Of a DNA stretch of 56,208 bases, positions 1-56,208 are shown one piece after another. A model generated the notes under the pieces. It worked only from the letters and a program-made list of their open reading frames with translations. It searched no databases and had not been told where the DNA came from. Origin of the DNA: Cytophagales bacterium (GTDB lineage Bacteria; Bacteroidota; Bacteroidia; Cytophagales; Bernardetiaceae); the NCBI GenBank assembly GCA_013299045.1, contig JAAFJX010000025.1:1-56208 (forward strand), given 5' to 3'. Position 1 is the stretch's first letter; every line of letters begins with the position of its first letter. The translations under genes were made by a program, and so were the position numbers.

Positions 1-3000
1 TTCAAATCTATGTCGTAGTTCCCGTCTGGTGAACCACCACCAAGTTCTATCGTCATCGCCGAATAGTCCGAACCACCGCAGCCGCTCATATCCGTTAATA
101 TGACCGTGTTGATGCTGAGGGAGGTGCCGCTGGCCACCGTGAAAGGGCCATTCAAACCACCTGAACAAAATGGTGAGACCGTAGAGGTTACAAGAATGTC
201 GGAATAAACCGTGCCTGTTACCAAGCCCGTTATAGGAATAATATCAGTGCTAGGTACGGTTATGCCAGTAAGGGTTATTGGGATTCCGCCATTGAGTATA
301 ATGTCTACCACCGTACCAGCAAAGCCAGGAGCAAGCTGTACATTAAAACCACCGCTGCCCGCGCAACCACCGCCAAGAGGGCTTACATTAAGCACCACAG
401 GCCTGGCAACAACGACAGAAAATGGACGGGTAAACGCAACAATAGGTTCTGGTGAATTGATTCTTAGCAATACTTGATAATTTGTCCCAGCAGCAAGAGG
501 GGCTGTAGTGGTTAAAATACCTGAGCCAGAAAGAGGGATTGGTGCAGTTCCTATGGTTGTTATATCAGGGATTGCAAAAGAGCCTGTAGGCCCCGAAGCA
601 ATGGCAGTGAGTGTGCTACCTGACATACCCGATGTACCACCATAACTGACCGCAACAGTACTACCCCCACAAAGTGGGCCGGCTGGCGAAACACTGAAAC
701 AGTCCAAAATTTCTGCCTGCGTTACGATATACTGCCTCCAGACTCCTAGCCCGCCTGGTATATAGCCGTCTGTTTCAAAATAGTGTGCAAGATAAGGAGC
801 AGTGAAATTTCCTAGTGTAAAGCTGGTATTATCGTTAGGCTTCCATTCGGTATCGGCACGGATATAAACAAAAGGTTTGGGTGTGATTGTCATTGTCGTA
901 GGCGATTGTGTGGTCGCGCCCTGCTCCCAATGGAAACGAATAACAGGCGCTATGGTAGCAACGGGGTTATAAAAGCGTATGGGCCAAATGGCATCAACGG
1001 CCTTGAGAACAGTAGGCGGTGTACTTAAAACGGTTTCTATGCCAGAGCCGCTTCCTACTATGGTTTCTATCCTCTTAACTGAAAAATCCACTGCACCAGG
1101 CGGATTGGTATAAGATACCTCAAAGATGCGTGTGCCGTTCCCTATCGGCATTTGAAAACTGCTCGCCCCCAGCTTGACAATTTCGCCTGCTCCAGTAATC
1201 ATAAAATGGCTGGCTGGTCTTGGTTCAAAAAGGCTTATATCTACAGAAGCTGAGGATTCTAACGCAAAACGATAGTTTCCTGGGTCTAAATAACCTTCTT
1301 CAAAGGTAATTTTGCCGCTGATATGAACGTTATGACTCAATGATAGCTTTTCACCAGGTGCAAGACTTAACAACAAATCATTGATGTTTCCTGTACCAAA
1401 TACGGGCATTTCATTGGACCCTGAAAATGAGCCAAATTGGTATTCGTAATCCACTTTACCAGTAACTCCGCTAATAGGAGCAGACAAAGAACCCGCACTT
1501 CTTATCACTTTGCCATTGGCTACAGGAGCGGTAAACTTTTCTTTTATGTGGAGCGTACTGGTAGCTACTGGGTTATTTAAAGTTCCGTTGTTTAGATTCA
1601 AAAAGTTTAGCTCAAAATTTCCTGAGAGAGTCATGGTGATAGATGCAGGAGCTTCAACTGTCAAGGTTTTAAAAAAAACAGCAGGTCCACCAGCAGTAGC
1701 TTCTTCCAGAATAACATCGCGTGTGCCTAATTGCAAGTCCTGAAGCTCTATATCTGGCCCCTCATTAATGATAATTGTCCATTCTTGTCCTGAAGGCAGT
1801 GCGTTGTGTATGGCTTGGAGGCTTGTTAGCGAGTAGTTTTCCAAAAACTGTGTTGCTCGTATATTTTGAAAGCCCACCAAGACTGGGTCTGAATCGGTGT
1901 TGTCATCAAGCCAGCCATAGCGCAAGCATTTGTCTAGACAAGCTGGGCTGCCCGCTACCGCTATAGCCGAAGAGGGGCTGGCATTTGCATTAAACATACA
2001 ATCTATGCCGCCTGTGGCAACAGAAGAAAAGCCAGCAGATATATCATCAGACAGGGAAACCGTTATGAATTTATTGTAGCGCACCAACACATTAAACGCT
2101 GGCAGCACATAGTCGCTAGTAATATTCCAATTAAAAGCGTATTGAGAATCAGATGACAACAGATTGTTATAAACCGTTATCATACTCGAAACATTTGTTA
2201 TGTTATTGGCTTTGATGGTAATAGCGTCATCAACAACAGCTATTTCGTTTTGTATGATGCTGAGCATAAAGAAGTCGGGTGCTGGGTTATCAGCAATGCC
2301 TATACCTATACTACCTACAACACCCGATAGTATTTTATTATTGCCAATAGAAACACTACCAGAGAGCTTGGATACCATTACCGCCGCGCCGCTAAGACCT
2401 GTAAAGTGGTTTTCAGTAACAATGGCGTTATTGACATCTCTGAATGAGAGCGTGGGTTCTGCGCTAGTATCACTTTCAAATAAGTTATTCCTGAATGTTG
2501 GCGAGGTTGCTGGGCCAGATGAGGTTGTGCCAATTTCTATACGCCTCGATACATCTTTGAAATGACAGTTCAGAATCTGTGTATTAGAAGCATTTTCAGA
2601 AAGAAGTATAAGTGCATCGCCGATGTCGGCTGGTGCAACGTTCTCAAACATAACGCCGTCGATGATATTATCGGCAAAATCAATTTTAAGAGCCATGATT
2701 CCGCGCACAAGACTTTCCGCTCCTCGCGCAATGATATCGCCGTTATCATCTACTTTTTTGGTGTTGTATTGTCGGCCACGTATCTGTAAGCCAGCAGGGA
2801 GAACGACCAGTGGCAGAGCAGGAAAATTTTCAACGTAAAGCCCTGCATCTAGCCAAATGATGTCATTCGCTACAGCCACCGACAAGGCTTTCTCTAGCGT
2901 AGCATAAGGATCACTAGGGCCACCAGTACCCAATAAGTCATCCCCAGCGGCTGTCGTATAAACATCAGCAATCGTATAAACATCATTGACGTAAATATCG

Positions 3001-3062
3001 GCGGCTTTAGCACCTGTAATCAAGTACAAAAAGAGGCACGTGAGTAGTAATAGTTTTTTCAT
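1..3062 (-). CDS. Large secreted parallel beta-helix surface protein, C-terminus outside the window
   Basis: The reading frame is open from an ATG at 3062 to the window edge, at least 1,020 codons, with the 3' end missing. The N-terminus is a clear Sec signal peptide (MKKLLLLTCLFLYLITGAKA, then mature ADIYVND). Roughly residues 20-350 have the look of a right-handed parallel beta-helix of the pectate-lyase/DUF1565 kind: an opening phrase about a series of items (PSDPYATLEKAL), then turns rich in N, D, G and V such as NNIITDG-like ladders. The rest is Ser/Thr/Gly-rich beta-sandwich sequence, with pairs such as CGGS, CAGSGG and CSGG recurring about every 90 residues, as in large Bacteroidota adhesin-like proteins. 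Such proteins often end in a T9SS signal, which cannot be checked here. Function is unknown; a cell-surface or secreted role is inferred from the signal peptide and architecture. Confidence 0.8.
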   Translation of the reverse strand, partial: MKKLLLLTCLFLYLITGAKAADIYVNDVYTIADVYTTAAGDDLLGTGGPSDPYATLEKALSVAVANDIIWLDAGLYVENFPALPLVVLPAGLQIRGRQYNTKKVDDNGDIIARGAESLVRGIMALKIDFADNIIDGVMFENVAPADIGDALILLSENASNTQILNCHFKDVSRRIEIGTTSSGPATSPTFRNNLFESDTSAEPTLSFRDVNNAIVTENHFTGLSGAAVMVSKLSGSVSIGNNKILSGVVGSIGIGIADNPAPDFFMLSIIQNEIAVVDDAITIKANNITNVSSMITVYNNLLSSDSQYAFNWNITSDYVLPAFNVLVRYNKFITVSLSDDISAGFSSVATGGIDCMFNANASPSSAIAVAGSPACLDKCLRYGWLDDNTDSDPVLVGFQNIRATQFLENYSLTSLQAIHNALPSGQEWTIIINEGPDIELQDLQLGTRDVILEEATAGGPAVFFKTLTVEAPASITMTLSGNFELNFLNLNNGTLNNPVATSTLHIKEKFTAPVANGKVIRSAGSLSAPISGVTGKVDYEYQFGSFSGSNEMPVFGTGNINDLLLSLAPGEKLSLSHNVHISGKITFEEGYLDPGNYRFALESSASVDISLFEPRPASHFMITGAGEIVKLGASSFQMPIGNGTRIFEVSYTNPPGAVDFSVKRIETIVGSGSGIETVLSTPPTVLKAVDAIWPIRFYNPVATIAPVIRFHWEQGATTQSPTTMTITPKPFVYIRADTEWKPNDNTSFTLGNFTAPYLAHYFETDGYIPGGLGVWRQYIVTQAEILDCFSVSPAGPLCGGSTVAVSYGGTSGMSGSTLTAIASGPTGSFAIPDITTIGTAPIPLSGSGILTTTAPLAAGTNYQVLLRINSPEPIVAFTRPFSVVVARPVVLNVSPLGGGCAGSGGFNVQLAPGFAGTVVDIILNGGIPITLTGITVPSTDIIPITGLVTGTVYSDILVTSTVSPFCSGGLNGPFTVASGTSLSINTVILTDMSGCGGSDYSAMTIELGGGSPDGNYDIDL

Positions 3063-3202
3063 TTATTCCAGAGTTCTAGTTTTGGTTAAGTATGATAAAA
3101 TGGCTTCTGTGAGGCTCAGCCTATTCTGTTCATTATTTAAAGCAAAGGTAAAACAAAAGGAAGTAACAACAAAAAATATTCCTAACAGACTAAAATTAAG
3201 CG

Positions 3203-3400
3203 CTAAGTAAACCTATAATTTTTGCTATGTTTTGCAATACCCACGATAAAAATCGCGCCCCAAAGCACGATTAAGACCGATAAGATTTTTTTTCCTGGTT
3301 TTAGAGGGCAAGGTCGTAAAATCAAAATACCTGTTAATAAAACAGATATAGAAAAAAGCGCTAAATCAAATAGTAATGAGCGAAGAGAATGGATAGTAGC
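3203..3400 (-). pseudogene. Possible remnant of a small two-helix membrane protein
   Basis: The minus frame from 3400 to a TAG at 3203-3205 encodes about 65 residues with two convincing hydrophobic segments (LFSISVLLTGILIL and ILSVLIVLWGAIFIVGI) joined by a basic turn RPCPLKPGKK. That is far from what random DNA gives. No ATG, GTG or TTG start lies before the first segment; a TAA directly precedes the frame. A neighbouring frame offers a GTG followed by FFKLLSILF, so a frameshifted or truncated gene is the simplest reading. It could still be chance. Confidence 0.25.
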
Positions 3401-3583
3401 TTAAAAAACACAATTATCTGCCTCATGGGGGGTGTAAAGTACTTGCCTACCAACATTTGATACGGAACGCTGATTAGAATTTATTGGCGCGTGTGCAATG
3501 TAAAAGCAGAACTCTACCGAGTGCTTATGATTTAAATTTTTGATAAAAAGCAATAAATTCTCACAACTCCCAAAACAAAATTA

Positions 3584-3591
3584 TAACTTTG
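3584..3591 (+). promoter_or_regulatory. Bacteroidota -7 box for the membrane protein gene
   Basis: TAACTTTG matches the phylum consensus TAnnTTTG. It lies downstream of the earliest possible in-frame start (3540), so translation must begin later, most likely at the ATG at 3669. No good -33 box is visible. Confidence 0.5.
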
Positions 3592-3668
3592 CGCTCAAAT
3601 CAGGAACATTATTCTATGATAGCGAATTTTGTCTTGGCTTTATTGCGAAAGTTATTACGCATTTCAAA

Positions 3669-4379
3669 ATGTCTAAGTTATCGGCCTCTGCTACTGCGCA
3701 GTTTGTTTTTGGAAATATAACCATTGTTCTTTTGTTGCCATCAAGCGCCGCTTTTTTGGCCAAATGGATATTGGATAATATTTTTTTGAACAATGTGGAG
3801 TGTAGCACTTACCTGAAGTTAGGGCAAATGCACTATGGGCATCCCTATTTTTTATCGGCAATATGGTCGCTTTTGGCCATGCTTTTGATTGTCTTTTGGC
3901 TACGCAAACGCTTCCTAATATTTGATTTGGCCGGTGAAAAATACAATTATTTGTTAGTGGCTTTTCTGGTTCTAGCCTCATTTATTAGCGTAGAAATGCT
4001 CAGCGATATGCTGTTTCCGAAGAATAAATGGTGGGCTTATGCCAACTACAACTGGTTTAAAAACGACAGCAATGATGTTCTTATTTATGTATTTCCGCAT
4101 CTGGTAGTGGGTTTTGTGCAATGGCAACTCCTGCTCGTGGTTATGCGTATAGCCAATGTGGACTTAGAACTGAGCGTCGCCAAACAGTTGTTGCGCCGTC
4201 ATGGCTGGACTTATCCAGAACTCGCCCTATTGCTAAAAAAGCGCAATCCAGAATATACTAACGACCATATCCAAACCGTCCTGAGTATTCAAATGCTGTC
4301 TACAGAAGCAGAGGACACCGCTGGCCTTTATAATTATTCAGATTTACGCCGTATAGAAAAAAGATTGGCATTAGATTAG
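3669..4379 (+). CDS. Integral membrane protein of unknown function
   Basis: The protein has 236 residues from the ATG at 3669 (MSKLSASATAQF). The frame stays open upstream to 3540, but a -7 box at 3584-3591 sits inside that extension, so the later start is preferred. Four hydrophobic segments can be seen: the N-terminal FGNITIVLLLPSSAAFLAKW stretch, FLSAIWSLLAMLLIVFWL, YLLVAFLVLASFISVEML, and VFPHLVVGFVQWQLLLVVM. The C-terminal 75 residues are soluble, basic and helical (LLRRHGWTYPELALLLKKRN). I do not recognise the family. It stands alone between a divergent secreted-protein gene and an amidohydrolase with its own promoter. Confidence 0.75.
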   Translation: MSKLSASATAQFVFGNITIVLLLPSSAAFLAKWILDNIFLNNVECSTYLKLGQMHYGHPYFLSAIWSLLAMLLIVFWLRKRFLIFDLAGEKYNYLLVAFLVLASFISVEMLSDMLFPKNKWWAYANYNWFKNDSNDVLIYVFPHLVVGFVQWQLLLVVMRIANVDLELSVAKQLLRRHGWTYPELALLLKKRNPEYTNDHIQTVLSIQMLSTEAEDTAGLYNYSDLRRIEKRLALD

Positions 4380-4471
4380 CCTTACTATCCTCAAAGAGTT
4401 CCCTTATGCCGGTGCTCACTGTTACTATAAGGCATAAAAACCTTATCATCTATCTAAAAATTAGTCTTAAT

Positions 4472-4479
4472 TACTTTTG
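4472..4479 (+). promoter_or_regulatory. -7 box of the amidohydrolase gene
   Basis: TACTTTTG fits TAnnTTTG and ends 13 bases before the ATG at 4493, which implies a very short leader. No convincing -33 TTTG is seen. Confidence 0.5.
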
Positions 4480-4492
4480 AAGTGCTTTCATA

Positions 4493-6136
4493 ATGAAAAA
4501 TATTCTTGTTTACTTAGCCTTGTTTGCGGTTGCTTTTTACGGTTGTAAAGGCAAAGACAAAGCAGATTTAATTGTTTATAATGCCATTGTGCATACCGTG
4601 GACGGCAAAATGTCTAAAGCTGATGGTTTTGCTATTAAAGATGGCAAATTTTTGGAAATAGGCGACGGTGCGGCTCTATTAGAAAAGTATGAAAGTACAG
4701 CACAGTTGGATATGCAGCGCAAAACCATTGTGCCAGGCTTTGTTGATGCACATACCCACCTGCTCGGCCTGGCCGAACGTATGTATCAGGCTGATATACG
4801 CGATGTTATGTCTATGGAAGGCGTGGTAGAACAGTTAGACAAGTACCGCCAGAAGTATCCTGACAAGCAATGGCTTGTGGGCTGGGGCTGGGACCAAAAC
4901 AAATGGTCGGATAAGAATATGCCTACCAAGCAGCTTTTAGACGCTAAATTTCCTAACATAGCGGTTGTTCTCAAACGCATTGATGGCCATGCTGTTTTGG
5001 TGAATCAGAAAGCCCTTGATTTGGCCGGCATAACTTCCAAGACCACAGTGGCGGGCGGTGTTGTTGAAGTAAAAAATGGCCAACTTACTGGGCTTTTGTT
5101 AGAAGACCCCGCCTTTAACTTAGTCCTGAATAAGATTCCGCAGCCAAGTGAGGCCGAGTGGGCAGATATGATACTGGCTGCTCAGAAAAAATGTTTAGAA
5201 GTAGGTCTTACCACGGTTTCGGAGGCTGGTGTAGATAAAAAAATGCTTGATTTGCTTGAAAAACTTGAAAAAGAAAACAAACTCAAGCTGCGCATTTATG
5301 CCATGCTCAACCCAACTGCCGAGAACAAAACCCATTATTTGGCCAAAGGGCCTTATAAAACAGACCGTATCAACGTGCGTTCGTTTAAAGTTTATGCAGA
5401 TGGGGCCTTGGGTTCTAGGGGTGCTTGTCTCTTGCAGCCTTATAGCGACAAGCCAGACACACGCGGCGTAATGCAAAAAACACCACAAGAGCTAGAAGCT
5501 CTCTATAACGAAATTTCGCCCAAGGGTTTTCAAATAAACACGCATTGCATAGGCGACTCTGCCGCTCGTGCCGTACTTGACCTTTATGGTAAGATTCTGA
5601 AAGGCACGAACGAAAAGCGCTGGCGTATAGAACACGCTCAAATTATTCACCCTCAGGATATGCCTAAGTTTAAGCAGTTTTCGGTTATTCCATCGGTGCA
5701 ACCTCTACACGTGGCTTCCGATTGGCGGTGGGCAAAAGACCGACTCGGTGAAGAGCGCATAAAGTATGCTTATGTTTTTAAGGATTTGATGCTCCAAAAT
5801 AACATGATTGCTTTTGGTAGCGACTTCCCCGTGGTATCCGAAAACCCTATGCACACTTTCCACGCGGCAGTATCCCGAACAGATGAGAGTTTTGAGCCAG
5901 ATGGCGGTTATATGCCCGAACAAATTATGGATAAGGCAACGGCGCTCAAAGGCTTGACGATTTGGTCTGCTTTTGCTAACTTTGAAGAAAAGGAAAAAGG
6001 CAGCATTGAGGCGGGTAAAGTTGCTGATTTTGTGGTACTGGACACCGACATTTTAGATACAGACAATCTGCTCCTCCGCAACACCATGGTACTTCGCACT
6101 TTTATTAACGGCGAAGAAGTCCACAAAACAGAATAG
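4493..6136 (+). CDS. YtcJ-type amidohydrolase (amidohydrolase family 3), lipoprotein
   Basis: The product has 547 residues and belongs to the metal-dependent amidohydrolase superfamily, YtcJ-like branch, which hydrolyses amide or related bonds in substrates that are mostly unknown. The N-terminus is a lipoprotein signal with a lipobox-like FYGC at Cys18, so the enzyme is probably tethered outside the cytoplasmic membrane. Family marks are the HxH metal motif in VDAHTHL (His87, His89), GWGWDQNKW, RIDGHAVLVN, the YADGALGSRGA strand carrying the carboxylated-lysine-equivalent region, THCIGD, RIEHAQ, and the late Asp in FGSDFPV. The C-terminal small beta domain (GSIEAGKVADFVVLD) is complete. It is a single-gene unit with a promoter at 4472 and a terminator hairpin at 6157-6191. 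The substrate cannot be told from sequence. Confidence 0.9.
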   Translation: MKNILVYLALFAVAFYGCKGKDKADLIVYNAIVHTVDGKMSKADGFAIKDGKFLEIGDGAALLEKYESTAQLDMQRKTIVPGFVDAHTHLLGLAERMYQADIRDVMSMEGVVEQLDKYRQKYPDKQWLVGWGWDQNKWSDKNMPTKQLLDAKFPNIAVVLKRIDGHAVLVNQKALDLAGITSKTTVAGGVVEVKNGQLTGLLLEDPAFNLVLNKIPQPSEAEWADMILAAQKKCLEVGLTTVSEAGVDKKMLDLLEKLEKENKLKLRIYAMLNPTAENKTHYLAKGPYKTDRINVRSFKVYADGALGSRGACLLQPYSDKPDTRGVMQKTPQELEALYNEISPKGFQINTHCIGDSAARAVLDLYGKILKGTNEKRWRIEHAQIIHPQDMPKFKQFSVIPSVQPLHVASDWRWAKDRLGEERIKYAYVFKDLMLQNNMIAFGSDFPVVSENPMHTFHAAVSRTDESFEPDGGYMPEQIMDKATALKGLTIWSAFANFEEKEKGSIEAGKVADFVVLDTDILDTDNLLLRNTMVLRTFINGEEVHKTE

Positions 6137-6156
6137 CAATACTATAAACCTATCAG

Positions 6157-6191
6157 AAAGCGCGAGAGCATATTGTTGTCGCGCTTTTTTT
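6157..6191 (+). terminator. Rho-independent terminator of the amidohydrolase gene
   Basis: A perfect 9-bp stem (AAAGCGCGA at 6157-6165 with TCGCGCTTT at 6179-6187) is followed by a run of T on the plus strand, 20 bases after the stop codon. Confidence 0.8.
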
Positions 6192-6246
6192 GTAGGCCAA
6201 AATTGAATAAAAAAACAATAATGTACTTGAAAACACTGTTCAAACC

Positions 6247-6753
6247 TCACTTCTGCGCGTTTTGCTTGAGTATAACTTGCACTTGGTTCTGGTTAGTCCA
6301 GCCATTGATTCGACGAATGATGCAGCCCTTTTCATCAATAAAATAATTGACTGGCATTTTATCGCCCACGTTATAGAGCTTGGCTACACGCTTATCTATG
6401 TCGCTGAGTAACTTAAAAGTGGCATTGAACTCTGTTTGAAAATCCAAAGAAATTTGGGGTTTTTGGCCTACATTGATAGCAATGACTTCAAAGTTTTGCT
6501 TTTTGAGCTTGTCATAAAAGGCCTGTGTTTCAGGAAACTCACGTTTACAGGAGGGGCAAAAATCTGCCCAAAAGTGCAGCATAAGCACCTTTCCTCGCAT
6601 GGCACTGAGCTTAAGCGTTTGGTTGTCGGTGCCTGATAGTTCAAAGTCGGGGGCAGTCTGACCACGCTCCAAGCCTACCTGGTTTCCCACACAGCTCATC
6701 AGGCAAGCCAGAAACAAAAGGATAAGCCAAGTTTTGGGCAACAACTCTTTCAT
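6247..6753 (-). CDS. TlpA/ResA-like thioredoxin-fold lipoprotein
   Basis: This 168-residue protein has a lipoprotein signal (LACLMSC, Cys21) followed by a complete AhpC/TSA-redoxin fold: TAPDFELSGTD, GKVLMLHFWADFCPSC with the redox pair Cys66-x-x-Cys69, and the cis-Pro loop KMPVNYFID. Such proteins reduce or isomerise disulfides outside the cytoplasm, for example in cytochrome c maturation or extracytoplasmic protein folding. The partner is not evident here. It is the last gene of a minus-strand operon, starting 6 bases after the stop of the TMTC-like gene, so the two are almost certainly co-translated. The stop codon lies about 55 bases from the opposing amidohydrolase terminator. Confidence 0.9.
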   Translation of the reverse strand: MKELLPKTWLILLFLACLMSCVGNQVGLERGQTAPDFELSGTDNQTLKLSAMRGKVLMLHFWADFCPSCKREFPETQAFYDKLKKQNFEVIAINVGQKPQISLDFQTEFNATFKLLSDIDKRVAKLYNVGDKMPVNYFIDEKGCIIRRINGWTNQNQVQVILKQNAQK

Positions 6754-6759
6754 AACGTT

Positions 6760-8892
6760 TTAGTGTAGGCCAGCTGGTAGAGGTTGTCCAGTCATTTGTA
6801 AGTACTTAAAATAGAATGCTTTTGAACGCTGCTCATCATTTAAGGCTTTTAAGGCATTTGACGCACCCAAGTAAGCCTCGTGGTTGTTGCCGTTCAAGTT
6901 GATAGCGTGGTAATAGGTTTGTTCAGCGCGTTTATAGAGCTTCATGGCCATTTCGCAGTCGCCCATATCCTTAAAAATAAAGGACATATATACGTCCGTA
7001 TCCTTGTTTTTGTCCTTTTCATCTGCCATGCGCGCTCGGTTAAACTGTATGTAGGCAGAATCGTAGAGAGCGGAGTCGCCTTTTTGCATAGCAATATTCT
7101 TGAGCGCAATGCCAAATTCGTGATACACTTCTATCTGGTCTTTCTTTTCAAACTTTACTTTATCAACAGGCTCAAGCATTTTGGCCGTTTCCTCAAACTT
7201 TAATCCCAATAGATTTCTGCAACTAGCCAGCTTGATTTTTGATTTGTTGATATTCCCTCCACCAAGTTTTAGGTGTTGCTCATAGCAAGCCATGGCTTCT
7301 TTTAGGTTGTTTTTTTCAAACTCAAGCTGTGCTAGCTTCTCGTAGGCCACCCCCATTGGGCGTACCTCAATAGACTTGCGCAAGTGCATTTCAAATTGCG
7401 CGACTAGTTCCGCTGTTTTTTCATGCTTGAGCTTATTCTCGCAGGCTATATAGGCATTGCGATGCGCTATGTAGGTATTGGGGCTATTTTCACATTCCTT
7501 ACTGAATAATTTGTATTCGGACTGCCAGTCTAGGCTGCGTGTAAAAGTTCTGATTGAATAAAGCGTAAGTATCAGCCCAAGAAGGACATAAAGTGGTGTT
7601 AGAGAAATACTCAAGCTGGGGTTTTCTTTCTTTCGCGCCATCATAAGCGAGGCAAGCCCATAAAAAACAGTGCCGATTACAAAACAGTAGCCTAAGGAAG
7701 GCGTAAAAAGCCAACGCTCACCAAAAATATTGGCAATAGGCGAAGGAACTTGCGTAAAAATGGCATAATGCGCACCAAAAAAAGCAATACCGAATGCCAA
7801 CCAATAGCGTTTTATTAAACCCCATACGCCAACTACTAGCAAAATTAGAACAGTTGATAAAGACACAATACTTTGCCAATCAGTTACTTCTGTCATAGGT
7901 ACGTCATTGTAATGATAGAATAGTTTGAGTTTGTGAGGAACTAAAAGTTGCCATATAGCCGTTCCCCACGCCCAAAACCGCATACCCAGTTCTTGACTCA
8001 CTGTCTGGGCAAAGAAAATAGGATTGTCGTAGCCCGAATGTTGGTAAATAGCTGTGGACTCCATGCGAACGAAATAACGTGCGGTCAGGTAAATGCCTAC
8101 AGGAATGAGATAAGGCAGCATCAGCAGCAAGGATTGCCAAATGTTTTTACGTAGTCCGTAATAGGCAGCCAAACCAATAATTGGCCACCAAAAGATACCA
8201 TTTTCTTTGCAGAATGCGGCAGCCAAAAATGCACAAAAAGAAGCAATAAGGCTATTTCTATTTTTGTCTTGATGCCCTTTCAAGAAAAGCAACACTGCGC
8301 TAGTGCCAAGCAACATAGAAAGTAGTTCGTCCTGGCTCTTGACGTTGCAAACCACTTCAGTATGAGCAGGGTGTAAAGCATACAAAAGCGTAACGAGCAA
8401 AGAAAGATAGGGATATTTTTGTTCGGTAAGGCGCTCCAGAAAAAGATAAATACAAACGCAAACCCCCGAATAAAGCAGGACAGTAACCAAATGAAAAAGG
8501 ACATTGCTTGCGCCCCAAATCTGATATTGCAGCGCAAAAAATGAGTAGGACATTGGGCGATAAATATTAAAATTAGCTAGTTTACGTGTGCTTTTGGCAG
8601 TTTGCCAAGAGAGCTGCGTAAAAATTTCGGGTATGCCTAAAATGCCCTTATGCACACTTTTGTTATGAACCACCGAGCCAGAATCATCAAACACAAAATT
8701 ATGGCCTAATGTTACTGCATAAATGGCAAAAGCAACAGCCGCTACCATAAAGAGCAGAGTGTTTGTGCTGAGGGGCTTTAAAACAAGAGGTTCAAAATCC
8801 CAAAATTTAGATTTTGCTTTACTTTGTACTTGTTCGGTATCATTAGCAACGGGTACGGCCGCATCTTGGCCATCGTATTCGTGGGCTTGCAT
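6760..8892 (-). CDS. Polytopic membrane protein with C-terminal TPR repeats (TMTC/PMT-like)
   Basis: The protein has 710 residues. About residues 40-470 form a glycosyltransferase-C-like membrane domain of roughly ten helices. The first large loop reads GHNFVFDDSGSVVHN, with the paired Asp expected of the PMT/TMTC superfamily, followed by YRPMSYSFFALQY and LHPAHTEVVCNVKSQDEL, phrases typical of bacterial TMTC-like proteins. From about residue 480 on, TPR motifs follow (NSPNTYIAHRNAY, GVAYEKLAQLEFE, EAMACYEQHLKLG, YKRAEQTYYHAINLN). A role in transferring sugars from a lipid carrier to proteins or polymers is inferred from the family and has not been shown for this type. It lies 34 bases downstream of the Wzc-like kinase gene and 6 bases upstream of the TlpA-like gene, so all three look like one operon. 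Confidence 0.8.
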   Translation of the reverse strand: MQAHEYDGQDAAVPVANDTEQVQSKAKSKFWDFEPLVLKPLSTNTLLFMVAAVAFAIYAVTLGHNFVFDDSGSVVHNKSVHKGILGIPEIFTQLSWQTAKSTRKLANFNIYRPMSYSFFALQYQIWGASNVLFHLVTVLLYSGVCVCIYLFLERLTEQKYPYLSLLVTLLYALHPAHTEVVCNVKSQDELLSMLLGTSAVLLFLKGHQDKNRNSLIASFCAFLAAAFCKENGIFWWPIIGLAAYYGLRKNIWQSLLLMLPYLIPVGIYLTARYFVRMESTAIYQHSGYDNPIFFAQTVSQELGMRFWAWGTAIWQLLVPHKLKLFYHYNDVPMTEVTDWQSIVSLSTVLILLVVGVWGLIKRYWLAFGIAFFGAHYAIFTQVPSPIANIFGERWLFTPSLGYCFVIGTVFYGLASLMMARKKENPSLSISLTPLYVLLGLILTLYSIRTFTRSLDWQSEYKLFSKECENSPNTYIAHRNAYIACENKLKHEKTAELVAQFEMHLRKSIEVRPMGVAYEKLAQLEFEKNNLKEAMACYEQHLKLGGGNINKSKIKLASCRNLLGLKFEETAKMLEPVDKVKFEKKDQIEVYHEFGIALKNIAMQKGDSALYDSAYIQFNRARMADEKDKNKDTDVYMSFIFKDMGDCEMAMKLYKRAEQTYYHAINLNGNNHEAYLGASNALKALNDEQRSKAFYFKYLQMTGQPLPAGLH

Positions 8893-8926
8893 AACTAAAG
8901 TTTCAGGATTATTTGGCGTTGAATAC

Positions 8927-11425
8927 TCAACTTTTATTTTTCTTTGATTTTTTAAATAAGTTCAAAAACTTCTGAAGCGGCGTTTCAGGTTTATCATCTT
9001 CATAGTAGCCTGAGCCATAACCATAGCCCTGCCCATAGCCATAACTTCCGTAGCCATAACCGTAGCCATAACCGTAACCGTAAGCATAGCCGCCGCCCTG
9101 TTGTCCGACTGCATTGAGTACAACCGATAGCTTTTTGAAGCCATGCTGGGCAATAACACGGTTAAGGCTTGTCAAAAAGGCAGGTTTAGAGTAGCCCGCT
9201 CGTACCACATAAATTGGAAAATCCACACGCTTCATAACAATAATACCATCTGTTACAAGCCCAATAGGCGGTGTATCAAACATGATTACATCGTAGCGTT
9301 CTTCCAGCCCTTTCACGAGATTGTCAAACTCGGCAGACATGAGCAGTTCTGAAGGGTTGGGCGGATTGGGGCCTGCCGTAATAAAATCTAAGTTTTTGAG
9401 CGTAGATTTACGTATTGTGTCATCAAGGCTGGATTTACCTACCAAAAGCGTACTAACACCTTTGTCGTTGCTTACCCCCAAGCCCAGGTGAATCTTAGGT
9501 TTGCGTAAATCTAAGTCAATGAGTACTACTTTGAGGTCTGACATGGCGATTACACCAGCCAAATTAAGCGCAACAAAGGTTTTACCTTCCCCACTAATGG
9601 TTGAAGTAATAGAGATAATCCGTTTTTGATGAAAGTTGCCAATAAAGTCTAGGTTGGTACGAATAGAACGAATGGACTCGCTGATGGCAGATTTGGGTTT
9701 AAGATGCACAACAAGCTGCGAATTAGGCATTTTACTTGTGTCATAAAAAGGGACAACACCCAAAAGAGGAGCATGGCAGCGTTTTTCTACTTCCATCACT
9801 GTATTGATTTTATTCAAAACAACATAGCGAGCCAGCACCATCAAAATGCTGACCAAAATAGTAAAAAAAGCTGAATAGAGAATAACCTTGCGCTTTTCGG
9901 GGTATATCAAGCGGCCTGGCACGGGCGGGCTTTCTATTTGGCGAAAGTTAGGTGTGGTGCCAGCCGCATTGATGGCAATTTCAATGAGTTTATTCAAAAC
10001 AATGTTGTAGTGAGACTCATAGTTTTCATAATAGCGCCTCAAACGCCTTAACTCTACATTAAGGTCGTTCGGATTGGGCAGGCTTCTTTCTAAATTGTTG
10101 ATTTCTAGGTCTAGTTCAAAGCGCTGGTCATAAATTTTACGTTTATTGAACTCTAGCAGCCTTACCATATCATTGCGCCGTTTGATGGCCTCATTGACTT
10201 TGGTCTCATAAACATAAGTTGTTGACTTTGAATATTTTGTCAGTCGTTCAATTTCTGCTTTTATAACGTTTAGCTCCCCTACGAAATCTGCTACGCGCTT
10301 GTCTTGTACCATGGTTGCATACGAGCCTGCATAAATATAGGTGCTGTCGTCTAGTATGTACTCTGCAATTTTTTGATAAGCATTGATTTCAGTAGTTAGG
10401 TTAAGACGCATTTCCTGCAAACGCCTTATATCGTCCAAGATAGCACCAATTTTTTCTTTGATGTTGGCATCGTTGTCGTCAGTGCCGGTGCTGTCTTTAT
10501 AACGCCCTATGCGGTCTTCATAAAACTCTAAACTATCGCGAATAGAACCTAGTTGGCTATTCAAAAAAGCCTGTGTGAGCTTATGCGACTGGTTTTTAAA
10601 ATCAATAGTCTTGCGGAGATAAATACCATTCACCATATTGACGATTGAGCCAGTTTTATATGGATTACCGTCCATAAAACCCACAGAAAGCGTCCGCGAC
10701 TGTTTGTTATAAATTACGGCTATGATGTTCTTTCTAATATCCTGAATGATAAAATCCTTGGTGTATAACCTAAAGAAATAGTTGCCATAACACTCGGAAT
10801 TAGCAACAAAGAATTTAGTTTTTTCTAGTCTAAACTTTAGTTCAGGCGTATTGACAAGCGCTCCAAAAGCGTGTTCATAACTCTTTTTTTCATCTCCAAT
10901 TTTGTATTCAATCCGGTAAGTGTTCGGATTATCTAAAAAAATTTCAATATCTTGGTTGCTTATAGCCCCGTTCTTGACCTCTTCATCTATAACAACAAAA
11001 GGACTATTCAAAAATTTTTCTTCGTAGCGAAGAAAGAAATTGCCGCGCTTAAAATAGGCTTTGGCAAGATTCAGGCTATCCACAACGTCGTTTACAACGA
11101 GTTGAGAATAAATCATTTCAATTTCGCCATAAAGGTAGTTTTCTACTTGTGCTTCGGTCTGGAAGCTATTAAAACCCAAAAGCTCTGAAAGCCCCTCTTG
11201 GTCTAGTTTGAGCTTAGAATCAGACTGATAGATAGGCGTTGCATACCGCAAATACAGATAAGCACCACCCAAAACGATGGCCGCAAAAGTAAGAATGACA
11301 AGCCAAGAAGACAACAAACTGTACCATAACTTAGGTAAGTCCACTTCCATCAAGCTGCTCATTTCCTCATCTGTTGGGAGTGGCGCTTTGGTTATGACGG
11401 TGTTGTCTAGATTATGCTCGCTCAT
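8927..11425 (-). CDS. Wzc-like polysaccharide co-polymerase / BY-type tyrosine kinase
   Basis: This 832-residue protein combines a Wzz chain-length domain with a cytoplasmic BY-kinase. Membrane segments lie at about residues 35-58 and 515-540, with a long coiled-coil periplasmic region between them. The kinase shows Walker A (SGEGKT, near residue 608), Walker A' (VVLIDLDLRKPK, near 635) and Walker B (DVIMFDTPPIG, near 710). The C-terminus is a tyrosine cluster of unusual regularity: 13 Tyr in about 33 residues, mostly alternating with Gly, followed by a Lys-rich end. Wzc-type kinases control export and length of capsule or exopolysaccharide by cycles of autophosphorylation of this cluster. 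It heads an operon with the TMTC-like and TlpA-like genes. The promoter sits so close to the ATG that the transcript may be leaderless. Confidence 0.93.
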   Translation of the reverse strand: MSEHNLDNTVITKAPLPTDEEMSSLMEVDLPKLWYSLLSSWLVILTFAAIVLGGAYLYLRYATPIYQSDSKLKLDQEGLSELLGFNSFQTEAQVENYLYGEIEMIYSQLVVNDVVDSLNLAKAYFKRGNFFLRYEEKFLNSPFVVIDEEVKNGAISNQDIEIFLDNPNTYRIEYKIGDEKKSYEHAFGALVNTPELKFRLEKTKFFVANSECYGNYFFRLYTKDFIIQDIRKNIIAVIYNKQSRTLSVGFMDGNPYKTGSIVNMVNGIYLRKTIDFKNQSHKLTQAFLNSQLGSIRDSLEFYEDRIGRYKDSTGTDDNDANIKEKIGAILDDIRRLQEMRLNLTTEINAYQKIAEYILDDSTYIYAGSYATMVQDKRVADFVGELNVIKAEIERLTKYSKSTTYVYETKVNEAIKRRNDMVRLLEFNKRKIYDQRFELDLEINNLERSLPNPNDLNVELRRLRRYYENYESHYNIVLNKLIEIAINAAGTTPNFRQIESPPVPGRLIYPEKRKVILYSAFFTILVSILMVLARYVVLNKINTVMEVEKRCHAPLLGVVPFYDTSKMPNSQLVVHLKPKSAISESIRSIRTNLDFIGNFHQKRIISITSTISGEGKTFVALNLAGVIAMSDLKVVLIDLDLRKPKIHLGLGVSNDKGVSTLLVGKSSLDDTIRKSTLKNLDFITAGPNPPNPSELLMSAEFDNLVKGLEERYDVIMFDTPPIGLVTDGIIVMKRVDFPIYVVRAGYSKPAFLTSLNRVIAQHGFKKLSVVLNAVGQQGGGYAYGYGYGYGYGYGSYGYGQGYGYGSGYYEDDKPETPLQKFLNLFKKSKKNKS

Positions 11426-11429
11426 GGCG

Positions 11430-11462
11430 CAAATTTAGTTTATTGTTTATTGTTTTTACAAA
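11430..11462 (-). promoter_or_regulatory. Promoter of the Wzc-like operon, possibly leaderless
   Basis: On the minus strand, TTTG (11462-11459) and TAAATTTG (11437-11430) are spaced by 21 bases, a full Bacteroidota promoter. The ATG at 11425 begins only 5 bases after the final G of the -7 box, so transcription would begin at or within a few bases of the start codon. Confidence 0.6.
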
Positions 11463-11504
11463 CAGTTTGAAAATTAGCCGAATAAATTTTGAATTTAAGC
11501 CTAC

Positions 11505-11939
11505 CTACCTGACACGTAATTGCTCAAAAGATAGGAGATAATGGTCTTCCGTTAAGCGCATTTGCATCTCTTCGGCATCGCTGAGGTCGTTATGCCCTAA
11601 TAAGTGCAAAAGGCCATGCACTAAAACCCTACGAAGTTCTGCTTCAAAGTCAATGTTCAGTTCTATCGCATTATCACGGACACGCTCTATGCTGATGTAA
11701 ATTTCACCTTCTACTAGGCTATCATTTTCGCTTTGGTCAAAGGTAATGATATCAGTGTAAGTATCGTGTTGTAAATAATCCTGATTGATTTTCAGTAGGT
11801 ACTCGTCCGTACAAAAAACATATATAAGGGATTTCAAACGCCGCTTTTCGGCCTCTGCTACTTGCTTCAGCCACTTTTTTATCAAAAGAATGCTTTTAAG
11901 TTGGAACTTTATTTCCTCTGTATAGAAATGTATGGCCAT
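11505..11939 (-). CDS. ybeY: Endoribonuclease YbeY (16S rRNA maturation, ribosome quality control)
   Basis: YbeY is a small metal-dependent RNase that matures the 3' end of 16S rRNA. The 144-residue product has the family core: YVFCTDEYLLKINQDYL, HDTYTDIITFDQS, GEIYISIERV and the metal motif HGLLHLLGHND (His108, His112). At the third ligand position, where gamma-proteobacterial proteins have His, there is Asp118, as I recall for Bacteroidota YbeY. The ATG at 11939 is chosen over a TTG at 11963, because the TTG lies inside the promoter box (11961-11968). Confidence 0.93.
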   Translation of the reverse strand: MAIHFYTEEIKFQLKSILLIKKWLKQVAEAEKRRLKSLIYVFCTDEYLLKINQDYLQHDTYTDIITFDQSENDSLVEGEIYISIERVRDNAIELNIDFEAELRRVLVHGLLHLLGHNDLSDAEEMQMRLTEDHYLLSFEQLRVR

Positions 11940-11960
11940 CTGTAAGAAGTTTTGGTGCAG

Positions 11961-11968
11961 CAAAAGTA
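11961..11968 (-). promoter_or_regulatory. -7 box of ybeY
   Basis: The minus-strand TACTTTTG ends 21 bases before the ATG at 11939. It overlaps the alternative TTG start and so rules it out. Confidence 0.55.
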
Positions 11969-12027
11969 CAAAAATACGTGTTTTGAATAAAATAATGCCT
12001 TATTTTTTTATTCAAATGGACTTGTGC

Positions 12028-12035
12028 TAAATTTG
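12028..12035 (+). promoter_or_regulatory. -7 box of the TonB receptor gene
   Basis: TAAATTTG ends 20 bases before the ATG at 12056. The upstream region is T-rich with no clean -33 TTTG. It lies about 60 bases from the divergent ybeY promoter. Confidence 0.55.
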
Positions 12036-12055
12036 CGTCCAAAGTCATATCGCCC

Positions 12056-13981
12056 ATGCTACGCATCCTATTTTTTTCTTGTATTTTTTTTTATGCTTTT
12101 ATGCTTTATTCAGATTTATATGCTCAGCAAAAAGATAGCCTCAAAACCCAGCTCCTTGCTGAAGTAACTGTTTATAGCACCTCGCTACGTCCTGGTTTTA
12201 AAGTTGAGACTCTTGACACTCTTGTTTTACAGCGCTCTCAACAACAAGAACTGAGTACAGTTTTAGCTGCTCAAAGTCCTGTATTTATCAAGTTTTATGG
12301 TGCTGGCAGCTTGGCTTCTTCGGCTTTTAGAGGTATGTCTTCTACGCACACGCAGGTTTATTGGAATGGGCTTCTGCTTAATTCACCTATGCTTGGGCAA
12401 TTAGATTTTTCTTTAATTCCAATGGCCGCCACAGACCACGTGGAGATTCTCTACGGTGCTGCCGCCTTGCGTATGGGCAATGGTGGTTTGGGTGGCGGCA
12501 TACATCTAGAAAATAAACCTTGCTTTGATGAAAAAGTATTTCAAGGCCAGGTTCGCCTTTTAACGGCTAGCTTTGGCACCTACAAAGGCAGTTTTCAGAG
12601 TACTGTGCGCTATAAAAAAATACTTTGGCAGCAAAAATACTTTTTGCGTCAGGCAGACAATAACTTTTCTTTCCGATTTAACGGCCAAGATATGCGCCAA
12701 CAAAATGCCTTTTTGAGGCAAGTCGGCTCAATACAAGAACTTTATTACAGACCAGATAAGCGCCAAACGTGGGCGCTGCGTGTATGGCAACAACAAGGCT
12801 TCAGGCAGCTACCTGCTTCAATACTTGTTGGTAAAAGTACTGAAAAACAAGATGATAGAAGTCTGAAAATTCACTTAGAACATCAGTACAGAAGCCCCTA
12901 TAAACTAAATTATCAGCATAAAACTTGGCTGGCCTACACGTCTGACCGACTTGTTTACCAAAACCCAGCGCAAGACCAAAAAAGTAGCAACGCCGTTCAT
13001 GCAGCGCAAGGCCAAACCTTACATTCTCTGGATTTCTCTGATGCCTTTTCTCTGCGGGCAAGTTTTGCTTTGGCGCATGAACAGGTACAAAGCAGCGCTT
13101 ATGCACAAACGCAAACACGGCCTCAAGTACACACAGAGGCACATGGGCGATGGGGAAGTCTTGAGTGGTCTGCCGTCATTCGGCAAGAGCATATCCGCAG
13201 CCATGAGGCTATGTACCGAATGCCCACTACAGGCGCATTGGGCTGTTTTATAACTATTTTACAACAAGATTTGAGCCGTCTGAATCTACAAATGCAAGTT
13301 GCTCAGAATGCGCGCTACCCTACCCTTAACGACCGTTTTTGGCCAATTTCTGGTAATGAAGAATTGCTTCCTGAACGTAGCCAAGGTGCTGAAGTACAAA
13401 TAGATTATAAGAAATACATGGCTAAAAAAACCCAAAAGCCTATTCTTGAGGTTCAAATAACTGCTTATAATAACCGCGTTGAAGATTGGATACAGTGGCT
13501 ACCAACCGTTAGTGGTTACTGGAAACCACAAAACCTGCGCCAAGTGGCTGCCAGAGGTCTTGAGGCAAACATCAAAAACAGCATAAACTTTACAGAAAAA
13601 CACGCATTAAAGATAAGTGTGCTTTATTCTCTGAATAGCAGTATCAATACAGCGGCTTATACTCAAAACGACAAGGCGGTGGGCAAGCAGCTCATTTATA
13701 CACCATTGCATAATATAAAAGCGCGGATTGATTATTTGATTCTTGAAAAATGGCACTTCAATTTACAAGCGCAATATTACAGCCGTCGTTACACAACTTC
13801 TGATAACTCTAGCTACTTACCCGCATACATACTCTTTGATACCAACGCAAGTTACCAGATATCTAAACACCTGAAAATCAACACTACAATAGATAACATA
13901 CTTAACTTTCAATACCAATCCATAGCCTTTTTTCCAATGCACGGGCGTAGATTTGAGTTGCAAGTGGTTTGGAGCTTTTAG
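12056..13981 (+). CDS. TonB-dependent outer-membrane receptor
   Basis: The 641-residue product begins with a Sec signal peptide ending near LYAQ. The plug domain follows directly (LAEVTVYSTS, FIKFYGAGSLASSAFRGMSS, QVYWNGLLLNSPMLGQLDFSLIP, VEILYGAAALRMGNGGLGG), with no carboxypeptidase-like repeat before it. A compact 22-strand barrel follows, and the protein ends in the aromatic HGRRFELQVVWSF typical of outer-membrane proteins. The small size and plug wording recall BtuB-like receptors for cobalamin or iron complexes, but no riboswitch or transport gene is adjacent, so the ligand is unknown. Its stop codon lies only 4 bases from the stop of the opposing histidine kinase gene, which leaves no room for a separate terminator. 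Confidence 0.88.
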   Translation: MLRILFFSCIFFYAFMLYSDLYAQQKDSLKTQLLAEVTVYSTSLRPGFKVETLDTLVLQRSQQQELSTVLAAQSPVFIKFYGAGSLASSAFRGMSSTHTQVYWNGLLLNSPMLGQLDFSLIPMAATDHVEILYGAAALRMGNGGLGGGIHLENKPCFDEKVFQGQVRLLTASFGTYKGSFQSTVRYKKILWQQKYFLRQADNNFSFRFNGQDMRQQNAFLRQVGSIQELYYRPDKRQTWALRVWQQQGFRQLPASILVGKSTEKQDDRSLKIHLEHQYRSPYKLNYQHKTWLAYTSDRLVYQNPAQDQKSSNAVHAAQGQTLHSLDFSDAFSLRASFALAHEQVQSSAYAQTQTRPQVHTEAHGRWGSLEWSAVIRQEHIRSHEAMYRMPTTGALGCFITILQQDLSRLNLQMQVAQNARYPTLNDRFWPISGNEELLPERSQGAEVQIDYKKYMAKKTQKPILEVQITAYNNRVEDWIQWLPTVSGYWKPQNLRQVAARGLEANIKNSINFTEKHALKISVLYSLNSSINTAAYTQNDKAVGKQLIYTPLHNIKARIDYLILEKWHFNLQAQYYSRRYTTSDNSSYLPAYILFDTNASYQISKHLKINTTIDNILNFQYQSIAFFPMHGRRFELQVVWSF

Positions 13982-13985
13982 TTTC

Positions 13986-15884
13986 CTAGTCTTTTGTTTT
14001 TTCGGCGGTATGTGCCTTTATCTTTTCCTGCAAAGTCAGTTTATTGAAGGGCTTAGAAATGTAATCGTTCATGCCTGCCGCAATGCACCTATCCAGTTCT
14101 GTTTTGAGTGCCGAGGCCGTAATAGCAATGATAGGAATTGTTGATTTAGGCTCTGCAAGCTCTTTTCTGATGCGTTGTGTGGCTTGGTAGCCATCTAGCT
14201 CTGGCATATGCACGTCCATAAGCACGAGGTCAAAGTGCTTTTCTTTGAGCATTTCAAAGGCTATAAGACCATTTTGGGCAATTTCAACCGTATGTTGATT
14301 GGCTTTTAGCATATTGGCTACCAGCATTTGGTTAATTTCTACATCTTCTGCCAACAAAATATGCTTGCTTTGGGGCTTTTCGTTATTTGAAGGCATAATC
14401 AGCTCACTGGCATTTTGAGGCAGGGGCAGTTTGTAACGAATATTGAACGAAAATGTACTGCCTACACCTACTTGGCTCTGCACCTTAATCTGCCCCCCTT
14501 GTAGTTCAACAAGTTGTTTGCATATAGCCAAGCCCAGACCCGTTCCACCGTAGCGTCTTGTTGTATCGCTGCTGGCCTGTGTAAAAATAGAAAAAATATA
14601 GTCTTGTTTATCTTCGGGTATGCCAATTCCTGTGTCGCGAACAAAAAACTTCAAAAGGACATCTGTTGCGGTGCTTTCTAGTAGTTGCACTCCTAGTTCT
14701 ACCTCGCCCTTTTGGGTAAATTTAACGGCGTTGCTGAACAAATTGATAAGAATTTGCTTCAGGCGGACTGGGTCGCCAATGAACTTAGGTGGTGTGCTGT
14801 TCGGAACATTTTGCTTAATCACCAAGCCTTTTTGCTTAATTTTTTGAGTAGAACTGGCCATAACTGCTTCCAAAAGCTGATTGAGGTCTATGAGCCTTTC
14901 TTCAAAAGTGAGCATTCCTGAATCAATTTTACTCAAGTCCAGAATATCATTGATAAGTACTAATAAATGCTCCGCCGATACTTTGATGTGGTCTAAGTGC
15001 TCGCGTTGCTTATCATTGGGTTGGCCTTCTAGCAAAGTGTCGGTTAAGCCCATAACAGCAAACATGGGCGTTCTTATTTCGTGGCTCATATTGGCTAAAA
15101 ACTGCTCTTTGGCTTTTGAAGACTGCTCGGCTTGCTCTTTGGCGAATGTAAGCGCTAAGTTTTGCTCCTCTATTCGCGAAAGCATTTCATTGAAACCATC
15201 TATCAAAGTCCCTATCTCGTCTGCACGGTCGTCGCGAGGAATTCTAAATGAATAATCTTGCTCGGCTGAAATCAAATTGGTGTTTTCGGCCAAGGATAAA
15301 ATTGGCTCGGAAATAATGCGCTGCGACCACAAAGAAAGTAGATATGTAAGCACAATTACGCCAACAAATATGATAAGCAAAACCAAAGAATATTGATACA
15401 AACGCTGATAGAGAGCGTTCAAATCCGTTCGCAAATAGACAGTCCCTACATTTTTTCCGTATTCGTCCTCAATGGCTCTGTAAATATACAGAAAATTGCC
15501 AGGAAAATTGAAGTCAGTAAAGGGCGGAGTACGATAGGCAGCTGGTTTGGCATTCTTGGCAGAAGCTCTAAAATAAACAGCAATCGCTGTCTTGGACGAA
15601 TCATATATACAAGCATCTATAATGTTGGGGTGGTCAGACATTAGTACATCGGACAAGTCTTGCTCTGCAGCTTGGCCGTAGCCATACTCCATCGATACTT
15701 TGTTGTTGGACGCAATAACCTGTGCCAAAGAGTTGATTTGCTCTTCGGTTTTGTTCTTGACATAAAAAAAATCATACACCAGAAAGAAAAAAAACGCCAA
15801 AATAAGTGCAATGCTACTAATAAGCATGATAACAGACAAAATCTGAGTCTTGATGGAGCGTTGCTTGAAGCTAAAAAAAGGCAT
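13986..15884 (-). CDS. Hybrid histidine kinase with CHASE8-like sensor, HAMP and receiver domains
   Basis: This 632-residue membrane kinase has, in order: a first membrane helix (about 15-40); a periplasmic sensor (about 41-163) whose wording (SLAQVIASNNKVSMEYG, IIDACIYDSSKTAIAVYF) fits the CHASE8 domain of YfiN-type proteins; a second helix (164-187); HAMP (190-245); HisKA with MSHEIRTP and phospho-acceptor His268; HATPase_c (INLFSNAVKFT, RDTGIGIP, GGTGLGLAIC); and a C-terminal receiver with Asp557 in LMDVHMPE and the Lys of ISKPF. All key residues are present. It follows, 53 bases downstream, a gene for a YfiR-like periplasmic protein, the known inhibitor of CHASE8 sensors, so the two probably form one signalling unit. 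No separate regulator is nearby. Confidence 0.93.
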   Translation of the reverse strand: MPFFSFKQRSIKTQILSVIMLISSIALILAFFFFLVYDFFYVKNKTEEQINSLAQVIASNNKVSMEYGYGQAAEQDLSDVLMSDHPNIIDACIYDSSKTAIAVYFRASAKNAKPAAYRTPPFTDFNFPGNFLYIYRAIEDEYGKNVGTVYLRTDLNALYQRLYQYSLVLLIIFVGVIVLTYLLSLWSQRIISEPILSLAENTNLISAEQDYSFRIPRDDRADEIGTLIDGFNEMLSRIEEQNLALTFAKEQAEQSSKAKEQFLANMSHEIRTPMFAVMGLTDTLLEGQPNDKQREHLDHIKVSAEHLLVLINDILDLSKIDSGMLTFEERLIDLNQLLEAVMASSTQKIKQKGLVIKQNVPNSTPPKFIGDPVRLKQILINLFSNAVKFTQKGEVELGVQLLESTATDVLLKFFVRDTGIGIPEDKQDYIFSIFTQASSDTTRRYGGTGLGLAICKQLVELQGGQIKVQSQVGVGSTFSFNIRYKLPLPQNASELIMPSNNEKPQSKHILLAEDVEINQMLVANMLKANQHTVEIAQNGLIAFEMLKEKHFDLVLMDVHMPELDGYQATQRIRKELAEPKSTIPIIAITASALKTELDRCIAAGMNDYISKPFNKLTLQEKIKAHTAEKTKD

Positions 15885-15937
15885 GATTTATTCTCTGGTA
15901 AAGGGTTTTTATGCTAAAAAAATTGTCATTTATGATA

Positions 15938-16501
15938 TCAATTTTCGGTTATAATTTTGACTGCCAAACGCACAAAATTCGTGTTGAGAGTCAGACGGGC
16001 GCGTTTGGCTGCATCAATGTTAATCTCAAAACCCAAACGCCTGTTATTGACGTTTTCAGTGAAATTGATGATGCCGCCCGCCGCACAAAAGTTAGCAATA
16101 TTATCGCCTACTGTTAAAACAGAGTGTTTGCGACAATAATCTAGAATATCCTTGTAGTTATTCTTCTCGGAGGCGCATACAAAGATAACATGACAGCCCC
16201 ATAGTTGGCGAATCTTGGTGGCGCGCCGAATTTCCCAGTTACGCCCATGAACGGGACGGCCCTGAAAAATACGTTCAATCTTTGTTCCGAAGGGGTCTTG
16301 TCCTATAATGCCCAGAACAATTTTGTCGGTAAGATAGAAAGGTGTTTCGGTGGGTGCCCACTTGGTATGCTTCACAAAGTTGTGCAAATAGCCCGCTTTA
16401 GTTTCCACAATATCGTATAGCCGCTGCTGGGTTTGGGCTTTAGCGCCCATAAACATAAAAAACAAACATAAGGCAAGGATATAGCTATAGCAAGATCGCA
16501 C
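15938..16501 (-). CDS. YfiR-like (DUF4154) periplasmic regulator
   Basis: The protein belongs to the DUF4154/YfiR family: KAGYLHNFVKHTKWAP, IVLGIIGQDPFG, GCHVIFVCAS, CRKHSVLTVGDN, GIINFTENVNNRRLGFEIN and ARLTLNTNFVRLAVKI. YfiR is a redox-sensitive periplasmic protein that binds and silences the sensor of the inner-membrane enzyme YfiN. The GTG at 16501 is chosen because it gives an orthodox signal peptide (MRSCYSYILALCLFFMFMGAKA, with A-K-A before Gln). The longer TTG frame (16573) overlaps the promoter box. It is the first gene of an operon with the hybrid kinase. Several cysteines lie in the mature part, as in YfiR, but their pairing cannot be judged here. Confidence 0.82.
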   Translation of the reverse strand: MRSCYSYILALCLFFMFMGAKAQTQQRLYDIVETKAGYLHNFVKHTKWAPTETPFYLTDKIVLGIIGQDPFGTKIERIFQGRPVHGRNWEIRRATKIRQLWGCHVIFVCASEKNNYKDILDYCRKHSVLTVGDNIANFCAAGGIINFTENVNNRRLGFEINIDAAKRARLTLNTNFVRLAVKIITEN

Positions 16502-16570
16502 AGAACAACCATTTTTTATAAATTGATACAAAAGAAATGCTTGGATAAACCAAACCTTCAACAAATTGCA

Positions 16571-16578
16571 CAAAGCTA
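16571..16578 (-). promoter_or_regulatory. -7 box of the yfiR-kinase operon
   Basis: The minus-strand TAGCTTTG matches TAnnTTTG and implies a leader of about 60 bases before the GTG at 16501. It excludes the TTG at 16573. Confidence 0.5.
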
Positions 16579-17002
16579 ATTATTTTTTTATGAAAATGTA
16601 TTTTTATATCAAATTTTTAGGGATTTAGCACCAAAAGGCTTTTTTATTCTTGGAATAGGACTAGACAATTATATTTTTTTTAAGATGAATAACCTGCTTT
16701 AAGGCCAGGATAGCACGGGCAGTGGTAAATTTACAGAGCCAGACACACAAAATTTCTTACAGGTTGGACTGTCGCAAACCCAACATTTTGTAAACGATAA
16801 GTTCAAAGCAGGCAAATCGTCTCTTTACTGTTTGGCAGTCAGTGGTTTTTGCATTCCCTCCCTGCCAAAAGGTGCATTTATCTCTTGAAAACAACTGGTT
16901 CTAGCTTGTTTATGACTATCTTGCAAACCAGAATGTGTAAAAAAAGAACCAAACCTTTTCATTTTTTGAGTTATTTTTTTGTAAAGAGCATTAGAAAATA
17001 TG
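16579..17002. other. Intergenic region upstream of purL with two long inverted repeats
   Basis: No protein gene is supported. Two inverted repeats stand out: CCTGCTTT (16693-16700) with AAAGCAGG (16805-16812), and TTTGGCAG (16831-16838) with CTGCCAAA (16862-16869). They could mark an untranslated RNA or be chance. No known RNA family was recognised. Confidence 0.35.
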
Positions 17003-17010
17003 TAGTTTTG
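17003..17010 (+). promoter_or_regulatory. -7 box of purL
   Basis: TAGTTTTG, with TTTG at 16978-16981 about 21 bases upstream, lies 50 bases before the purL ATG. Confidence 0.55.
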
Positions 17011-17060
17011 CGCATCAATTTTCAAAGCCAGCAATCTATGCTGCCCAAACATCTTTTGCT

Positions 17061-19289
17061 ATGGAACTAACTACTGTAGAAACCGCCAAAAAGCTCAAAC
17101 TTTTGCCCGAAGAGTTCGCTAAAATCAAAGAAATTTTGGGCAGAACACCTAATTTTACAGAGCTGAGCATTTTTTCTGTTATGTGGTCTGAGCATTGCAG
17201 CTATAAAAACTCTATCGTTTGGCTCAAAACTCTCCCCAAAGACTCACCGCGTATGCTTGTAAAAGCGGGCGAAGAGAATGCTGGTCTTGTGGACATTGGC
17301 GATGGCTTGGCTTGTAGTTTTAAGATTGAATCTCATAATCATCCATCGGCGCTTGAGCCTTATCAGGGCGCTGCAACTGGCGTAGGTGGCATTAACCGCG
17401 ATATTTTCACGATGGGCGCACGCCCCATTGCTTTGCTCAACTCACTTCGTTTTGGTAACCCTGAGCTGGCAAAAACCAAATGGTTGATGAAGGGCGTTGT
17501 AAAAGGCATAGGCGACTACGGTAACTGCTTTGGCATTCCGACGGTAGGCGGTGAGGTTTACTTTGATAATTCATTTAATATCAATCCTTTAGTAAATGCC
17601 TTTTCGGCAGGGATAGTCCGCTCTGACCGCATTGCTAAGGCTACTTCTTATGGCATAGGCAACAAAGTCTTTATAGTTGGCTCTGCAACAGGCAAGGACG
17701 GTATTCACGGCGCTACTTTTGCCTCCGAGGACATTACAGCAGAAAGTGCTTCTAAGCTGCCTGCTGTACAAGTTGGTGACCCTTTCCAAGAAAAACTATT
17801 ACTTGAGGCCACCCTCGAAGCCCTCGCGACCGATGCCATCATCGGCATTCAGGATATGGGCGCTGCTGGTATTATCTGTTCTACCTCCGAAATGAGCGCC
17901 AAAGGTGAGCACGGTATGGAAATTTGGCTGGACAAGGTGCCGTGCCGTCAAGACAATATGCAACCTTTTGAAATACTCCTTTCGGAGTCCCAAGAGCGTA
18001 TGCTATTAGTTGTTAAAAATGGGCGCGAAGATGAAATTATACGTATTTTTGACAAATGGGATTTAAATTGCTCTCAAATTGGTGTAGTTACGGACAGCAA
18101 GCGCTTACTTTTTTATCAGAACAATGAGCTGGTGGCTGATGTGCCCGCAAACGACCTTGTTTTGGGTGGAGGCGCGCCTGTGTATCACCGCGAATATGTA
18201 GAACCTGCCTACTACCAAAACTACAAAAAGTTTAGCATTGCCGCCGTTACAGAGCCTAAAAGTGGTAGCGATTGGTCAAAAATAGCTCATTTTTTGCTCA
18301 AGCACCCAAATATTGCTTCCCGCCAATGGATTTATGAGCAATACGACTCTATGGTAGGTACGGCAAATTGTAGCACCAATGCCCCCTCAGATGCCGCCGT
18401 GGTAAACGTCAAGGGCACAAACAAAAATATTGTTATCACAACAGATTGCAACTCTCGTTATGTACACGCAGACCCCGAACAGGGGTGCGCTATTGCTGTT
18501 GCGGAGGCCGCACGTAATATCGTCTGCTCGGGCGGTATGCCCGTGGCCATCACCAACTGCTTGAACTTTGGAAATCCATATAACAAAGAAGTATATTGGC
18601 AGTTTGTGGGAGCTATCAAAGGCATGAAAAAAGCCTGTGAAAAATTCGGTACGCCCGTTACTGGGGGCAACGTCAGTTTTTATAACCAATCATCGGACGA
18701 AGGGCCTGTTTTCCCAACGCCCACAATCGGTATGCTTGGCCTCATGGAAGGCTTTAAAAACCACACAACGCTCAATTTCAAAAACCCTGGCGATTTAATC
18801 TATATGGTGGGCGCTTCGCAGAATTGCATTGCCTCCTCAGAGTATTTGTACTCTTACAAGGGCATAGCAGCCTCCCCAGCACCTCATTTTGAGCTTGATG
18901 CAGAGTTTGCTATGCAACAAAATTTAGCTGCTTGTATTGAAAACGGTCTTTTGCATTCTGCCCATGATGTATCGGACGGAGGTTTGTTTATTGCCTTGGC
19001 AGAATCTGCTATGGCTGGCTCGGTTGGTTTTAAAGTGAGCAAACAACGTGCTGATATTCGGCATGACGCTTTTTTGTTTGGCGAAGCACAGAGCCGTGTA
19101 TTGGTGTCGGTTAGCCCTGCTCAAAAAGCCAATTTTGAATCATTTATGGCACAAAAGCAGCAAGCAACAGAGTTCCTTGGCGAGGTTACTGCCACCACGC
19201 ACTGGATTTATGAGGAAGAGATACTCTGTAACTTAGAATCCGCTCAAGTATTGTACTATGGCGCACTGCCAGCCTTATTGAATGTTTAA
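17061..19289 (+). CDS. purL: Phosphoribosylformylglycinamidine synthase subunit PurL
   Basis: PurL converts formylglycinamide ribotide to the amidine in purine synthesis, using ATP and ammonia supplied by PurQ. The 742-residue length fits the short PurL that works with separate PurQ and PurS, not the fused enzyme of about 1,300 residues. Motifs seen are MWSEHCSYKNS, ENAGLVDIGDG, FKIESHNHPSA with the active-site His, GAATGVGGINRDIFTMGARP, GNCFGIPTVGGE and, in the second half, GTPVTGGNVSFYNQ and HDVSDGGL. No purQ or purS lies nearby. It appears to be a single-gene unit with its own promoter. Confidence 0.96.
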   Translation: MELTTVETAKKLKLLPEEFAKIKEILGRTPNFTELSIFSVMWSEHCSYKNSIVWLKTLPKDSPRMLVKAGEENAGLVDIGDGLACSFKIESHNHPSALEPYQGAATGVGGINRDIFTMGARPIALLNSLRFGNPELAKTKWLMKGVVKGIGDYGNCFGIPTVGGEVYFDNSFNINPLVNAFSAGIVRSDRIAKATSYGIGNKVFIVGSATGKDGIHGATFASEDITAESASKLPAVQVGDPFQEKLLLEATLEALATDAIIGIQDMGAAGIICSTSEMSAKGEHGMEIWLDKVPCRQDNMQPFEILLSESQERMLLVVKNGREDEIIRIFDKWDLNCSQIGVVTDSKRLLFYQNNELVADVPANDLVLGGGAPVYHREYVEPAYYQNYKKFSIAAVTEPKSGSDWSKIAHFLLKHPNIASRQWIYEQYDSMVGTANCSTNAPSDAAVVNVKGTNKNIVITTDCNSRYVHADPEQGCAIAVAEAARNIVCSGGMPVAITNCLNFGNPYNKEVYWQFVGAIKGMKKACEKFGTPVTGGNVSFYNQSSDEGPVFPTPTIGMLGLMEGFKNHTTLNFKNPGDLIYMVGASQNCIASSEYLYSYKGIAASPAPHFELDAEFAMQQNLAACIENGLLHSAHDVSDGGLFIALAESAMAGSVGFKVSKQRADIRHDAFLFGEAQSRVLVSVSPAQKANFESFMAQKQQATEFLGEVTATTHWIYEEEILCNLESAQVLYYGALPALLNV

Positions 19290-19325
19290 TGTTTCAAGGA
19301 TGATAAATTTTTTGGGGGGTGCTCA

Positions 19326-19514
19326 ATGAGGATACTTGCTTTCATACTGGCCATCAACTTTTGGATAACTAGTTGTTCGTTGAATTATGCTGCTGGCGAG
19401 CTTGTTAAGTTGTATAGGCTAGTGGCGCATTGGCAGCATCACCAAAAAAATGATTCTGAGCTTCGCTTTTGGGCTTCGCTTCGGTGCTACGCACTAAACC
19501 CGCCGCCTCTCTAA
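19326..19514 (+). CDS. Doubtful small lipoprotein-like frame
   Basis: A 62-codon frame begins 37 bases after purL with a hydrophobic start and a possible lipobox (WITSC). Its last third (from about 19468) is read through repeat family C, which also occurs at 50 kb in the opposite orientation. It is more likely a chance frame or a gene cut by the repeat than an intact gene. Confidence 0.2.
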   Translation: MRILAFILAINFWITSCSLNYAAGELVKLYRLVAHWQHHQKNDSELRFWASLRCYALNPPPL

Positions 19515-19766
19515 CGCAAATACAGGCCAATAGACGTACTCAATAACAAAAAAAAGAGATAAAGCGGCAAACCAGCTTGATGCCTAAAAATTGCTTTTGT
19601 CCTATTTTGCCTCAGCCATAGGATAGCCGTATGATAGCCGTATCATAGCCGTATGATAGCCGTAGTTGGCCGTACTTTAAAAGTAAAGCCTCTATCTTAG
19701 AAAAGTACAATTATTCGCTTTCCAAAACTTACATCTCTCAGAGAGGTTAATTAAGAGCTTGTTTTC
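19468..19766 (+). repeat. Dispersed repeat family C, copy 1
   Basis: This block is about 80-90 percent identical by eye to the reverse complement of 49854-50118. Landmarks are GGTGCTACGCACTAAACC, GGCCAATAGACGTACTC, AAGTAAAGCCTCTATC and the end GAGAGGTTAATTAAGAGCTT. It contains four tandem 11-base units of the type ATAGCCGTATS (about 19629-19671), where copy 2 has two. It codes for nothing recognisable, and family A copy 5 follows within a few bases. Confidence 0.75.
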
Positions 19767-19767
19767 A

Positions 19768-19898
19768 GCCTATTTTGTCAAATAACTGGCAAAATCTCAA
19801 GGCTTCTTACGGTCAGCCATGCCTCGCATCAGACAAAAGCGAATGGCTCAAATCTCAGAGGGTGAATCAAAGAAAAAGCCATTCGCTGGTTTAGATGA
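19768..19898 (+). repeat. Repeat family A, copy 5 (internal fragment)
   Basis: It matches 54133-54293 of the full copy (GCCTATTTTGTCAAA, CTGGCAAAA, CATCAGACAAAAGCGAATGG, GCCATTCGCTGGTTTAGATG) but lacks both ends and an internal piece of about 35 bases. It begins where family C ends. Confidence 0.75.
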
Positions 19899-19991
19899 CC
19901 ACGTCAATAAAGCGGAAGCGCTGTCGGAGAAGATTTACTTTTAATATAACCAAAATTTTATCAAAGTCATTTAAGATTTTTAGGCTTAATT

Positions 19992-20023
19992 TTTGCTAAT
20001 TAAATATAAAAATATTAGTTTTG
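19992..20023 (+). promoter_or_regulatory. Promoter of rho
   Basis: TTTG (19992-19995) and TAGTTTTG (20016-20023) are spaced by 20 bases. The transcript would carry a leader of about 195 bases before the rho ATG. The leader has three short perfect hairpins: TCCTAA/TTAGGA near 20041-20065, GCCC/GGGC near 20088-20098, and CGAAAA/TTTTCG near 20108-20123. Confidence 0.6.
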
Positions 20024-20226
20024 TGCGCTGAAGTTATACTTCCTAAAATTAAAAGTGCCTTAGGATAGTGTTTTATTACCTTTTACTAGCCCTCCGGGCG
20101 GCAGCTACGAAAATTTCTTTTCGCACACCCTTTCACTATCTTGTATGTGAATAAGCAGTTGCCCAATCCATCAATCCGTTTCATACCCCTCCAAAGTGTT
20201 CCGTTCATTTTATTGTTTCAATTTCT

Positions 20227-22137
20227 ATGTATAACAAAGAAGACCTCGAAATGCGTTTGCTTTCCGAGCTTAGAAAGATTGCCTCTGACCTCCGTGTCAA
20301 GAACCCGCTTAAATATTCAAAACAAGAACTACTGTATAAAATTTTAGATGCGCAAGCCTCCATGCCAGATGACGAGGCAGAGGTTATTACCGAAGAAGAC
20401 TCTCACGCATCAGATAAATCGCTGAAGTCTGGCACGCCGCTTGTAAACGAGAATCCGCACTCTGAAGTTAAACAAGCACACGCCGAGCTATTTGCCACCC
20501 CTCTGCACAAAAAGATACCACCACGCGATGCAGAAGCCTATAAAAAATTAGAACAGCCCAGCGGAGATAGCAACAACGAAGACAGCAATGACAAGCCCCG
20601 TGTTTTACGCCGCCAGGACTTCAAAGAGCGCGAAAGGCAAAAAGCGCTCAAGCGTAAATTAGAAATGATAGAGGCCAAAGAGCGTGAGCGCCTCAAAAGT
20701 GCGCAAGAGTTGCCAGAAGGTTCTCAAGAAACGGACTCAAAACTGCCCAAAAGCAGCATAGACTTGGAAAATGCGCTCAGCAGCGTACCCCCACCTATGG
20801 AGTATAAAGGCCCTATGTATTCTGGCCACAAAGACAAGCGCGACCTCAGTAAAGATACCGCCAAAGAATTCAACGGTGATATTCCACCTCGTAACAAAGA
20901 GGTATTTGCTCAGCAACATGGCGGCGGCTCGCAGGCCGAACATCAACGCAAAGAATACAAAGAGAACCGTGAGCTTCGAGACCAACGCGAACCCCAGCCT
21001 AAACCCTTCGCGCTGAAAGAATTTGAGGGTTTTATTGAATGTGAAGGTGTTTTAGAGATTATGCAAGACGGTTATGGCTTCTTGCGCTCCTCGGACTACA
21101 ACTATTTGGCCAGCCCAGACGACATTTACGTGTCGCCGTCCCAAATCAAGCTATTTGGCTTAAAAGTAGGCGATACCGTCAAAGGGCACGTGCGCCCTCC
21201 CAAGGAAGGTGAAAAATATTTTGCGCTTCTGCGTGTTGAGCTTGTCAATGGCAAAACAACCGAGCAAATTCGCGACCGTGTACCGTTTGAGTTTTTGACT
21301 CCACTCTTCCCACAAGAACGCCTGAACCTAGGAACCAAAAGCGGTGTTTATTCTACAAGAGTTCTTGACCTTTTTGCGCCAATCGGCAAAGGGCAGCGCG
21401 GTTTGATTGTAGCACAACCTAAAACAGGCAAAACGGTGCTTCTTAAAGAAATCGCAAATGCGATTGCGGCCAATCACCCTGAATGCTATCTTATTGTTTT
21501 GCTAATTGATGAACGCCCCGAAGAAGTTACGGACATGGAGCGCAGCGTTAGAGCCGAGGTCATTTCCTCTACCTTTGATGAACAGGCCGAACGCCACGTC
21601 AAAGTAGCCAGTATGGTTCTGGAAAAGGCCAAACGCATGGTGGAGTGTGGCCATGATGTGGTTATCCTCCTAGACTCCATTACCCGCTTGGCGCGTGCGT
21701 ATAACACAACTGCTCCGTCATCGGGTAAAATCCTCTCTGGTGGTGTGGATTCCAACGCTTTGCATAAACCCAAACGCTTTTTTGGTGCCGCACGTAATCT
21801 TGAAAATGGTGGCTCGCTTACTATTATCGCAACAGCTCTCATTGAAACCGGCTCTAAAATGGACGAGGTTATCTTTGAAGAATTTAAAGGCACTGGGAAC
21901 ATGGAGCTACAACTAGACCGTAAGTTGGCCAATAAACGCGTTTATCCTGCTATTGACATCACGTCGTCGGGCACACGCCGCGAAGACCTGCTCCTAGACC
22001 GCGAAACTATGCAACGCGTATGGATTTTGCGCCGTATGATGGCAGATATGAACTCACTAGAGGCTATGGAGTACCTCATCAAAAACATGGACGGTACACG
22101 CTCAAACGACGAGTTTCTCGCATCAATGGCCAATTAA
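20227..22137 (+). CDS. rho: Transcription termination factor Rho
   Basis: Rho is the hexameric RNA-dependent ATPase that ends transcription. The 636-residue protein is longer than E. coli Rho (419). Residues about 10-45 form the Rho_N helical domain ([16 protein letters not shown]). A charged, probably disordered insertion fills about 50-265. Next come the RNA-binding cold-shock fold ([32 protein letters not shown]) and the RecA-type motor with Walker A in [11 protein letters not shown] (near residue 400), [14 protein letters not shown], Walker [17 protein letters not shown], and [20 protein letters not shown]. The insertion is a known kind of lineage-specific extension. The 195-base leader suggests autoregulation, as in other rho genes, but this is inference. 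Confidence 0.97.
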
Positions 22138-22145
22138 AACTTTGT

Positions 22146-22185
22146 CATCATTGAGGGGTGAGTTAGCGCTTGCCCCCAAATGATG
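22146..22185 (+). terminator. Hairpin after rho
   Basis: CATCATT (22146-22152) pairs with AATGATG (22179-22185), extended inward by GGGG/CCCC. Only a weak T tract follows, so termination here is likely but not certain. Confidence 0.5.
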
Positions 22186-22235
22186 GCTATTTTAGTCTGC
22201 AAGATAAAAGGAAAGACGGCTTTTCTGGGTGTGTT

Positions 22236-22362
22236 TTTAACAATCATTCTCGCTCAGAAAGTCTCGCCCTCTAGCATTTGAGCCATTCACTCTCGTCTGA
22301 CGCGAAACATGGTAACCTTGATATTTTGCCAGTTTTTTTGGCAAAATAGGCTAAAAACTTAG
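22236..22362 (-). repeat. Repeat family A, copy 6 (diverged fragment)
   Basis: It matches family A landmarks in reverse orientation: AGAAAGTCTCGCCCTCT, ATTTGAGCCATTC, CGTCTGACGCGA, TTTTGCCAGTTTTTTTGGC, AAAATAGGCTAA. In this copy the TTTTGCC/GGCAAAA arm is a perfect hairpin (22325-22347). Both ends are missing. Confidence 0.65.
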
Positions 22363-22601
22363 GCATAATCTGATATTCATGCAAAGCGTATCGTTCGAAT
22401 CGCTTTTTCTTTCTAGAGTAACTCACTGTTATTTTCTTGTGATTGCACATAGCCCCTAAGTGCTAGGCGTGCGCTAGTAGCATGAGGATAAATTTCATGG
22501 ATTGGATTCTTCTTTTTGATATAAAGACCAAGTATTCGGAACTTAGCTTTGCCACCTAAGGTTTCTTTTATGCGTCTTAGCCTCAATTCACAGTTGCCTC
22601 T

Positions 22602-22632
22602 TTTGAAAATAAATATAAAAAAGCTACTTTTG
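22602..22632 (+). promoter_or_regulatory. Promoter of the LpoA-like gene
   Basis: TTTG (22602-22605) and TACTTTTG (22625-22632) are spaced by exactly 19 bases, a full match to the Bacteroidota consensus. Confidence 0.65.
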
Positions 22633-22704
22633 TGCCGTGTAACCAGCAACTAGGCAGCTTAGGCCGTTTTAAGATTTCTTGTCATTTTGTATAATTCTTT
22701 GGTC

Positions 22705-24504
22705 ATGTTTGGCAAAAAAAAATGCTTACGGAGTTTTAAAAAATCAGTTTGGTTTCTTTCTTTGGTGCTTTTGGGGCTAGGCTTACAGCAAGTTCAGGCT
22801 CAGCAGTCTGCTTTTGAAGATGCCAAAAAGCTTTTGGATAAACAGAAATACCGCGAGGCAAAAGAGGACTTTGCAAGACTCCTCAATACAGGTCGTAACC
22901 ATGACTACATGGAATATGCCTATTACTTTGCGGCTTTGAGTGCTTACAAGGCAGGCGACCACTACGAAGCGAGAGAATGGCTTGAAATTTTGATTCAGGA
23001 CTTTTCGGAGTGGCCGCAGAAAGACGAGGCGCTTTATTTACTTGGCTTGCTGCAAATGGACGATGGCCAAACCGAATCAGGTTTGCAGACTTTCAAGCGC
23101 ATTCTTAAACCAGCCATTAAAGAGGACGCACACGCCGTTAAACGCTTGTTTTTACAAGAGCTAGCGCTCAGCAAACTCAAAATGCTTTACGTGGGGTTTG
23201 ACCAAGACAAAGCACTAGGCGAAACCCTTGCGGACAAACTGTATTCTAATGACAATTTGAGTGAAGCAGATAAAAAACTTCTTGGCGACTTAAAGTTTCG
23301 GTTTGTATATACACCCCAAAAAATCCAAGCAGGAACACTTACTACCGACGATGCAATGCTTACAACTGCTGTTATGAAAAAGTCTTACACAGTTGCTTTT
23401 ATGATGCCTTTTTTGCTTTCTGAGCTTAATCCGTCTATTGCTATTCGTAAAAATCAGTTTGTTTATGACTTGTATGAGGGCATGAAGCTAGGCGTAGAAA
23501 AGCTGGCTACCGAAGGCATCACGATTAACTTGGTGGCTTTTGACACTGAAAAAAGCACAGACCGCGTCCGAAAAATTCTGGCAGATACCAAGCTCCGCGA
23601 ATTGGATTTGATTGTAGGCCCAGCATACCAAAGCGAAGCACCGCCCATTGTTGCTTTTGCTAAGCAGAATAACATTCAGATGGTGAACCCGTTTTCTAAA
23701 AGTGTGGACTTACTCACCAACAACACACAGCAGTATTTAATGAGTCCGTCTTTTTATACACAAGGTATAAAAGTTTCCGATTATATGCTAGATGTAGTCA
23801 AAAAGCCCAATGTTTACATTCTTTATGGCTCTTCTAAAGCTGACTCCTCCCTCGCCCATGCCTATAAACAGAACGTTGAACAAAGAGGGGGAAGCGTATC
23901 CGTATTCAAGAGAATAAATAGTTCTGGCCAAAGCTACACACAGGCTCAGAATGCTCTGGCAGACCTCAAACCAGACCCTAAAAAAACACTCAAGCCTAGT
24001 GAATTTACACCTCAGAATATGGGACTTTCACCCTCGTCTAACCCTAACTTACACATCGCTGTTTTTACCGACGACCCTGCCCTTTCCGTCAGCATTATGA
24101 GTGCCTTGCAAACCAAGCGCGTCAATTTACCTTTGGTTATAACGGACGATTGGCTATTTATGGAACAAATGGACTTGAACCAAGTAGAAAACCGCGATAC
24201 CTATATTATTAGTTCACAATATGTTGATAGCCAGAAAGAGTCCGTTTGTAACTTTAACAAAGACTATACGCTCCGCACGAACATAATCCCCTCTTTGTTT
24301 TCGCACTTGGGTTACGAAACCATGCTGTTTTTTGGGCGCAGTCTCTTCAGGTACGGCCGTAACTTCCCCGCTTCTTTTAAGACCAATGGCCTTTTGGAGG
24401 GTACTATGTTAGAAAAGATAGATTTTTCGGCAGGACGAGACAATCAATTTGTCCCTATTATGAAATTTGTAGAAGGTAAGTTAATTGTTATCAATAAACG
24501 CTAG
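22705..24504 (+). CDS. Secreted TPR plus type 1 periplasmic-binding-fold protein (LpoA / ABC-substrate-binding-like)
   Basis: The 599-residue protein starts at the ATG at 22705 (MFGKKKCLRSFKKSVWFLS), giving a basic n-region and a signal peptide ending near QVQA-QQ; an in-frame ATG at 22687 is possible. Residues about 40-200 are TPR-like (AKKLLDKQKYREAKEDFARLL, YYFAALSAYKAGDHYEA, ALYLLGLLQMDDG). The remainder is a Peripla_BP-type I fold: VAFMMPFLLSELN, YEGMKLGVEKLATEGI, DLIVGPAYQSEAPPIV, NIQMVNPFSKSVDLL. The order TPR then PBP-I recalls LpoA, the outer-membrane activator of PBP1A, and LivJ-like proteins. There is no lipobox, so LpoA itself is not proven. The GNAT gene follows 7 bases after its stop. 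Confidence 0.75.
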   Translation: MFGKKKCLRSFKKSVWFLSLVLLGLGLQQVQAQQSAFEDAKKLLDKQKYREAKEDFARLLNTGRNHDYMEYAYYFAALSAYKAGDHYEAREWLEILIQDFSEWPQKDEALYLLGLLQMDDGQTESGLQTFKRILKPAIKEDAHAVKRLFLQELALSKLKMLYVGFDQDKALGETLADKLYSNDNLSEADKKLLGDLKFRFVYTPQKIQAGTLTTDDAMLTTAVMKKSYTVAFMMPFLLSELNPSIAIRKNQFVYDLYEGMKLGVEKLATEGITINLVAFDTEKSTDRVRKILADTKLRELDLIVGPAYQSEAPPIVAFAKQNNIQMVNPFSKSVDLLTNNTQQYLMSPSFYTQGIKVSDYMLDVVKKPNVYILYGSSKADSSLAHAYKQNVEQRGGSVSVFKRINSSGQSYTQAQNALADLKPDPKKTLKPSEFTPQNMGLSPSSNPNLHIAVFTDDPALSVSIMSALQTKRVNLPLVITDDWLFMEQMDLNQVENRDTYIISSQYVDSQKESVCNFNKDYTLRTNIIPSLFSHLGYETMLFFGRSLFRYGRNFPASFKTNGLLEGTMLEKIDFSAGRDNQFVPIMKFVEGKLIVINKR

Positions 24505-24511
24505 ACAAATC

Positions 24512-25006
24512 ATGCGCATCATTGCTGCTTCTGTTTCCCATATTGATTGGATACGTTCTATTGCGCAACGCACATGGCCTCATACTTTTGGGCAGATTCT
24601 CTCGCCAGAGCAAATTGTTTATATGCTAGACCTTATGTATAGCCACGATGCGCTTACATTGCAGATAGTTCAAAAAAAGCATCAATTTGTACTTCTTGAG
24701 CATGAAGCCGTGTTTCATGGATATGCCTCATACGAGCTAAATCATGGGCAGCAGGGCTACACCAAGATACATAAGATATACGTTCTACCTGTTGCGCAAG
24801 GCAAAAAATATGGCCTAACACTCATGCAGCATATAGAGAAGATAGCCAGGGTTCAGCATCAGAAATACCTTGTTCTGAACGTCAATCGCTATAATGCTGC
24901 CGTTAATTTTTATAAACAATATGGTTTTCGTATTATGGGAGAAGAGAACATTGACATAGGACATGGCTATTTGATGGAGGACTATATCATGCAAAAGGAC
25001 ATCTAA
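24512..25006 (+). CDS. GNAT-family N-acetyltransferase
   Basis: A 164-residue acetyltransferase of the GNAT fold, which moves acetyl groups from acetyl-CoA to amines. The start MRIIAASVSHIDWIR at 24512 is preferred to an upstream start at 24485, which would overlap the previous gene. Core motifs: HKIYVLPVAQGKKYGLTLMQHIE (motif A, pyrophosphate loop Q-G-K-x-x-G), YLVLNVNRYNAAVNFYKQYGFRIMGE (motif B). It is co-directional with the LpoA-like gene, 7 bases apart, so probably co-transcribed. The substrate is unknown; spermidine/spermine- or small-molecule-type GNATs look alike at this level. Confidence 0.88.
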   Translation: MRIIAASVSHIDWIRSIAQRTWPHTFGQILSPEQIVYMLDLMYSHDALTLQIVQKKHQFVLLEHEAVFHGYASYELNHGQQGYTKIHKIYVLPVAQGKKYGLTLMQHIEKIARVQHQKYLVLNVNRYNAAVNFYKQYGFRIMGEENIDIGHGYLMEDYIMQKDI

Positions 25007-25021
25007 AAGCAGTAGTTTATT

Positions 25022-25142
25022 AAAACCGTCCTTTCCGCAGAGTTGCGGTGTTTTTGAACGAAATCAAGCTCTTAAATTAACCTTTCTTGAGTCGTCAAAA
25101 AGCCCTTTTTGAGTTTTTTTAGTTCTAATTGCCCTCTTTTAA
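25022..25142 (-). repeat. Dispersed repeat family B, copy 1
   Basis: It matches the reverse complement of 50252-50366: AAACCGTCCTTTCCGCAGAG, TTTTTGAACGAAA, CAAGCTCTTAAATTAACC, GAGTCGTCAAAAAGCCC, TTCTAATTGCCCTCTTTT. It includes a small CCGCA/TGCGG hairpin. It ends 9 bases before the left target duplication of family A copy 2. Confidence 0.75.
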
Positions 25143-25156
25143 GAAACGTCTAAATA

Positions 25157-25618
25157 GCCGTCCCTTAAAAAGTCTGCCAAGAACAAGCACATCAGTTGAT
25201 TTATATGATTTATCTGCTTTGGGAACACCCTCATGATTTTGGGTAGCTTTTTCTTTCTACTTTTTGCCTTGATGCAGAACTGAAGCACGAGCTGAAAGTT
25301 CCGACCGTAGGGCATAGCAAAAAAATCAAGCCACGCAAAAGGCCAATTTAGACGAAAAAACAACCTTTTTTCATCTAAACCAGCGAATGATTTTTTCTTT
25401 GATACACTCTGATACCAAACATGATTGCACAGAAAGTCTCACTCTCTGACATTTGAGCCATTCGCTTTTGTCTGATGCGAGGCATGGCAGCCCGCGAGTA
25501 GTCCTTACAATTTTGCCAGTTATTTGACAAAATAGGCTAAGAACTAAGAGATTTTAAAGATGAAATGTTTGTTTAATTTACTGACAATAAATATCTTATA
25601 TGTTTTTTAAGGGAAGAC
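25157..25618 (-). mobile_element. Repeat family A, copy 2: full-length MITE-like element with 6-bp target duplication
   Basis: The 462-bp element is bounded by inverted ends: GCCGTCCCTTAAAAAGT at the left and AAAAAAGGGAAGAC-type sequence (reverse complement GTCTTCCCTTAAAAA) at the right. Both flanks carry TAAATA (25151-25156 and 25619-25624), as expected of a target duplication. There is no protein-coding frame for a transposase. The interior has several inverted repeats. The right end lies 16 bases from the ftsI stop codon. Confidence 0.75.
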
Positions 25619-25633
25619 TAAATAATGTCTTAT

Positions 25634-27829
25634 TCAGCTGCCCAGCTTCAAGACAATTATTGCGCTGCGCTTGAGTACAGAACTTGGCGGAATGGACTGT
25701 GAAATAACGCGCCCTGTACCTTCGCAACGAACTTTTAGACCCGCGTTTTCTAGCAAATAAATGGCATCGCGTAGGCGCATACCGCGTACATCTGGTACTT
25801 TTCCTGGAAGACTTGGTCTATCGTCCAGTATGACCGTGTCGCCCTTTGGAGCTGTTCTTACCCACTCCGTGAAACTATAACTGCGGTCGTTTAGCCCTAA
25901 GCCTAGCGTATTGCAAATATTAACAATATCTGATTTATAGCCAGCACGAATAGTGGGCAAACCAACCGAATTGAGCGGCCTCATGGAAGCCAAATCTGTA
26001 TAAATAGAGCTTGCATAAACTACCTCTGCTATTTTTTTAAAAACAGGCGCTGCTACTTCTGCCGCAAACAAGCGATTGGCTTGTGCATTATCAGGGCTGG
26101 CGTTAGGGTTCTTGGGCGCATCAATAACCACAATGCAACTGAACTTGGGCTTGTCGGCAGGAAAATAGCCAACAAAAGAGGTGTAATGCTCTTCTGTGTA
26201 AATGCGGTTCTTCACTTTTTCGGCCGTGCCTGTTTTGCCAGCTATTTTGAAGTGTGTGGACTTAATGTTTTGCGCTGTGCCACGTTGCACCACACCTTCA
26301 AGCATTTTTTGAAGAATGGATATTGTTCTGGACGAGCATATCTGAGGAATCAGAACACGAGGCTCATACTCTTCGGATACCTTATTGGCATAAAAAGTTC
26401 GCTTAACAATAAAAGGTTGCATCATTTTCCCTCCGTTCGCAATCGCATTATAAAAGGCCAAAGTATGCAGTGGCGCAAGTTTTAGCTCATAACCAATAGA
26501 CATCCAAGGCAAGGTACTGCCACTCCAGCCGCCCGCAGAAGGGTTTTTAACATAAGGCGCTGCCTCACCAGCCATCTGAAACCCTAAAGGTTTGGTAAGA
26601 CCAAATTTTTCAAGCCATTGATAATAACGCAGCGGATTTTTACGAAAATACTTATACGTAAGCAAAGACATTCCTATATTCGATGATTTTTCAAACACTT
26701 CTTGCACCGAGAGCTTGCCGTAGGGCATTACGTCGGTCATAACGGCATCATCATAAAATTTATGCTTTCCTGTTTGGAAGGTTTGCACGGTGTCTTGTAT
26801 GGTTACGGTTGGCACTTCTTCCAAAATAGCAGCCATAGACATGAGCTTAAAAGTGGAACCAGGCTCTGCAAGCCCACTTTCGCCAACCGCGTAGTTATTG
26901 ACTTCGCCATAACTGTCCCCTTCTTGGCCTAAATTAACAATGGCTTTTATTTCGCCAGTTTGCACTTCCATAACAATGACACAACCAGAGCTGGCCTGAT
27001 ATTTCTGCAAAGCAGACTTCAAAATGCGGTGTACGGTATCCTGTAAGTTCAGGTCTAGAGTGGTTTCAATATCTAAGCCATCAATGGGCTTAATTTGGAG
27101 GTCTTCGTTGATGGGTAGCCATAAATTAGGGCCTATTTTCTGATGCAATGCCTTGCCGCCAGTCCCTGAAAGTTGCTTGTCAAAGCTGATTTCTAGCCCC
27201 CTGCCATATCGGCGGTTTTGCTCTTCGGCAGGGATAAAACCTATTGTCCGTCGCGCCAATTCAGGATAAGGATTAAAGCGCTTATCGGTTTTTTCTAGAA
27301 TCAAGCCACTTTCTTTGAGGCCAGTGTTAAATACAGGAAAATTTTTTAATTGCTTGAGCTGTTGATAGGTCAGTAAGTTCTTACTGAGTAGTTTATATTT
27401 GCGATTGGCGCTTCGGGCTTCGCGCAACTCTTTTGCCCACACCGCACGGTCTTTTTCAGGAAAAAGGCGCGCCAGGTTGGCCGAAAGGGAATCCAAATTC
27501 CGAAAAAACACGGCTGAGTCCGCTACGGTGGGGTCTATCGCTACGCGGTAGTAGGGCAGAGAAGTAGCGAGTAGGTCGCCGTTGGCAGCATAAATATTTC
27601 CGCGCATGGCTTTGAGAGTTTGCTCGCGTTGCGTTACGGCCAAACCGCGCCATTTGTCCCCTTCTATGATTTGTACGTAAAAAATTCGGAAAGCAGCAGC
27701 CAGGCCAAAGAGTACTACTGCCGCAAAAGCGACCCTAACACGCAACAAAATAAGCCTTTGTATATGGGCGGAGCGCTCATTAGGTGCGTCTGCTTGGTCT
27801 TGATTAAAATTTTGGTTAGCCGTACTCAT
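25634..27829 (-). CDS. ftsI: FtsI/PBP2-type peptidoglycan transpeptidase with PASTA domain
   Basis: This class B penicillin-binding protein makes septal cross-links in peptidoglycan. The 731-residue protein has a short cytoplasmic tail, one membrane helix (about 28-52, RVAFAAVVLFGLAAAFRIFY), a dimerisation domain, then the transpeptidase with the catalytic Ser325 in STFK, the SSN motif in KSSNIGMS, and KTGTAEK. A PASTA domain closes it (VPDVRGMRLRDAIYLLENAG), as in Bacteroidota FtsI and in SpoVD. In most relatives the gene stands directly before murE in the division/wall cluster; here murE is about 23 kb away on the other strand, so the cluster has been dispersed. The start at 27829 (MSTANQNF) gives the expected length. 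Confidence 0.93.
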   Translation of the reverse strand: MSTANQNFNQDQADAPNERSAHIQRLILLRVRVAFAAVVLFGLAAAFRIFYVQIIEGDKWRGLAVTQREQTLKAMRGNIYAANGDLLATSLPYYRVAIDPTVADSAVFFRNLDSLSANLARLFPEKDRAVWAKELREARSANRKYKLLSKNLLTYQQLKQLKNFPVFNTGLKESGLILEKTDKRFNPYPELARRTIGFIPAEEQNRRYGRGLEISFDKQLSGTGGKALHQKIGPNLWLPINEDLQIKPIDGLDIETTLDLNLQDTVHRILKSALQKYQASSGCVIVMEVQTGEIKAIVNLGQEGDSYGEVNNYAVGESGLAEPGSTFKLMSMAAILEEVPTVTIQDTVQTFQTGKHKFYDDAVMTDVMPYGKLSVQEVFEKSSNIGMSLLTYKYFRKNPLRYYQWLEKFGLTKPLGFQMAGEAAPYVKNPSAGGWSGSTLPWMSIGYELKLAPLHTLAFYNAIANGGKMMQPFIVKRTFYANKVSEEYEPRVLIPQICSSRTISILQKMLEGVVQRGTAQNIKSTHFKIAGKTGTAEKVKNRIYTEEHYTSFVGYFPADKPKFSCIVVIDAPKNPNASPDNAQANRLFAAEVAAPVFKKIAEVVYASSIYTDLASMRPLNSVGLPTIRAGYKSDIVNICNTLGLGLNDRSYSFTEWVRTAPKGDTVILDDRPSLPGKVPDVRGMRLRDAIYLLENAGLKVRCEGTGRVISQSIPPSSVLKRSAIIVLKLGS

Positions 27830-28261
27830 TCAGATTCTAAACGTCGGGAAAACTAGTACGCAAATAAAATACATTTTTTTAACCATTTAGTTCTTTTCAA
27901 AGAAAAAATCATGTATTTGTTCATAAGACTTCGGTTTTGGAATTTTACAGGCTAATAGTCAATCATAAAGCAAAAGCACTTTGGTCGTCTGGCGCGGTAT
28001 TCCCTTAAAAACATTCAGTCGGCATCTGTTCTTTTAAGCAAAAGAACAAACAGAAATTGTATTGGTCTATTTTTGATATTGAAAAAAAAAAGTACGGATA
28101 CAGAATAAATTTTAATTTTTTTTTGGCTTTTCCTTGCATTTATTAAAAGTGTGCGTACTTTTAAACCAAAAATTTGGTACATGATGGCCAAAATGTGTGC
28201 CTCAAAGGTCACAAACATATTCATTATTCTGTAACATTCTCTTAACCTGATTCTTAGAAAG
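27830..28261. other. Divergent control region between ftsI and gdhA
   Basis: About 430 bases are without genes. A near-consensus box TTTATTTG on the minus strand, close to 27865, could serve ftsI. For gdhA I see only a near-match TACTTTTA around 28153. A 69-codon minus frame here is not convincing. There are no repeats. Confidence 0.4.
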
Positions 28262-29626
28262 ATGCTTAATTCTTTGAGTGGCTCAGCCCTAACTTACTAC
28301 AACGAATTCATGGAGCAAGTTCGCCGTAAGAACCCGAACGAACCCGAATTTTTGCAAGCAGTAGAAGAAGTGGCGCAGACTGTTATTCCTTTTATCATTG
28401 AAAACCCTCATTACAAAAAGGCAAAGATACTTGAACGCATAGCTGAAGCCGAGCGTATCATTTCTTTCAGAGTGCCGTGGATTGATGACAAAGGCGAATT
28501 CCAAGTAAACAGAGGCTATCGTATTCAAATGAACAGCGCCATTGGCCCCTACAAAGGAGGTTTGCGCTTTCACCCCTCGGTTACGCAAAGTGTTCTAAAG
28601 TTTTTGGCTTTTGAGCAAGTGTTTAAAAACAGCCTTACTACATTACCGATGGGTGGCGGTAAAGGAGGCTCGGACTTTGACCCTAAGGGTAAGTCGGACA
28701 ACGAAGTGATGCGCTTTTGTCAGAGTTTTATGAGCGAGCTCTTCCGCCACGTCCATGCCGATAACGACGTGCCAGCGGGTGATATTGGCGTAGGTGCTCG
28801 CGAAGTTGGCTTTATGTTTGGGCAATACAAGCGCCTCAAAAACGAGTTTACAGGTGTGCTTACAGGTAAGGGTTTGGACTTTGGCGGTAGCCTCATTCGT
28901 CCTGAAGCCACCGGTTATGGCAATGTTTATTTTTCGGTAGAAGCACTCAAAGCCCATAAGATGGACATAAAGGGTAAAGTCTGCGTAGTATCTGGCTCGG
29001 GCAATGTGGCACAATACACCGTAGAAAAACTGATTGAGCTGGGCGCAAAACCTGTAACTCTTTCAGACTCTGGTGGGTTTATCCACGACCCAGACGGCTT
29101 TGATACGGACAAACTGGCATTCATAATGGATTTGAAAAACGTGAAGCGTGGTCGTATCAGCGAATATGTTAAGAAATACAAAAAAGCGAAATATACCGAA
29201 GGTAAAACTCCTTGGGGCGTAAAATGCGATTTGGCCTATCCGTCTGCTACTCAAAACGAGCTAGATGGCGATGATGCAAAAGTACTTCTTAAAAATGGCT
29301 GCAAAGGTGTTTTTGAAGGAGCTAATATGCCTAGTACGCCAGAAGCCATTGAGGCGTTTATTAAAGCAAAAATTATTTTTGCGCCAGGCAAAGCCTCCAA
29401 TGCGGGTGGTGTGGCTACTTCTGGCCTAGAAATGTCGCAAAACTCGCTCCGTCTTTCGTGGAGTAGAGAAGAAGTTGACCAACGCTTACAGGGTATCATG
29501 CGCAGTATTCATGCTTCGTGTGTGAAGTATGGCACCGAGAAAGGTTTTGTAAACTACGTTCGTGGTGCCAATATTGCCGGGTTTGTCAAAGTAGCCAATG
29601 CTATGATGGCGCAGGGTCTGGTATAG
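28262..29626 (+). CDS. gdhA: Glutamate dehydrogenase, hexameric GdhA type
   Basis: GdhA interconverts 2-oxoglutarate plus ammonia and glutamate. The 454-residue length and wording fit the small hexameric, usually NADP-dependent enzymes: MNSAIGPYKGGLRFHPSV, the active-site Lys segment LPMGGGKGGSDFDPKGKS, DVPAGDIGVGAREVGFM, GGSLIRPEATGYGNVYF, and the Rossmann loop VSGSGNVAQYTVEKL. Cofactor preference (NADP versus NAD) cannot be settled by eye. The gene is monocistronic, ending in a strong terminator at 29650-29694. Confidence 0.96.
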   Translation: MLNSLSGSALTYYNEFMEQVRRKNPNEPEFLQAVEEVAQTVIPFIIENPHYKKAKILERIAEAERIISFRVPWIDDKGEFQVNRGYRIQMNSAIGPYKGGLRFHPSVTQSVLKFLAFEQVFKNSLTTLPMGGGKGGSDFDPKGKSDNEVMRFCQSFMSELFRHVHADNDVPAGDIGVGAREVGFMFGQYKRLKNEFTGVLTGKGLDFGGSLIRPEATGYGNVYFSVEALKAHKMDIKGKVCVVSGSGNVAQYTVEKLIELGAKPVTLSDSGGFIHDPDGFDTDKLAFIMDLKNVKRGRISEYVKKYKKAKYTEGKTPWGVKCDLAYPSATQNELDGDDAKVLLKNGCKGVFEGANMPSTPEAIEAFIKAKIIFAPGKASNAGGVATSGLEMSQNSLRLSWSREEVDQRLQGIMRSIHASCVKYGTEKGFVNYVRGANIAGFVKVANAMMAQGLV

Positions 29627-29649
29627 TTCTAAGCTCCAAATTTGTGTTG

Positions 29650-29694
29650 AGCAGCCTCTTTTCGTTTAAAATGCGGGGTGAGGCTGCTTTTTTT
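29650..29694 (+). terminator. Rho-independent terminator of gdhA
   Basis: AGCAGCCTC (29650-29658) pairs with GAGGCTGCT (29680-29688), followed by seven T. Confidence 0.85.
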
Positions 29695-29699
29695 GGTTT

Positions 29700-29707
29700 T
29701 ACCTTTG
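29700..29707 (+). promoter_or_regulatory. -7 box of panC
   Basis: TACCTTTG lies just after the gdhA terminator and 38 bases before the panC ATG. No good -33 box is seen, because that position falls in the terminator stem. Confidence 0.45.
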
Positions 29708-29745
29708 GTTTGTTTTTATATATTTCATAATTCCAGCACCTAACC

Positions 29746-30591
29746 ATGAAAATATACCATAGCATTGCCGAAATGCGTCAGTTCATCAAAACTCAACAGG
29801 GTAAAACTCTAGGTTTTGTGCCTACTATGGGGGCTTTGCACAAGGGGCATATTGCACTTGTGGAGCGAGCCAAAACCGAAAATGACCTAGCCCTATGCAG
29901 CATTTTTGTTAATCCGATACAGTTCAATAAAACAGAAGATTTACTCAAATATCCGCGCACAGAAGAAGCAGACGCTGCTCTGCTACGCACTGTGGACTGC
30001 GATGTTCTCTTTATGCCATCTGCCGATGCGTTTTACCCAAAGAAAGTGGAAATGCGTATGGATTTTGGTCATTTAGAGACGCTCATGGAGGGTGCTTTTA
30101 GACCAGGTCATTTCAGCGGTGTGGGCATAGTTTTAAGTAAATTTTTTAATATACTGCAACCGAAACGTGCCTATTTTGGCCAAAAAGATTTGCAGCAATG
30201 CGCTGTGGTACAAAAACTAGTAGAGGAGTTAAGCTATGATTTAGAACTGGTTATATGCCCAACCCAACGCGAAGGCAGCGGCTTGGCCATGTCCTCTCGT
30301 AATAAGCGCCTAACGCCCAATCAACTTCAAGAGGCAAGCAGGCTTTATAAAGCCTTGAAACAACTCGCTGAAGCCTTTTTGAAAGGACGTAATTTAGATA
30401 CTGAGAAAGCTATAGTTATCGCTGATTTACAGAGGAATACTGTTTTTAATGTAGAATACATTGAGTTTGTAGACAGAATAAGTCTTGTACCGGCATCTCC
30501 CACACACACACCTACACAAACCGCCATTTGTCTTGCTGCAAGTATTGGTGGTGTGCGTCTGATAGACAATATCATAGTTGCGGAAGCCTAG
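29746..30591 (+). CDS. panC: Pantothenate synthetase
   Basis: PanC condenses pantoate and beta-alanine with ATP to make pantothenate, the coenzyme A precursor. The 281-residue protein is the usual length and shows LGFVPTMGALHKGHIALV (nucleotide-binding HxGH motif), FVNPIQFN, FRPGHFSGVGIVLSKFFNI, RAYFGQKDLQQ and GLAMSSRNKRL. It sits alone downstream of the gdhA terminator; panB and panD are not in the window. Confidence 0.96.
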   Translation: MKIYHSIAEMRQFIKTQQGKTLGFVPTMGALHKGHIALVERAKTENDLALCSIFVNPIQFNKTEDLLKYPRTEEADAALLRTVDCDVLFMPSADAFYPKKVEMRMDFGHLETLMEGAFRPGHFSGVGIVLSKFFNILQPKRAYFGQKDLQQCAVVQKLVEELSYDLELVICPTQREGSGLAMSSRNKRLTPNQLQEASRLYKALKQLAEAFLKGRNLDTEKAIVIADLQRNTVFNVEYIEFVDRISLVPASPTHTPTQTAICLAASIGGVRLIDNIIVAEA

Positions 30592-31060
30592 TCATGACAG
30601 AGCACAAAAGGCACAGTGAATGGGGGCCAAGCACCAAACGGCGATAGTTCTGATACTAAACATTTTCGTAATGCCTCAAATGAAGATGTTTAATAGTCCT
30701 ATTTTTGTAGCAAAATCTTTATCTGTGAAGAAAGCATCGCTATTCCAACAGGTTCAAAATAGCTAAAAAGTAATTGACAAATGCAGACTACTTTTTGCCT
30801 TGATGCAGAACTGAAGCGCGCGCTGAAAGTTCCGACCGTAGGGCATAGCAAAAAAATCAAGCCTCGCAAAAGGCCAATTTAGATGAAAAAATAACCTTTT
30901 CCATCTAAACCAGCGAATGGCTTTTTCTTTGATTGGGTGCTTTTACAAAACATAATTGCACAGAAAATCTCACCCTCTGACCTTTGAGCCAGCAGTTTTC
31001 TGCTTGTGAACAAAAAATAGCGCTTCGTAAATTATATCTGCAACCCACTCATCATGCTGT
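30592..31060. other. Intergenic region between panC and the secreted-protein gene
   Basis: The region contains family A copy 4 (30790-30988). The remaining sequence shows no gene, repeat or terminator that I can support. Confidence 0.4.
30790..30988 (-). repeat. Repeat family A, copy 4 (internal fragment)
   Basis: Runs from CTACTTTTTGCCTTGATGC to CTGACCTTTGAGCC and closely matches copies 2 and 3, but lacks both inverted ends. Landmarks: AAGTTCCGACCGTAGGGC, GCAAAAGGCCAATTTAGATG, CCAGCGAATGGC. Confidence 0.8.
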
Positions 31061-31068
31061 TATATTTG
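31061..31068 (+). promoter_or_regulatory. -7 box of the secreted-protein gene
   Basis: TATATTTG, ending 42 bases before the ATG at 31111; -33 region only weakly matched. Confidence 0.45.
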
Positions 31069-31110
31069 CATTGGTTATTCTATATCAATCCATAAAAAAA
31101 ATCTTTTCTT

Positions 31111-31722
31111 ATGAAAACCTCTCTTTTAGTCCTTGCTTTGGCTTTTCTGAGTACTAGCCTTTTGGCGCAAGGCCGCACTATCAAAGACTTTTATACACAA
31201 TTTAAGCAAAATACGCCTAGGATTCTTGCAGACCATAAGCCCAGCGATATGCAGCGATGGAGCAGTGGTGGTAGCAATGAAGAACTGCTAGACTTAAAAA
31301 ATGGCTATGCTAAATTTGCCGTTTTGGACAAAGAGTCTGGCCAGCCGGATATGGAGTGCGCTTCTTTTGAGATGGCAGTATGGAAAGCCGCTGATGCCAG
31401 CTTAGTTATTGGAGTTTTTCCTACCTACTGTGGGGGCGAAGGCTGCGGCGGCCAACTTAATAATTTACGCTTTTTTGATACAAAATGGAATGATGTAACA
31501 AGCCGCGTTTTAGATAAAAATACTGTTTTGGGTGTAGCTAAGAACAGCAAATTCAGCAATGGTTATAAGCCCGATGCAGGCTTTTTTAATAGCGAAATGG
31601 AATGCCAAGTAACTATTCCGAGAATAGGCACTAACCTGACCATCACGCCGCGCATGGCTGGTATGGAAGGCACACCTATCGTTCTGAAATTTGATAAAAC
31701 ATTAGGAAAATTTATTTTCTAA
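31111..31722 (+). CDS. Small secreted protein of unknown function
   Basis: The 203-residue product has a signal peptide (MKTSLLVLALAFLSTSLLAQ). The mature part of about 180 residues is beta-rich and contains a cysteine cluster YCGGEGCGGQ plus single Cys in MECAS and MECQ. I do not recognise the family. The sequence reads like periplasmic proteins that sense or report a scalar quantity (KNGYAKFAVLDKESG, LRFFDTKWNDV), but no function can be claimed. It is monocistronic, with its own promoter and a structured 3' region (31735-31869). Confidence 0.75.
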   Translation: MKTSLLVLALAFLSTSLLAQGRTIKDFYTQFKQNTPRILADHKPSDMQRWSSGGSNEELLDLKNGYAKFAVLDKESGQPDMECASFEMAVWKAADASLVIGVFPTYCGGEGCGGQLNNLRFFDTKWNDVTSRVLDKNTVLGVAKNSKFSNGYKPDAGFFNSEMECQVTIPRIGTNLTITPRMAGMEGTPIVLKFDKTLGKFIF

Positions 31723-31734
31723 AATTTTGTCTGT

Positions 31735-31869
31735 TTGCAATAAGAGCCAGGAAAGAGCAATGGAATGGGCTACAAGGCTCTAATTCATGTTACATTTCTT
31801 GGTTTTTATTGCAAGTGTATCAAGGACAAATATGCCCCAGATACGTCCAATAAAAACCCATTCCAATTG
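31735..31869 (+). other. Structured intergenic sequence with crossing inverted repeats
   Basis: Three pairings are visible: TTGCAATAA (31735-31743) with TTATTGCAA (31806-31814); AGAGCC (31743-31748) with GGCTCT (31776-31781); and TGGAATGGG (31761-31769) with CCCATTCCA (31857-31865). The third crosses the first, so they form either a pseudoknot or alternatives. No known RNA family was recognised. Confidence 0.35.
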
Positions 31870-31906
31870 CAGCTTTTGGAAACGGGTTATTAAATTTTAC
31901 AAATTG

Positions 31907-31938
31907 TTTGCTTGCTAAAATAATACAACTTAACTTTG
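31907..31938 (+). promoter_or_regulatory. Promoter of the YtxH gene
   Basis: TTTG (31907-31910) and TAACTTTG (31931-31938) are spaced by 20 bases. The box lies inside the longer possible reading frame from 31908, so the start must be the ATG at 31989. Confidence 0.65.
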
Positions 31939-31988
31939 CGGCTCTTTATAAAAGATTCATTATTAGGACTCTAAACATAATTTTTGAA

Positions 31989-32243
31989 ATGAATAATTCA
32001 GAAGGCAACATCTTGTCTTTCATCGCGGGCGTGGCTATTGGTGCGCTTATAGGTGTTTTGGTTGCGCCAGACAAAGGCGAAAACACACGTGGCAGAATTG
32101 CTAAAAAGTCTAACGAACTCGTTTCGGATTTGGAAGACCGTATTGATGCCGCTAAGTCTGAACTAGATAAATTTGCGACCACTCTCCGTCGTCGTAAGAA
32201 TGAAGTTGCTGCCACTGACAACAACGAGTCTGGCGAGGCTTAG
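31989..32243 (+). CDS. YtxH domain protein
   Basis: An 84-residue protein starting at MNNSEGNILSFIAGV (31989), where an upstream TTG at 31908 is excluded by the promoter. A glycine-rich membrane segment (FIAGVAIGALIGVLVAPDKG) is followed by the YtxH signature GENTRGRIAKKS and a charged helix (LEDRIDAAKSELDKFATTLRRRKNE). YtxH proteins are small membrane-anchored stress-linked proteins in Bacillota and Bacteroidota; their job is not well defined. Monocistronic, with a shared bidirectional terminator downstream. Confidence 0.88.
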   Translation: MNNSEGNILSFIAGVAIGALIGVLVAPDKGENTRGRIAKKSNELVSDLEDRIDAAKSELDKFATTLRRRKNEVAATDNNESGEA

Positions 32244-32274
32244 GCCCCAAGACTCATTTTTTGTTAGTTCATAC

Positions 32275-32312
32275 AAAAAAGAGAGGTACTTTGAGTAGTG
32301 CCTCTCTTTTCT
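32275..32312. terminator. Bidirectional terminator between ytxH-type gene and rnr
   Basis: GAGAGGTAC (32281-32289) pairs with GTGCCTCTC (32298-32306), flanked by A6 on the left and T4 on the right, so it can serve both convergent genes. Confidence 0.8.
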
Positions 32313-32353
32313 TGTTTAGTAAAATTGCGTTCGGAGCAGCAGAGCAATGCTTT

Positions 32354-34513
32354 TTACTCCTGAATCAGCAAATCGAGTGTACGTCTTTCAAGGCTAGCCG
32401 CCAAGATTTCTACTTCTACGGCATCTCCTAGATTGTAAATATGCCCACTTTTGTTGCCCACTACCTGCAAACGCGCTTGGTCAAAACTGTAATAGTCGTG
32501 CTTTAAATCCGTTAGACGGCACATTCCCTCACAAAGCGTGTCTTTAATTTCTACATAAATGCCGCGGTCTGTAAGCCCCGTGATAATCCCTTTAAAGGTT
32601 TCGCCAATGTGTTTCTGCATAAGCTCTACCTGCTTATACTTGATGGAAGCGCGTTCTGCATCGGAGGCGCGTTTTTCCATTTCGGAAGTGTGTTTACATT
32701 GTGCTTCTAGTTGTTTGAGCGGCTGCAAGGGCTGGTTGTGCATATAAGCCCAAATCAATCGGTGCGCCATCATGTCCGGATAGCGGCGAATTGGCGACGT
32801 AAAGTGGGAATAATGCGAGAAGGCAAGCCCAAAGTGCCCTATGGTCTCAGGCGAATACTTGGCCTTGGCCATAGAGCGAATAGCGAGTTGCTGCAAGATA
32901 TTTTGCTCAGGCTTACCCTCACACGCTTGCACTAACTCATTAAGACGCTCCGCCAAATTGGGCATATCGGCACTAAAGCGGAATTTATAACCAAATTTTT
33001 GTGCATAAATGCCCAAACTGTTCAGCTTATCGTTGTCGGGCAGGTCATGAATCCTATAAACCATGGGATTCTTATCCTTGCCTTCATTGTAATTATAGAC
33101 GTATTCTGCCACACCTTTATTGGCCAAAAGCATGAACTCCTCAATGAGCTTGTGTGCATCTTTGCGCACTTTAGGCACTACCTTGATGGGCGTTCCATCT
33201 TTCTCTAAAAGAAACTTGACTTCTATGGTTTCGAAGCCAATAGCACCTGCTTTAAAACGTTTTTTGGTAAGCAAATGCGCCAAATCATTGAGCAAATTAA
33301 TTTCTTTGGCCAAATCACCCTTCTGGGATTCAATGCGCTCTTGGGCTTCTTCATAGCTAAAACGTCGCTGCGAATGAATCACGGTGCGGCCTATCCAAGT
33401 GTGTAAAATTTCGGCCTGTTTGTTCATTTCAAAGACCACCGAAAAAGTGAGCTTATCTTCGTTTGGGCGCAAGGAACAGAGCTTGTTAGAAAGTTTTTCG
33501 GGCAGCATCGGCACAACCCTGTCCACCAAATAGACTGAAGTGGCGCGTTTGTAGGCTTCGGTGTCCAAATGCGTTTCTTCTTGCACGTAGTGTGTTACGT
33601 CCGCAATGTGTATGCCTATTTCGTAGTTGCCATTTTCTAACTGTTTGATAGAGAGCGCATCGTCAAAGTCTTTGGCATCAACGGGGTCAATCGTGAAGGT
33701 GAGTGTTTTCCGAAAATCTCGTCTTTTGCTGATTTCTTCCTCCGGAATCTCCTCTGAAATATGCTCTGACTGACTCAAAACTTTTTGAGGGAACTCGGTG
33801 CTGAGGCCAAATTCATAGATAATGCTGTGCATTTCGGCATCATGCTCGCCACTTTTGCCAAGAATTTTAACGATATCGCCGAGCGGATTTTTTTCGTCAT
33901 CGTCCCACGAGAGAATTTCCACCAAAACTTTGTCGCCATGCTGGGCTTTATGCAAATTTTGGGTAGGAATAAAAATGTCTTGGTGCATTTTTCTGAAGTC
34001 TACTATCACAAAGCCTATTTCGCCAACGCGCTCCAGCTTACCGACAAAGGCAGTTTTGGCTCTGCTCAAAATTTCTAACACACGGCCTTCGTGCTTGCCT
34101 CGCTCACGGCGGCGCATGATTTCTACACGAACCGTGTCGCCGTCTAGGGCGTGCATCAAGTTACGCTGGAACACAAATAAGTCCTCTTCTAAGCCTTCAC
34201 ATACAACGTAGGCGTGGTCGCGACTGACCATATCCACACGGCCTTCGTAAGATTTACTGTGGTGTTGTTTTTTGGTGGTGTAGCGGTCTTCGTCTGGTTT
34301 CTTGATAAGGTCTTGTTCGGCCATGCGCTCCAGAATAATTCTGAAATCATTGACGTTGGACACTCTGATACCACCTATATTTTTAAAAATTTGCCGAGAG
34401 GAAAAGGCGCTAGAAAAATTGTCATCTAAAAATCCTAAGATACTGGCTACTATGCGTTTAAGGCTGTCTTTGTTGGGCTGTTTACGGCTAGGCTTTTGCT
34501 TTTTATGCGTCAT
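32354..34513 (-). CDS. rnr: Ribonuclease R
   Basis: RNase R is a 3'-to-5' exoribonuclease that degrades structured RNA. The 719-residue protein contains a winged-helix N-terminus (KRIVASILGFLDDNFSSAF), two cold-shock folds, the RNB catalytic domain with the metal-binding run TIDPVDAKDFDDALS, IHIADVTHYV and FSHYSHFTSPIRRYPDMMAHR, and a C-terminal S1 domain (GETFKGIITGLTDRGIYVEI). It starts at the ATG at 34513, two bases after a run of nine C (minus strand). The promoter is at 34551-34558. Confidence 0.96.
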   Translation of the reverse strand: MTHKKQKPSRKQPNKDSLKRIVASILGFLDDNFSSAFSSRQIFKNIGGIRVSNVNDFRIILERMAEQDLIKKPDEDRYTTKKQHHSKSYEGRVDMVSRDHAYVVCEGLEEDLFVFQRNLMHALDGDTVRVEIMRRRERGKHEGRVLEILSRAKTAFVGKLERVGEIGFVIVDFRKMHQDIFIPTQNLHKAQHGDKVLVEILSWDDDEKNPLGDIVKILGKSGEHDAEMHSIIYEFGLSTEFPQKVLSQSEHISEEIPEEEISKRRDFRKTLTFTIDPVDAKDFDDALSIKQLENGNYEIGIHIADVTHYVQEETHLDTEAYKRATSVYLVDRVVPMLPEKLSNKLCSLRPNEDKLTFSVVFEMNKQAEILHTWIGRTVIHSQRRFSYEEAQERIESQKGDLAKEINLLNDLAHLLTKKRFKAGAIGFETIEVKFLLEKDGTPIKVVPKVRKDAHKLIEEFMLLANKGVAEYVYNYNEGKDKNPMVYRIHDLPDNDKLNSLGIYAQKFGYKFRFSADMPNLAERLNELVQACEGKPEQNILQQLAIRSMAKAKYSPETIGHFGLAFSHYSHFTSPIRRYPDMMAHRLIWAYMHNQPLQPLKQLEAQCKHTSEMEKRASDAERASIKYKQVELMQKHIGETFKGIITGLTDRGIYVEIKDTLCEGMCRLTDLKHDYYSFDQARLQVVGNKSGHIYNLGDAVEVEILAASLERRTLDLLIQE

Positions 34514-34514
34514 T

Positions 34515-34523
34515 GGGGGGGGG
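34515..34523 (-). repeat. C9 homopolymer directly upstream of the rnr start codon
   Basis: Plus-strand G9 at 34515-34523; on the coding strand C9, then A, then ATG. The tract lies in the transcribed leader between the -7 box and the start codon. Confidence 0.85.
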
Positions 34524-34550
34524 AAAGAATTTTACTACAAAATATTTGCT

Positions 34551-34558
34551 CAAATATA
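34551..34558 (-). promoter_or_regulatory. -7 box of rnr
   Basis: Minus-strand TATATTTG, 37 bases before the ATG. A TTTG lies 15 bases further upstream, closer than usual. Confidence 0.45.
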
Positions 34559-34601
34559 CGCAAAAAGCACAATCAAAGTTTGACCATGAGCCATTTATTT
34601 A

Positions 34602-34919
34602 GTTGTCCCTTAAAAAGTACATTCAATAGAGGCAAGCTAAATTTAAGGAGAATGGTTCACCAATTTCGGGAACATATTGACGACCTTTGATAGACTTCTC
34701 TTCTCTACTTTTTGCTTTGATGCAGAACTGAAGCATGAGCTGAAAGTTCCGACCGTAGGGCATAGCAAAAAAATTAAGCCTCGCAAAAGGCCAATCTAGA
34801 TGAAAAAGCACCTTTTTTCATCTAAAACAGCGAATGGCTTTTTCTCTGATTCATTCTCTCACAAAACATGATTGCACAGAAAATCTCACCCTCTGACCTT
34901 TGAGGCATTCGCTTTTGTC
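34602..34919 (-). mobile_element. Repeat family A, copy 3, truncated by RHS core remnant
   Basis: Begins with the inverted end GTTGTCCCTTAAAAAGT, preceded by TATTTA, and follows copy 2 through GCAGAACTGAAGCATGAGC, AAGTTCCGACCGTAGGGC, CAGCGAATGGC and GCATTCGCTTTTGTCTG. There it stops abruptly, and the next base belongs to an RHS core copy. The other end of the element is not found in the window. Confidence 0.8.
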
Positions 34920-35142
34920 TGCTGGATTATTATCAAACCCATAATAAGGCGACTGTTGCGCAAACTTCTCGCCCAGCGGGTCTATGCTTGTTGTCTGAAC
35001 CCTGATTTTTAGGATTAAAGGATTACCATGATTCTTAAAATCCTACGAATCTTAATCCAGACTATTTTTATCAAAGAACGTTTGCAGCGTAAAGTTATAA
35101 AAAGTTTTTCGTACTTGGTTAAGGATACAGAAGAAATATTTT
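34919..35142 (-). pseudogene. RHS core remnant 5, interrupted by element E
   Basis: Read on the minus strand from 35140, the codons continue in frame from the Rpn stop codon: NISSVSLTKYEKLFITLRCK, the same residues as in the RHS genes at 42.9 and 40.7 kb. The sequence then enters element E (34993-35062) and resumes with SIDPLGEKFAQQSPYYGFDNN before meeting the family A element at 34919. There is no tip behind it. Confidence 0.8.
34993..35062 (-). repeat. Short palindromic element E, copy 2
   Basis: Seventy bases from GTCTGAACCCTGATTTT to CAGAC with matching GTCTG/CAGAC ends. The interior repeats AAAGGATT and TCCTACGAATCTT-type words. It matches copy 1 at 42767-42852 but lacks one internal unit of about 16 bases. 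Confidence 0.75.
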
Positions 35143-36016
35143 ACTTTTTTTCGTTCAGTTTGCGCAAAAGCTCCTCTATGAGTTGCTTTTGTTCACTAAG
35201 CGCTTGGTCTTTTTCACTAAGCGCTTGGTCTTTTTCACTAAGCTCTTTGGTTTTATCTGCCAACTCTTTAAGTAGTTTTCTCTCTTTTTCTTCAAACATC
35301 GCATTTACAGTACGCCAGGCCTCTTGTTCATCTTCTATTAGCTTGCGCTCTTCGGGTTCTGTACCCACATAATGCAAAATATCCGTAATTTCTTTAACTT
35401 CTTCTAAGTCTGGTTTGTGGTGATACTTCTTTGTAATTTCTTTATTGTCTGTAAAATTACTTTGCTCAAAAACACTCAACAATTTATCCAAGCGGGTTTG
35501 ATAACGGTCTGTGATACGCCGCGCCTGTACCACAAAACAATCATGTGTCAATTTTTCTATAAACTCGCTCTTTTGAGTGATGGTGGTTTTATTGATGAGG
35601 TCGGTGTATTGGCGCTCTACTCTGACGCAGGCCGTTTCAATATCGGGCAGTTTGAAGCCCAAAATGTAAATCGTGGTGATGGGTAGAACAACACTTTCGT
35701 CATTGATTTTGTCCTCCTTTTTGTACTGCTCGGCCAAATAATTCCTAAAACGCATCAAATCAATTTGATTTTTTGCTTTTTGAATTTCTATCAAAACTTT
35801 TTTAGATTCGCCTGTTTTTGTCTTAATGATAGCGATAAAATCCAGCCTTAGAACTGCAAGACCAGCCAACTCATCTGTGTAAGTAAACTCTTGTGGTTTA
35901 ACTTCTATGCTTTCCACAAATGTATCCAGCATGGTCCCAATAAAAAACTTAGCCACACGCTCATTTTCCATGAGCCGCTTAAACACCACATCGTATAGCG
36001 GATTCGCAATAATCAT
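35141..36016 (-). CDS. Rpn/PD-(D/E)XK-type recombination-promoting nuclease (transposase-related)
   Basis: The 291-residue product belongs to the PD-(D/E)XK 'Rpn / PDDEXK_2 putative transposase' family: NPLYDVVFKRLMENERVAKFF, then Asp59 in LRLDFIAII and the Glu-x-Gln-Lys of VLIEIQKAK (Glu77, Gln79, Lys80), which form the nuclease core. E. coli members nick or cut DNA and stimulate RecA-independent recombination. The C-terminus is a coiled coil with tandem heptads, LSEKDQA twice and then LSEQKQL, encoded by 21-base repeats. It has its own -7 box (36039-36046), unlike the toxin-immunity genes around it. Its stop codon abuts RHS core remnant 5 in the same frame. Confidence 0.88.
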   Translation of the reverse strand: MIIANPLYDVVFKRLMENERVAKFFIGTMLDTFVESIEVKPQEFTYTDELAGLAVLRLDFIAIIKTKTGESKKVLIEIQKAKNQIDLMRFRNYLAEQYKKEDKINDESVVLPITTIYILGFKLPDIETACVRVERQYTDLINKTTITQKSEFIEKLTHDCFVVQARRITDRYQTRLDKLLSVFEQSNFTDNKEITKKYHHKPDLEEVKEITDILHYVGTEPEERKLIEDEQEAWRTVNAMFEEKERKLLKELADKTKELSEKDQALSEKDQALSEQKQLIEELLRKLNEKK

Positions 36017-36038
36017 AGCTCTTGTTCCTTTTCAAGGA

Positions 36039-36046
36039 CAAAGATA
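36039..36046 (-). promoter_or_regulatory. -7 box of the Rpn-like gene
   Basis: Minus-strand TATCTTTG, 22 bases before the ATG at 36016; no clean -33 partner. Confidence 0.45.
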
Positions 36047-36265
36047 CGGCTTTTTTGAGCAGTTCGGTGCTAGAAACAAAGAAATATTTTGGTGTTTTTT
36101 TCATGCTCTTTTGGCTTGAACCAAAAGAACCAAAAGTTCAAGACTTTGCAGAAATGGACGCTAAAATTTGACTGAGAGGCAGAGCAAATTTAACTCACTT
36201 CGTTCAAACAGAAATTTGCTAAAATCTGCCCCTCACTCAAATTTCTTAACGCTATTTCTGCTAGG

Positions 36266-36670
36266 TCAAGGGGAATATTGAAAGTTGGGTAGAAAGTCAT
36301 CAAAAAAGCTTTTATATTGATATGGTATTGGATGGCTATTCTTCAGCTTGATATTTTTGCATTTGTTCTCTTCGTACCATCTAAGCCAAACCTTTTTGTC
36401 ATTTTGGAAAACGTCAGGTGTATAGCTTATAACATAGTGTCTCATCTTGTAAAATGATACAGGGGCATAATTCGATATAAAAATTAAGGTGCTTATGAAA
36501 GTTGAGTCGGGTGAACGACCATAGATATTTGCTCCAATATAATCAATTTTATCAAAAAACGTTTTTTTGAACTTTTTATTCTCGCGACACCGCGTGGATA
36601 ATCCACTCATTTTTGACAATGAACAAGAAACTATGAATGGAAATATCATTGCGATAATTATTTTTTTCAT
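36266..36670 (-). CDS. Probable immunity lipoprotein 4
   Basis: A 134-residue lipoprotein (MKKIIIAMIFPFIVSC, lipobox VSC at Cys16) of unknown family; the mature part is basic and aromatic (YSPDVFQNDKKVWLRWYEENK-like). Its ATG overlaps the stop codon of RHS tip 4 by the classic ATGA, so the pair is translationally coupled. Position, size and membrane anchoring fit an immunity protein against tip 4 acting outside the cytoplasm. That role is inferred from RHS locus logic and has not been shown for this sequence. Confidence 0.6.
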   Translation of the reverse strand: MKKIIIAMIFPFIVSCSLSKMSGLSTRCRENKKFKKTFFDKIDYIGANIYGRSPDSTFISTLIFISNYAPVSFYKMRHYVISYTPDVFQNDKKVWLRWYEENKCKNIKLKNSHPIPYQYKSFFDDFLPNFQYSP

Positions 36671-37380
36671 TTGACTTTTGTTTTTGTTACTTTAATAGCG
36701 CCCGACGACAGAGACTCTATTGTTTGAATTGTTTTAGTTCCATCTCTTTCAGCGAAAGTATCGATACCATTCTGTGGGACGTTCTCTGACCTTATATTGC
36801 CATTAATTAAACATTCTGTCTTTATTCCCTGTCGGTGTGCTCTACTAGCAAGTTTACCATCACTACCCATTGGGTAAACTCCTTTTACACCACCTCCTTC
36901 AGCTTTCATTTGCTGCTCTTTTATTTCATGGCCCAATGCACCCGGGCTTGTTCCACCACCTGGCCCGGCTTCATCAAAAGCAGCAATATCTTTCATATCT
37001 ATCTGATTAGTAACAATATTACCTACCTGAACATTAGGGTCGGAGGATACTGTTTCAATCTCAACGGTAGCTTTACTGTTTATAGCATCGTTCAATGCAT
37101 TCACAAACGCATATTGTTTACTAGACATAGAAGGTGCGCCATCAAATTGTTCCATTCCTGTGCTTACTAAAGTGACTTTTCCTTTATCGTCTACATGAGC
37201 ATCATAGAAACCGCCTGTACCCTTATTTACTTGGTCTTTGAATGCTTGAACGGCAGTACCTGTAACTATCAAATCAACTGGCTTCCGTCCACTCGGGTCG
37301 CTTTTTCTTGCTGGATTATTATCAAACCCACAATAAGGCGACTGCTGCGCAAATTTCTCTGCCAGCGGGTCAATGCTTGT
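36667..37380 (-). pseudogene. RHS C-terminal tip 4 (probable toxin), frame-shifted from its core
   Basis: From 37380 the frame reads TSIDPLAEKFAQQSPYCGFDNN, the end of an RHS core, then SDPSGRKPVDLIVTG and a unique tip of about 225 residues ending at 36667. The tip is Gly- and Glu-rich and holds GALGHEIKEQ (HExxE) and RAHRQG, a pattern that could bind a metal as in zinc-dependent hydrolases. I do not recognise the family. The core part upstream (37381-37556) is out of frame because four bases (CCAC) present in the other copies are missing at 37380/37381. Without recombination the tip has no start in its own frame except a TTG at 37272. Confidence 0.65.
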
Positions 37381-37556
37381 CTGCCTGTTTGTAGGTCTAG
37401 ATTTCTAGCGCCGTGGTCGTTCCAGAATAGCCCAAACTCATCTAGTTTTTCTTTGGCGTTGTATTGGAATTTTTGCTCGGCGCTGCTGCTGGTGCTCTGC
37501 TGGTCTTTTTCTTCTAGGCCTACCATGTTCTGCCCAAAGGGATAGTAGTGGTTTTG
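37275..37556 (-). repeat. RHS core copy 4 (with 4-bp deletion)
   Basis: Matches copies 2 and 3 from NHYYPFGQNMVG down to DNNPA, with a 4-base deletion at 37380/37381. Upstream it is joined, at 37556, to non-RHS sequence behind immunity gene 3. Confidence 0.85.
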
Positions 37557-37594
37557 TCGATTCGTTTCGTTATGATACTTCGTAACTTATTTAA

Positions 37595-38023
37595 CTATAA
37601 CTTTTTTAAGTAAAATATCTCACCACTTTTTATAATCTTAAACTTTGAATTTGATTTAGTCAATTTAATTTTTTTAGCTTCAATAAGAAAAATAGCTCCT
37701 TTTATTGGCTTGTCTACTGATGGAAACCAGTCTTGGTGATAAACAATTCGATTATCTTTTACAAAAAAAACTCTGTCGCCAATATCTTCCCATTTATTGT
37801 AATCAAATTTCAAATCAGGCTGTATAGAATCTAAAGAATTTTCTATAGAATAATAATACATTGTATCCCATTCGAAACGCATTGCGGTTGAGAAGTCAAT
37901 AATACAATCCGTTTTTCCTCCACATTTCCTCCAATTTTCTGCGACTATAGAATCAAAATCACTCTTCGGGGAGCAGTTAAGTAGCATATATTTTAGCAAT
38001 AAAAGGATTATGTATTTTTTCAC
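37595..38023 (-). CDS. Probable immunity lipoprotein 3
   Basis: The 142-residue product begins MKKYIILLLLKYMLLNC, a lipoprotein-like signal with Cys17, followed by an AT-rich, Lys/Asp-rich domain (FVKDNRIVYHQDWFPSVDKP). The family is not recognised. It begins 5 bases after the stop codon of RHS tip 3. By position it is the immunity partner of that tip, which would mean the tip acts at or outside the membrane. It is followed by RHS core copy 4 after about 39 bases. Confidence 0.6.
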   Translation of the reverse strand: MKKYIILLLLKYMLLNCSPKSDFDSIVAENWRKCGGKTDCIIDFSTAMRFEWDTMYYYSIENSLDSIQPDLKFDYNKWEDIGDRVFFVKDNRIVYHQDWFPSVDKPIKGAIFLIEAKKIKLTKSNSKFKIIKSGEIFYLKKL

Positions 38024-38028
38024 AGAGC

Positions 38029-39162
38029 TTAACGTTGTAATTTAGGGCCGTTATCTAATTTTTGCATTTCTGCCATTGCTTTCTTATCTGATTCTATTTG
38101 TTCAGCACTTGTACGATCATTTGCATTTAAATTTTTAAAAATTTCTGTGAGTTGATTATACTTTTTACTAGATAATTTCCCTCTAGACACATTCCAATTA
38201 CCATCCTCGTTCTTAGTGGCAACAAAGAGTCCGTTTGTTTTAAACTCACTAAGAACTAAGTTTGCTAATTCATTCATATCGGCATCTTTATTAGATTCAC
38301 CAATATTACGTCCAACTTCATTGTTAAGCAAATCTACGGTCTGGTCAGCTTCAGCTATATTTTCAAAACTTCTTTCATTCAGGTCAGTAAAAGGATTCGC
38401 TTCGTGCGCATTTCCTGCTTCCTTGGCCGTTACGCCGCCAAATTCTGCTGCAATTGTGGCCTGCCAAAGAGTATGTCTAAAGGCACCATTTTCACTCCCT
38501 TCGTCTTGCTGTCCTTTTTTTGACCCAAATAAAACCTCGCCGCGTGTTGCAAATCGCGTTGCATTTGTAGATATATTGCTTTCCCCTTTAGTTACGCCCA
38601 AGCCTATTCGTAAAGATGCAATAGGATGTCTTAATCCAAAACCAATATAACGTGTTGTTATGCTTGCTGCATAATATCCTGCGCCTGGCGGGTCTTGAGC
38701 ACTCTTCCCCGTCGGGTCGCTTTTTCCTGCCGGATTATTATCAAACCCACAATAAGGCGACTGTTGCGCAAACTTTTCTGCCAGCGGGTCTATGCTCGTC
38801 CACCTGCCTGTTTGTAGGTCTAGGTTTCTAGCGCCGTGGTCGTTCCAGAAAAGCCCAAACTCACCTAGTTTTTCTTTGGCGTTGTATTGGAATTTTTGTT
38901 CGGCGCTGCTGCTGGTGCTCTGCTGGTCTTTTTCTTCTATACCTACCATGTTCTGCCCAAAGGGATAGTAGTGGTTTTCTTGCACCACACGCACACTCGG
39001 CGATTTATAAACACCCAAACTCACGGAATCAAAGAACGTTTTGTAAACAGAACCAGAACCCACCACACGAACGCGGAAAATACCAGAATCTGTTTGACAA
39101 CGTAAAGTTATAAATAATTTCTCGTATTCCAGCAAAGATTTGGAAGAAATATTTTGGCGGGG
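38029..39162 (-). CDS. RHS core copy 3 with tip 3 (probable toxin, NAFRH/AHE-type)
   Basis: The frame runs from immediately after the stop of immunity gene 2 (39163). Residues PRQNIS...YEKLFITLRC and then NHYYPFGQNMVG, HGARNLDLQTGRW, SIDPLAEKFAQQSPYCGFDNN and AGKSDPTGKSAQD are RHS core. The following 240 residues are a separate tip with NGAFRHTLWQATIAAEFGG and GNAHEANPF, a His pair pattern that recalls the DUF6973-type domain found in phage and RHS proteins. No ATG precedes the core, and the only possible starts are TTGs such as 39135, so it is probably a silent cassette. Tip 3 and immunity 3 form an adjacent pair. Confidence 0.75.
   Translation of the reverse strand, partial: PRQNISSKSLLEYEKLFITLRCQTDSGIFRVRVVGSGSVYKTFFDSVSLGVYKSPSVRVVQENHYYPFGQNMVGIEEKDQQSTSSSAEQKFQYNAKEKLGEFGLFWNDHGARNLDLQTGRWTSIDPLAEKFAQQSPYCGFDNNPAGKSDPTGKSAQDPPGAGYYAASITTRYIGFGLRHPIASLRIGLGVTKGESNISTNATRFATRGEVLFGSKKGQQDEGSENGAFRHTLWQATIAAEFGGVTAKEAGNAHEANPFTDLNERSFENIAEADQTVDLLNNEVGRNIGESNKDADMNELANLVLSEFKTNGLFVATKNEDGNWNVSRGKLSSKKYNQLTEIFKNLNANDRTSAEQIESDKKAMAEMQKLDNGPKLQR
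38700..39162 (-). repeat. RHS core copy 3
   Basis: About 460 bases matching 40258-40725 with scattered substitutions. It starts immediately after the immunity 2 stop codon and ends at the DPTGK codons where tip 3 begins. Confidence 0.88.
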
Positions 39163-39618
39163 TTATAAGTTATTAAACCAGTCTTTGAATCTTTTGCGAA
39201 GATGCCAGGGATACTGATTTATTATGCCAATGGCAATAAAACCTACAAAACTGAAGAACAATAAACTAGTAAACTCACGCCATAAAAACCTTTCTAAAGC
39301 ATACGCATCATCCGAAGGATAAAAACAAGATGGGTCTTCAGGATTGTATTTAATGTTCAAAGAATCCCCTAGCTTATGCTTCGTCATTATCCAATTCCAT
39401 GAGGTATGAAAAGACCTTTTATAGCTTTGATTAAACAAATCGTGCCTAAGAAACAAACCATCACTCTTTAGGTAGTAACAAGCACGATTAGATTCGGTTG
39501 CATTGCAATAACAAGGAAGTATACCATCATGAACTTCGTACATACACCATGACAAAAGTACACTTATGATTGCTGTCGTTTTTAGAAAAAGCCCCACACG
39601 TTTATTATCCATAATCAT
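39163..39618 (-). CDS. Probable immunity membrane protein 2
   Basis: The 151-residue protein has two membrane segments (TTAIISVLLSWCMY near residues 13-27 and LLFFSFVGFIAIGII near 118-133) with a cysteine-containing loop (CYCNATESNRACYY). The family is not recognised. Its ATG overlaps the TGA of RHS tip 2 (ATGA), so the two are translationally coupled. A membrane-spanning immunity protein would fit a toxin acting on or across the membrane. Its TAA stop is directly followed, in the same frame, by core copy 3. Confidence 0.65.
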   Translation of the reverse strand: MIMDNKRVGLFLKTTAIISVLLSWCMYEVHDGILPCYCNATESNRACYYLKSDGLFLRHDLFNQSYKRSFHTSWNWIMTKHKLGDSLNIKYNPEDPSCFYPSDDAYALERFLWREFTSLLFFSFVGFIAIGIINQYPWHLRKRFKDWFNNL

Positions 39619-41468
39619 TTCATAAATTGATGTGTATGCCTAAGACCAACTTCTTGCTTTGGAAAACTTGCAACTTTGTACTCTAACCCCATACGGTCGG
39701 TAAGTGCTACTTTAAAGTCCCAGTCTGATTTATCATTGAATGAAAACTCTGCTTTGATAGGCCCCACAATAGCAGACTGAGAAAAAATCTTTGTGTTTTC
39801 AAAGAACTCAGTATCATTTTCTACTTTCTTCGATGAGATAACAAAGCCAACTTCGTGGTCGCGTGTACTCCCCGTTACATTTACTGATGCACCTGCTGTA
39901 AGCAAATTAACTTCTGTACTTGCTTTTCCTTCTACTTTCACAAACCCATCAGTAGGGGTATTACCCATAAACGCAACACTAATTGAACCCTTGAGAGCAA
40001 CGCCTGGATTGCCTGCAATAGGACTATAATGTTGATTTTTATTTGAGTTTGCTGTTTTTAGTTTCTCTTCTTTCGCTTTTGTTGGCAATACTCTTGTCCC
40101 TTTTTTGGAGTCGTGAGAAACTGCATTATAGGAAATCTGACCATACACACCCGCACTCTTAAAGGGTGCTTTTACTTCGCCACTTGATGACCCTTGCATT
40201 TTATTGAAAACCTCTCTTGTTGTATTTGTCCATGCGGTTTTGAGTTTTGTCCACCAATCCTCACTACTCTTCCCCGTCGGGTCGCTTTTTCCTGCCGGAT
40301 TATTATCAAACCCACAGTAAGGCGACTGCTGCGCAAACTTCTCTGCCAGCGGGTCTATGCTTGTCCACCTACCCGTTTGTAGGTCTAGGTTTCTAGCGCC
40401 GTGGTCGTTCCAGAATAGCCCAAACTCATCTAGTTTTTCTTTGGCGTTGTATTGGAATTTTTGCTCTTCGCTGCTGCTGGTGCTCTGTTGGTCTTTTTCT
40501 TCTATACCTACCATGTTCTGCCCAAAGGGATAGTAGTGGTTTTCTTGCACCACACGCACACTCGGCGATTTATAAACACTCAAACTCACGGAATCAAAGA
40601 AGGTCTTATAACCCACACCACTGCCTACAACCCTTAATTTAAACATAGCCGAATCCTCTTTGCACCGTAAAGTTATAAAAAGTTTCTCGTACTTGGTTAA
40701 GGATACAGGAGAAATATTTTGGCGGGGTGCTAGTTTTTGGTCTTGGTAGATTTCCAGGTAGGCGCTAAGGCTGTCGTTTTGGTTCTGTTCGGGTACTTGG
40801 GTGTTTTGTTCGGCTTTTTTCCTCTTACCCACCAAAAACGGCAAAAAACTAAACATATTGAGGTGTCTGCGGCGCTCTTCGCCCACGCGCTGGCTCGTTT
40901 GCAGGGGCGGCACGCTCAGTATCAGCCCTAACTTTTTGCTTTCTTCTTTCTGGACTATGGTCGGCTTTTGGGTCTGCTCTTTCTGCGCCGTTACGAAGGC
41001 CATAAAACTGAGACTGTCCCCCCTAAAAAGTTTCAGCTCGCGCTCTAATGCCCCTGTTACTAGCCCGCTATAAGCCCCACGCATCGCCATACCCTTGTGC
41101 CGCGCCTCAGCCACACCCCTAAAAAGCGTGTCCTCTTTGGCGGCGCTATCCTTCTCAAAACTCAGATGGTGCAGCTTGCCGCCGTCCTTGCTGGTGTAGG
41201 GCTGCCATATCAGGCGAGAGTTGCCGAGGTGGTCTAGGTACTCGTATTGCGGCACAAGCGGATAGCTCACACTGGCCTCGTCTGGCAGGGGTGGCACCAG
41301 CCTGCCCTCTGGCATACGCAAAAAAGAGAGCGTTCCGTTCTCATAAACAGCCTCGCCTACGTATTGCGTCAGGTCTGCGCCCGACTGCTTCCTGACCTTC
41401 GTGCCGTTTGCGAGGTAGGTGTTGTCTATCGTGTTCGTGTTGATGCTTACAGACTTAGTTTTTACCAT
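39615..41468 (-). CDS. RHS core copy 2 with tip 2 (probable toxin), silent or truncated
   Basis: The 617-residue frame begins at an ATG inside the end of immunity gene 1. From the sixth codon it repeats the expressed RHS core (SVSINTNTIDNTYLANGTK) with 726 bases differing by one base. The core is intact through YEKLFITLRCK, NHYYPFGQNMVG, EEKDQQSTSSSEEQK, HGARNLDLQTGRW and SDPTGKSSEDWW. The tip (about 210 residues) is beta-rich and Gly/Ser-rich (AGASVNVTGSTRDHEVGF, PIKAEFSFNDKSDWDFKV) and unknown. It lacks the signal peptide and two thirds of the core, so it would need recombination with the gene at 46 kb to become secreted. The translational overlap with immunity 1 could also express it as is. 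Confidence 0.8.
   Translation of the reverse strand: MVKTKSVSINTNTIDNTYLANGTKVRKQSGADLTQYVGEAVYENGTLSFLRMPEGRLVPPLPDEASVSYPLVPQYEYLDHLGNSRLIWQPYTSKDGGKLHHLSFEKDSAAKEDTLFRGVAEARHKGMAMRGAYSGLVTGALERELKLFRGDSLSFMAFVTAQKEQTQKPTIVQKEESKKLGLILSVPPLQTSQRVGEERRRHLNMFSFLPFLVGKRKKAEQNTQVPEQNQNDSLSAYLEIYQDQKLAPRQNISPVSLTKYEKLFITLRCKEDSAMFKLRVVGSGVGYKTFFDSVSLSVYKSPSVRVVQENHYYPFGQNMVGIEEKDQQSTSSSEEQKFQYNAKEKLDEFGLFWNDHGARNLDLQTGRWTSIDPLAEKFAQQSPYCGFDNNPAGKSDPTGKSSEDWWTKLKTAWTNTTREVFNKMQGSSSGEVKAPFKSAGVYGQISYNAVSHDSKKGTRVLPTKAKEEKLKTANSNKNQHYSPIAGNPGVALKGSISVAFMGNTPTDGFVKVEGKASTEVNLLTAGASVNVTGSTRDHEVGFVISSKKVENDTEFFENTKIFSQSAIVGPIKAEFSFNDKSDWDFKVALTDRMGLEYKVASFPKQEVGLRHTHQFMK
40730..41455 (-). repeat. 726-bp direct repeat, copy in cassette 2
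   Basis: Identical to 42942-43667 except one base (40755 C versus 42967 T), a constant offset of 2,212 bases. Identity ends at the immunity 1 stop codon on one side and near the codons for KLAPRQN on the other. Confidence 0.93.
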
Positions 41469-42093
41469 TCTTCAAGTCGTCCAGCATACTCAGTATATCA
41501 GCGCTGAGTATAGAAGTATCTGCCGAAGAAATTGTTTCAGCTATTTTACCATGATATTTAATTAACTTTGAGCACCTTAAACAAACTAAGAGTGTGCGAT
41601 GGAAAGAACGCCAATCATCTGTTTTTTGAAGCGACGAGCAGAACATGTTCAAATACTCTCCACTATCTTCTCTAGCCAAAAGCATTAGTAGTATCATATT
41701 CTTCTCAAGAAAGGATAAATCTGTATGAGATAATCGCATTAAGAGGGCTTGAGTCAATTCTAGTTCTTCCTGATAGTAAATATTGCTCTCAATGAAATAA
41801 TCCATACAGGAAATACGAACTAGCAATGATTTATGATTTAGACAATAATCCGCATATATCTGAACAATGGTAGAATCTTCAATGCCTAGATACGAAGATA
41901 AGTCAATTAAGTCAGACAAGTAGAGAGGTGTTTTTACATTAACAACTGCCTTTCGAATAAAAGCAAGGTAATAGTCCCTAAATGAATCTTTGAAATCATA
42001 ATCCTGAATAAAATCTGAGCGAACAGAAAAGCTTTTATGTTCAAATTGCGATTTTATGGACTCAAGAGATAACCTATTTCCGTTTGTCTTCAT
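41455..42093 (-). CDS. Probable immunity protein 1
   Basis: A 212-residue, all-helical cytoplasmic protein (LYLSDLIDLSSYLGIEDSTIV, YQEELELTQALLMRLS, LEKNMILLMLLAREDS), resembling HEAT-like helical repeats in spacing. It has no signal peptide. The ATG at 42093 is preferred over a TTG at 42120 and overlaps the end of RHS tip 1 by 20 bases. It is the likely immunity partner of tip 1, and because it is cytoplasmic the matching toxin would act inside the cell. The family is not recognised. Confidence 0.65.
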   Translation of the reverse strand: MKTNGNRLSLESIKSQFEHKSFSVRSDFIQDYDFKDSFRDYYLAFIRKAVVNVKTPLYLSDLIDLSSYLGIEDSTIVQIYADYCLNHKSLLVRISCMDYFIESNIYYQEELELTQALLMRLSHTDLSFLEKNMILLMLLAREDSGEYLNMFCSSLQKTDDWRSFHRTLLVCLRCSKLIKYHGKIAETISSADTSILSADILSMLDDLKNGKN

Positions 42094-42760
42094 CTCTTTT
42101 TTGCTTATTTCTCTCACCAATTAACTTTTCTTGCGTTTTAATTTTCTCTAATAATTGTTTCTGTTCCTTATTCAATTTGCCCCCATTAACACTTTTTTCA
42201 TCATTAACTTGCTGTTTTAGCTCATCTAATTCCTCTTTAGTGCGAGGTAAATCATCATATGGTTTTTCAGTACGCTTCTTTGAGTATAAAATTCCATTTC
42301 CGCTGACAAGATTTGTTACTGAAGTTATGGTAACAGCACCACCGTATAGCGTTCCTGCAAGTGCGGTAGCAGCGCCCACTGTTACTGTTACTGGTGTACC
42401 TGTTACAGCCAAAACAGCCCCACCACCTTCACTACCACCAGCGATGTTCATGCCAATTACCACAGAGGCAGCATCGCCAGCCATTAGACCCTGGTTGTAA
42501 TCTTGTCTGGCCTCTATACCTCTGGAACGTATATCTCTTTTTTCGCCGCCGCGAAGATTAAAAAGATTAAACGTAAGATTATCTACAATGGCAGTCAGAA
42601 AGCCTCTTAGCCCATCAAAGATGTCTCTCCCATCAGGGTCATTAAACCTCACCGGATTATTCCCCAGCCCCGTGTATGGACTCATGGGCGCAAACTTCTC
42701 CCCCAGCGGGTCTATGCTTATCCATCTGCCCGTTTGTAGGTCTAGGTTTCTAGCGCCGTG
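42074..42760 (-). pseudogene. RHS tip 1 with core end, cut off from its gene by element E
   Basis: From 42760 the frame reads HGARNLDLQTGRWISIDP and continues to PYTGLGNNPVRFNDPDGRD, the end of an RHS core, and then a tip of about 190 residues: a Gly/Ala/Thr-rich membrane-like stretch (GAATALAGTLYGGAVTITSV) and a highly charged Lys/Glu end. The codon before 42760 is TAG, part of the element junction. The first internal start is an ATG at 42685, which would give a core-less fragment. It should be the original C-terminus of the RHS gene at 42811-46083; the roughly 60-residue core segment between the two parts has been lost. Confidence 0.75.
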
Positions 42761-42766
42761 CTAATT

Positions 42767-42852
42767 GTCTGAACCCTGATTTTCAGGATTAAAGGATTAC
42801 CATGATTTTTTTATCCTACGAATCTTAAAATCCTATAAATCTTAATACAGAC
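42767..42852 (-). repeat. Short palindromic element E, copy 1
   Basis: Eighty-six bases from GTCTGAACCCTGATTTTCAG to CAGAC, with matching ends and a tandem internal unit of type AAAATCCTAYRAATCTT. Its inner words (CAGGATTAAAGGATTACC) resemble short repeats common in Bacteroidota genomes. It supplies the stop codon of the RHS gene at 42811. Confidence 0.8.
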
Positions 42853-45800
42853 TGTTTTTATCAAAGAACGTTTGCAGCGTAAAGTTAAAAATAATTTTTC
42901 GTAGTTGGTTAAGGATACAGAAGAAATATTTTGGCGTGCTACTAGTTTTTGGTCTTGGTAGATTTCTAGGTAGGCGCTAAGGCTGTCGTTTTGGTTCTGT
43001 TCGGGTACTTGGGTGTTTTGTTCGGCTTTTTTCCTCTTACCCACCAAAAACGGCAAAAAACTAAACATATTGAGGTGTCTGCGGCGCTCTTCGCCCACGC
43101 GCTGGCTCGTTTGCAGGGGCGGCACGCTCAGTATCAGCCCTAACTTTTTGCTTTCTTCTTTCTGGACTATGGTCGGCTTTTGGGTCTGCTCTTTCTGCGC
43201 CGTTACGAAGGCCATAAAACTGAGACTGTCCCCCCTAAAAAGTTTCAGCTCGCGCTCTAATGCCCCTGTTACTAGCCCGCTATAAGCCCCACGCATCGCC
43301 ATACCCTTGTGCCGCGCCTCAGCCACACCCCTAAAAAGCGTGTCCTCTTTGGCGGCGCTATCCTTCTCAAAACTCAGATGGTGCAGCTTGCCGCCGTCCT
43401 TGCTGGTGTAGGGCTGCCATATCAGGCGAGAGTTGCCGAGGTGGTCTAGGTACTCGTATTGCGGCACAAGCGGATAGCTCACACTGGCCTCGTCTGGCAG
43501 GGGTGGCACCAGCCTGCCCTCTGGCATACGCAAAAAAGAGAGCGTTCCGTTCTCATAAACAGCCTCGCCTACGTATTGCGTCAGGTCTGCGCCCGACTGC
43601 TTCCTGACCTTCGTGCCGTTTGCGAGGTAGGTGTTGTCTATCGTGTTCGTGTTGATGCTTACAGACTCTACCAGGTTCAGGTGGTTGTAGCTGATTGGAT
43701 TGATGCGCTTGTTGCGGTCCCTGAGCTGGTTGCCGCGTGCGTCGTAGGTATAATCATTGGCAGGGCCAGTGTAGCGGTCTTTGAAGTCGTTGGCCAAGAA
43801 GCCCAGCCCGCTGCCCGTTATATCATCTATTTTTTCTAGTTCATTAGAAAAAACCTTGTAGGAGTATTCCAAATCATCTACCTTCCTATACTCATTGCCT
43901 GTGCTGCCGTCCACAAGGGCCAGGCCGTTGCGTTTCATAGTCAAGATGTTTCCGTTCACATCATAACTCAAATCGTAGAGGGAGTAGTTGCCGGGTGCAT
44001 AGGTAGGCGCTCCTATGGCTGTGCGTCCTTGATTCCAGGGGCCAAGTAGGCCGTCCACTGCCAGTTCCGCAAAGTCGGCTTTGAGCAAGCGGTTGGCTCG
44101 GTCATACTGGTAGCCATAGCTGCGTGGCTTCATGTCGGTACGCGAAATCCATTTTACGCCGCTCAAGTTGCCGTTAAAGTGGTTTTTGTTGTAGCCATAG
44201 TCATAGAAGAGTTCCATGCCGAGCAAGTCTAGCGGGTAATTATTAAGCGTAGCCTGGTTAATGGCCGTCAGCCAGCCCCGTATGTTGTAGCGGTAGTCAA
44301 TGTCCTGGCCATAAGCCACGCCCCCATCTTCCGAATGCAACTTTTTATTAATCATCTGGCCGAGTTCGTTGTAGGTATAGCGGGCCAGCGTCCAATCTTT
44401 TTTAGGCTTTGCCATGTACCAGAGGGAAGCCTCTATGCGCTCTAGCCTGCCGCGGAAGCTGCTATAAACGTTGCGTTCTAGACGGCGCACCATGCGTGTA
44501 TCCGTAGCGCGCACGTAGCGGTGGTAGTAGTCCTTGCTGAGCAGTTTGCCATCAAAGGCGAGTTCCAGTACGGTCAAGTCTAAGCCCAATTCGTGTTCTG
44601 CTTTCAGTTCTACTGGGCGCAGGCGCTCGTCGTAGTGCGTATAGCTTTTGCGGAAAATGCCAGGCCCCGTACTGCCCAGTACCTTCACTTTTTGCCAGGT
44701 GCTGAGCCCCTTCGTACTAATAGGCTTTTGGGCAGTGCTTTTCCATACATCGCCTTCGCTACCAGCCGTTAAGCCGCTGTAGTCGTCGTAGTATTGCACC
44801 GTCAGCACTTCTAGGTCATAGGTGCTGCCGTCGTGTATCGGGAAGCTCTCGTTCGTATAGAGGTGCGGGCTGCTGTTGCGTCTTTCGCCAAAAACCGTAG
44901 AGGCTTCCGCATCAATGCGCATATTGTCTATGTCTCTGGTCGTTTTGCATAGTCCCGTCATGATGGGTCTGTTGAGCGCATCATACTTGGTATATTCCCA
45001 GTCCACACCTGGTTGTTTTTGCATCACGGGTCTGTCGCGCCCATCAAAGATAATATGTATAGAGGCATCCATACCAGGCAGGCGCTTGGCAGCCAAACGG
45101 CCACGTTGGTCATAGCGGTACTGAAAAGCCAAATTTGTTATGAGTGTAGGCAAAGTAGCAGAACCCAAAGAAAGCGTAAAGCGTGGTGGCAGCACAAAAC
45201 TCAGCTGGCCAAGGTCGTTATACACGTAGTAGGTATCGCCTGTGCCCTCTTGGCGCTGCATAATCATTTGGCCTTCCTTGTTCGTAAAAGTCCAAACAGT
45301 TTTGTTGTCTTCGTCGCGGCTTTCTGTAATCAGGAGTTGGTTTGCCGCAAAAAAACCACGCTCACGCAAAGAGGCTGTGTGCGGTGCCAGCCCAGACGCA
45401 CCAGCGCCTCCGCTTAGCGTTACGCTGTAGTATCGGACAGCATCTGCCACTGTATTGGTTCTTGTTTCGGTGCTCTGAATATTGCCGCTAAGCCGCATCC
45501 AACTTTCGCCAGGGGCTGCCTGCTCCAGGACGCGGTTCAGGGGCGAAGCCTCATAAACAGACTCTGAAAAGGGCACTCCCGTTCCCGCAATGACGGCGAA
45601 TCGGCTTGTATGCGGGCTATAAAAGGCGCATTGTTTGTCAAAAGCGTCCGCAACAAAAAGGTTGTCTATAGGCGTAGCGCTTGGGTCTGGTGTGGCTTCC
45701 GTAAAAGGCAAATACTGCTTGGGCGTTCGGCCAAAAACGTCGTAAACGATGGGCTGCACAAGGGCCTTGCCGCTGGGTGAGTAGGCCAAAGAAAGGTTCT

Positions 45801-46083
45801 GGATAGGTCTGCCGAAGCCGTCTAGGTAGGCAATATCCACCTCTCTGTGTCCGCCATGCGTCAGGGTGTTTACATCGGTCGTGGTTTGCACGCCCTCAAT
45901 AAGTACCGTCGTACTCTTGACGTAGTTCAGGCTACCAGTGTGCGAGGGCGTACCGCTACAATCCATGAAAGGAGGCAGGTCGCTCAGCCAGTTGGGCAGG
46001 TTTTCGGGTAGCACGGTCGTTTGGGCTTGCACCGTGCCCGCAGCCCATAAAAATACCAAAGCAAAAACGAAACAGCAACGCAT
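42811..46083 (-). CDS. DUF6443-type RHS repeat protein, C-terminus replaced by element E
   Basis: Starting at the ATG at 46083 (MRCCFVFALVFLWAAGTVQAQ, a signal peptide), the 1,090-residue product has an N-terminal DUF6443-like domain (YVKSTTVLIEGVQTTTDV, DIAYLDGFGRPIQNLSLAY, YDVFGRTPKQYLPF), then many YD repeats (YNDLGQLSFVLPP, YRYDQRGRLAAKRLPG, YDYDRANRLLK-like) and the beginning of the RHS core (YVGEAVYENGTLSFLRMPEGR, YEYLDHLGNSRLIW). RHS proteins fold a shell that encloses a C-terminal toxin released on delivery. Here the core is cut after YEKLFLTLRCK, and the last 20 residues are read from element E, so no tip is attached. It follows the shell gene by 48 bases, in an apparent operon. Confidence 0.88.
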   Translation of the reverse strand: MRCCFVFALVFLWAAGTVQAQTTVLPENLPNWLSDLPPFMDCSGTPSHTGSLNYVKSTTVLIEGVQTTTDVNTLTHGGHREVDIAYLDGFGRPIQNLSLAYSPSGKALVQPIVYDVFGRTPKQYLPFTEATPDPSATPIDNLFVADAFDKQCAFYSPHTSRFAVIAGTGVPFSESVYEASPLNRVLEQAAPGESWMRLSGNIQSTETRTNTVADAVRYYSVTLSGGAGASGLAPHTASLRERGFFAANQLLITESRDEDNKTVWTFTNKEGQMIMQRQEGTGDTYYVYNDLGQLSFVLPPRFTLSLGSATLPTLITNLAFQYRYDQRGRLAAKRLPGMDASIHIIFDGRDRPVMQKQPGVDWEYTKYDALNRPIMTGLCKTTRDIDNMRIDAEASTVFGERRNSSPHLYTNESFPIHDGSTYDLEVLTVQYYDDYSGLTAGSEGDVWKSTAQKPISTKGLSTWQKVKVLGSTGPGIFRKSYTHYDERLRPVELKAEHELGLDLTVLELAFDGKLLSKDYYHRYVRATDTRMVRRLERNVYSSFRGRLERIEASLWYMAKPKKDWTLARYTYNELGQMINKKLHSEDGGVAYGQDIDYRYNIRGWLTAINQATLNNYPLDLLGMELFYDYGYNKNHFNGNLSGVKWISRTDMKPRSYGYQYDRANRLLKADFAELAVDGLLGPWNQGRTAIGAPTYAPGNYSLYDLSYDVNGNILTMKRNGLALVDGSTGNEYRKVDDLEYSYKVFSNELEKIDDITGSGLGFLANDFKDRYTGPANDYTYDARGNQLRDRNKRINPISYNHLNLVESVSINTNTIDNTYLANGTKVRKQSGADLTQYVGEAVYENGTLSFLRMPEGRLVPPLPDEASVSYPLVPQYEYLDHLGNSRLIWQPYTSKDGGKLHHLSFEKDSAAKEDTLFRGVAEARHKGMAMRGAYSGLVTGALERELKLFRGDSLSFMAFVTAQKEQTQKPTIVQKEESKKLGLILSVPPLQTSQRVGEERRRHLNMFSFLPFLVGKRKKAEQNTQVPEQNQNDSLSAYLEIYQDQKLVARQNISSVSLTNYEKLFLTLRCKRSLIKTVCIKIYRILRFVG
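42942..43667 (-). repeat. 726-bp direct repeat, copy in the main RHS gene
   Basis: Partner of 40730-41455 with one mismatch. Recombination between the two removes 2,212 bases and keeps the reading frame (distance between the frames is a multiple of three). Confidence 0.93.
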
Positions 46084-46131
46084 AGTACTCAAAGGTTTGT
46101 CAGTCCAGAAAAAAGAAGGTGGGTTTATTTT

Positions 46132-49100
46132 TTAATCTTCGCAAGGGCTCAAAGGGCTTACACCGCTTTTATGACCTATCTTGTAATCAAAGAGTTTTAG
46201 AATGTTTCGGTCATGGTCGCGTACAAGCCTCATGCGTAAAAACCTGTCGTACTCAAAGTACTGCGTCAGGTGGTTGGGGCTGGTGCTGCTGCTCATGCCC
46301 ACGAGGGGTCTGTGCGTAAAGGTAGTCATTTGGGCGGCCTTCGGCATGAGGCGCACCTCGTCCACGTCCGCACCCGTTACGTTCAGACTGAGCGCACCCG
46401 CACCCGTACCTACGAGCGTAAAGGGCTGTTCTATGAGCTTCCAGTCTGCGCTGGCCGTAAAGCTGCCGCTGGCCACGGACACTCCCGCAAGACTGTAAGT
46501 GCCCGTACTGCCTGCGTTATTCCGTACCCAAAAGGACAGCACGTACTCGGTGCCAGCACCCGGGCTAGCAGGCAGAGCCGAAGAGAGACTGCCGCTAAAA
46601 CCGCCTGCGCTGTAGCGTTCGCCTGTTTTGGCTAGGCTGCCGCTGGTCTCTAAGGTGTAAATAGGGTCTTCAAAAGAGCTATGGTGAATTTGATTGAGAT
46701 TGGCGTGGTCTGCCTTGGCTATGGGATAGCGTCCGCCATAACCCCACACGAGGCTCTGCACAATGTCGCGGTCTTTTTGCACACTCAAGATATTCGCATC
46801 GCTGTTGTAGCTGAGGCACTTATATACAGGCTCAGAACCAGGCCGTAGCGTGAATGTCCTTGAGGTTAAGGCACCAGTCAAATAACCATAAAAACCAAAA
46901 ACGCCTAGTATGGGTCTTATTAAGGTATATTGCAGCTCCTCGTCAAGCAGGATAGAGCGCTTAGTTCCGAAAGGCCATATCTTGTATGTATTGATTTTAG
47001 CGCCAGTAAGATACTGTACTGACGTAGCTGCTTCTTTGTAGTAGGTAATGGTCTCTATGGGAATGGCCTTTATCTTGAGTGTGTTCATCAAATACAAGCT
47101 CTGCGCCATACTGCTACCCACCGAGGGGGCACCGGTAGAACCTAGTGGCAAGATATCCGAATTATAACGTATGCGCGTCCATAAAAGCTCACCCGCCACA
47201 CTTGTAGTCTTGCTACTTCGCGTGAGTTGGGTATGCTTTTCATTATCATAGAAAAAATCCGTGGTGGTACTCACAAACTTGGTGTCATCAAACTGGTCAT
47301 AAGCACGTTCTTCGGTCTTAGAAAGGTAGTACCAGTCGGAAAAGTGTGCGTAGTCTTGAACCCTGTAGTCTTCTACAAATCGATAATAGTCTACATACAT
47401 ACCACCGGAACCACTAGTGCCACCCCAAAAGGTAGGTGGATTATCATTGATGATACCTATCTTAATACCTCTGCTTGTACCAAAGTGAAAGCCTCCATCG
47501 CCATACAGCGTATATGTATTGAACTTTTCAGCTACTTTTTTATAGCTACCCAACTCTTTTTTATAGGTGGTTTGCTGCAAGAGCATACCACGCTTATCAT
47601 CATTCTTCGCATAAACAGCAAAAGGATAAATGTCATTATTGGAATTTAAAAAACCACCTAATTCAGCTTTAGAACACGTAAACACGTTCTCAACTTTACC
47701 ATTTTCTCCATTTTCACCATGATAGACTGTTACATGGCTGTAGCCAACTGCTGCTCCCTGTGTGGTATTCATGGGCGCTTGACTGAAAGTTGAGCGATGC
47801 AGATAGGGGCAAGTGTTATAGAACGTAACAAAGTGATAAATGGGCTTGCTGTAAAGATCGCCAGAAGTTCGTACACTACCATCAGCAGCTGTGTATAGAT
47901 ATTCATAGCGGGTAATCTGAGGGGGCGAACCCAAGCCATCATAGTTTTTGATGCGCTTGATACGCAAACCACCACCTTTTTTAGTTTTGTTAGGAAGAGT
48001 CTGTTTATATAACACCAGCCTTGCATACGCCCTGTTGGAGCTTTCCACCCTAAAACGGTAGGTGTGGCCAGAATCAAGTTCTACGCATTGAGCAAAGTTT
48101 TCAACACAATATCCTGTCCCTGTGGTTGCGCCTGTTAAAGGATCTTCCGGGCATACCCACCCGTAATGAACCGCACTTGGTGTAGGAAAAACTCTCGTTA
48201 TAATGGCTGTAGCGCGGTCGCCAAACAAAGTTTCCGCTTCAGGCCGGCCTGCTACTATAAGCCCTTTTACATAATAACTTACATTTCTCGTTGCCGTAAG
48301 CAGAAACTCATCGGCACATATATCTCCACTATCTGTTTCACATTCAATGACTATACTATCAGGAGCCGTTCCATATGCGTCGTAGATGGGCAGGCAGTCA
48401 ATTGATGGCGGCGTATCCTCATAATAAGAGTTAGATCCCATTTCTAATTCTGTTCGTCCTCCACTAGGATAGTGAATGACTTTCAATGCTCTACTGGTTA
48501 CTTTGGCTGTGTCAGTATTTCTATCAGCACCGGGTCTGTAATATGGCACCCCTAATACACGACTTGCCATAGCGGGGATAAGTGTAGGCTCAGGATTTGA
48601 ATTGGGGTAGCCCCAATGGTCTTGTTGCCGCATCATACTAAAACTTACATCAGTGTAGCTATAATAATCAAATTTATAAGGAGGCATCTTACAGTCTGTT
48701 ACTCGTTCTGTCAGTGTACGAAGAAACTGCCCTGCGTAATTGAAATCATAACGTTTGATAAAAGTACCTTCATGGTCTTTAAAGACAACACCAGCCAAAA
48801 GGCCATCTGGCTTATCTTCCGATACAGTAGCTACGTCCCAATCAAATTCTACGATACCTTTAGAATTTGTAATTTTTTCGAGGCGTGCGGGTATATGATA
48901 CTGGAAAGAAGGTCTATAGTAGCTCGGAGTAATTGTACAACTATCAAAAGGGGGGCCTGATTCAAAGTGTGTCATTCTCTTTGTTTCAGTGTAAGTTGAA
49001 GGGTATATTATTTCATAGGTAGGGTCTCGGTAATCAAAAAGTATAAAATCATTCGTTAATAGATTCTCCACTCGCATGAGTTGCCATGCGCTGGCACAGT

Positions 49101-49854
49101 CTTCTACCTTTAGCAAATACGTAATAGAACCAGACATTTCTATGCCAGACTTAGCCCTTATTTCATCTCTACCAAAGGTCATTTTTATACCTTCAAGAGT
49201 TGTAATGGTTATCACTGTGAAAGCATCATTAATCGCAATATCCACTGGGCTATATGGGATGGTCATAATCTTCCCATCCATATCAAAAACAAACTGCCCA
49301 CTCCACCAAGGCGTACTAACCGCAAAAATATCTGGTTCGGTATCATATAATGGTTTTGCTACGTCGGGAGTTACTAACCACAAATAGCTTCTTCTTTCAT
49401 CGTATGTCATTGGTGTAGGAGAACCGACTAGACCAAGAAAATCCCGCAACTCTAACCGACCATTCCTATAAAAACCTCCAGGAGCTTCATCTGCATAACC
49501 CTGCATACTCCGCGTAATACAGCCACCCGCACTCAAAGACCAGCCCAAGCCCACCCAAGAGGGTTTTTCTTCCACACGTATGCCGCCCGCATTATAGCTG
49601 AGGGTAATAGGCAGGCTCAACTGATGCCCCTCTAGGCTGCCCAGCGGTATGCTTATCTGGGGCTTGCCCGTATAGAGGTTCACAGGTACATCCGTGCTGC
49701 GCGTCTGGGAAGTGGCTGTGGGTGAGGGTAAAACCAAAGAGCCAAGACTGGTTAGGGGTGGCGTTATGCTACCAGTATCTACTACTGGCTGCGCATACAC
49801 CACACCAGCCCCCAAGCTCAAGCAAAACAACAAGCAGATAAAATCAAAAAACAA
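46132..49854 (-). CDS. Secreted SpvB/YD-type RHS shell protein, first gene of the toxin locus
   Basis: The 1,240-residue product begins with the phrases typical of Bacteroidota proteins paired with RHS genes: VNLYTGKPQISIPLGSLEGH, LPITLSYNAGGIRVEEKPSW, VGLGWSLSAGGCITR. YD repeats follow (YDFNYAGQFLRTLTE, FEYDRFLRMRLVRDHDRN), and near residues 1,070-1,190 there is a carbohydrate-binding-like jelly roll (EYVLSFWVRNNAGSTG, DVDEVRLMPKA). It probably forms part of the toxin shell or its carrier. The start is odd: the only classical start is a TTG at 49854, inside repeat family C, and it leaves a signal peptide without a basic n-region. Four codons further upstream an ATT would give MKSLFFDFICLL. 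The original 5' end may have been lost. The next gene follows by 48 bases. Confidence 0.85.
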   Translation of the reverse strand: MFFDFICLLFCLSLGAGVVYAQPVVDTGSITPPLTSLGSLVLPSPTATSQTRSTDVPVNLYTGKPQISIPLGSLEGHQLSLPITLSYNAGGIRVEEKPSWVGLGWSLSAGGCITRSMQGYADEAPGGFYRNGRLELRDFLGLVGSPTPMTYDERRSYLWLVTPDVAKPLYDTEPDIFAVSTPWWSGQFVFDMDGKIMTIPYSPVDIAINDAFTVITITTLEGIKMTFGRDEIRAKSGIEMSGSITYLLKVEDCASAWQLMRVENLLTNDFILFDYRDPTYEIIYPSTYTETKRMTHFESGPPFDSCTITPSYYRPSFQYHIPARLEKITNSKGIVEFDWDVATVSEDKPDGLLAGVVFKDHEGTFIKRYDFNYAGQFLRTLTERVTDCKMPPYKFDYYSYTDVSFSMMRQQDHWGYPNSNPEPTLIPAMASRVLGVPYYRPGADRNTDTAKVTSRALKVIHYPSGGRTELEMGSNSYYEDTPPSIDCLPIYDAYGTAPDSIVIECETDSGDICADEFLLTATRNVSYYVKGLIVAGRPEAETLFGDRATAIITRVFPTPSAVHYGWVCPEDPLTGATTGTGYCVENFAQCVELDSGHTYRFRVESSNRAYARLVLYKQTLPNKTKKGGGLRIKRIKNYDGLGSPPQITRYEYLYTAADGSVRTSGDLYSKPIYHFVTFYNTCPYLHRSTFSQAPMNTTQGAAVGYSHVTVYHGENGENGKVENVFTCSKAELGGFLNSNNDIYPFAVYAKNDDKRGMLLQQTTYKKELGSYKKVAEKFNTYTLYGDGGFHFGTSRGIKIGIINDNPPTFWGGTSGSGGMYVDYYRFVEDYRVQDYAHFSDWYYLSKTEERAYDQFDDTKFVSTTTDFFYDNEKHTQLTRSSKTTSVAGELLWTRIRYNSDILPLGSTGAPSVGSSMAQSLYLMNTLKIKAIPIETITYYKEAATSVQYLTGAKINTYKIWPFGTKRSILLDEELQYTLIRPILGVFGFYGYLTGALTSRTFTLRPGSEPVYKCLSYNSDANILSVQKDRDIVQSLVWGYGGRYPIAKADHANLNQIHHSSFEDPIYTLETSGSLAKTGERYSAGGFSGSLSSALPASPGAGTEYVLSFWVRNNAGSTGTYSLAGVSVASGSFTASADWKLIEQPFTLVGTGAGALSLNVTGADVDEVRLMPKAAQMTTFTHRPLVGMSSSTSPNHLTQYFEYDRFLRMRLVRDHDRNILKLFDYKIGHKSGVSPLSPCED

Positions 49855-50118
49855 GCTCTTAATTAACCTCTCTAAGAGATGTAAGTTTTAGGAAGCGAAT
49901 AATTGTACTTTTCTAAGATAGAGGCTTTACTTTTAAAGTACGGCCAACTACGGCTATGATACGGCTATCCTATGGCTAAGGCAAAATAGGACAAAAGGTA
50001 TAAAGCGGCCTTGCCGCTTTATGTTTTTTTTGTTATTGAGTACGTCTATTGGCCTGTATTTTGCGTTAGAGAGGCGGCGGGTTTAGTGCGTAGCACCGAA
50101 GCGAAGCGAAGCCCAAAG
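49854..50118 (-). repeat. Dispersed repeat family C, copy 2, running into the RHS shell gene
   Basis: Reverse-complement match to 19468-19766. Its terminal word GAGAGGTTAATTAAGAGCTT plus the next bases TGTTTT are shared with copy 1, so the boundary falls at the TTG used as start of the shell gene. Only two units of the 11-base ATAGCCGTATS repeat are present. Confidence 0.75.
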
Positions 50119-50251
50119 ACGAACGACCGCGAAGCGGGAACGCCCAATAAATTGTACAAAAACAACAATACGTCAAAAAGTTAGATATAAGGAATTTGAC
50201 AAAAAGTTATTTGAAAACGCGAGAAAATGGCCTCTACAAAAGTGAAAAGAG

Positions 50252-50366
50252 GGCAATTAGAACTTAAAAAACTCAAAAAGGGCTTTTTGACGACTCAAGA
50301 GAGGTTAATTTAAGAGCTTGCTTTCGTTCAAAAACCCCCGCAACTCTGCGGAAAGCACGGTTTGAA
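50252..50366 (+). repeat. Dispersed repeat family B, copy 2
   Basis: Reverse-complement match of 25022-25142, including AAGAGGGCAATTAGAACTT, GGGCTTTTTGACGACTC, the GAGAGGTTAATTTAAGAGC word and the CCGCA/TGCGG hairpin. Confidence 0.75.
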
Positions 50367-50813
50367 TAAATGACCTTTTCATACACCTCAAAATACAGAA
50401 AAACAGCCAGTCAAAGAGAATTCAAAAAAGAGCAGCACGGCATAGCCCGCTCCCGTACCCCGCAATCTTTTCATATTTTTATTTTACCTCCAAACAAATT
50501 CCTAAAAAGTTAAAATTTATTACAAAGCGATGTATCATGGTATAATTTTTGTGGCTTAGAATCATCGCGTCTAAGAAAAAATATACAGATGGAGCATAGA
50601 ACGTTCGGTTATCTCTAAAAACTGCGCCCCTTCTTCCTGTCCTCACGAACAACCACACAACAGGCAAAGTCAATAGCCCCCCAAAAAGCTATTCTACGTC
50701 TAAAGCCTAGACAGGCACGGTCTATATGAACCCAAGCTATTGGGCAAAAAAAAAATCAATAGCCCTCAAAATAAAAAAATAGTCATATTGCAGTTTTTAG
50801 AAGTGGCCTTTTG

Positions 50814-50821
50814 TAACTTTG
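50814..50821 (+). promoter_or_regulatory. -7 box of murE
   Basis: TAACTTTG, ending 20 bases before the ATG at 50842. It lies inside the longer possible frame (from 50740), which fixes the later start. The -33 TTG is 23 bases away. Confidence 0.55.
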
Positions 50822-50841
50822 CGCCCCTAACAACGTCCATC

Positions 50842-52302
50842 ATGCAAACACTGCAAAGTATCTTTAAGGGCATCGTGCTCAAAGGCTTAAACTCCGAAAA
50901 AGCGCAAACCATTGTTGCAAACCTCTGCATAGACTCGCGGCGCGTGCAGCCCCAGGCACTCTTCGTTGCCATTAAAGGCACAGCACAAGACGGCCATGCT
51001 TATATTGATGCCGCAGTAAGAGCTGGCGCAGTAGCCATTCTTTGTGAAGAGATGCCTCCCGAGGTCATACAACAAAAAGTTATCTGTTTGCAGGTTAGCG
51101 ACACAAGCGAAGTTTTAGGTTTGGCTGCTGCCAATTTTTTTGGAAACCCCTCCCAAAAAATGAATGTGGTAGGGGTTACTGGCACGAATGGCAAAACTAC
51201 CAGCGTAACACTCCTTGCAGACCTCTACGAAGCGCTCGGTTACCGTGTGGGCATGATTGGCACGGTAGAAAACCGCATTGCAGGACAGCGCCATACAGCC
51301 ACCCATACCACGCCCGATGCCATACAGCTACAAGCGCTGCTAGCCAAAATGCTTGAGGCCGACTGTACACACGTTTTTATGGAAGTCAGCTCACACGCCA
51401 TAGCTCAGCGCCGCATTGCCGGTTTGTGCTTCAGAGCAGCTGCCTTTACCAATCTCACACACGACCACCTGGACTACCACGGCACTTTTGCCAATTATTT
51501 GGCTGCCAAAAAGCGCCTGTTTGACGACTTGCCCAAAGAGGCTTTCGCGCTCACCAATAACGACGACAAAAATGGTTCGGTGATGCTCCAAAACTGTTCT
51601 GCAAGCCGCTTGTCTTATAGCCTGAAAAGACTGGCCAACTTCAAAGGAAAAATTATCAGCAACAGTTTTGAAGGACTAGAGTTGGAAATCAACGAGCAAC
51701 GCGCCAGCTTTATGCTGACAGGGGAGTTTAATGCCTACAACCTCCTCTTAGTGTATGGCGTAGCGGTGCAAATGGGCGAAGAACCCAACACCATTTTGCA
51801 AAAGTTATCCGCTCTGGGTGGCGCAAAAGGCCGTTTTGAACGCTTGATTTCTCCGCAAAGAGTCTTTGGTATTGTGGACTACGCCCACACTCCCGACGCA
51901 CTTGAAAACGTTTTGCAGACCATTCTGAAAGGAAAAAATGCCCAGCAGCGCGTGATAACGGTAGTGGGTTGTGGTGGAAACCGCGATGCTACCAAACGGC
52001 CAAAAATGGCAAAGATAGCTGCTCAGATGAGCCAAAAAGTACTATTGACTTCTGATAATCCACGCTTTGAAGAACCAGAAGCCATTTTGGCAGATATGAA
52101 AGCAGGGCTTGATGATAATGATTTAGACAAAACCGAACTGATACTAGACCGCCGCCTAGCCATTCAGCGGGCTGTTGTTCTAGCTAAAGGGCAAGACATC
52201 ATTCTTATTGCTGGCAAAGGGCATGAAAATTATCAGGAAGTGGCTGGTGTCAAGCATCATTTTGACGATTTAGAGGAGCTCAAGAAGGCTTTTGGGCTTT
52301 AA
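50842..52302 (+). CDS. murE: UDP-MurNAc-tripeptide ligase MurE (meso-diaminopimelate-adding)
   Basis: MurE adds the third residue of the peptidoglycan stem peptide using ATP. The 486-residue protein (start MQTLQSIFKG at 50842) has the P-loop VVGVTGTNGKTT (near residue 110), the TTHTTPDAIQLQ substrate segment, VFMEVSSHAI, NLTHDHLDYHGTF, GIVDYAHTPDAL, VVGCGGNRDATKRPKM and the Asp405-Asn-Pro-Arg408 motif that selects meso-DAP. The last marks the wall as DAP-type. It has its own promoter and lies 23 kb from ftsI. The next gene starts 4 bases after its stop. Confidence 0.95.
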   Translation: MQTLQSIFKGIVLKGLNSEKAQTIVANLCIDSRRVQPQALFVAIKGTAQDGHAYIDAAVRAGAVAILCEEMPPEVIQQKVICLQVSDTSEVLGLAAANFFGNPSQKMNVVGVTGTNGKTTSVTLLADLYEALGYRVGMIGTVENRIAGQRHTATHTTPDAIQLQALLAKMLEADCTHVFMEVSSHAIAQRRIAGLCFRAAAFTNLTHDHLDYHGTFANYLAAKKRLFDDLPKEAFALTNNDDKNGSVMLQNCSASRLSYSLKRLANFKGKIISNSFEGLELEINEQRASFMLTGEFNAYNLLLVYGVAVQMGEEPNTILQKLSALGGAKGRFERLISPQRVFGIVDYAHTPDALENVLQTILKGKNAQQRVITVVGCGGNRDATKRPKMAKIAAQMSQKVLLTSDNPRFEEPEAILADMKAGLDDNDLDKTELILDRRLAIQRAVVLAKGQDIILIAGKGHENYQEVAGVKHHFDDLEELKKAFGL

Positions 52303-52306
52303 AACC

Positions 52307-53770
52307 ATGCGCCTGCTTGTTCTCCTTTTTTTGATATGCCTGTCCGCCTGGCCAATAAGCGTTGCAAATGCCCTTTCAGAGCAAGATAAGCGCGTTTATG
52401 CAGACATCATGGCGCTCCGCCAAACGCCCATTGTTTGGCAACTCAAGCAAAGAAAAGATGCAGATGCTGGTTTTTTGCTCGCTTTCAAAGATGCACTTTA
52501 CCTTATTTTTACAGAAGATTACAGCCAGTACGAGGTTCATCTGGCGCGGATAGAGCAGCAAATAGACCTGCAAAATATGCGAAAAAACACCTCTGAAAAG
52601 GCTTTTTTTTGTTATACAGAACTCCTAACGCTTTCTGCTTTGGTCAAGTTGCGCTTTGAAAACAAACTGGCCGCTATCTGGGCGCTCCGAAAGGCGTTTC
52701 AGGAGCTCGAGGTTTTTAGGCAAAAATACCCTAAGAGCCATCTCCCACTCAAAAACTTAGGCGCGTTAAATATTTTAACAGCTTCTACGCCAGCTCGTTA
52801 CCAATGGGCTCTCAAACTGATTGGCTTACAGGGCAACAATAAAAAAGGTTTGGCTATGTTAGATTCTGCCGCACTCGGCGCAGACCCACGTGCACTTCAG
52901 GCCGCGCTCTATAAGGCATTGATAAAAACTTACATGACCAAAAACAACGCGGCTAATGAGGTGGAGAAACTCATGAAAGCCTATCCAGAGCATATTCCTG
53001 TCCTTTTTGCGGCAGGCGTGGTTGCTTTAAAAAATAAGCAAACGGATAAGGCACAACAACTTTTTCTTAAACTGATTCTTAACGCTGACAGAATCCCTTA
53101 CGCACACTACCTACTAGCAGAAACTTATCTATATGGTCTTGAAACGCAAAAAGCCAAGGTGCATTACACCCTTTTCTTGAAGATGTACAAAGGCAAAAAT
53201 TACCGCAAAGATGCGCATTTTAAATTTTTTTTAGCCTTATATCTTGAAAACCCCGTTTTAAGCCTTTCTGAGCGCAACAGTCATGCCCAGCTCATCAATA
53301 GCAGCGGCCTGCAAGCCACCGAACAAGACCAGTACGCTGCCAAAGTGGGTGTAAATTTAGTGAACTTTAGCGCAAATTCGCTGATAAAGGCTCGTTTACT
53401 TTATGATGGCGGCTATTATAGCAGGGCTTTGATTTTGCTAAATAGCACCGAAACAACTCAATGGGCGGCATCTAGCCCACAAATGGTAGAGTTTTATTAC
53501 CGCAAAGGGCTTATCTTTTTGAACACCGGCCAAACCGAAGAAGCCCGTAGCGAATTAGAAAGAGCCTATCTGCTGGGCAAAGAACTCCCGCACTTCTACG
53601 CAGCCAATGCCGCACTTCAACTGGGCGTAATCTGCCAAAACCATTACAAAGACCGAGAAAAAGCCATTTTCTATTGGCAAGCCGTGTTGAATACTCCCGA
53701 GCATGAGTACAAGAACACGTTAGACGATAAAGCAACACAGTATCTCAAACAAATTGCCAAACAAAAGTAA
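52307..53770 (+). CDS. Secreted TPR-repeat protein
   Basis: The 487-residue product starts at the ATG at 52307 (MRLLVLLFLICLSAWPISVANA, signal peptide), 4 bases after murE, so the two are probably co-transcribed. The mature part is all helical with degenerate TPR units (PVLFAAGVVALKNKQTDKAQQ, PYAHYLLAETYLYGLETQKAK, VEFYYRKGLIFLNTGQTEEAR, YAANAALQLGVICQNHYKD). No catalytic motif is seen. It could be a scaffold in the envelope, possibly linked to the cell wall by its neighbour, but that is only guilt by association. Confidence 0.8.
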   Translation: MRLLVLLFLICLSAWPISVANALSEQDKRVYADIMALRQTPIVWQLKQRKDADAGFLLAFKDALYLIFTEDYSQYEVHLARIEQQIDLQNMRKNTSEKAFFCYTELLTLSALVKLRFENKLAAIWALRKAFQELEVFRQKYPKSHLPLKNLGALNILTASTPARYQWALKLIGLQGNNKKGLAMLDSAALGADPRALQAALYKALIKTYMTKNNAANEVEKLMKAYPEHIPVLFAAGVVALKNKQTDKAQQLFLKLILNADRIPYAHYLLAETYLYGLETQKAKVHYTLFLKMYKGKNYRKDAHFKFFLALYLENPVLSLSERNSHAQLINSSGLQATEQDQYAAKVGVNLVNFSANSLIKARLLYDGGYYSRALILLNSTETTQWAASSPQMVEFYYRKGLIFLNTGQTEEARSELERAYLLGKELPHFYAANAALQLGVICQNHYKDREKAIFYWQAVLNTPEHEYKNTLDDKATQYLKQIAKQK

Positions 53771-53789
53771 AGTTCCATAAAACGAAAAA

Positions 53790-53810
53790 AATCCACCTTG
53801 GGGGTGGATT
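53790..53810. terminator. Terminator between the TPR gene and the tRNA
   Basis: AATCCACC (53790-53797) pairs with GGTGGATT (53803-53810). On the minus strand the stem is followed by seven T, so it terminates the tRNA transcript. On the plus strand the T tract is weaker, but it can end the TPR gene too. Confidence 0.8.
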
Positions 53811-53822
53811 CTTAACTTGTAG

Positions 53823-53895
<73 letters not shown>

Positions 53896-53918
53896 TCGTT
53901 GTTGCGTTAATCGCGGTG

Positions 53919-53949
53919 CAAAGGTAAGATGATGTTTTTACTTTGCAAA
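53919..53949 (-). promoter_or_regulatory. Promoter of the initiator tRNA
   Basis: Minus-strand TTTG (53949-53946) and TACCTTTG (53926-53919) are spaced by exactly 19 bases. The -7 box ends 23 bases before the tRNA 5' end. Confidence 0.7.
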
Positions 53950-54039
53950 TGTTTTGATACTTTTTTTAGAATATATTTTTGAGTATGCTTATTGGCGCTC
54001 AAAAAATAGATGAATAAGCCGTCCCTCAAAGTATATATA

Positions 54040-54472
54040 GTCGTTCCATAAAATACATCTAAGGTGTTTATTGTCAGAAAATTAAACAATCATTTTATCT
54101 TTAAAACCTCTTAGTTTTTAGCCTATTTTGTCAAAAAACTGGCAAAACCTCAAGAGCTTCTTGCGGCCTGCACTGCCTCGCATCAGACAAAAGAGAATGG
54201 CTCAAATGTCAGAGGGTGAGATTTTCTGTGCAATTATGTTTTATAAGAGAGTGAATCAAAGAAAAAGCCATTCGCTGGTTTAGATGAAAAAAGTTATTTT
54301 TCATCTAAATTGGCCTTTTGCGAGGCTTGATTTTTTTGCTATGACCTACGGTCGGAACTTTCAGCTCGCGCTTCAGTTCTGCATCAAGGCAAAAAGTAGA
54401 GAGAAAAAGCCCAAAAAAATCATATAAATCAATTGATGTGCTTGTTCTTGTGCCGACTTTTTAAGGGACGAC
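54040..54472 (+). mobile_element. Repeat family A, copy 1: full-length MITE-like element
   Basis: A 433-bp copy with ends GTCGTTCCATAAAATA (left) and TTTTTAAGGGACGAC (right, reverse complement GTCGTCCCTTAAAAA). Flanks are TATATA and TAGCTA, only partly matching. A further end-like word GCCGTCCCTCAAAG lies just outside at 54018-54031. Interior landmarks are shared by all copies. No coding frame. Confidence 0.75.
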
Positions 54473-54516
54473 TAGCTAAAGTCTATTGAAAGGATTTTTC
54501 CCGATACGACTAATCA

Positions 54517-55842
54517 TTATTCCCCCTTTTCAAGGTCGTAGCTTTCGCGAATGTGCTTCATGTGCCAACCTGCAGCCTCTGCAAAATCACCATAAGACGC
54601 TTTTTTGAGCATACTGTAGGCTTTTCTGTACTCTTTAAGCTCCAGATAAGCAAAAGCCAAAAGCATGAAAGATTTGCTTTTGATATCCGCCGTCAGTTTA
54701 TCTACTTTAACCATAGGTTCTAGTAAGTCCGCTGCCTCGTTTGGCTTTTTCAGCAACAACAAATTGGCAGCCTGCACCATATACATTTCATGCTGTAATG
54801 GATTCAACACCAAGTATTCCCTTACCTTGTCAAGACTTTTAGGATAGTTGCCCGCGTTAAAATGCAGCATAGTGAGTTCAGCAAGCCTAGGGCTTAGCTT
54901 ATCTTTGGGCAAGTCTTCCTTCCAACCTTTTTCTAGTTCTTCTAAACGCGGTTTTTGCACGTCGCTCTGAACTCTGTAAATCTCTGAGCGCAGCATACGT
55001 GCCTTTTGATTATTGCTATCCAGCTTAATTGCCAAAGTAAGGGCTTCCATGCTTTGGCCATAGAGATATGTTTTGAAATAAGTATCGCCTATTCCGTAAT
55101 GAAAGTCCGAGGTAAAAAACTTTTGTAAACTCACATATTCCTCGTCTATCATGTGTTTGAGAGCCTCGCGCATTGGCGCATATTGGCCTAAATTGAAATG
55201 CGCACGGGTTTTTTGATAGTAATACTTAGAAAATTCAGGAAAGGGCTTATTCTGAGGTAACTGCGCCACCACTTTGCTAATTGCGGCAAGTGCAGCCTCA
55301 TAGTTACCCATAACGTTTTGGTATTCGGCTTCAAAAAACAAAAGGTCAAAGTGTTCAGGATTAGCCTTTTGAGCCTCTTTGAGATAACCGCCTGCTTTGC
55401 GCATCTTATTCTGGATATGCAACAAATTCAGAATATTCAGATAACAGGAAAGTTTATAATCGTTAGAAAGACTCTGTGCTGCTGCTTTTTCAAAATAAAG
55501 TGCAGCATTATCCACCGACTGGGCGGTGGCGTGTAAATTTGCGAGGGTTTCCAGCGATGAGGTATCTTTGGGGTGTTCGAGGCTTACCTTTTCAAAACAA
55601 GTAATAGCCTGCTTAACCTCAAACATATTCAAATAACACTGGCACTTAATGGTTTTGTACGAAAGATTCTGAGGTTCAAGAGCTACAGCCGCATCATAAG
55701 CAGCTATGGCCTCTTTGTATTGCCCTTTTTCACGAAGGGTCTCTGCTTTGATGTATGCGTCCATACCAGCAGGGCGCTCTTGAGCAGTCGCTTTTCCTAA
55801 AAGGAAAGTAGTTAAAAAAAACAAAAATATTGTACTTTTCAT
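54517..55842 (-). CDS. Secreted TPR-repeat protein
   Basis: The 441-residue product begins at the ATG at 55842 (MKSTIFLFFLTTFLLGKATAQ, signal peptide). A longer frame from 55875 is excluded because the -7 box at 55873-55880 overlaps its start. The mature protein is made of TPR repeats throughout (AETLREKGQYKEAIAAYDAAV, VKQAITCFEKVSLEHP, YGQSMEALTLAIKLDSNNQ, AYLELKEYRKAYSMLKKA). No other domain is seen, so it is probably a protein-protein scaffold in the periplasm or at the outer membrane. Monocistronic. Family A copy 1 lies between it and the tRNA. Confidence 0.82.
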   Translation of the reverse strand: MKSTIFLFFLTTFLLGKATAQERPAGMDAYIKAETLREKGQYKEAIAAYDAAVALEPQNLSYKTIKCQCYLNMFEVKQAITCFEKVSLEHPKDTSSLETLANLHATAQSVDNAALYFEKAAAQSLSNDYKLSCYLNILNLLHIQNKMRKAGGYLKEAQKANPEHFDLLFFEAEYQNVMGNYEAALAAISKVVAQLPQNKPFPEFSKYYYQKTRAHFNLGQYAPMREALKHMIDEEYVSLQKFFTSDFHYGIGDTYFKTYLYGQSMEALTLAIKLDSNNQKARMLRSEIYRVQSDVQKPRLEELEKGWKEDLPKDKLSPRLAELTMLHFNAGNYPKSLDKVREYLVLNPLQHEMYMVQAANLLLLKKPNEAADLLEPMVKVDKLTADIKSKSFMLLAFAYLELKEYRKAYSMLKKASYGDFAEAAGWHMKHIRESYDLEKGE

Positions 55843-55872
55843 AGATGCAAAAGCAGTTTTTGGGATAGACAA

Positions 55873-55880
55873 CAAAGTTA
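55873..55880 (-). promoter_or_regulatory. -7 box of the TPR gene
   Basis: Minus-strand TAACTTTG, 30 bases before the ATG at 55842. Confidence 0.5.
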
Positions 55881-55998
55881 TTAAAAAACTAGCAATTTAT
55901 TTTACTCAATCGGGCGCTTTTTACATTGGTCAGTTAAAATATCTTTACAAACTACAATTTCTTATAGTTGGAAAAATATAAAAATGAAGGCATTCCAT

Positions 55999-56067
55999 CC
56001 CCCCCCCAAAAAAAAACTAAAAACGGTGCTTTCTGAACTTCCGAGGAAGCGCACAAAACACCGTTTT
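55999..56067 (-). terminator. Terminator of the probable T9SS cargo gene, with adjoining C9/A9 tract
   Basis: On the minus strand AAAACGGTG (56067-56059) and CACCGTTTT (56028-56020) form a 9-bp stem after the stop codon of the partial gene, followed by TAG and a T9 run. The plus strand shows C9 then A9 (55999-56016), an unusually long pair of homopolymers. Confidence 0.7.
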
Positions 56068-56096
56068 GATTTATTCTATCGTGTTTTATTCAAAAA

Positions 56097-56208
56097 CTAC
56101 TCTACTTTAGAGATTGTTTTGAATACCTGACCGATACTCGTACTGATTTTGAGGTTGTAAGCGGCATTAGCCAAACTGCTCAGGTCAATTTCAGCTTTGC
56201 TGGTAGTG
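56097..56208 (-). CDS. C-terminal end of a probable T9SS cargo protein, N-terminus outside the window
   Basis: Only the last 36 or so residues are visible, ending at a TAG at 56097-56099. They read AEIDLSSLANAAYNLKISTS, then IGQVFKTISKVE. The pattern of a Leu-Ala-Asn-x-x-Tyr turn followed by two hydrophobic strands and a basic end is that of the type A sorting domain of the Bacteroidota type IX secretion system, so the protein is probably exported to the surface. Everything else about it lies outside the window. Confidence 0.75.
   Translation of the reverse strand, partial: TTSKAEIDLSSLANAAYNLKISTSIGQVFKTISKVE

Follow-up and report, generated by a model that had tools for sequence, protein, structure and literature searches.

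An Rpn-like nuclease-type gene that recurs within the RHS cassettes of a Cytophagales genome

In the draft genome of a Cytophagales bacterium (GCA_013299045.1, here G000; 79 contigs, 4.06 Mb) a gene for an Rpn-like protein, called rpn below, recurs next to RHS toxin-gene cores: RHS core is found at or next to the rpn stop codon in 13 of 15 assembled 3′ ends, at three joints and in two RHS families, core A and core B. The genes are thus not scattered through G000 with no link to RHS arrays, and the association put forward in the original prediction holds in this genome. One copy is located in the window, the 56,208 nucleotides of contig JAAFJX010000025.1 (C68) that were analysed as a whole. We propose, as the probable explanation, that an RHS core took up the gene, that recombination then copied it, and that a functional and selected rpn travels as a passenger of the array.

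The array of the window runs on the minus strand from a long RHS gene (42811-46092), whose core A and DUF6443 domain were recognised by sequence and domain match, through core remnants, tips and small genes to core remnant 5. Rhs_assc_core matches of 39.8 and 40 bits (cut-off 32.5) and the succession of core remnants that follows the long RHS gene, with tips and small genes that differ from one remnant to the next, confirm an RHS array with displaced cassettes. Residues of core A are numbered on window:40260-41468 (403 aa) and those of core B on a 450-aa stretch of contig C28. A displaced RHS tip at 38029-39135 contains a DUF6973 domain. Further along the minus strand are core remnant 4 (37278-37577, by core similarity), a displaced toxin tip (36667-37272) and the candidate immunity gene of that tip (36266-36670), the last two assigned by position only, followed by rpn (35141-36016) and by core remnant 5 (34908-35142), made of core-A residues 251-270 and 369-396 with a non-core piece of about 90 bp between them. 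This end of the array adjoins a gene (32354-34513) named RNase R-like from its sequence appearance. The original prediction had rpn occupying the immunity-gene slot; rpn indeed adjoins core remnant 5, but the slot already has its candidate immunity gene, and rpn is an additional gene between that gene and the remnant. The piece of about 90 bp (34985-35080) that splits core remnant 5 bears 'GGATTAAAGGATT' motifs; 52 bp of it are found as a 92% copy at 42759-42810, just downstream of the long RHS gene, similar DNA is present in the C69 and C40 remnants, and the piece is possibly a small repeat element.

The window gene is an open reading frame of 291 aa with the motif D59...E77-x-Q79-K80, whose four residues are invariant in alignments of 16 and 42 rows and form a PD-(D/E)XK-type pattern of the E-x-Q variant. 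Relatives from other species align with the protein over most or all of its length. Searches with the window protein gave no match in NCBIfam at E 0.1, no relevant match in Pfam at E 10 and nothing relevant in PADLOC, and solved structures searched by sequence were matched through the coiled-coil part only. One of nine relatives scanned, L118 (29-31% identical), matches the 'Rpn family' model TIGR01784 with 26.2 bits and E 6.5e-6, below the cut-off of 52.1, and the window protein itself is below the curated TIGR01784 and PF04754 cut-offs. Since the curated Rpn family score is not reached, the label used here is Rpn-like and not Rpn; of the earlier assignment as Rpn-type, the motif and the distant relatives stand, the match to a Pfam or NCBIfam model of that kind does not, and the nuclease activity is a prediction from sequence. 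The structure model of the protein (pLDDT 85.3, pTM 0.77) gave no Foldseek match at E 0.001. A second structure comparison placed the nuclease EndoMS in the top row (Z 5.8, 105 residues, rmsd 3.2) and EcoT38I, McrBC, BspD6I, MspJI and BamHI in lower rows amid unrelated proteins, e.g. acetyl-CoA carboxylase, all of these below the trustworthy level. The −7 promoter motif of Bacteroidota is TAnnTTTG. By its fit to this motif, TATCTTTG at 36046-36039 on the minus strand is a putative −7 box of rpn, which is as far as the claim that the gene has its own promoter can be carried.

A core word, AAAATATTTCTT, flanks the window rpn on both sides. Its 5′ copy (CCAAAATATTTCTTT; 36078-36092, minus strand) forms the left edge of the rpn unit, the point at which homologous units elsewhere emerge from RHS core, and its 3′ copy, an exact AAAATATTTCTTC at 35130-35142 on the minus strand, overlaps the rpn stop codon. 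As had been predicted, the TAA at 35143-35141 joins core remnant 5 in frame, the next codons reading N I S S V S L T, to be compared with 'QNISSVSLT' of the RHS core. The stop of the small gene 39163-39618 joins the next core likewise, with PRQNIS, and there the word (39143-39155, minus strand) is present with no rpn, as it is, in exact form and on the same strand, at 40708-40720 within the core 39615-41468 and at 42920-42932 within the long RHS gene; rpn-free cores thus exist in the same window. The 11-base AGAAATATTTT, said to lie on both sides of the gene, is exact at 35132-35142 and 36080-36090 and is otherwise found, in a scan of the window, only in the core copies at 39145, 40710 and 42922. 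Allowing one mismatch, it gives 8 matches against 3.8 expected, a number reached by 3 of 100 shuffles and weak statistics for the window alone, and the genome-wide data strengthen the case. The 13-base AAAATATTTCTTC has 17 exact matches in G000, and the word is beyond chance because 16 of them are in core-A or rpn joints (the contexts in C63 and C76 being judged by eye) and one, in C70, is elsewhere. As a direct repeat around rpn it is 13 bp and exact in C69b1, 12 bp in the window and 12/13 in C69b2, and no direct repeat of this kind is found at C73 or at the core B joints. The p values for flanking direct repeats (window 0.008, C69b2 0.05, C73 0.14) refer to a null of simple letter shuffling, which is lenient for A+T-rich DNA. 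Upstream of 79 related loci, drawn from the best 80 among the matches listed (75 of them with at least 100 nt), no exact copy of the 12-base word is present on the rpn strand, and one mismatch allows a single match (L207) against 0.34 expected. The word being missing there, we rejected the idea that it is native to rpn, and it is therefore core DNA that travels with rpn. At the locus L145, in a species with no RHS core match, the exact word AAAATATTTCTT is present immediately behind the rpn stop codon but on the other strand, possibly by chance.

Besides the window copy, G000 contains four full-length copies that are 84-86% identical, one of about 55%, and fragments mostly at contig ends; we infer that the assembly breaks at rpn because the copies are near-identical. 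Most copies are known only as ends, and 5′ and 3′ ends cannot be paired. Three copies are on contig C69: C69a (12201-13205), C69b1 (53031-53993) and C69b2 (55693-56718). A 3′-end pattern finds 14 ends, and the divergent C74 copy brings them to 15. Four ends (the window, C69b1, C69b2 and, by eye, the right end of C76) are joined at core A residue 251/252, seven (C12, C41, C58, C60, C66, the left end of C76 and C77) at core B residue 331, and two (C5, by eye, and C69a, at C69:12198) at about core B residue 322, while no recognised RHS core adjoins the 3′ ends in C73 and C74. Intact core-B copies continue straight across these joint points. Six of the seven copies at residue 331 bear a short core piece only, and the five that were printed share the DNA beyond; therefore these copies are mostly duplicates and few of the joints are independent. 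Three joints only are too few for many independent insertions. Contig C60 (4343 bp) opens within the 3′ portion of an rpn and closes within the 5′ portion of a second one; between the two lie two core-tip-small-gene sets, identified by position. The clearest view of a joint is given by 8623-12976 of L029, on C69, where two core-rpn-core-tip units of RHS type stand in tandem.

At the other side of the gene 14 5′ ends were inspected. In six of them (C69a, C69b1, C69b2, C3, C16 and C40) core A continues through AAAATATTTCTTC and is followed by the rpn leader; these core pieces have six different starts, 336, 118, 73, 67, 55 and 48 nt upstream of the word's last base, and the joint with rpn is identical. 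C11, C38, C57 and C66 have a common 53-bp stretch in place of the core and keep the word, the window keeps the word with no core before it, C73 has it with 2 mismatches, and the 5′ ends in C60 and C74 are without it. Two types of leader, TTTCCTGACC and TTCCTTATC, occur behind both core A and the 53-bp stretch: core A with the first type in C16, C40, C69a, C69b1 and C69b2 and with the second in C3, the 53-bp stretch with the first in C11 and C66 and with the second in C38 and C57. All four combinations of left context and leader exist, therefore joining took place at the word or at its edge, and the word is a real joint, although conversion tracts stopping where homology stops would produce the four combinations too. 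A scan of three regions (the window, C69b1 and C73) found no terminal inverted pair common to the three; C73 alone has one 14-nt, 86% inverted pair near its ends. Also on C3, at 1445-1550 of L032, a decayed rpn leader with a left context of the 53-bp type is followed by no rpn gene and is a possible scar of a lost copy.

The copies are mosaics. C69b2 equals the window allele for about 85 nt around the start and then equals C69b1 for about 700 nt with no difference, and C69a and C69b1 are identical across 265 codons in spite of lying about 40 kb apart. With core A at its left and core B at its right, C69a is a chimera of the two RHS families. Between the window and C69b the rpn bodies have about 80% identity, with dS of 1.1-1.3, whereas the DNA that leads from the 3′ end of rpn to the core remnant is mostly 92-98% identical, and 79-87% in the last windows of the comparison. 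As the body is more diverged than its flank, either rpn was swapped at the window site or its flanking DNA was homogenised there. In the available text of PMC5350276, variants of rpnC in enterobacteria are likewise more diverged than their flanks. Of 21 pairs compared over 249-265 codons, 10 yield a dN/dS, with values of 0.02-0.08; these ratios are rough since dS exceeds 1 in eight of the ten, and among the other pairs ten have saturated dS and C69a-C69b1 is identical. The rpn copies look to be under purifying selection.

In the reading that we favour, an Rpn-like PD-(D/E)XK-type nuclease gene would have been captured within the core of an RHS toxin gene at the 13-bp core word that now flanks both sides, and would have multiplied along with the displaced RHS cassettes. 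Recombination between arrays, through the rpn body, the core or the word, would then have spread it to no fewer than 13 RHS places of the two families, giving a number of cassettes the order core remnant, tip, small (immunity) gene, (core fragment), rpn. Selection would keep the protein intact, most likely for an activity of its own, that of an Rpn-type self-regulated toxin or a phage-defence gene with a tail that differs per copy, and perhaps rpn is kept as a self-stabilising toxin-antitoxin. The near-identical copies would incidentally act as long portable blocks of homology that let heterologous arrays recombine, so that rpn would be a passenger and not the driver of the array.

The 3′ part of rpn contains 21-nt repeats (7 aa, SEKDQAL type; 35183-35257 in the window, minus strand) whose number and order differ among copies: all 12 readable tails are distinct, even those of C69a and C69b1 despite their identical bodies, in a count that excludes C74 (a 55% paralog), the C76 ends and the copies known from the 5′ end only. 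By analogy a private toxin-antitoxin per rpn copy is thinkable. It is possible, though we hold it unlikely, that RHS cassettes of this lineage carry their own Rpn-type nuclease-antitoxin module with private tails. Such a module would lock the silent cassettes in place by punishing their loss, and it would also provide breaks and long stretches of identity where cassettes meet, through which arrays of the two families exchange parts. Chromosomal integrons contain toxin-antitoxin cassettes, and such a binding of RHS arrays would be comparable with these. We regard as improbable an array-stabilising role pure and simple, in which rpn would encode a toxic nuclease and an internal small C-terminal antitoxin, and the private tail would punish loss of the cassette so that silent cassettes are retained. 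The available part of PMC10327210 reports E. coli Rpn proteins as toxin-antitoxins with hypervariable C-terminal repeats and, for RpnC, that a single extra repeat abolishes neutralisation by the small form, and the tails of G000 are distinct too; yet the repeats here are of 7 aa and not of 4 aa, and the tail also varies in C73, outside a recognised array.

A different role, which the original prediction had in mind, would be that of a recombination factor, with Rpn cutting or nicking DNA in or near the array and promoting the short-homology joining by which RHS cassettes are added and moved. According to the accessible text of PMC5350276, RpnA of E. coli has nuclease activity, and RecA-independent recombination increased when RpnA to RpnD were overexpressed; the joint at the word is one of short homology and shows all four combinations, and PMC5361080, in the part available, proposes homology-facilitated illegitimate recombination for such arrays with no known enzyme for it. 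But PMC5350276 also describes little, if any, sequence specificity of RpnA, ordinary homologous recombination accounts for the spread, and in the other species examined rpn was never seen near RHS. Of 18 relatives, six gave rpn-like matches (13 rows) and 12 contain RHS cores, never on the same contig, and some are rich in cores and have no rpn match (G005 with 21 cores, G010 with 18); the genus-mate G001 (84% complete) likewise has RHS cores and no rpn match. Flanks of up to 8 kb around the 79 related loci (43-77% identity; best 80 among the matches listed) contain no match to core A or B by tblastn with the two cores plus three motifs, a check that diverged RHS could escape; one YYPFG motif in the flank of L146 is a chance occurrence and not RHS. 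Through 40 of these 79 loci 31 genomes were reached, 17 of which hold RHS cores; of the 69 rpn-like rows in the 17, one (G038:C20) is on the same contig as an RHS core, at a distance of about 19 kb, and none is within 10 kb, a negative across species that is limited by fragmented assemblies, which may hide adjacency. A general role of Rpn as a factor of RHS arrays is so far unsupported. Of the refuting conditions named with the original prediction, random scattering of Rpn genes fails in G000, and absence of the word from relatives applies to the other species, as the exact 12-base word is missing upstream of the 79 related loci on the rpn strand. A conserved rpn-RHS link across species was thus rejected; the link seems peculiar to G000 and most likely arose in its lineage. 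On balance we regard a recombination factor as rather improbable.

A general target-site duplication for rpn was not found, 41 related loci being inconsistent in this respect. Three of these loci (L136, L157 and L210) have flanking direct repeats of 21-26 bp with the lowest possible p of 0.002, a few others reach 0.02-0.03, and the three contrast with the lack of target-site duplications reported for rpn genes in the available part of PMC5350276. A homing-like selfish nuclease, whose gene would enter rpn-less RHS cores through repair of the cuts that it makes at the word, would fit the identical nucleotide joint of the six core-A copies with different core starts, the presence of unoccupied cores and the finding that rpnC was introduced twice at a single enterobacterial locus, which the text available from PMC5350276 takes as a hint of site preference, but it is very improbable given that core B is occupied elsewhere (residues ~322 and 331), at points where the intact core-B stretches that were printed lack the word, that unoccupied copies of the word persist a few kb away in the window, and that the related loci have no common flank.

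Capture and copying by recombination, our preferred reading, touches the open question of how cassettes are gained, retained and exchanged in RHS arrays and in polymorphic-toxin arrays of other kinds. Here a kind of gene with reported recombination-promoting and toxin-antitoxin activity is itself a cassette part, with many copies, defined joints and unoccupied cores, and the roles of driver and stabiliser are directly testable in one organism. G000 is in this sense a good test case for array growth, stability and part swapping.

The H-repeat (H-rpt) elements in the Rhs loci of E. coli are a mobile-element-type gene with a DDE transposase. Both they and rpn are mobile-element-type genes tied to Rhs; in G000 no terminal inverted repeats are common to the three regions scanned, and the gene is of PD-(D/E)XK type. 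With Rpn proteins (YhgA-like, COG5464, PF04754, TIGR01784), as characterised in the available parts of PMC5350276 and PMC10327210, the window protein shares the PD-(D/E)XK-type motif, the variable repeat tail and a patchy multi-copy distribution, and with rpn genes (PMC5350276) the presence of diverged variants at one place between flanks that are more alike. It differs in being too divergent for the curated models and in repeats of 7 aa against 4 aa, and its joints do not vary and fall within RHS cores; for the known rpn genes, varying ends and a lack of target-site duplications are reported in the text available (PMC5350276). No report of a link between rpn (or transposase_31) and Rhs or polymorphic toxins was found in the open-licence literature, where 'Rhs' and 'recombination-promoting nuclease' occur together only in a pathogenicity predictor (PMC13218381, in the part available). 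As in the RHS and polymorphic-toxin arrays of PMC3482391 and PMC5361080, so far as their available text goes, a long toxin gene is followed by silent remnants, tips and immunity genes, with recombination mosaics; XerC/D-type recombinase genes are noted there beside some polyimmunity loci. RHS arrays and Rpn proteins are thus both known, and the Rpn-like gene as a repeated RHS cassette part appears to be new: unlike known RHS arrays, those of G000 have a nuclease-type gene inside the cassettes, where it stands between the small gene and the core remnant that follows, and this gene is present many times and in both RHS families.
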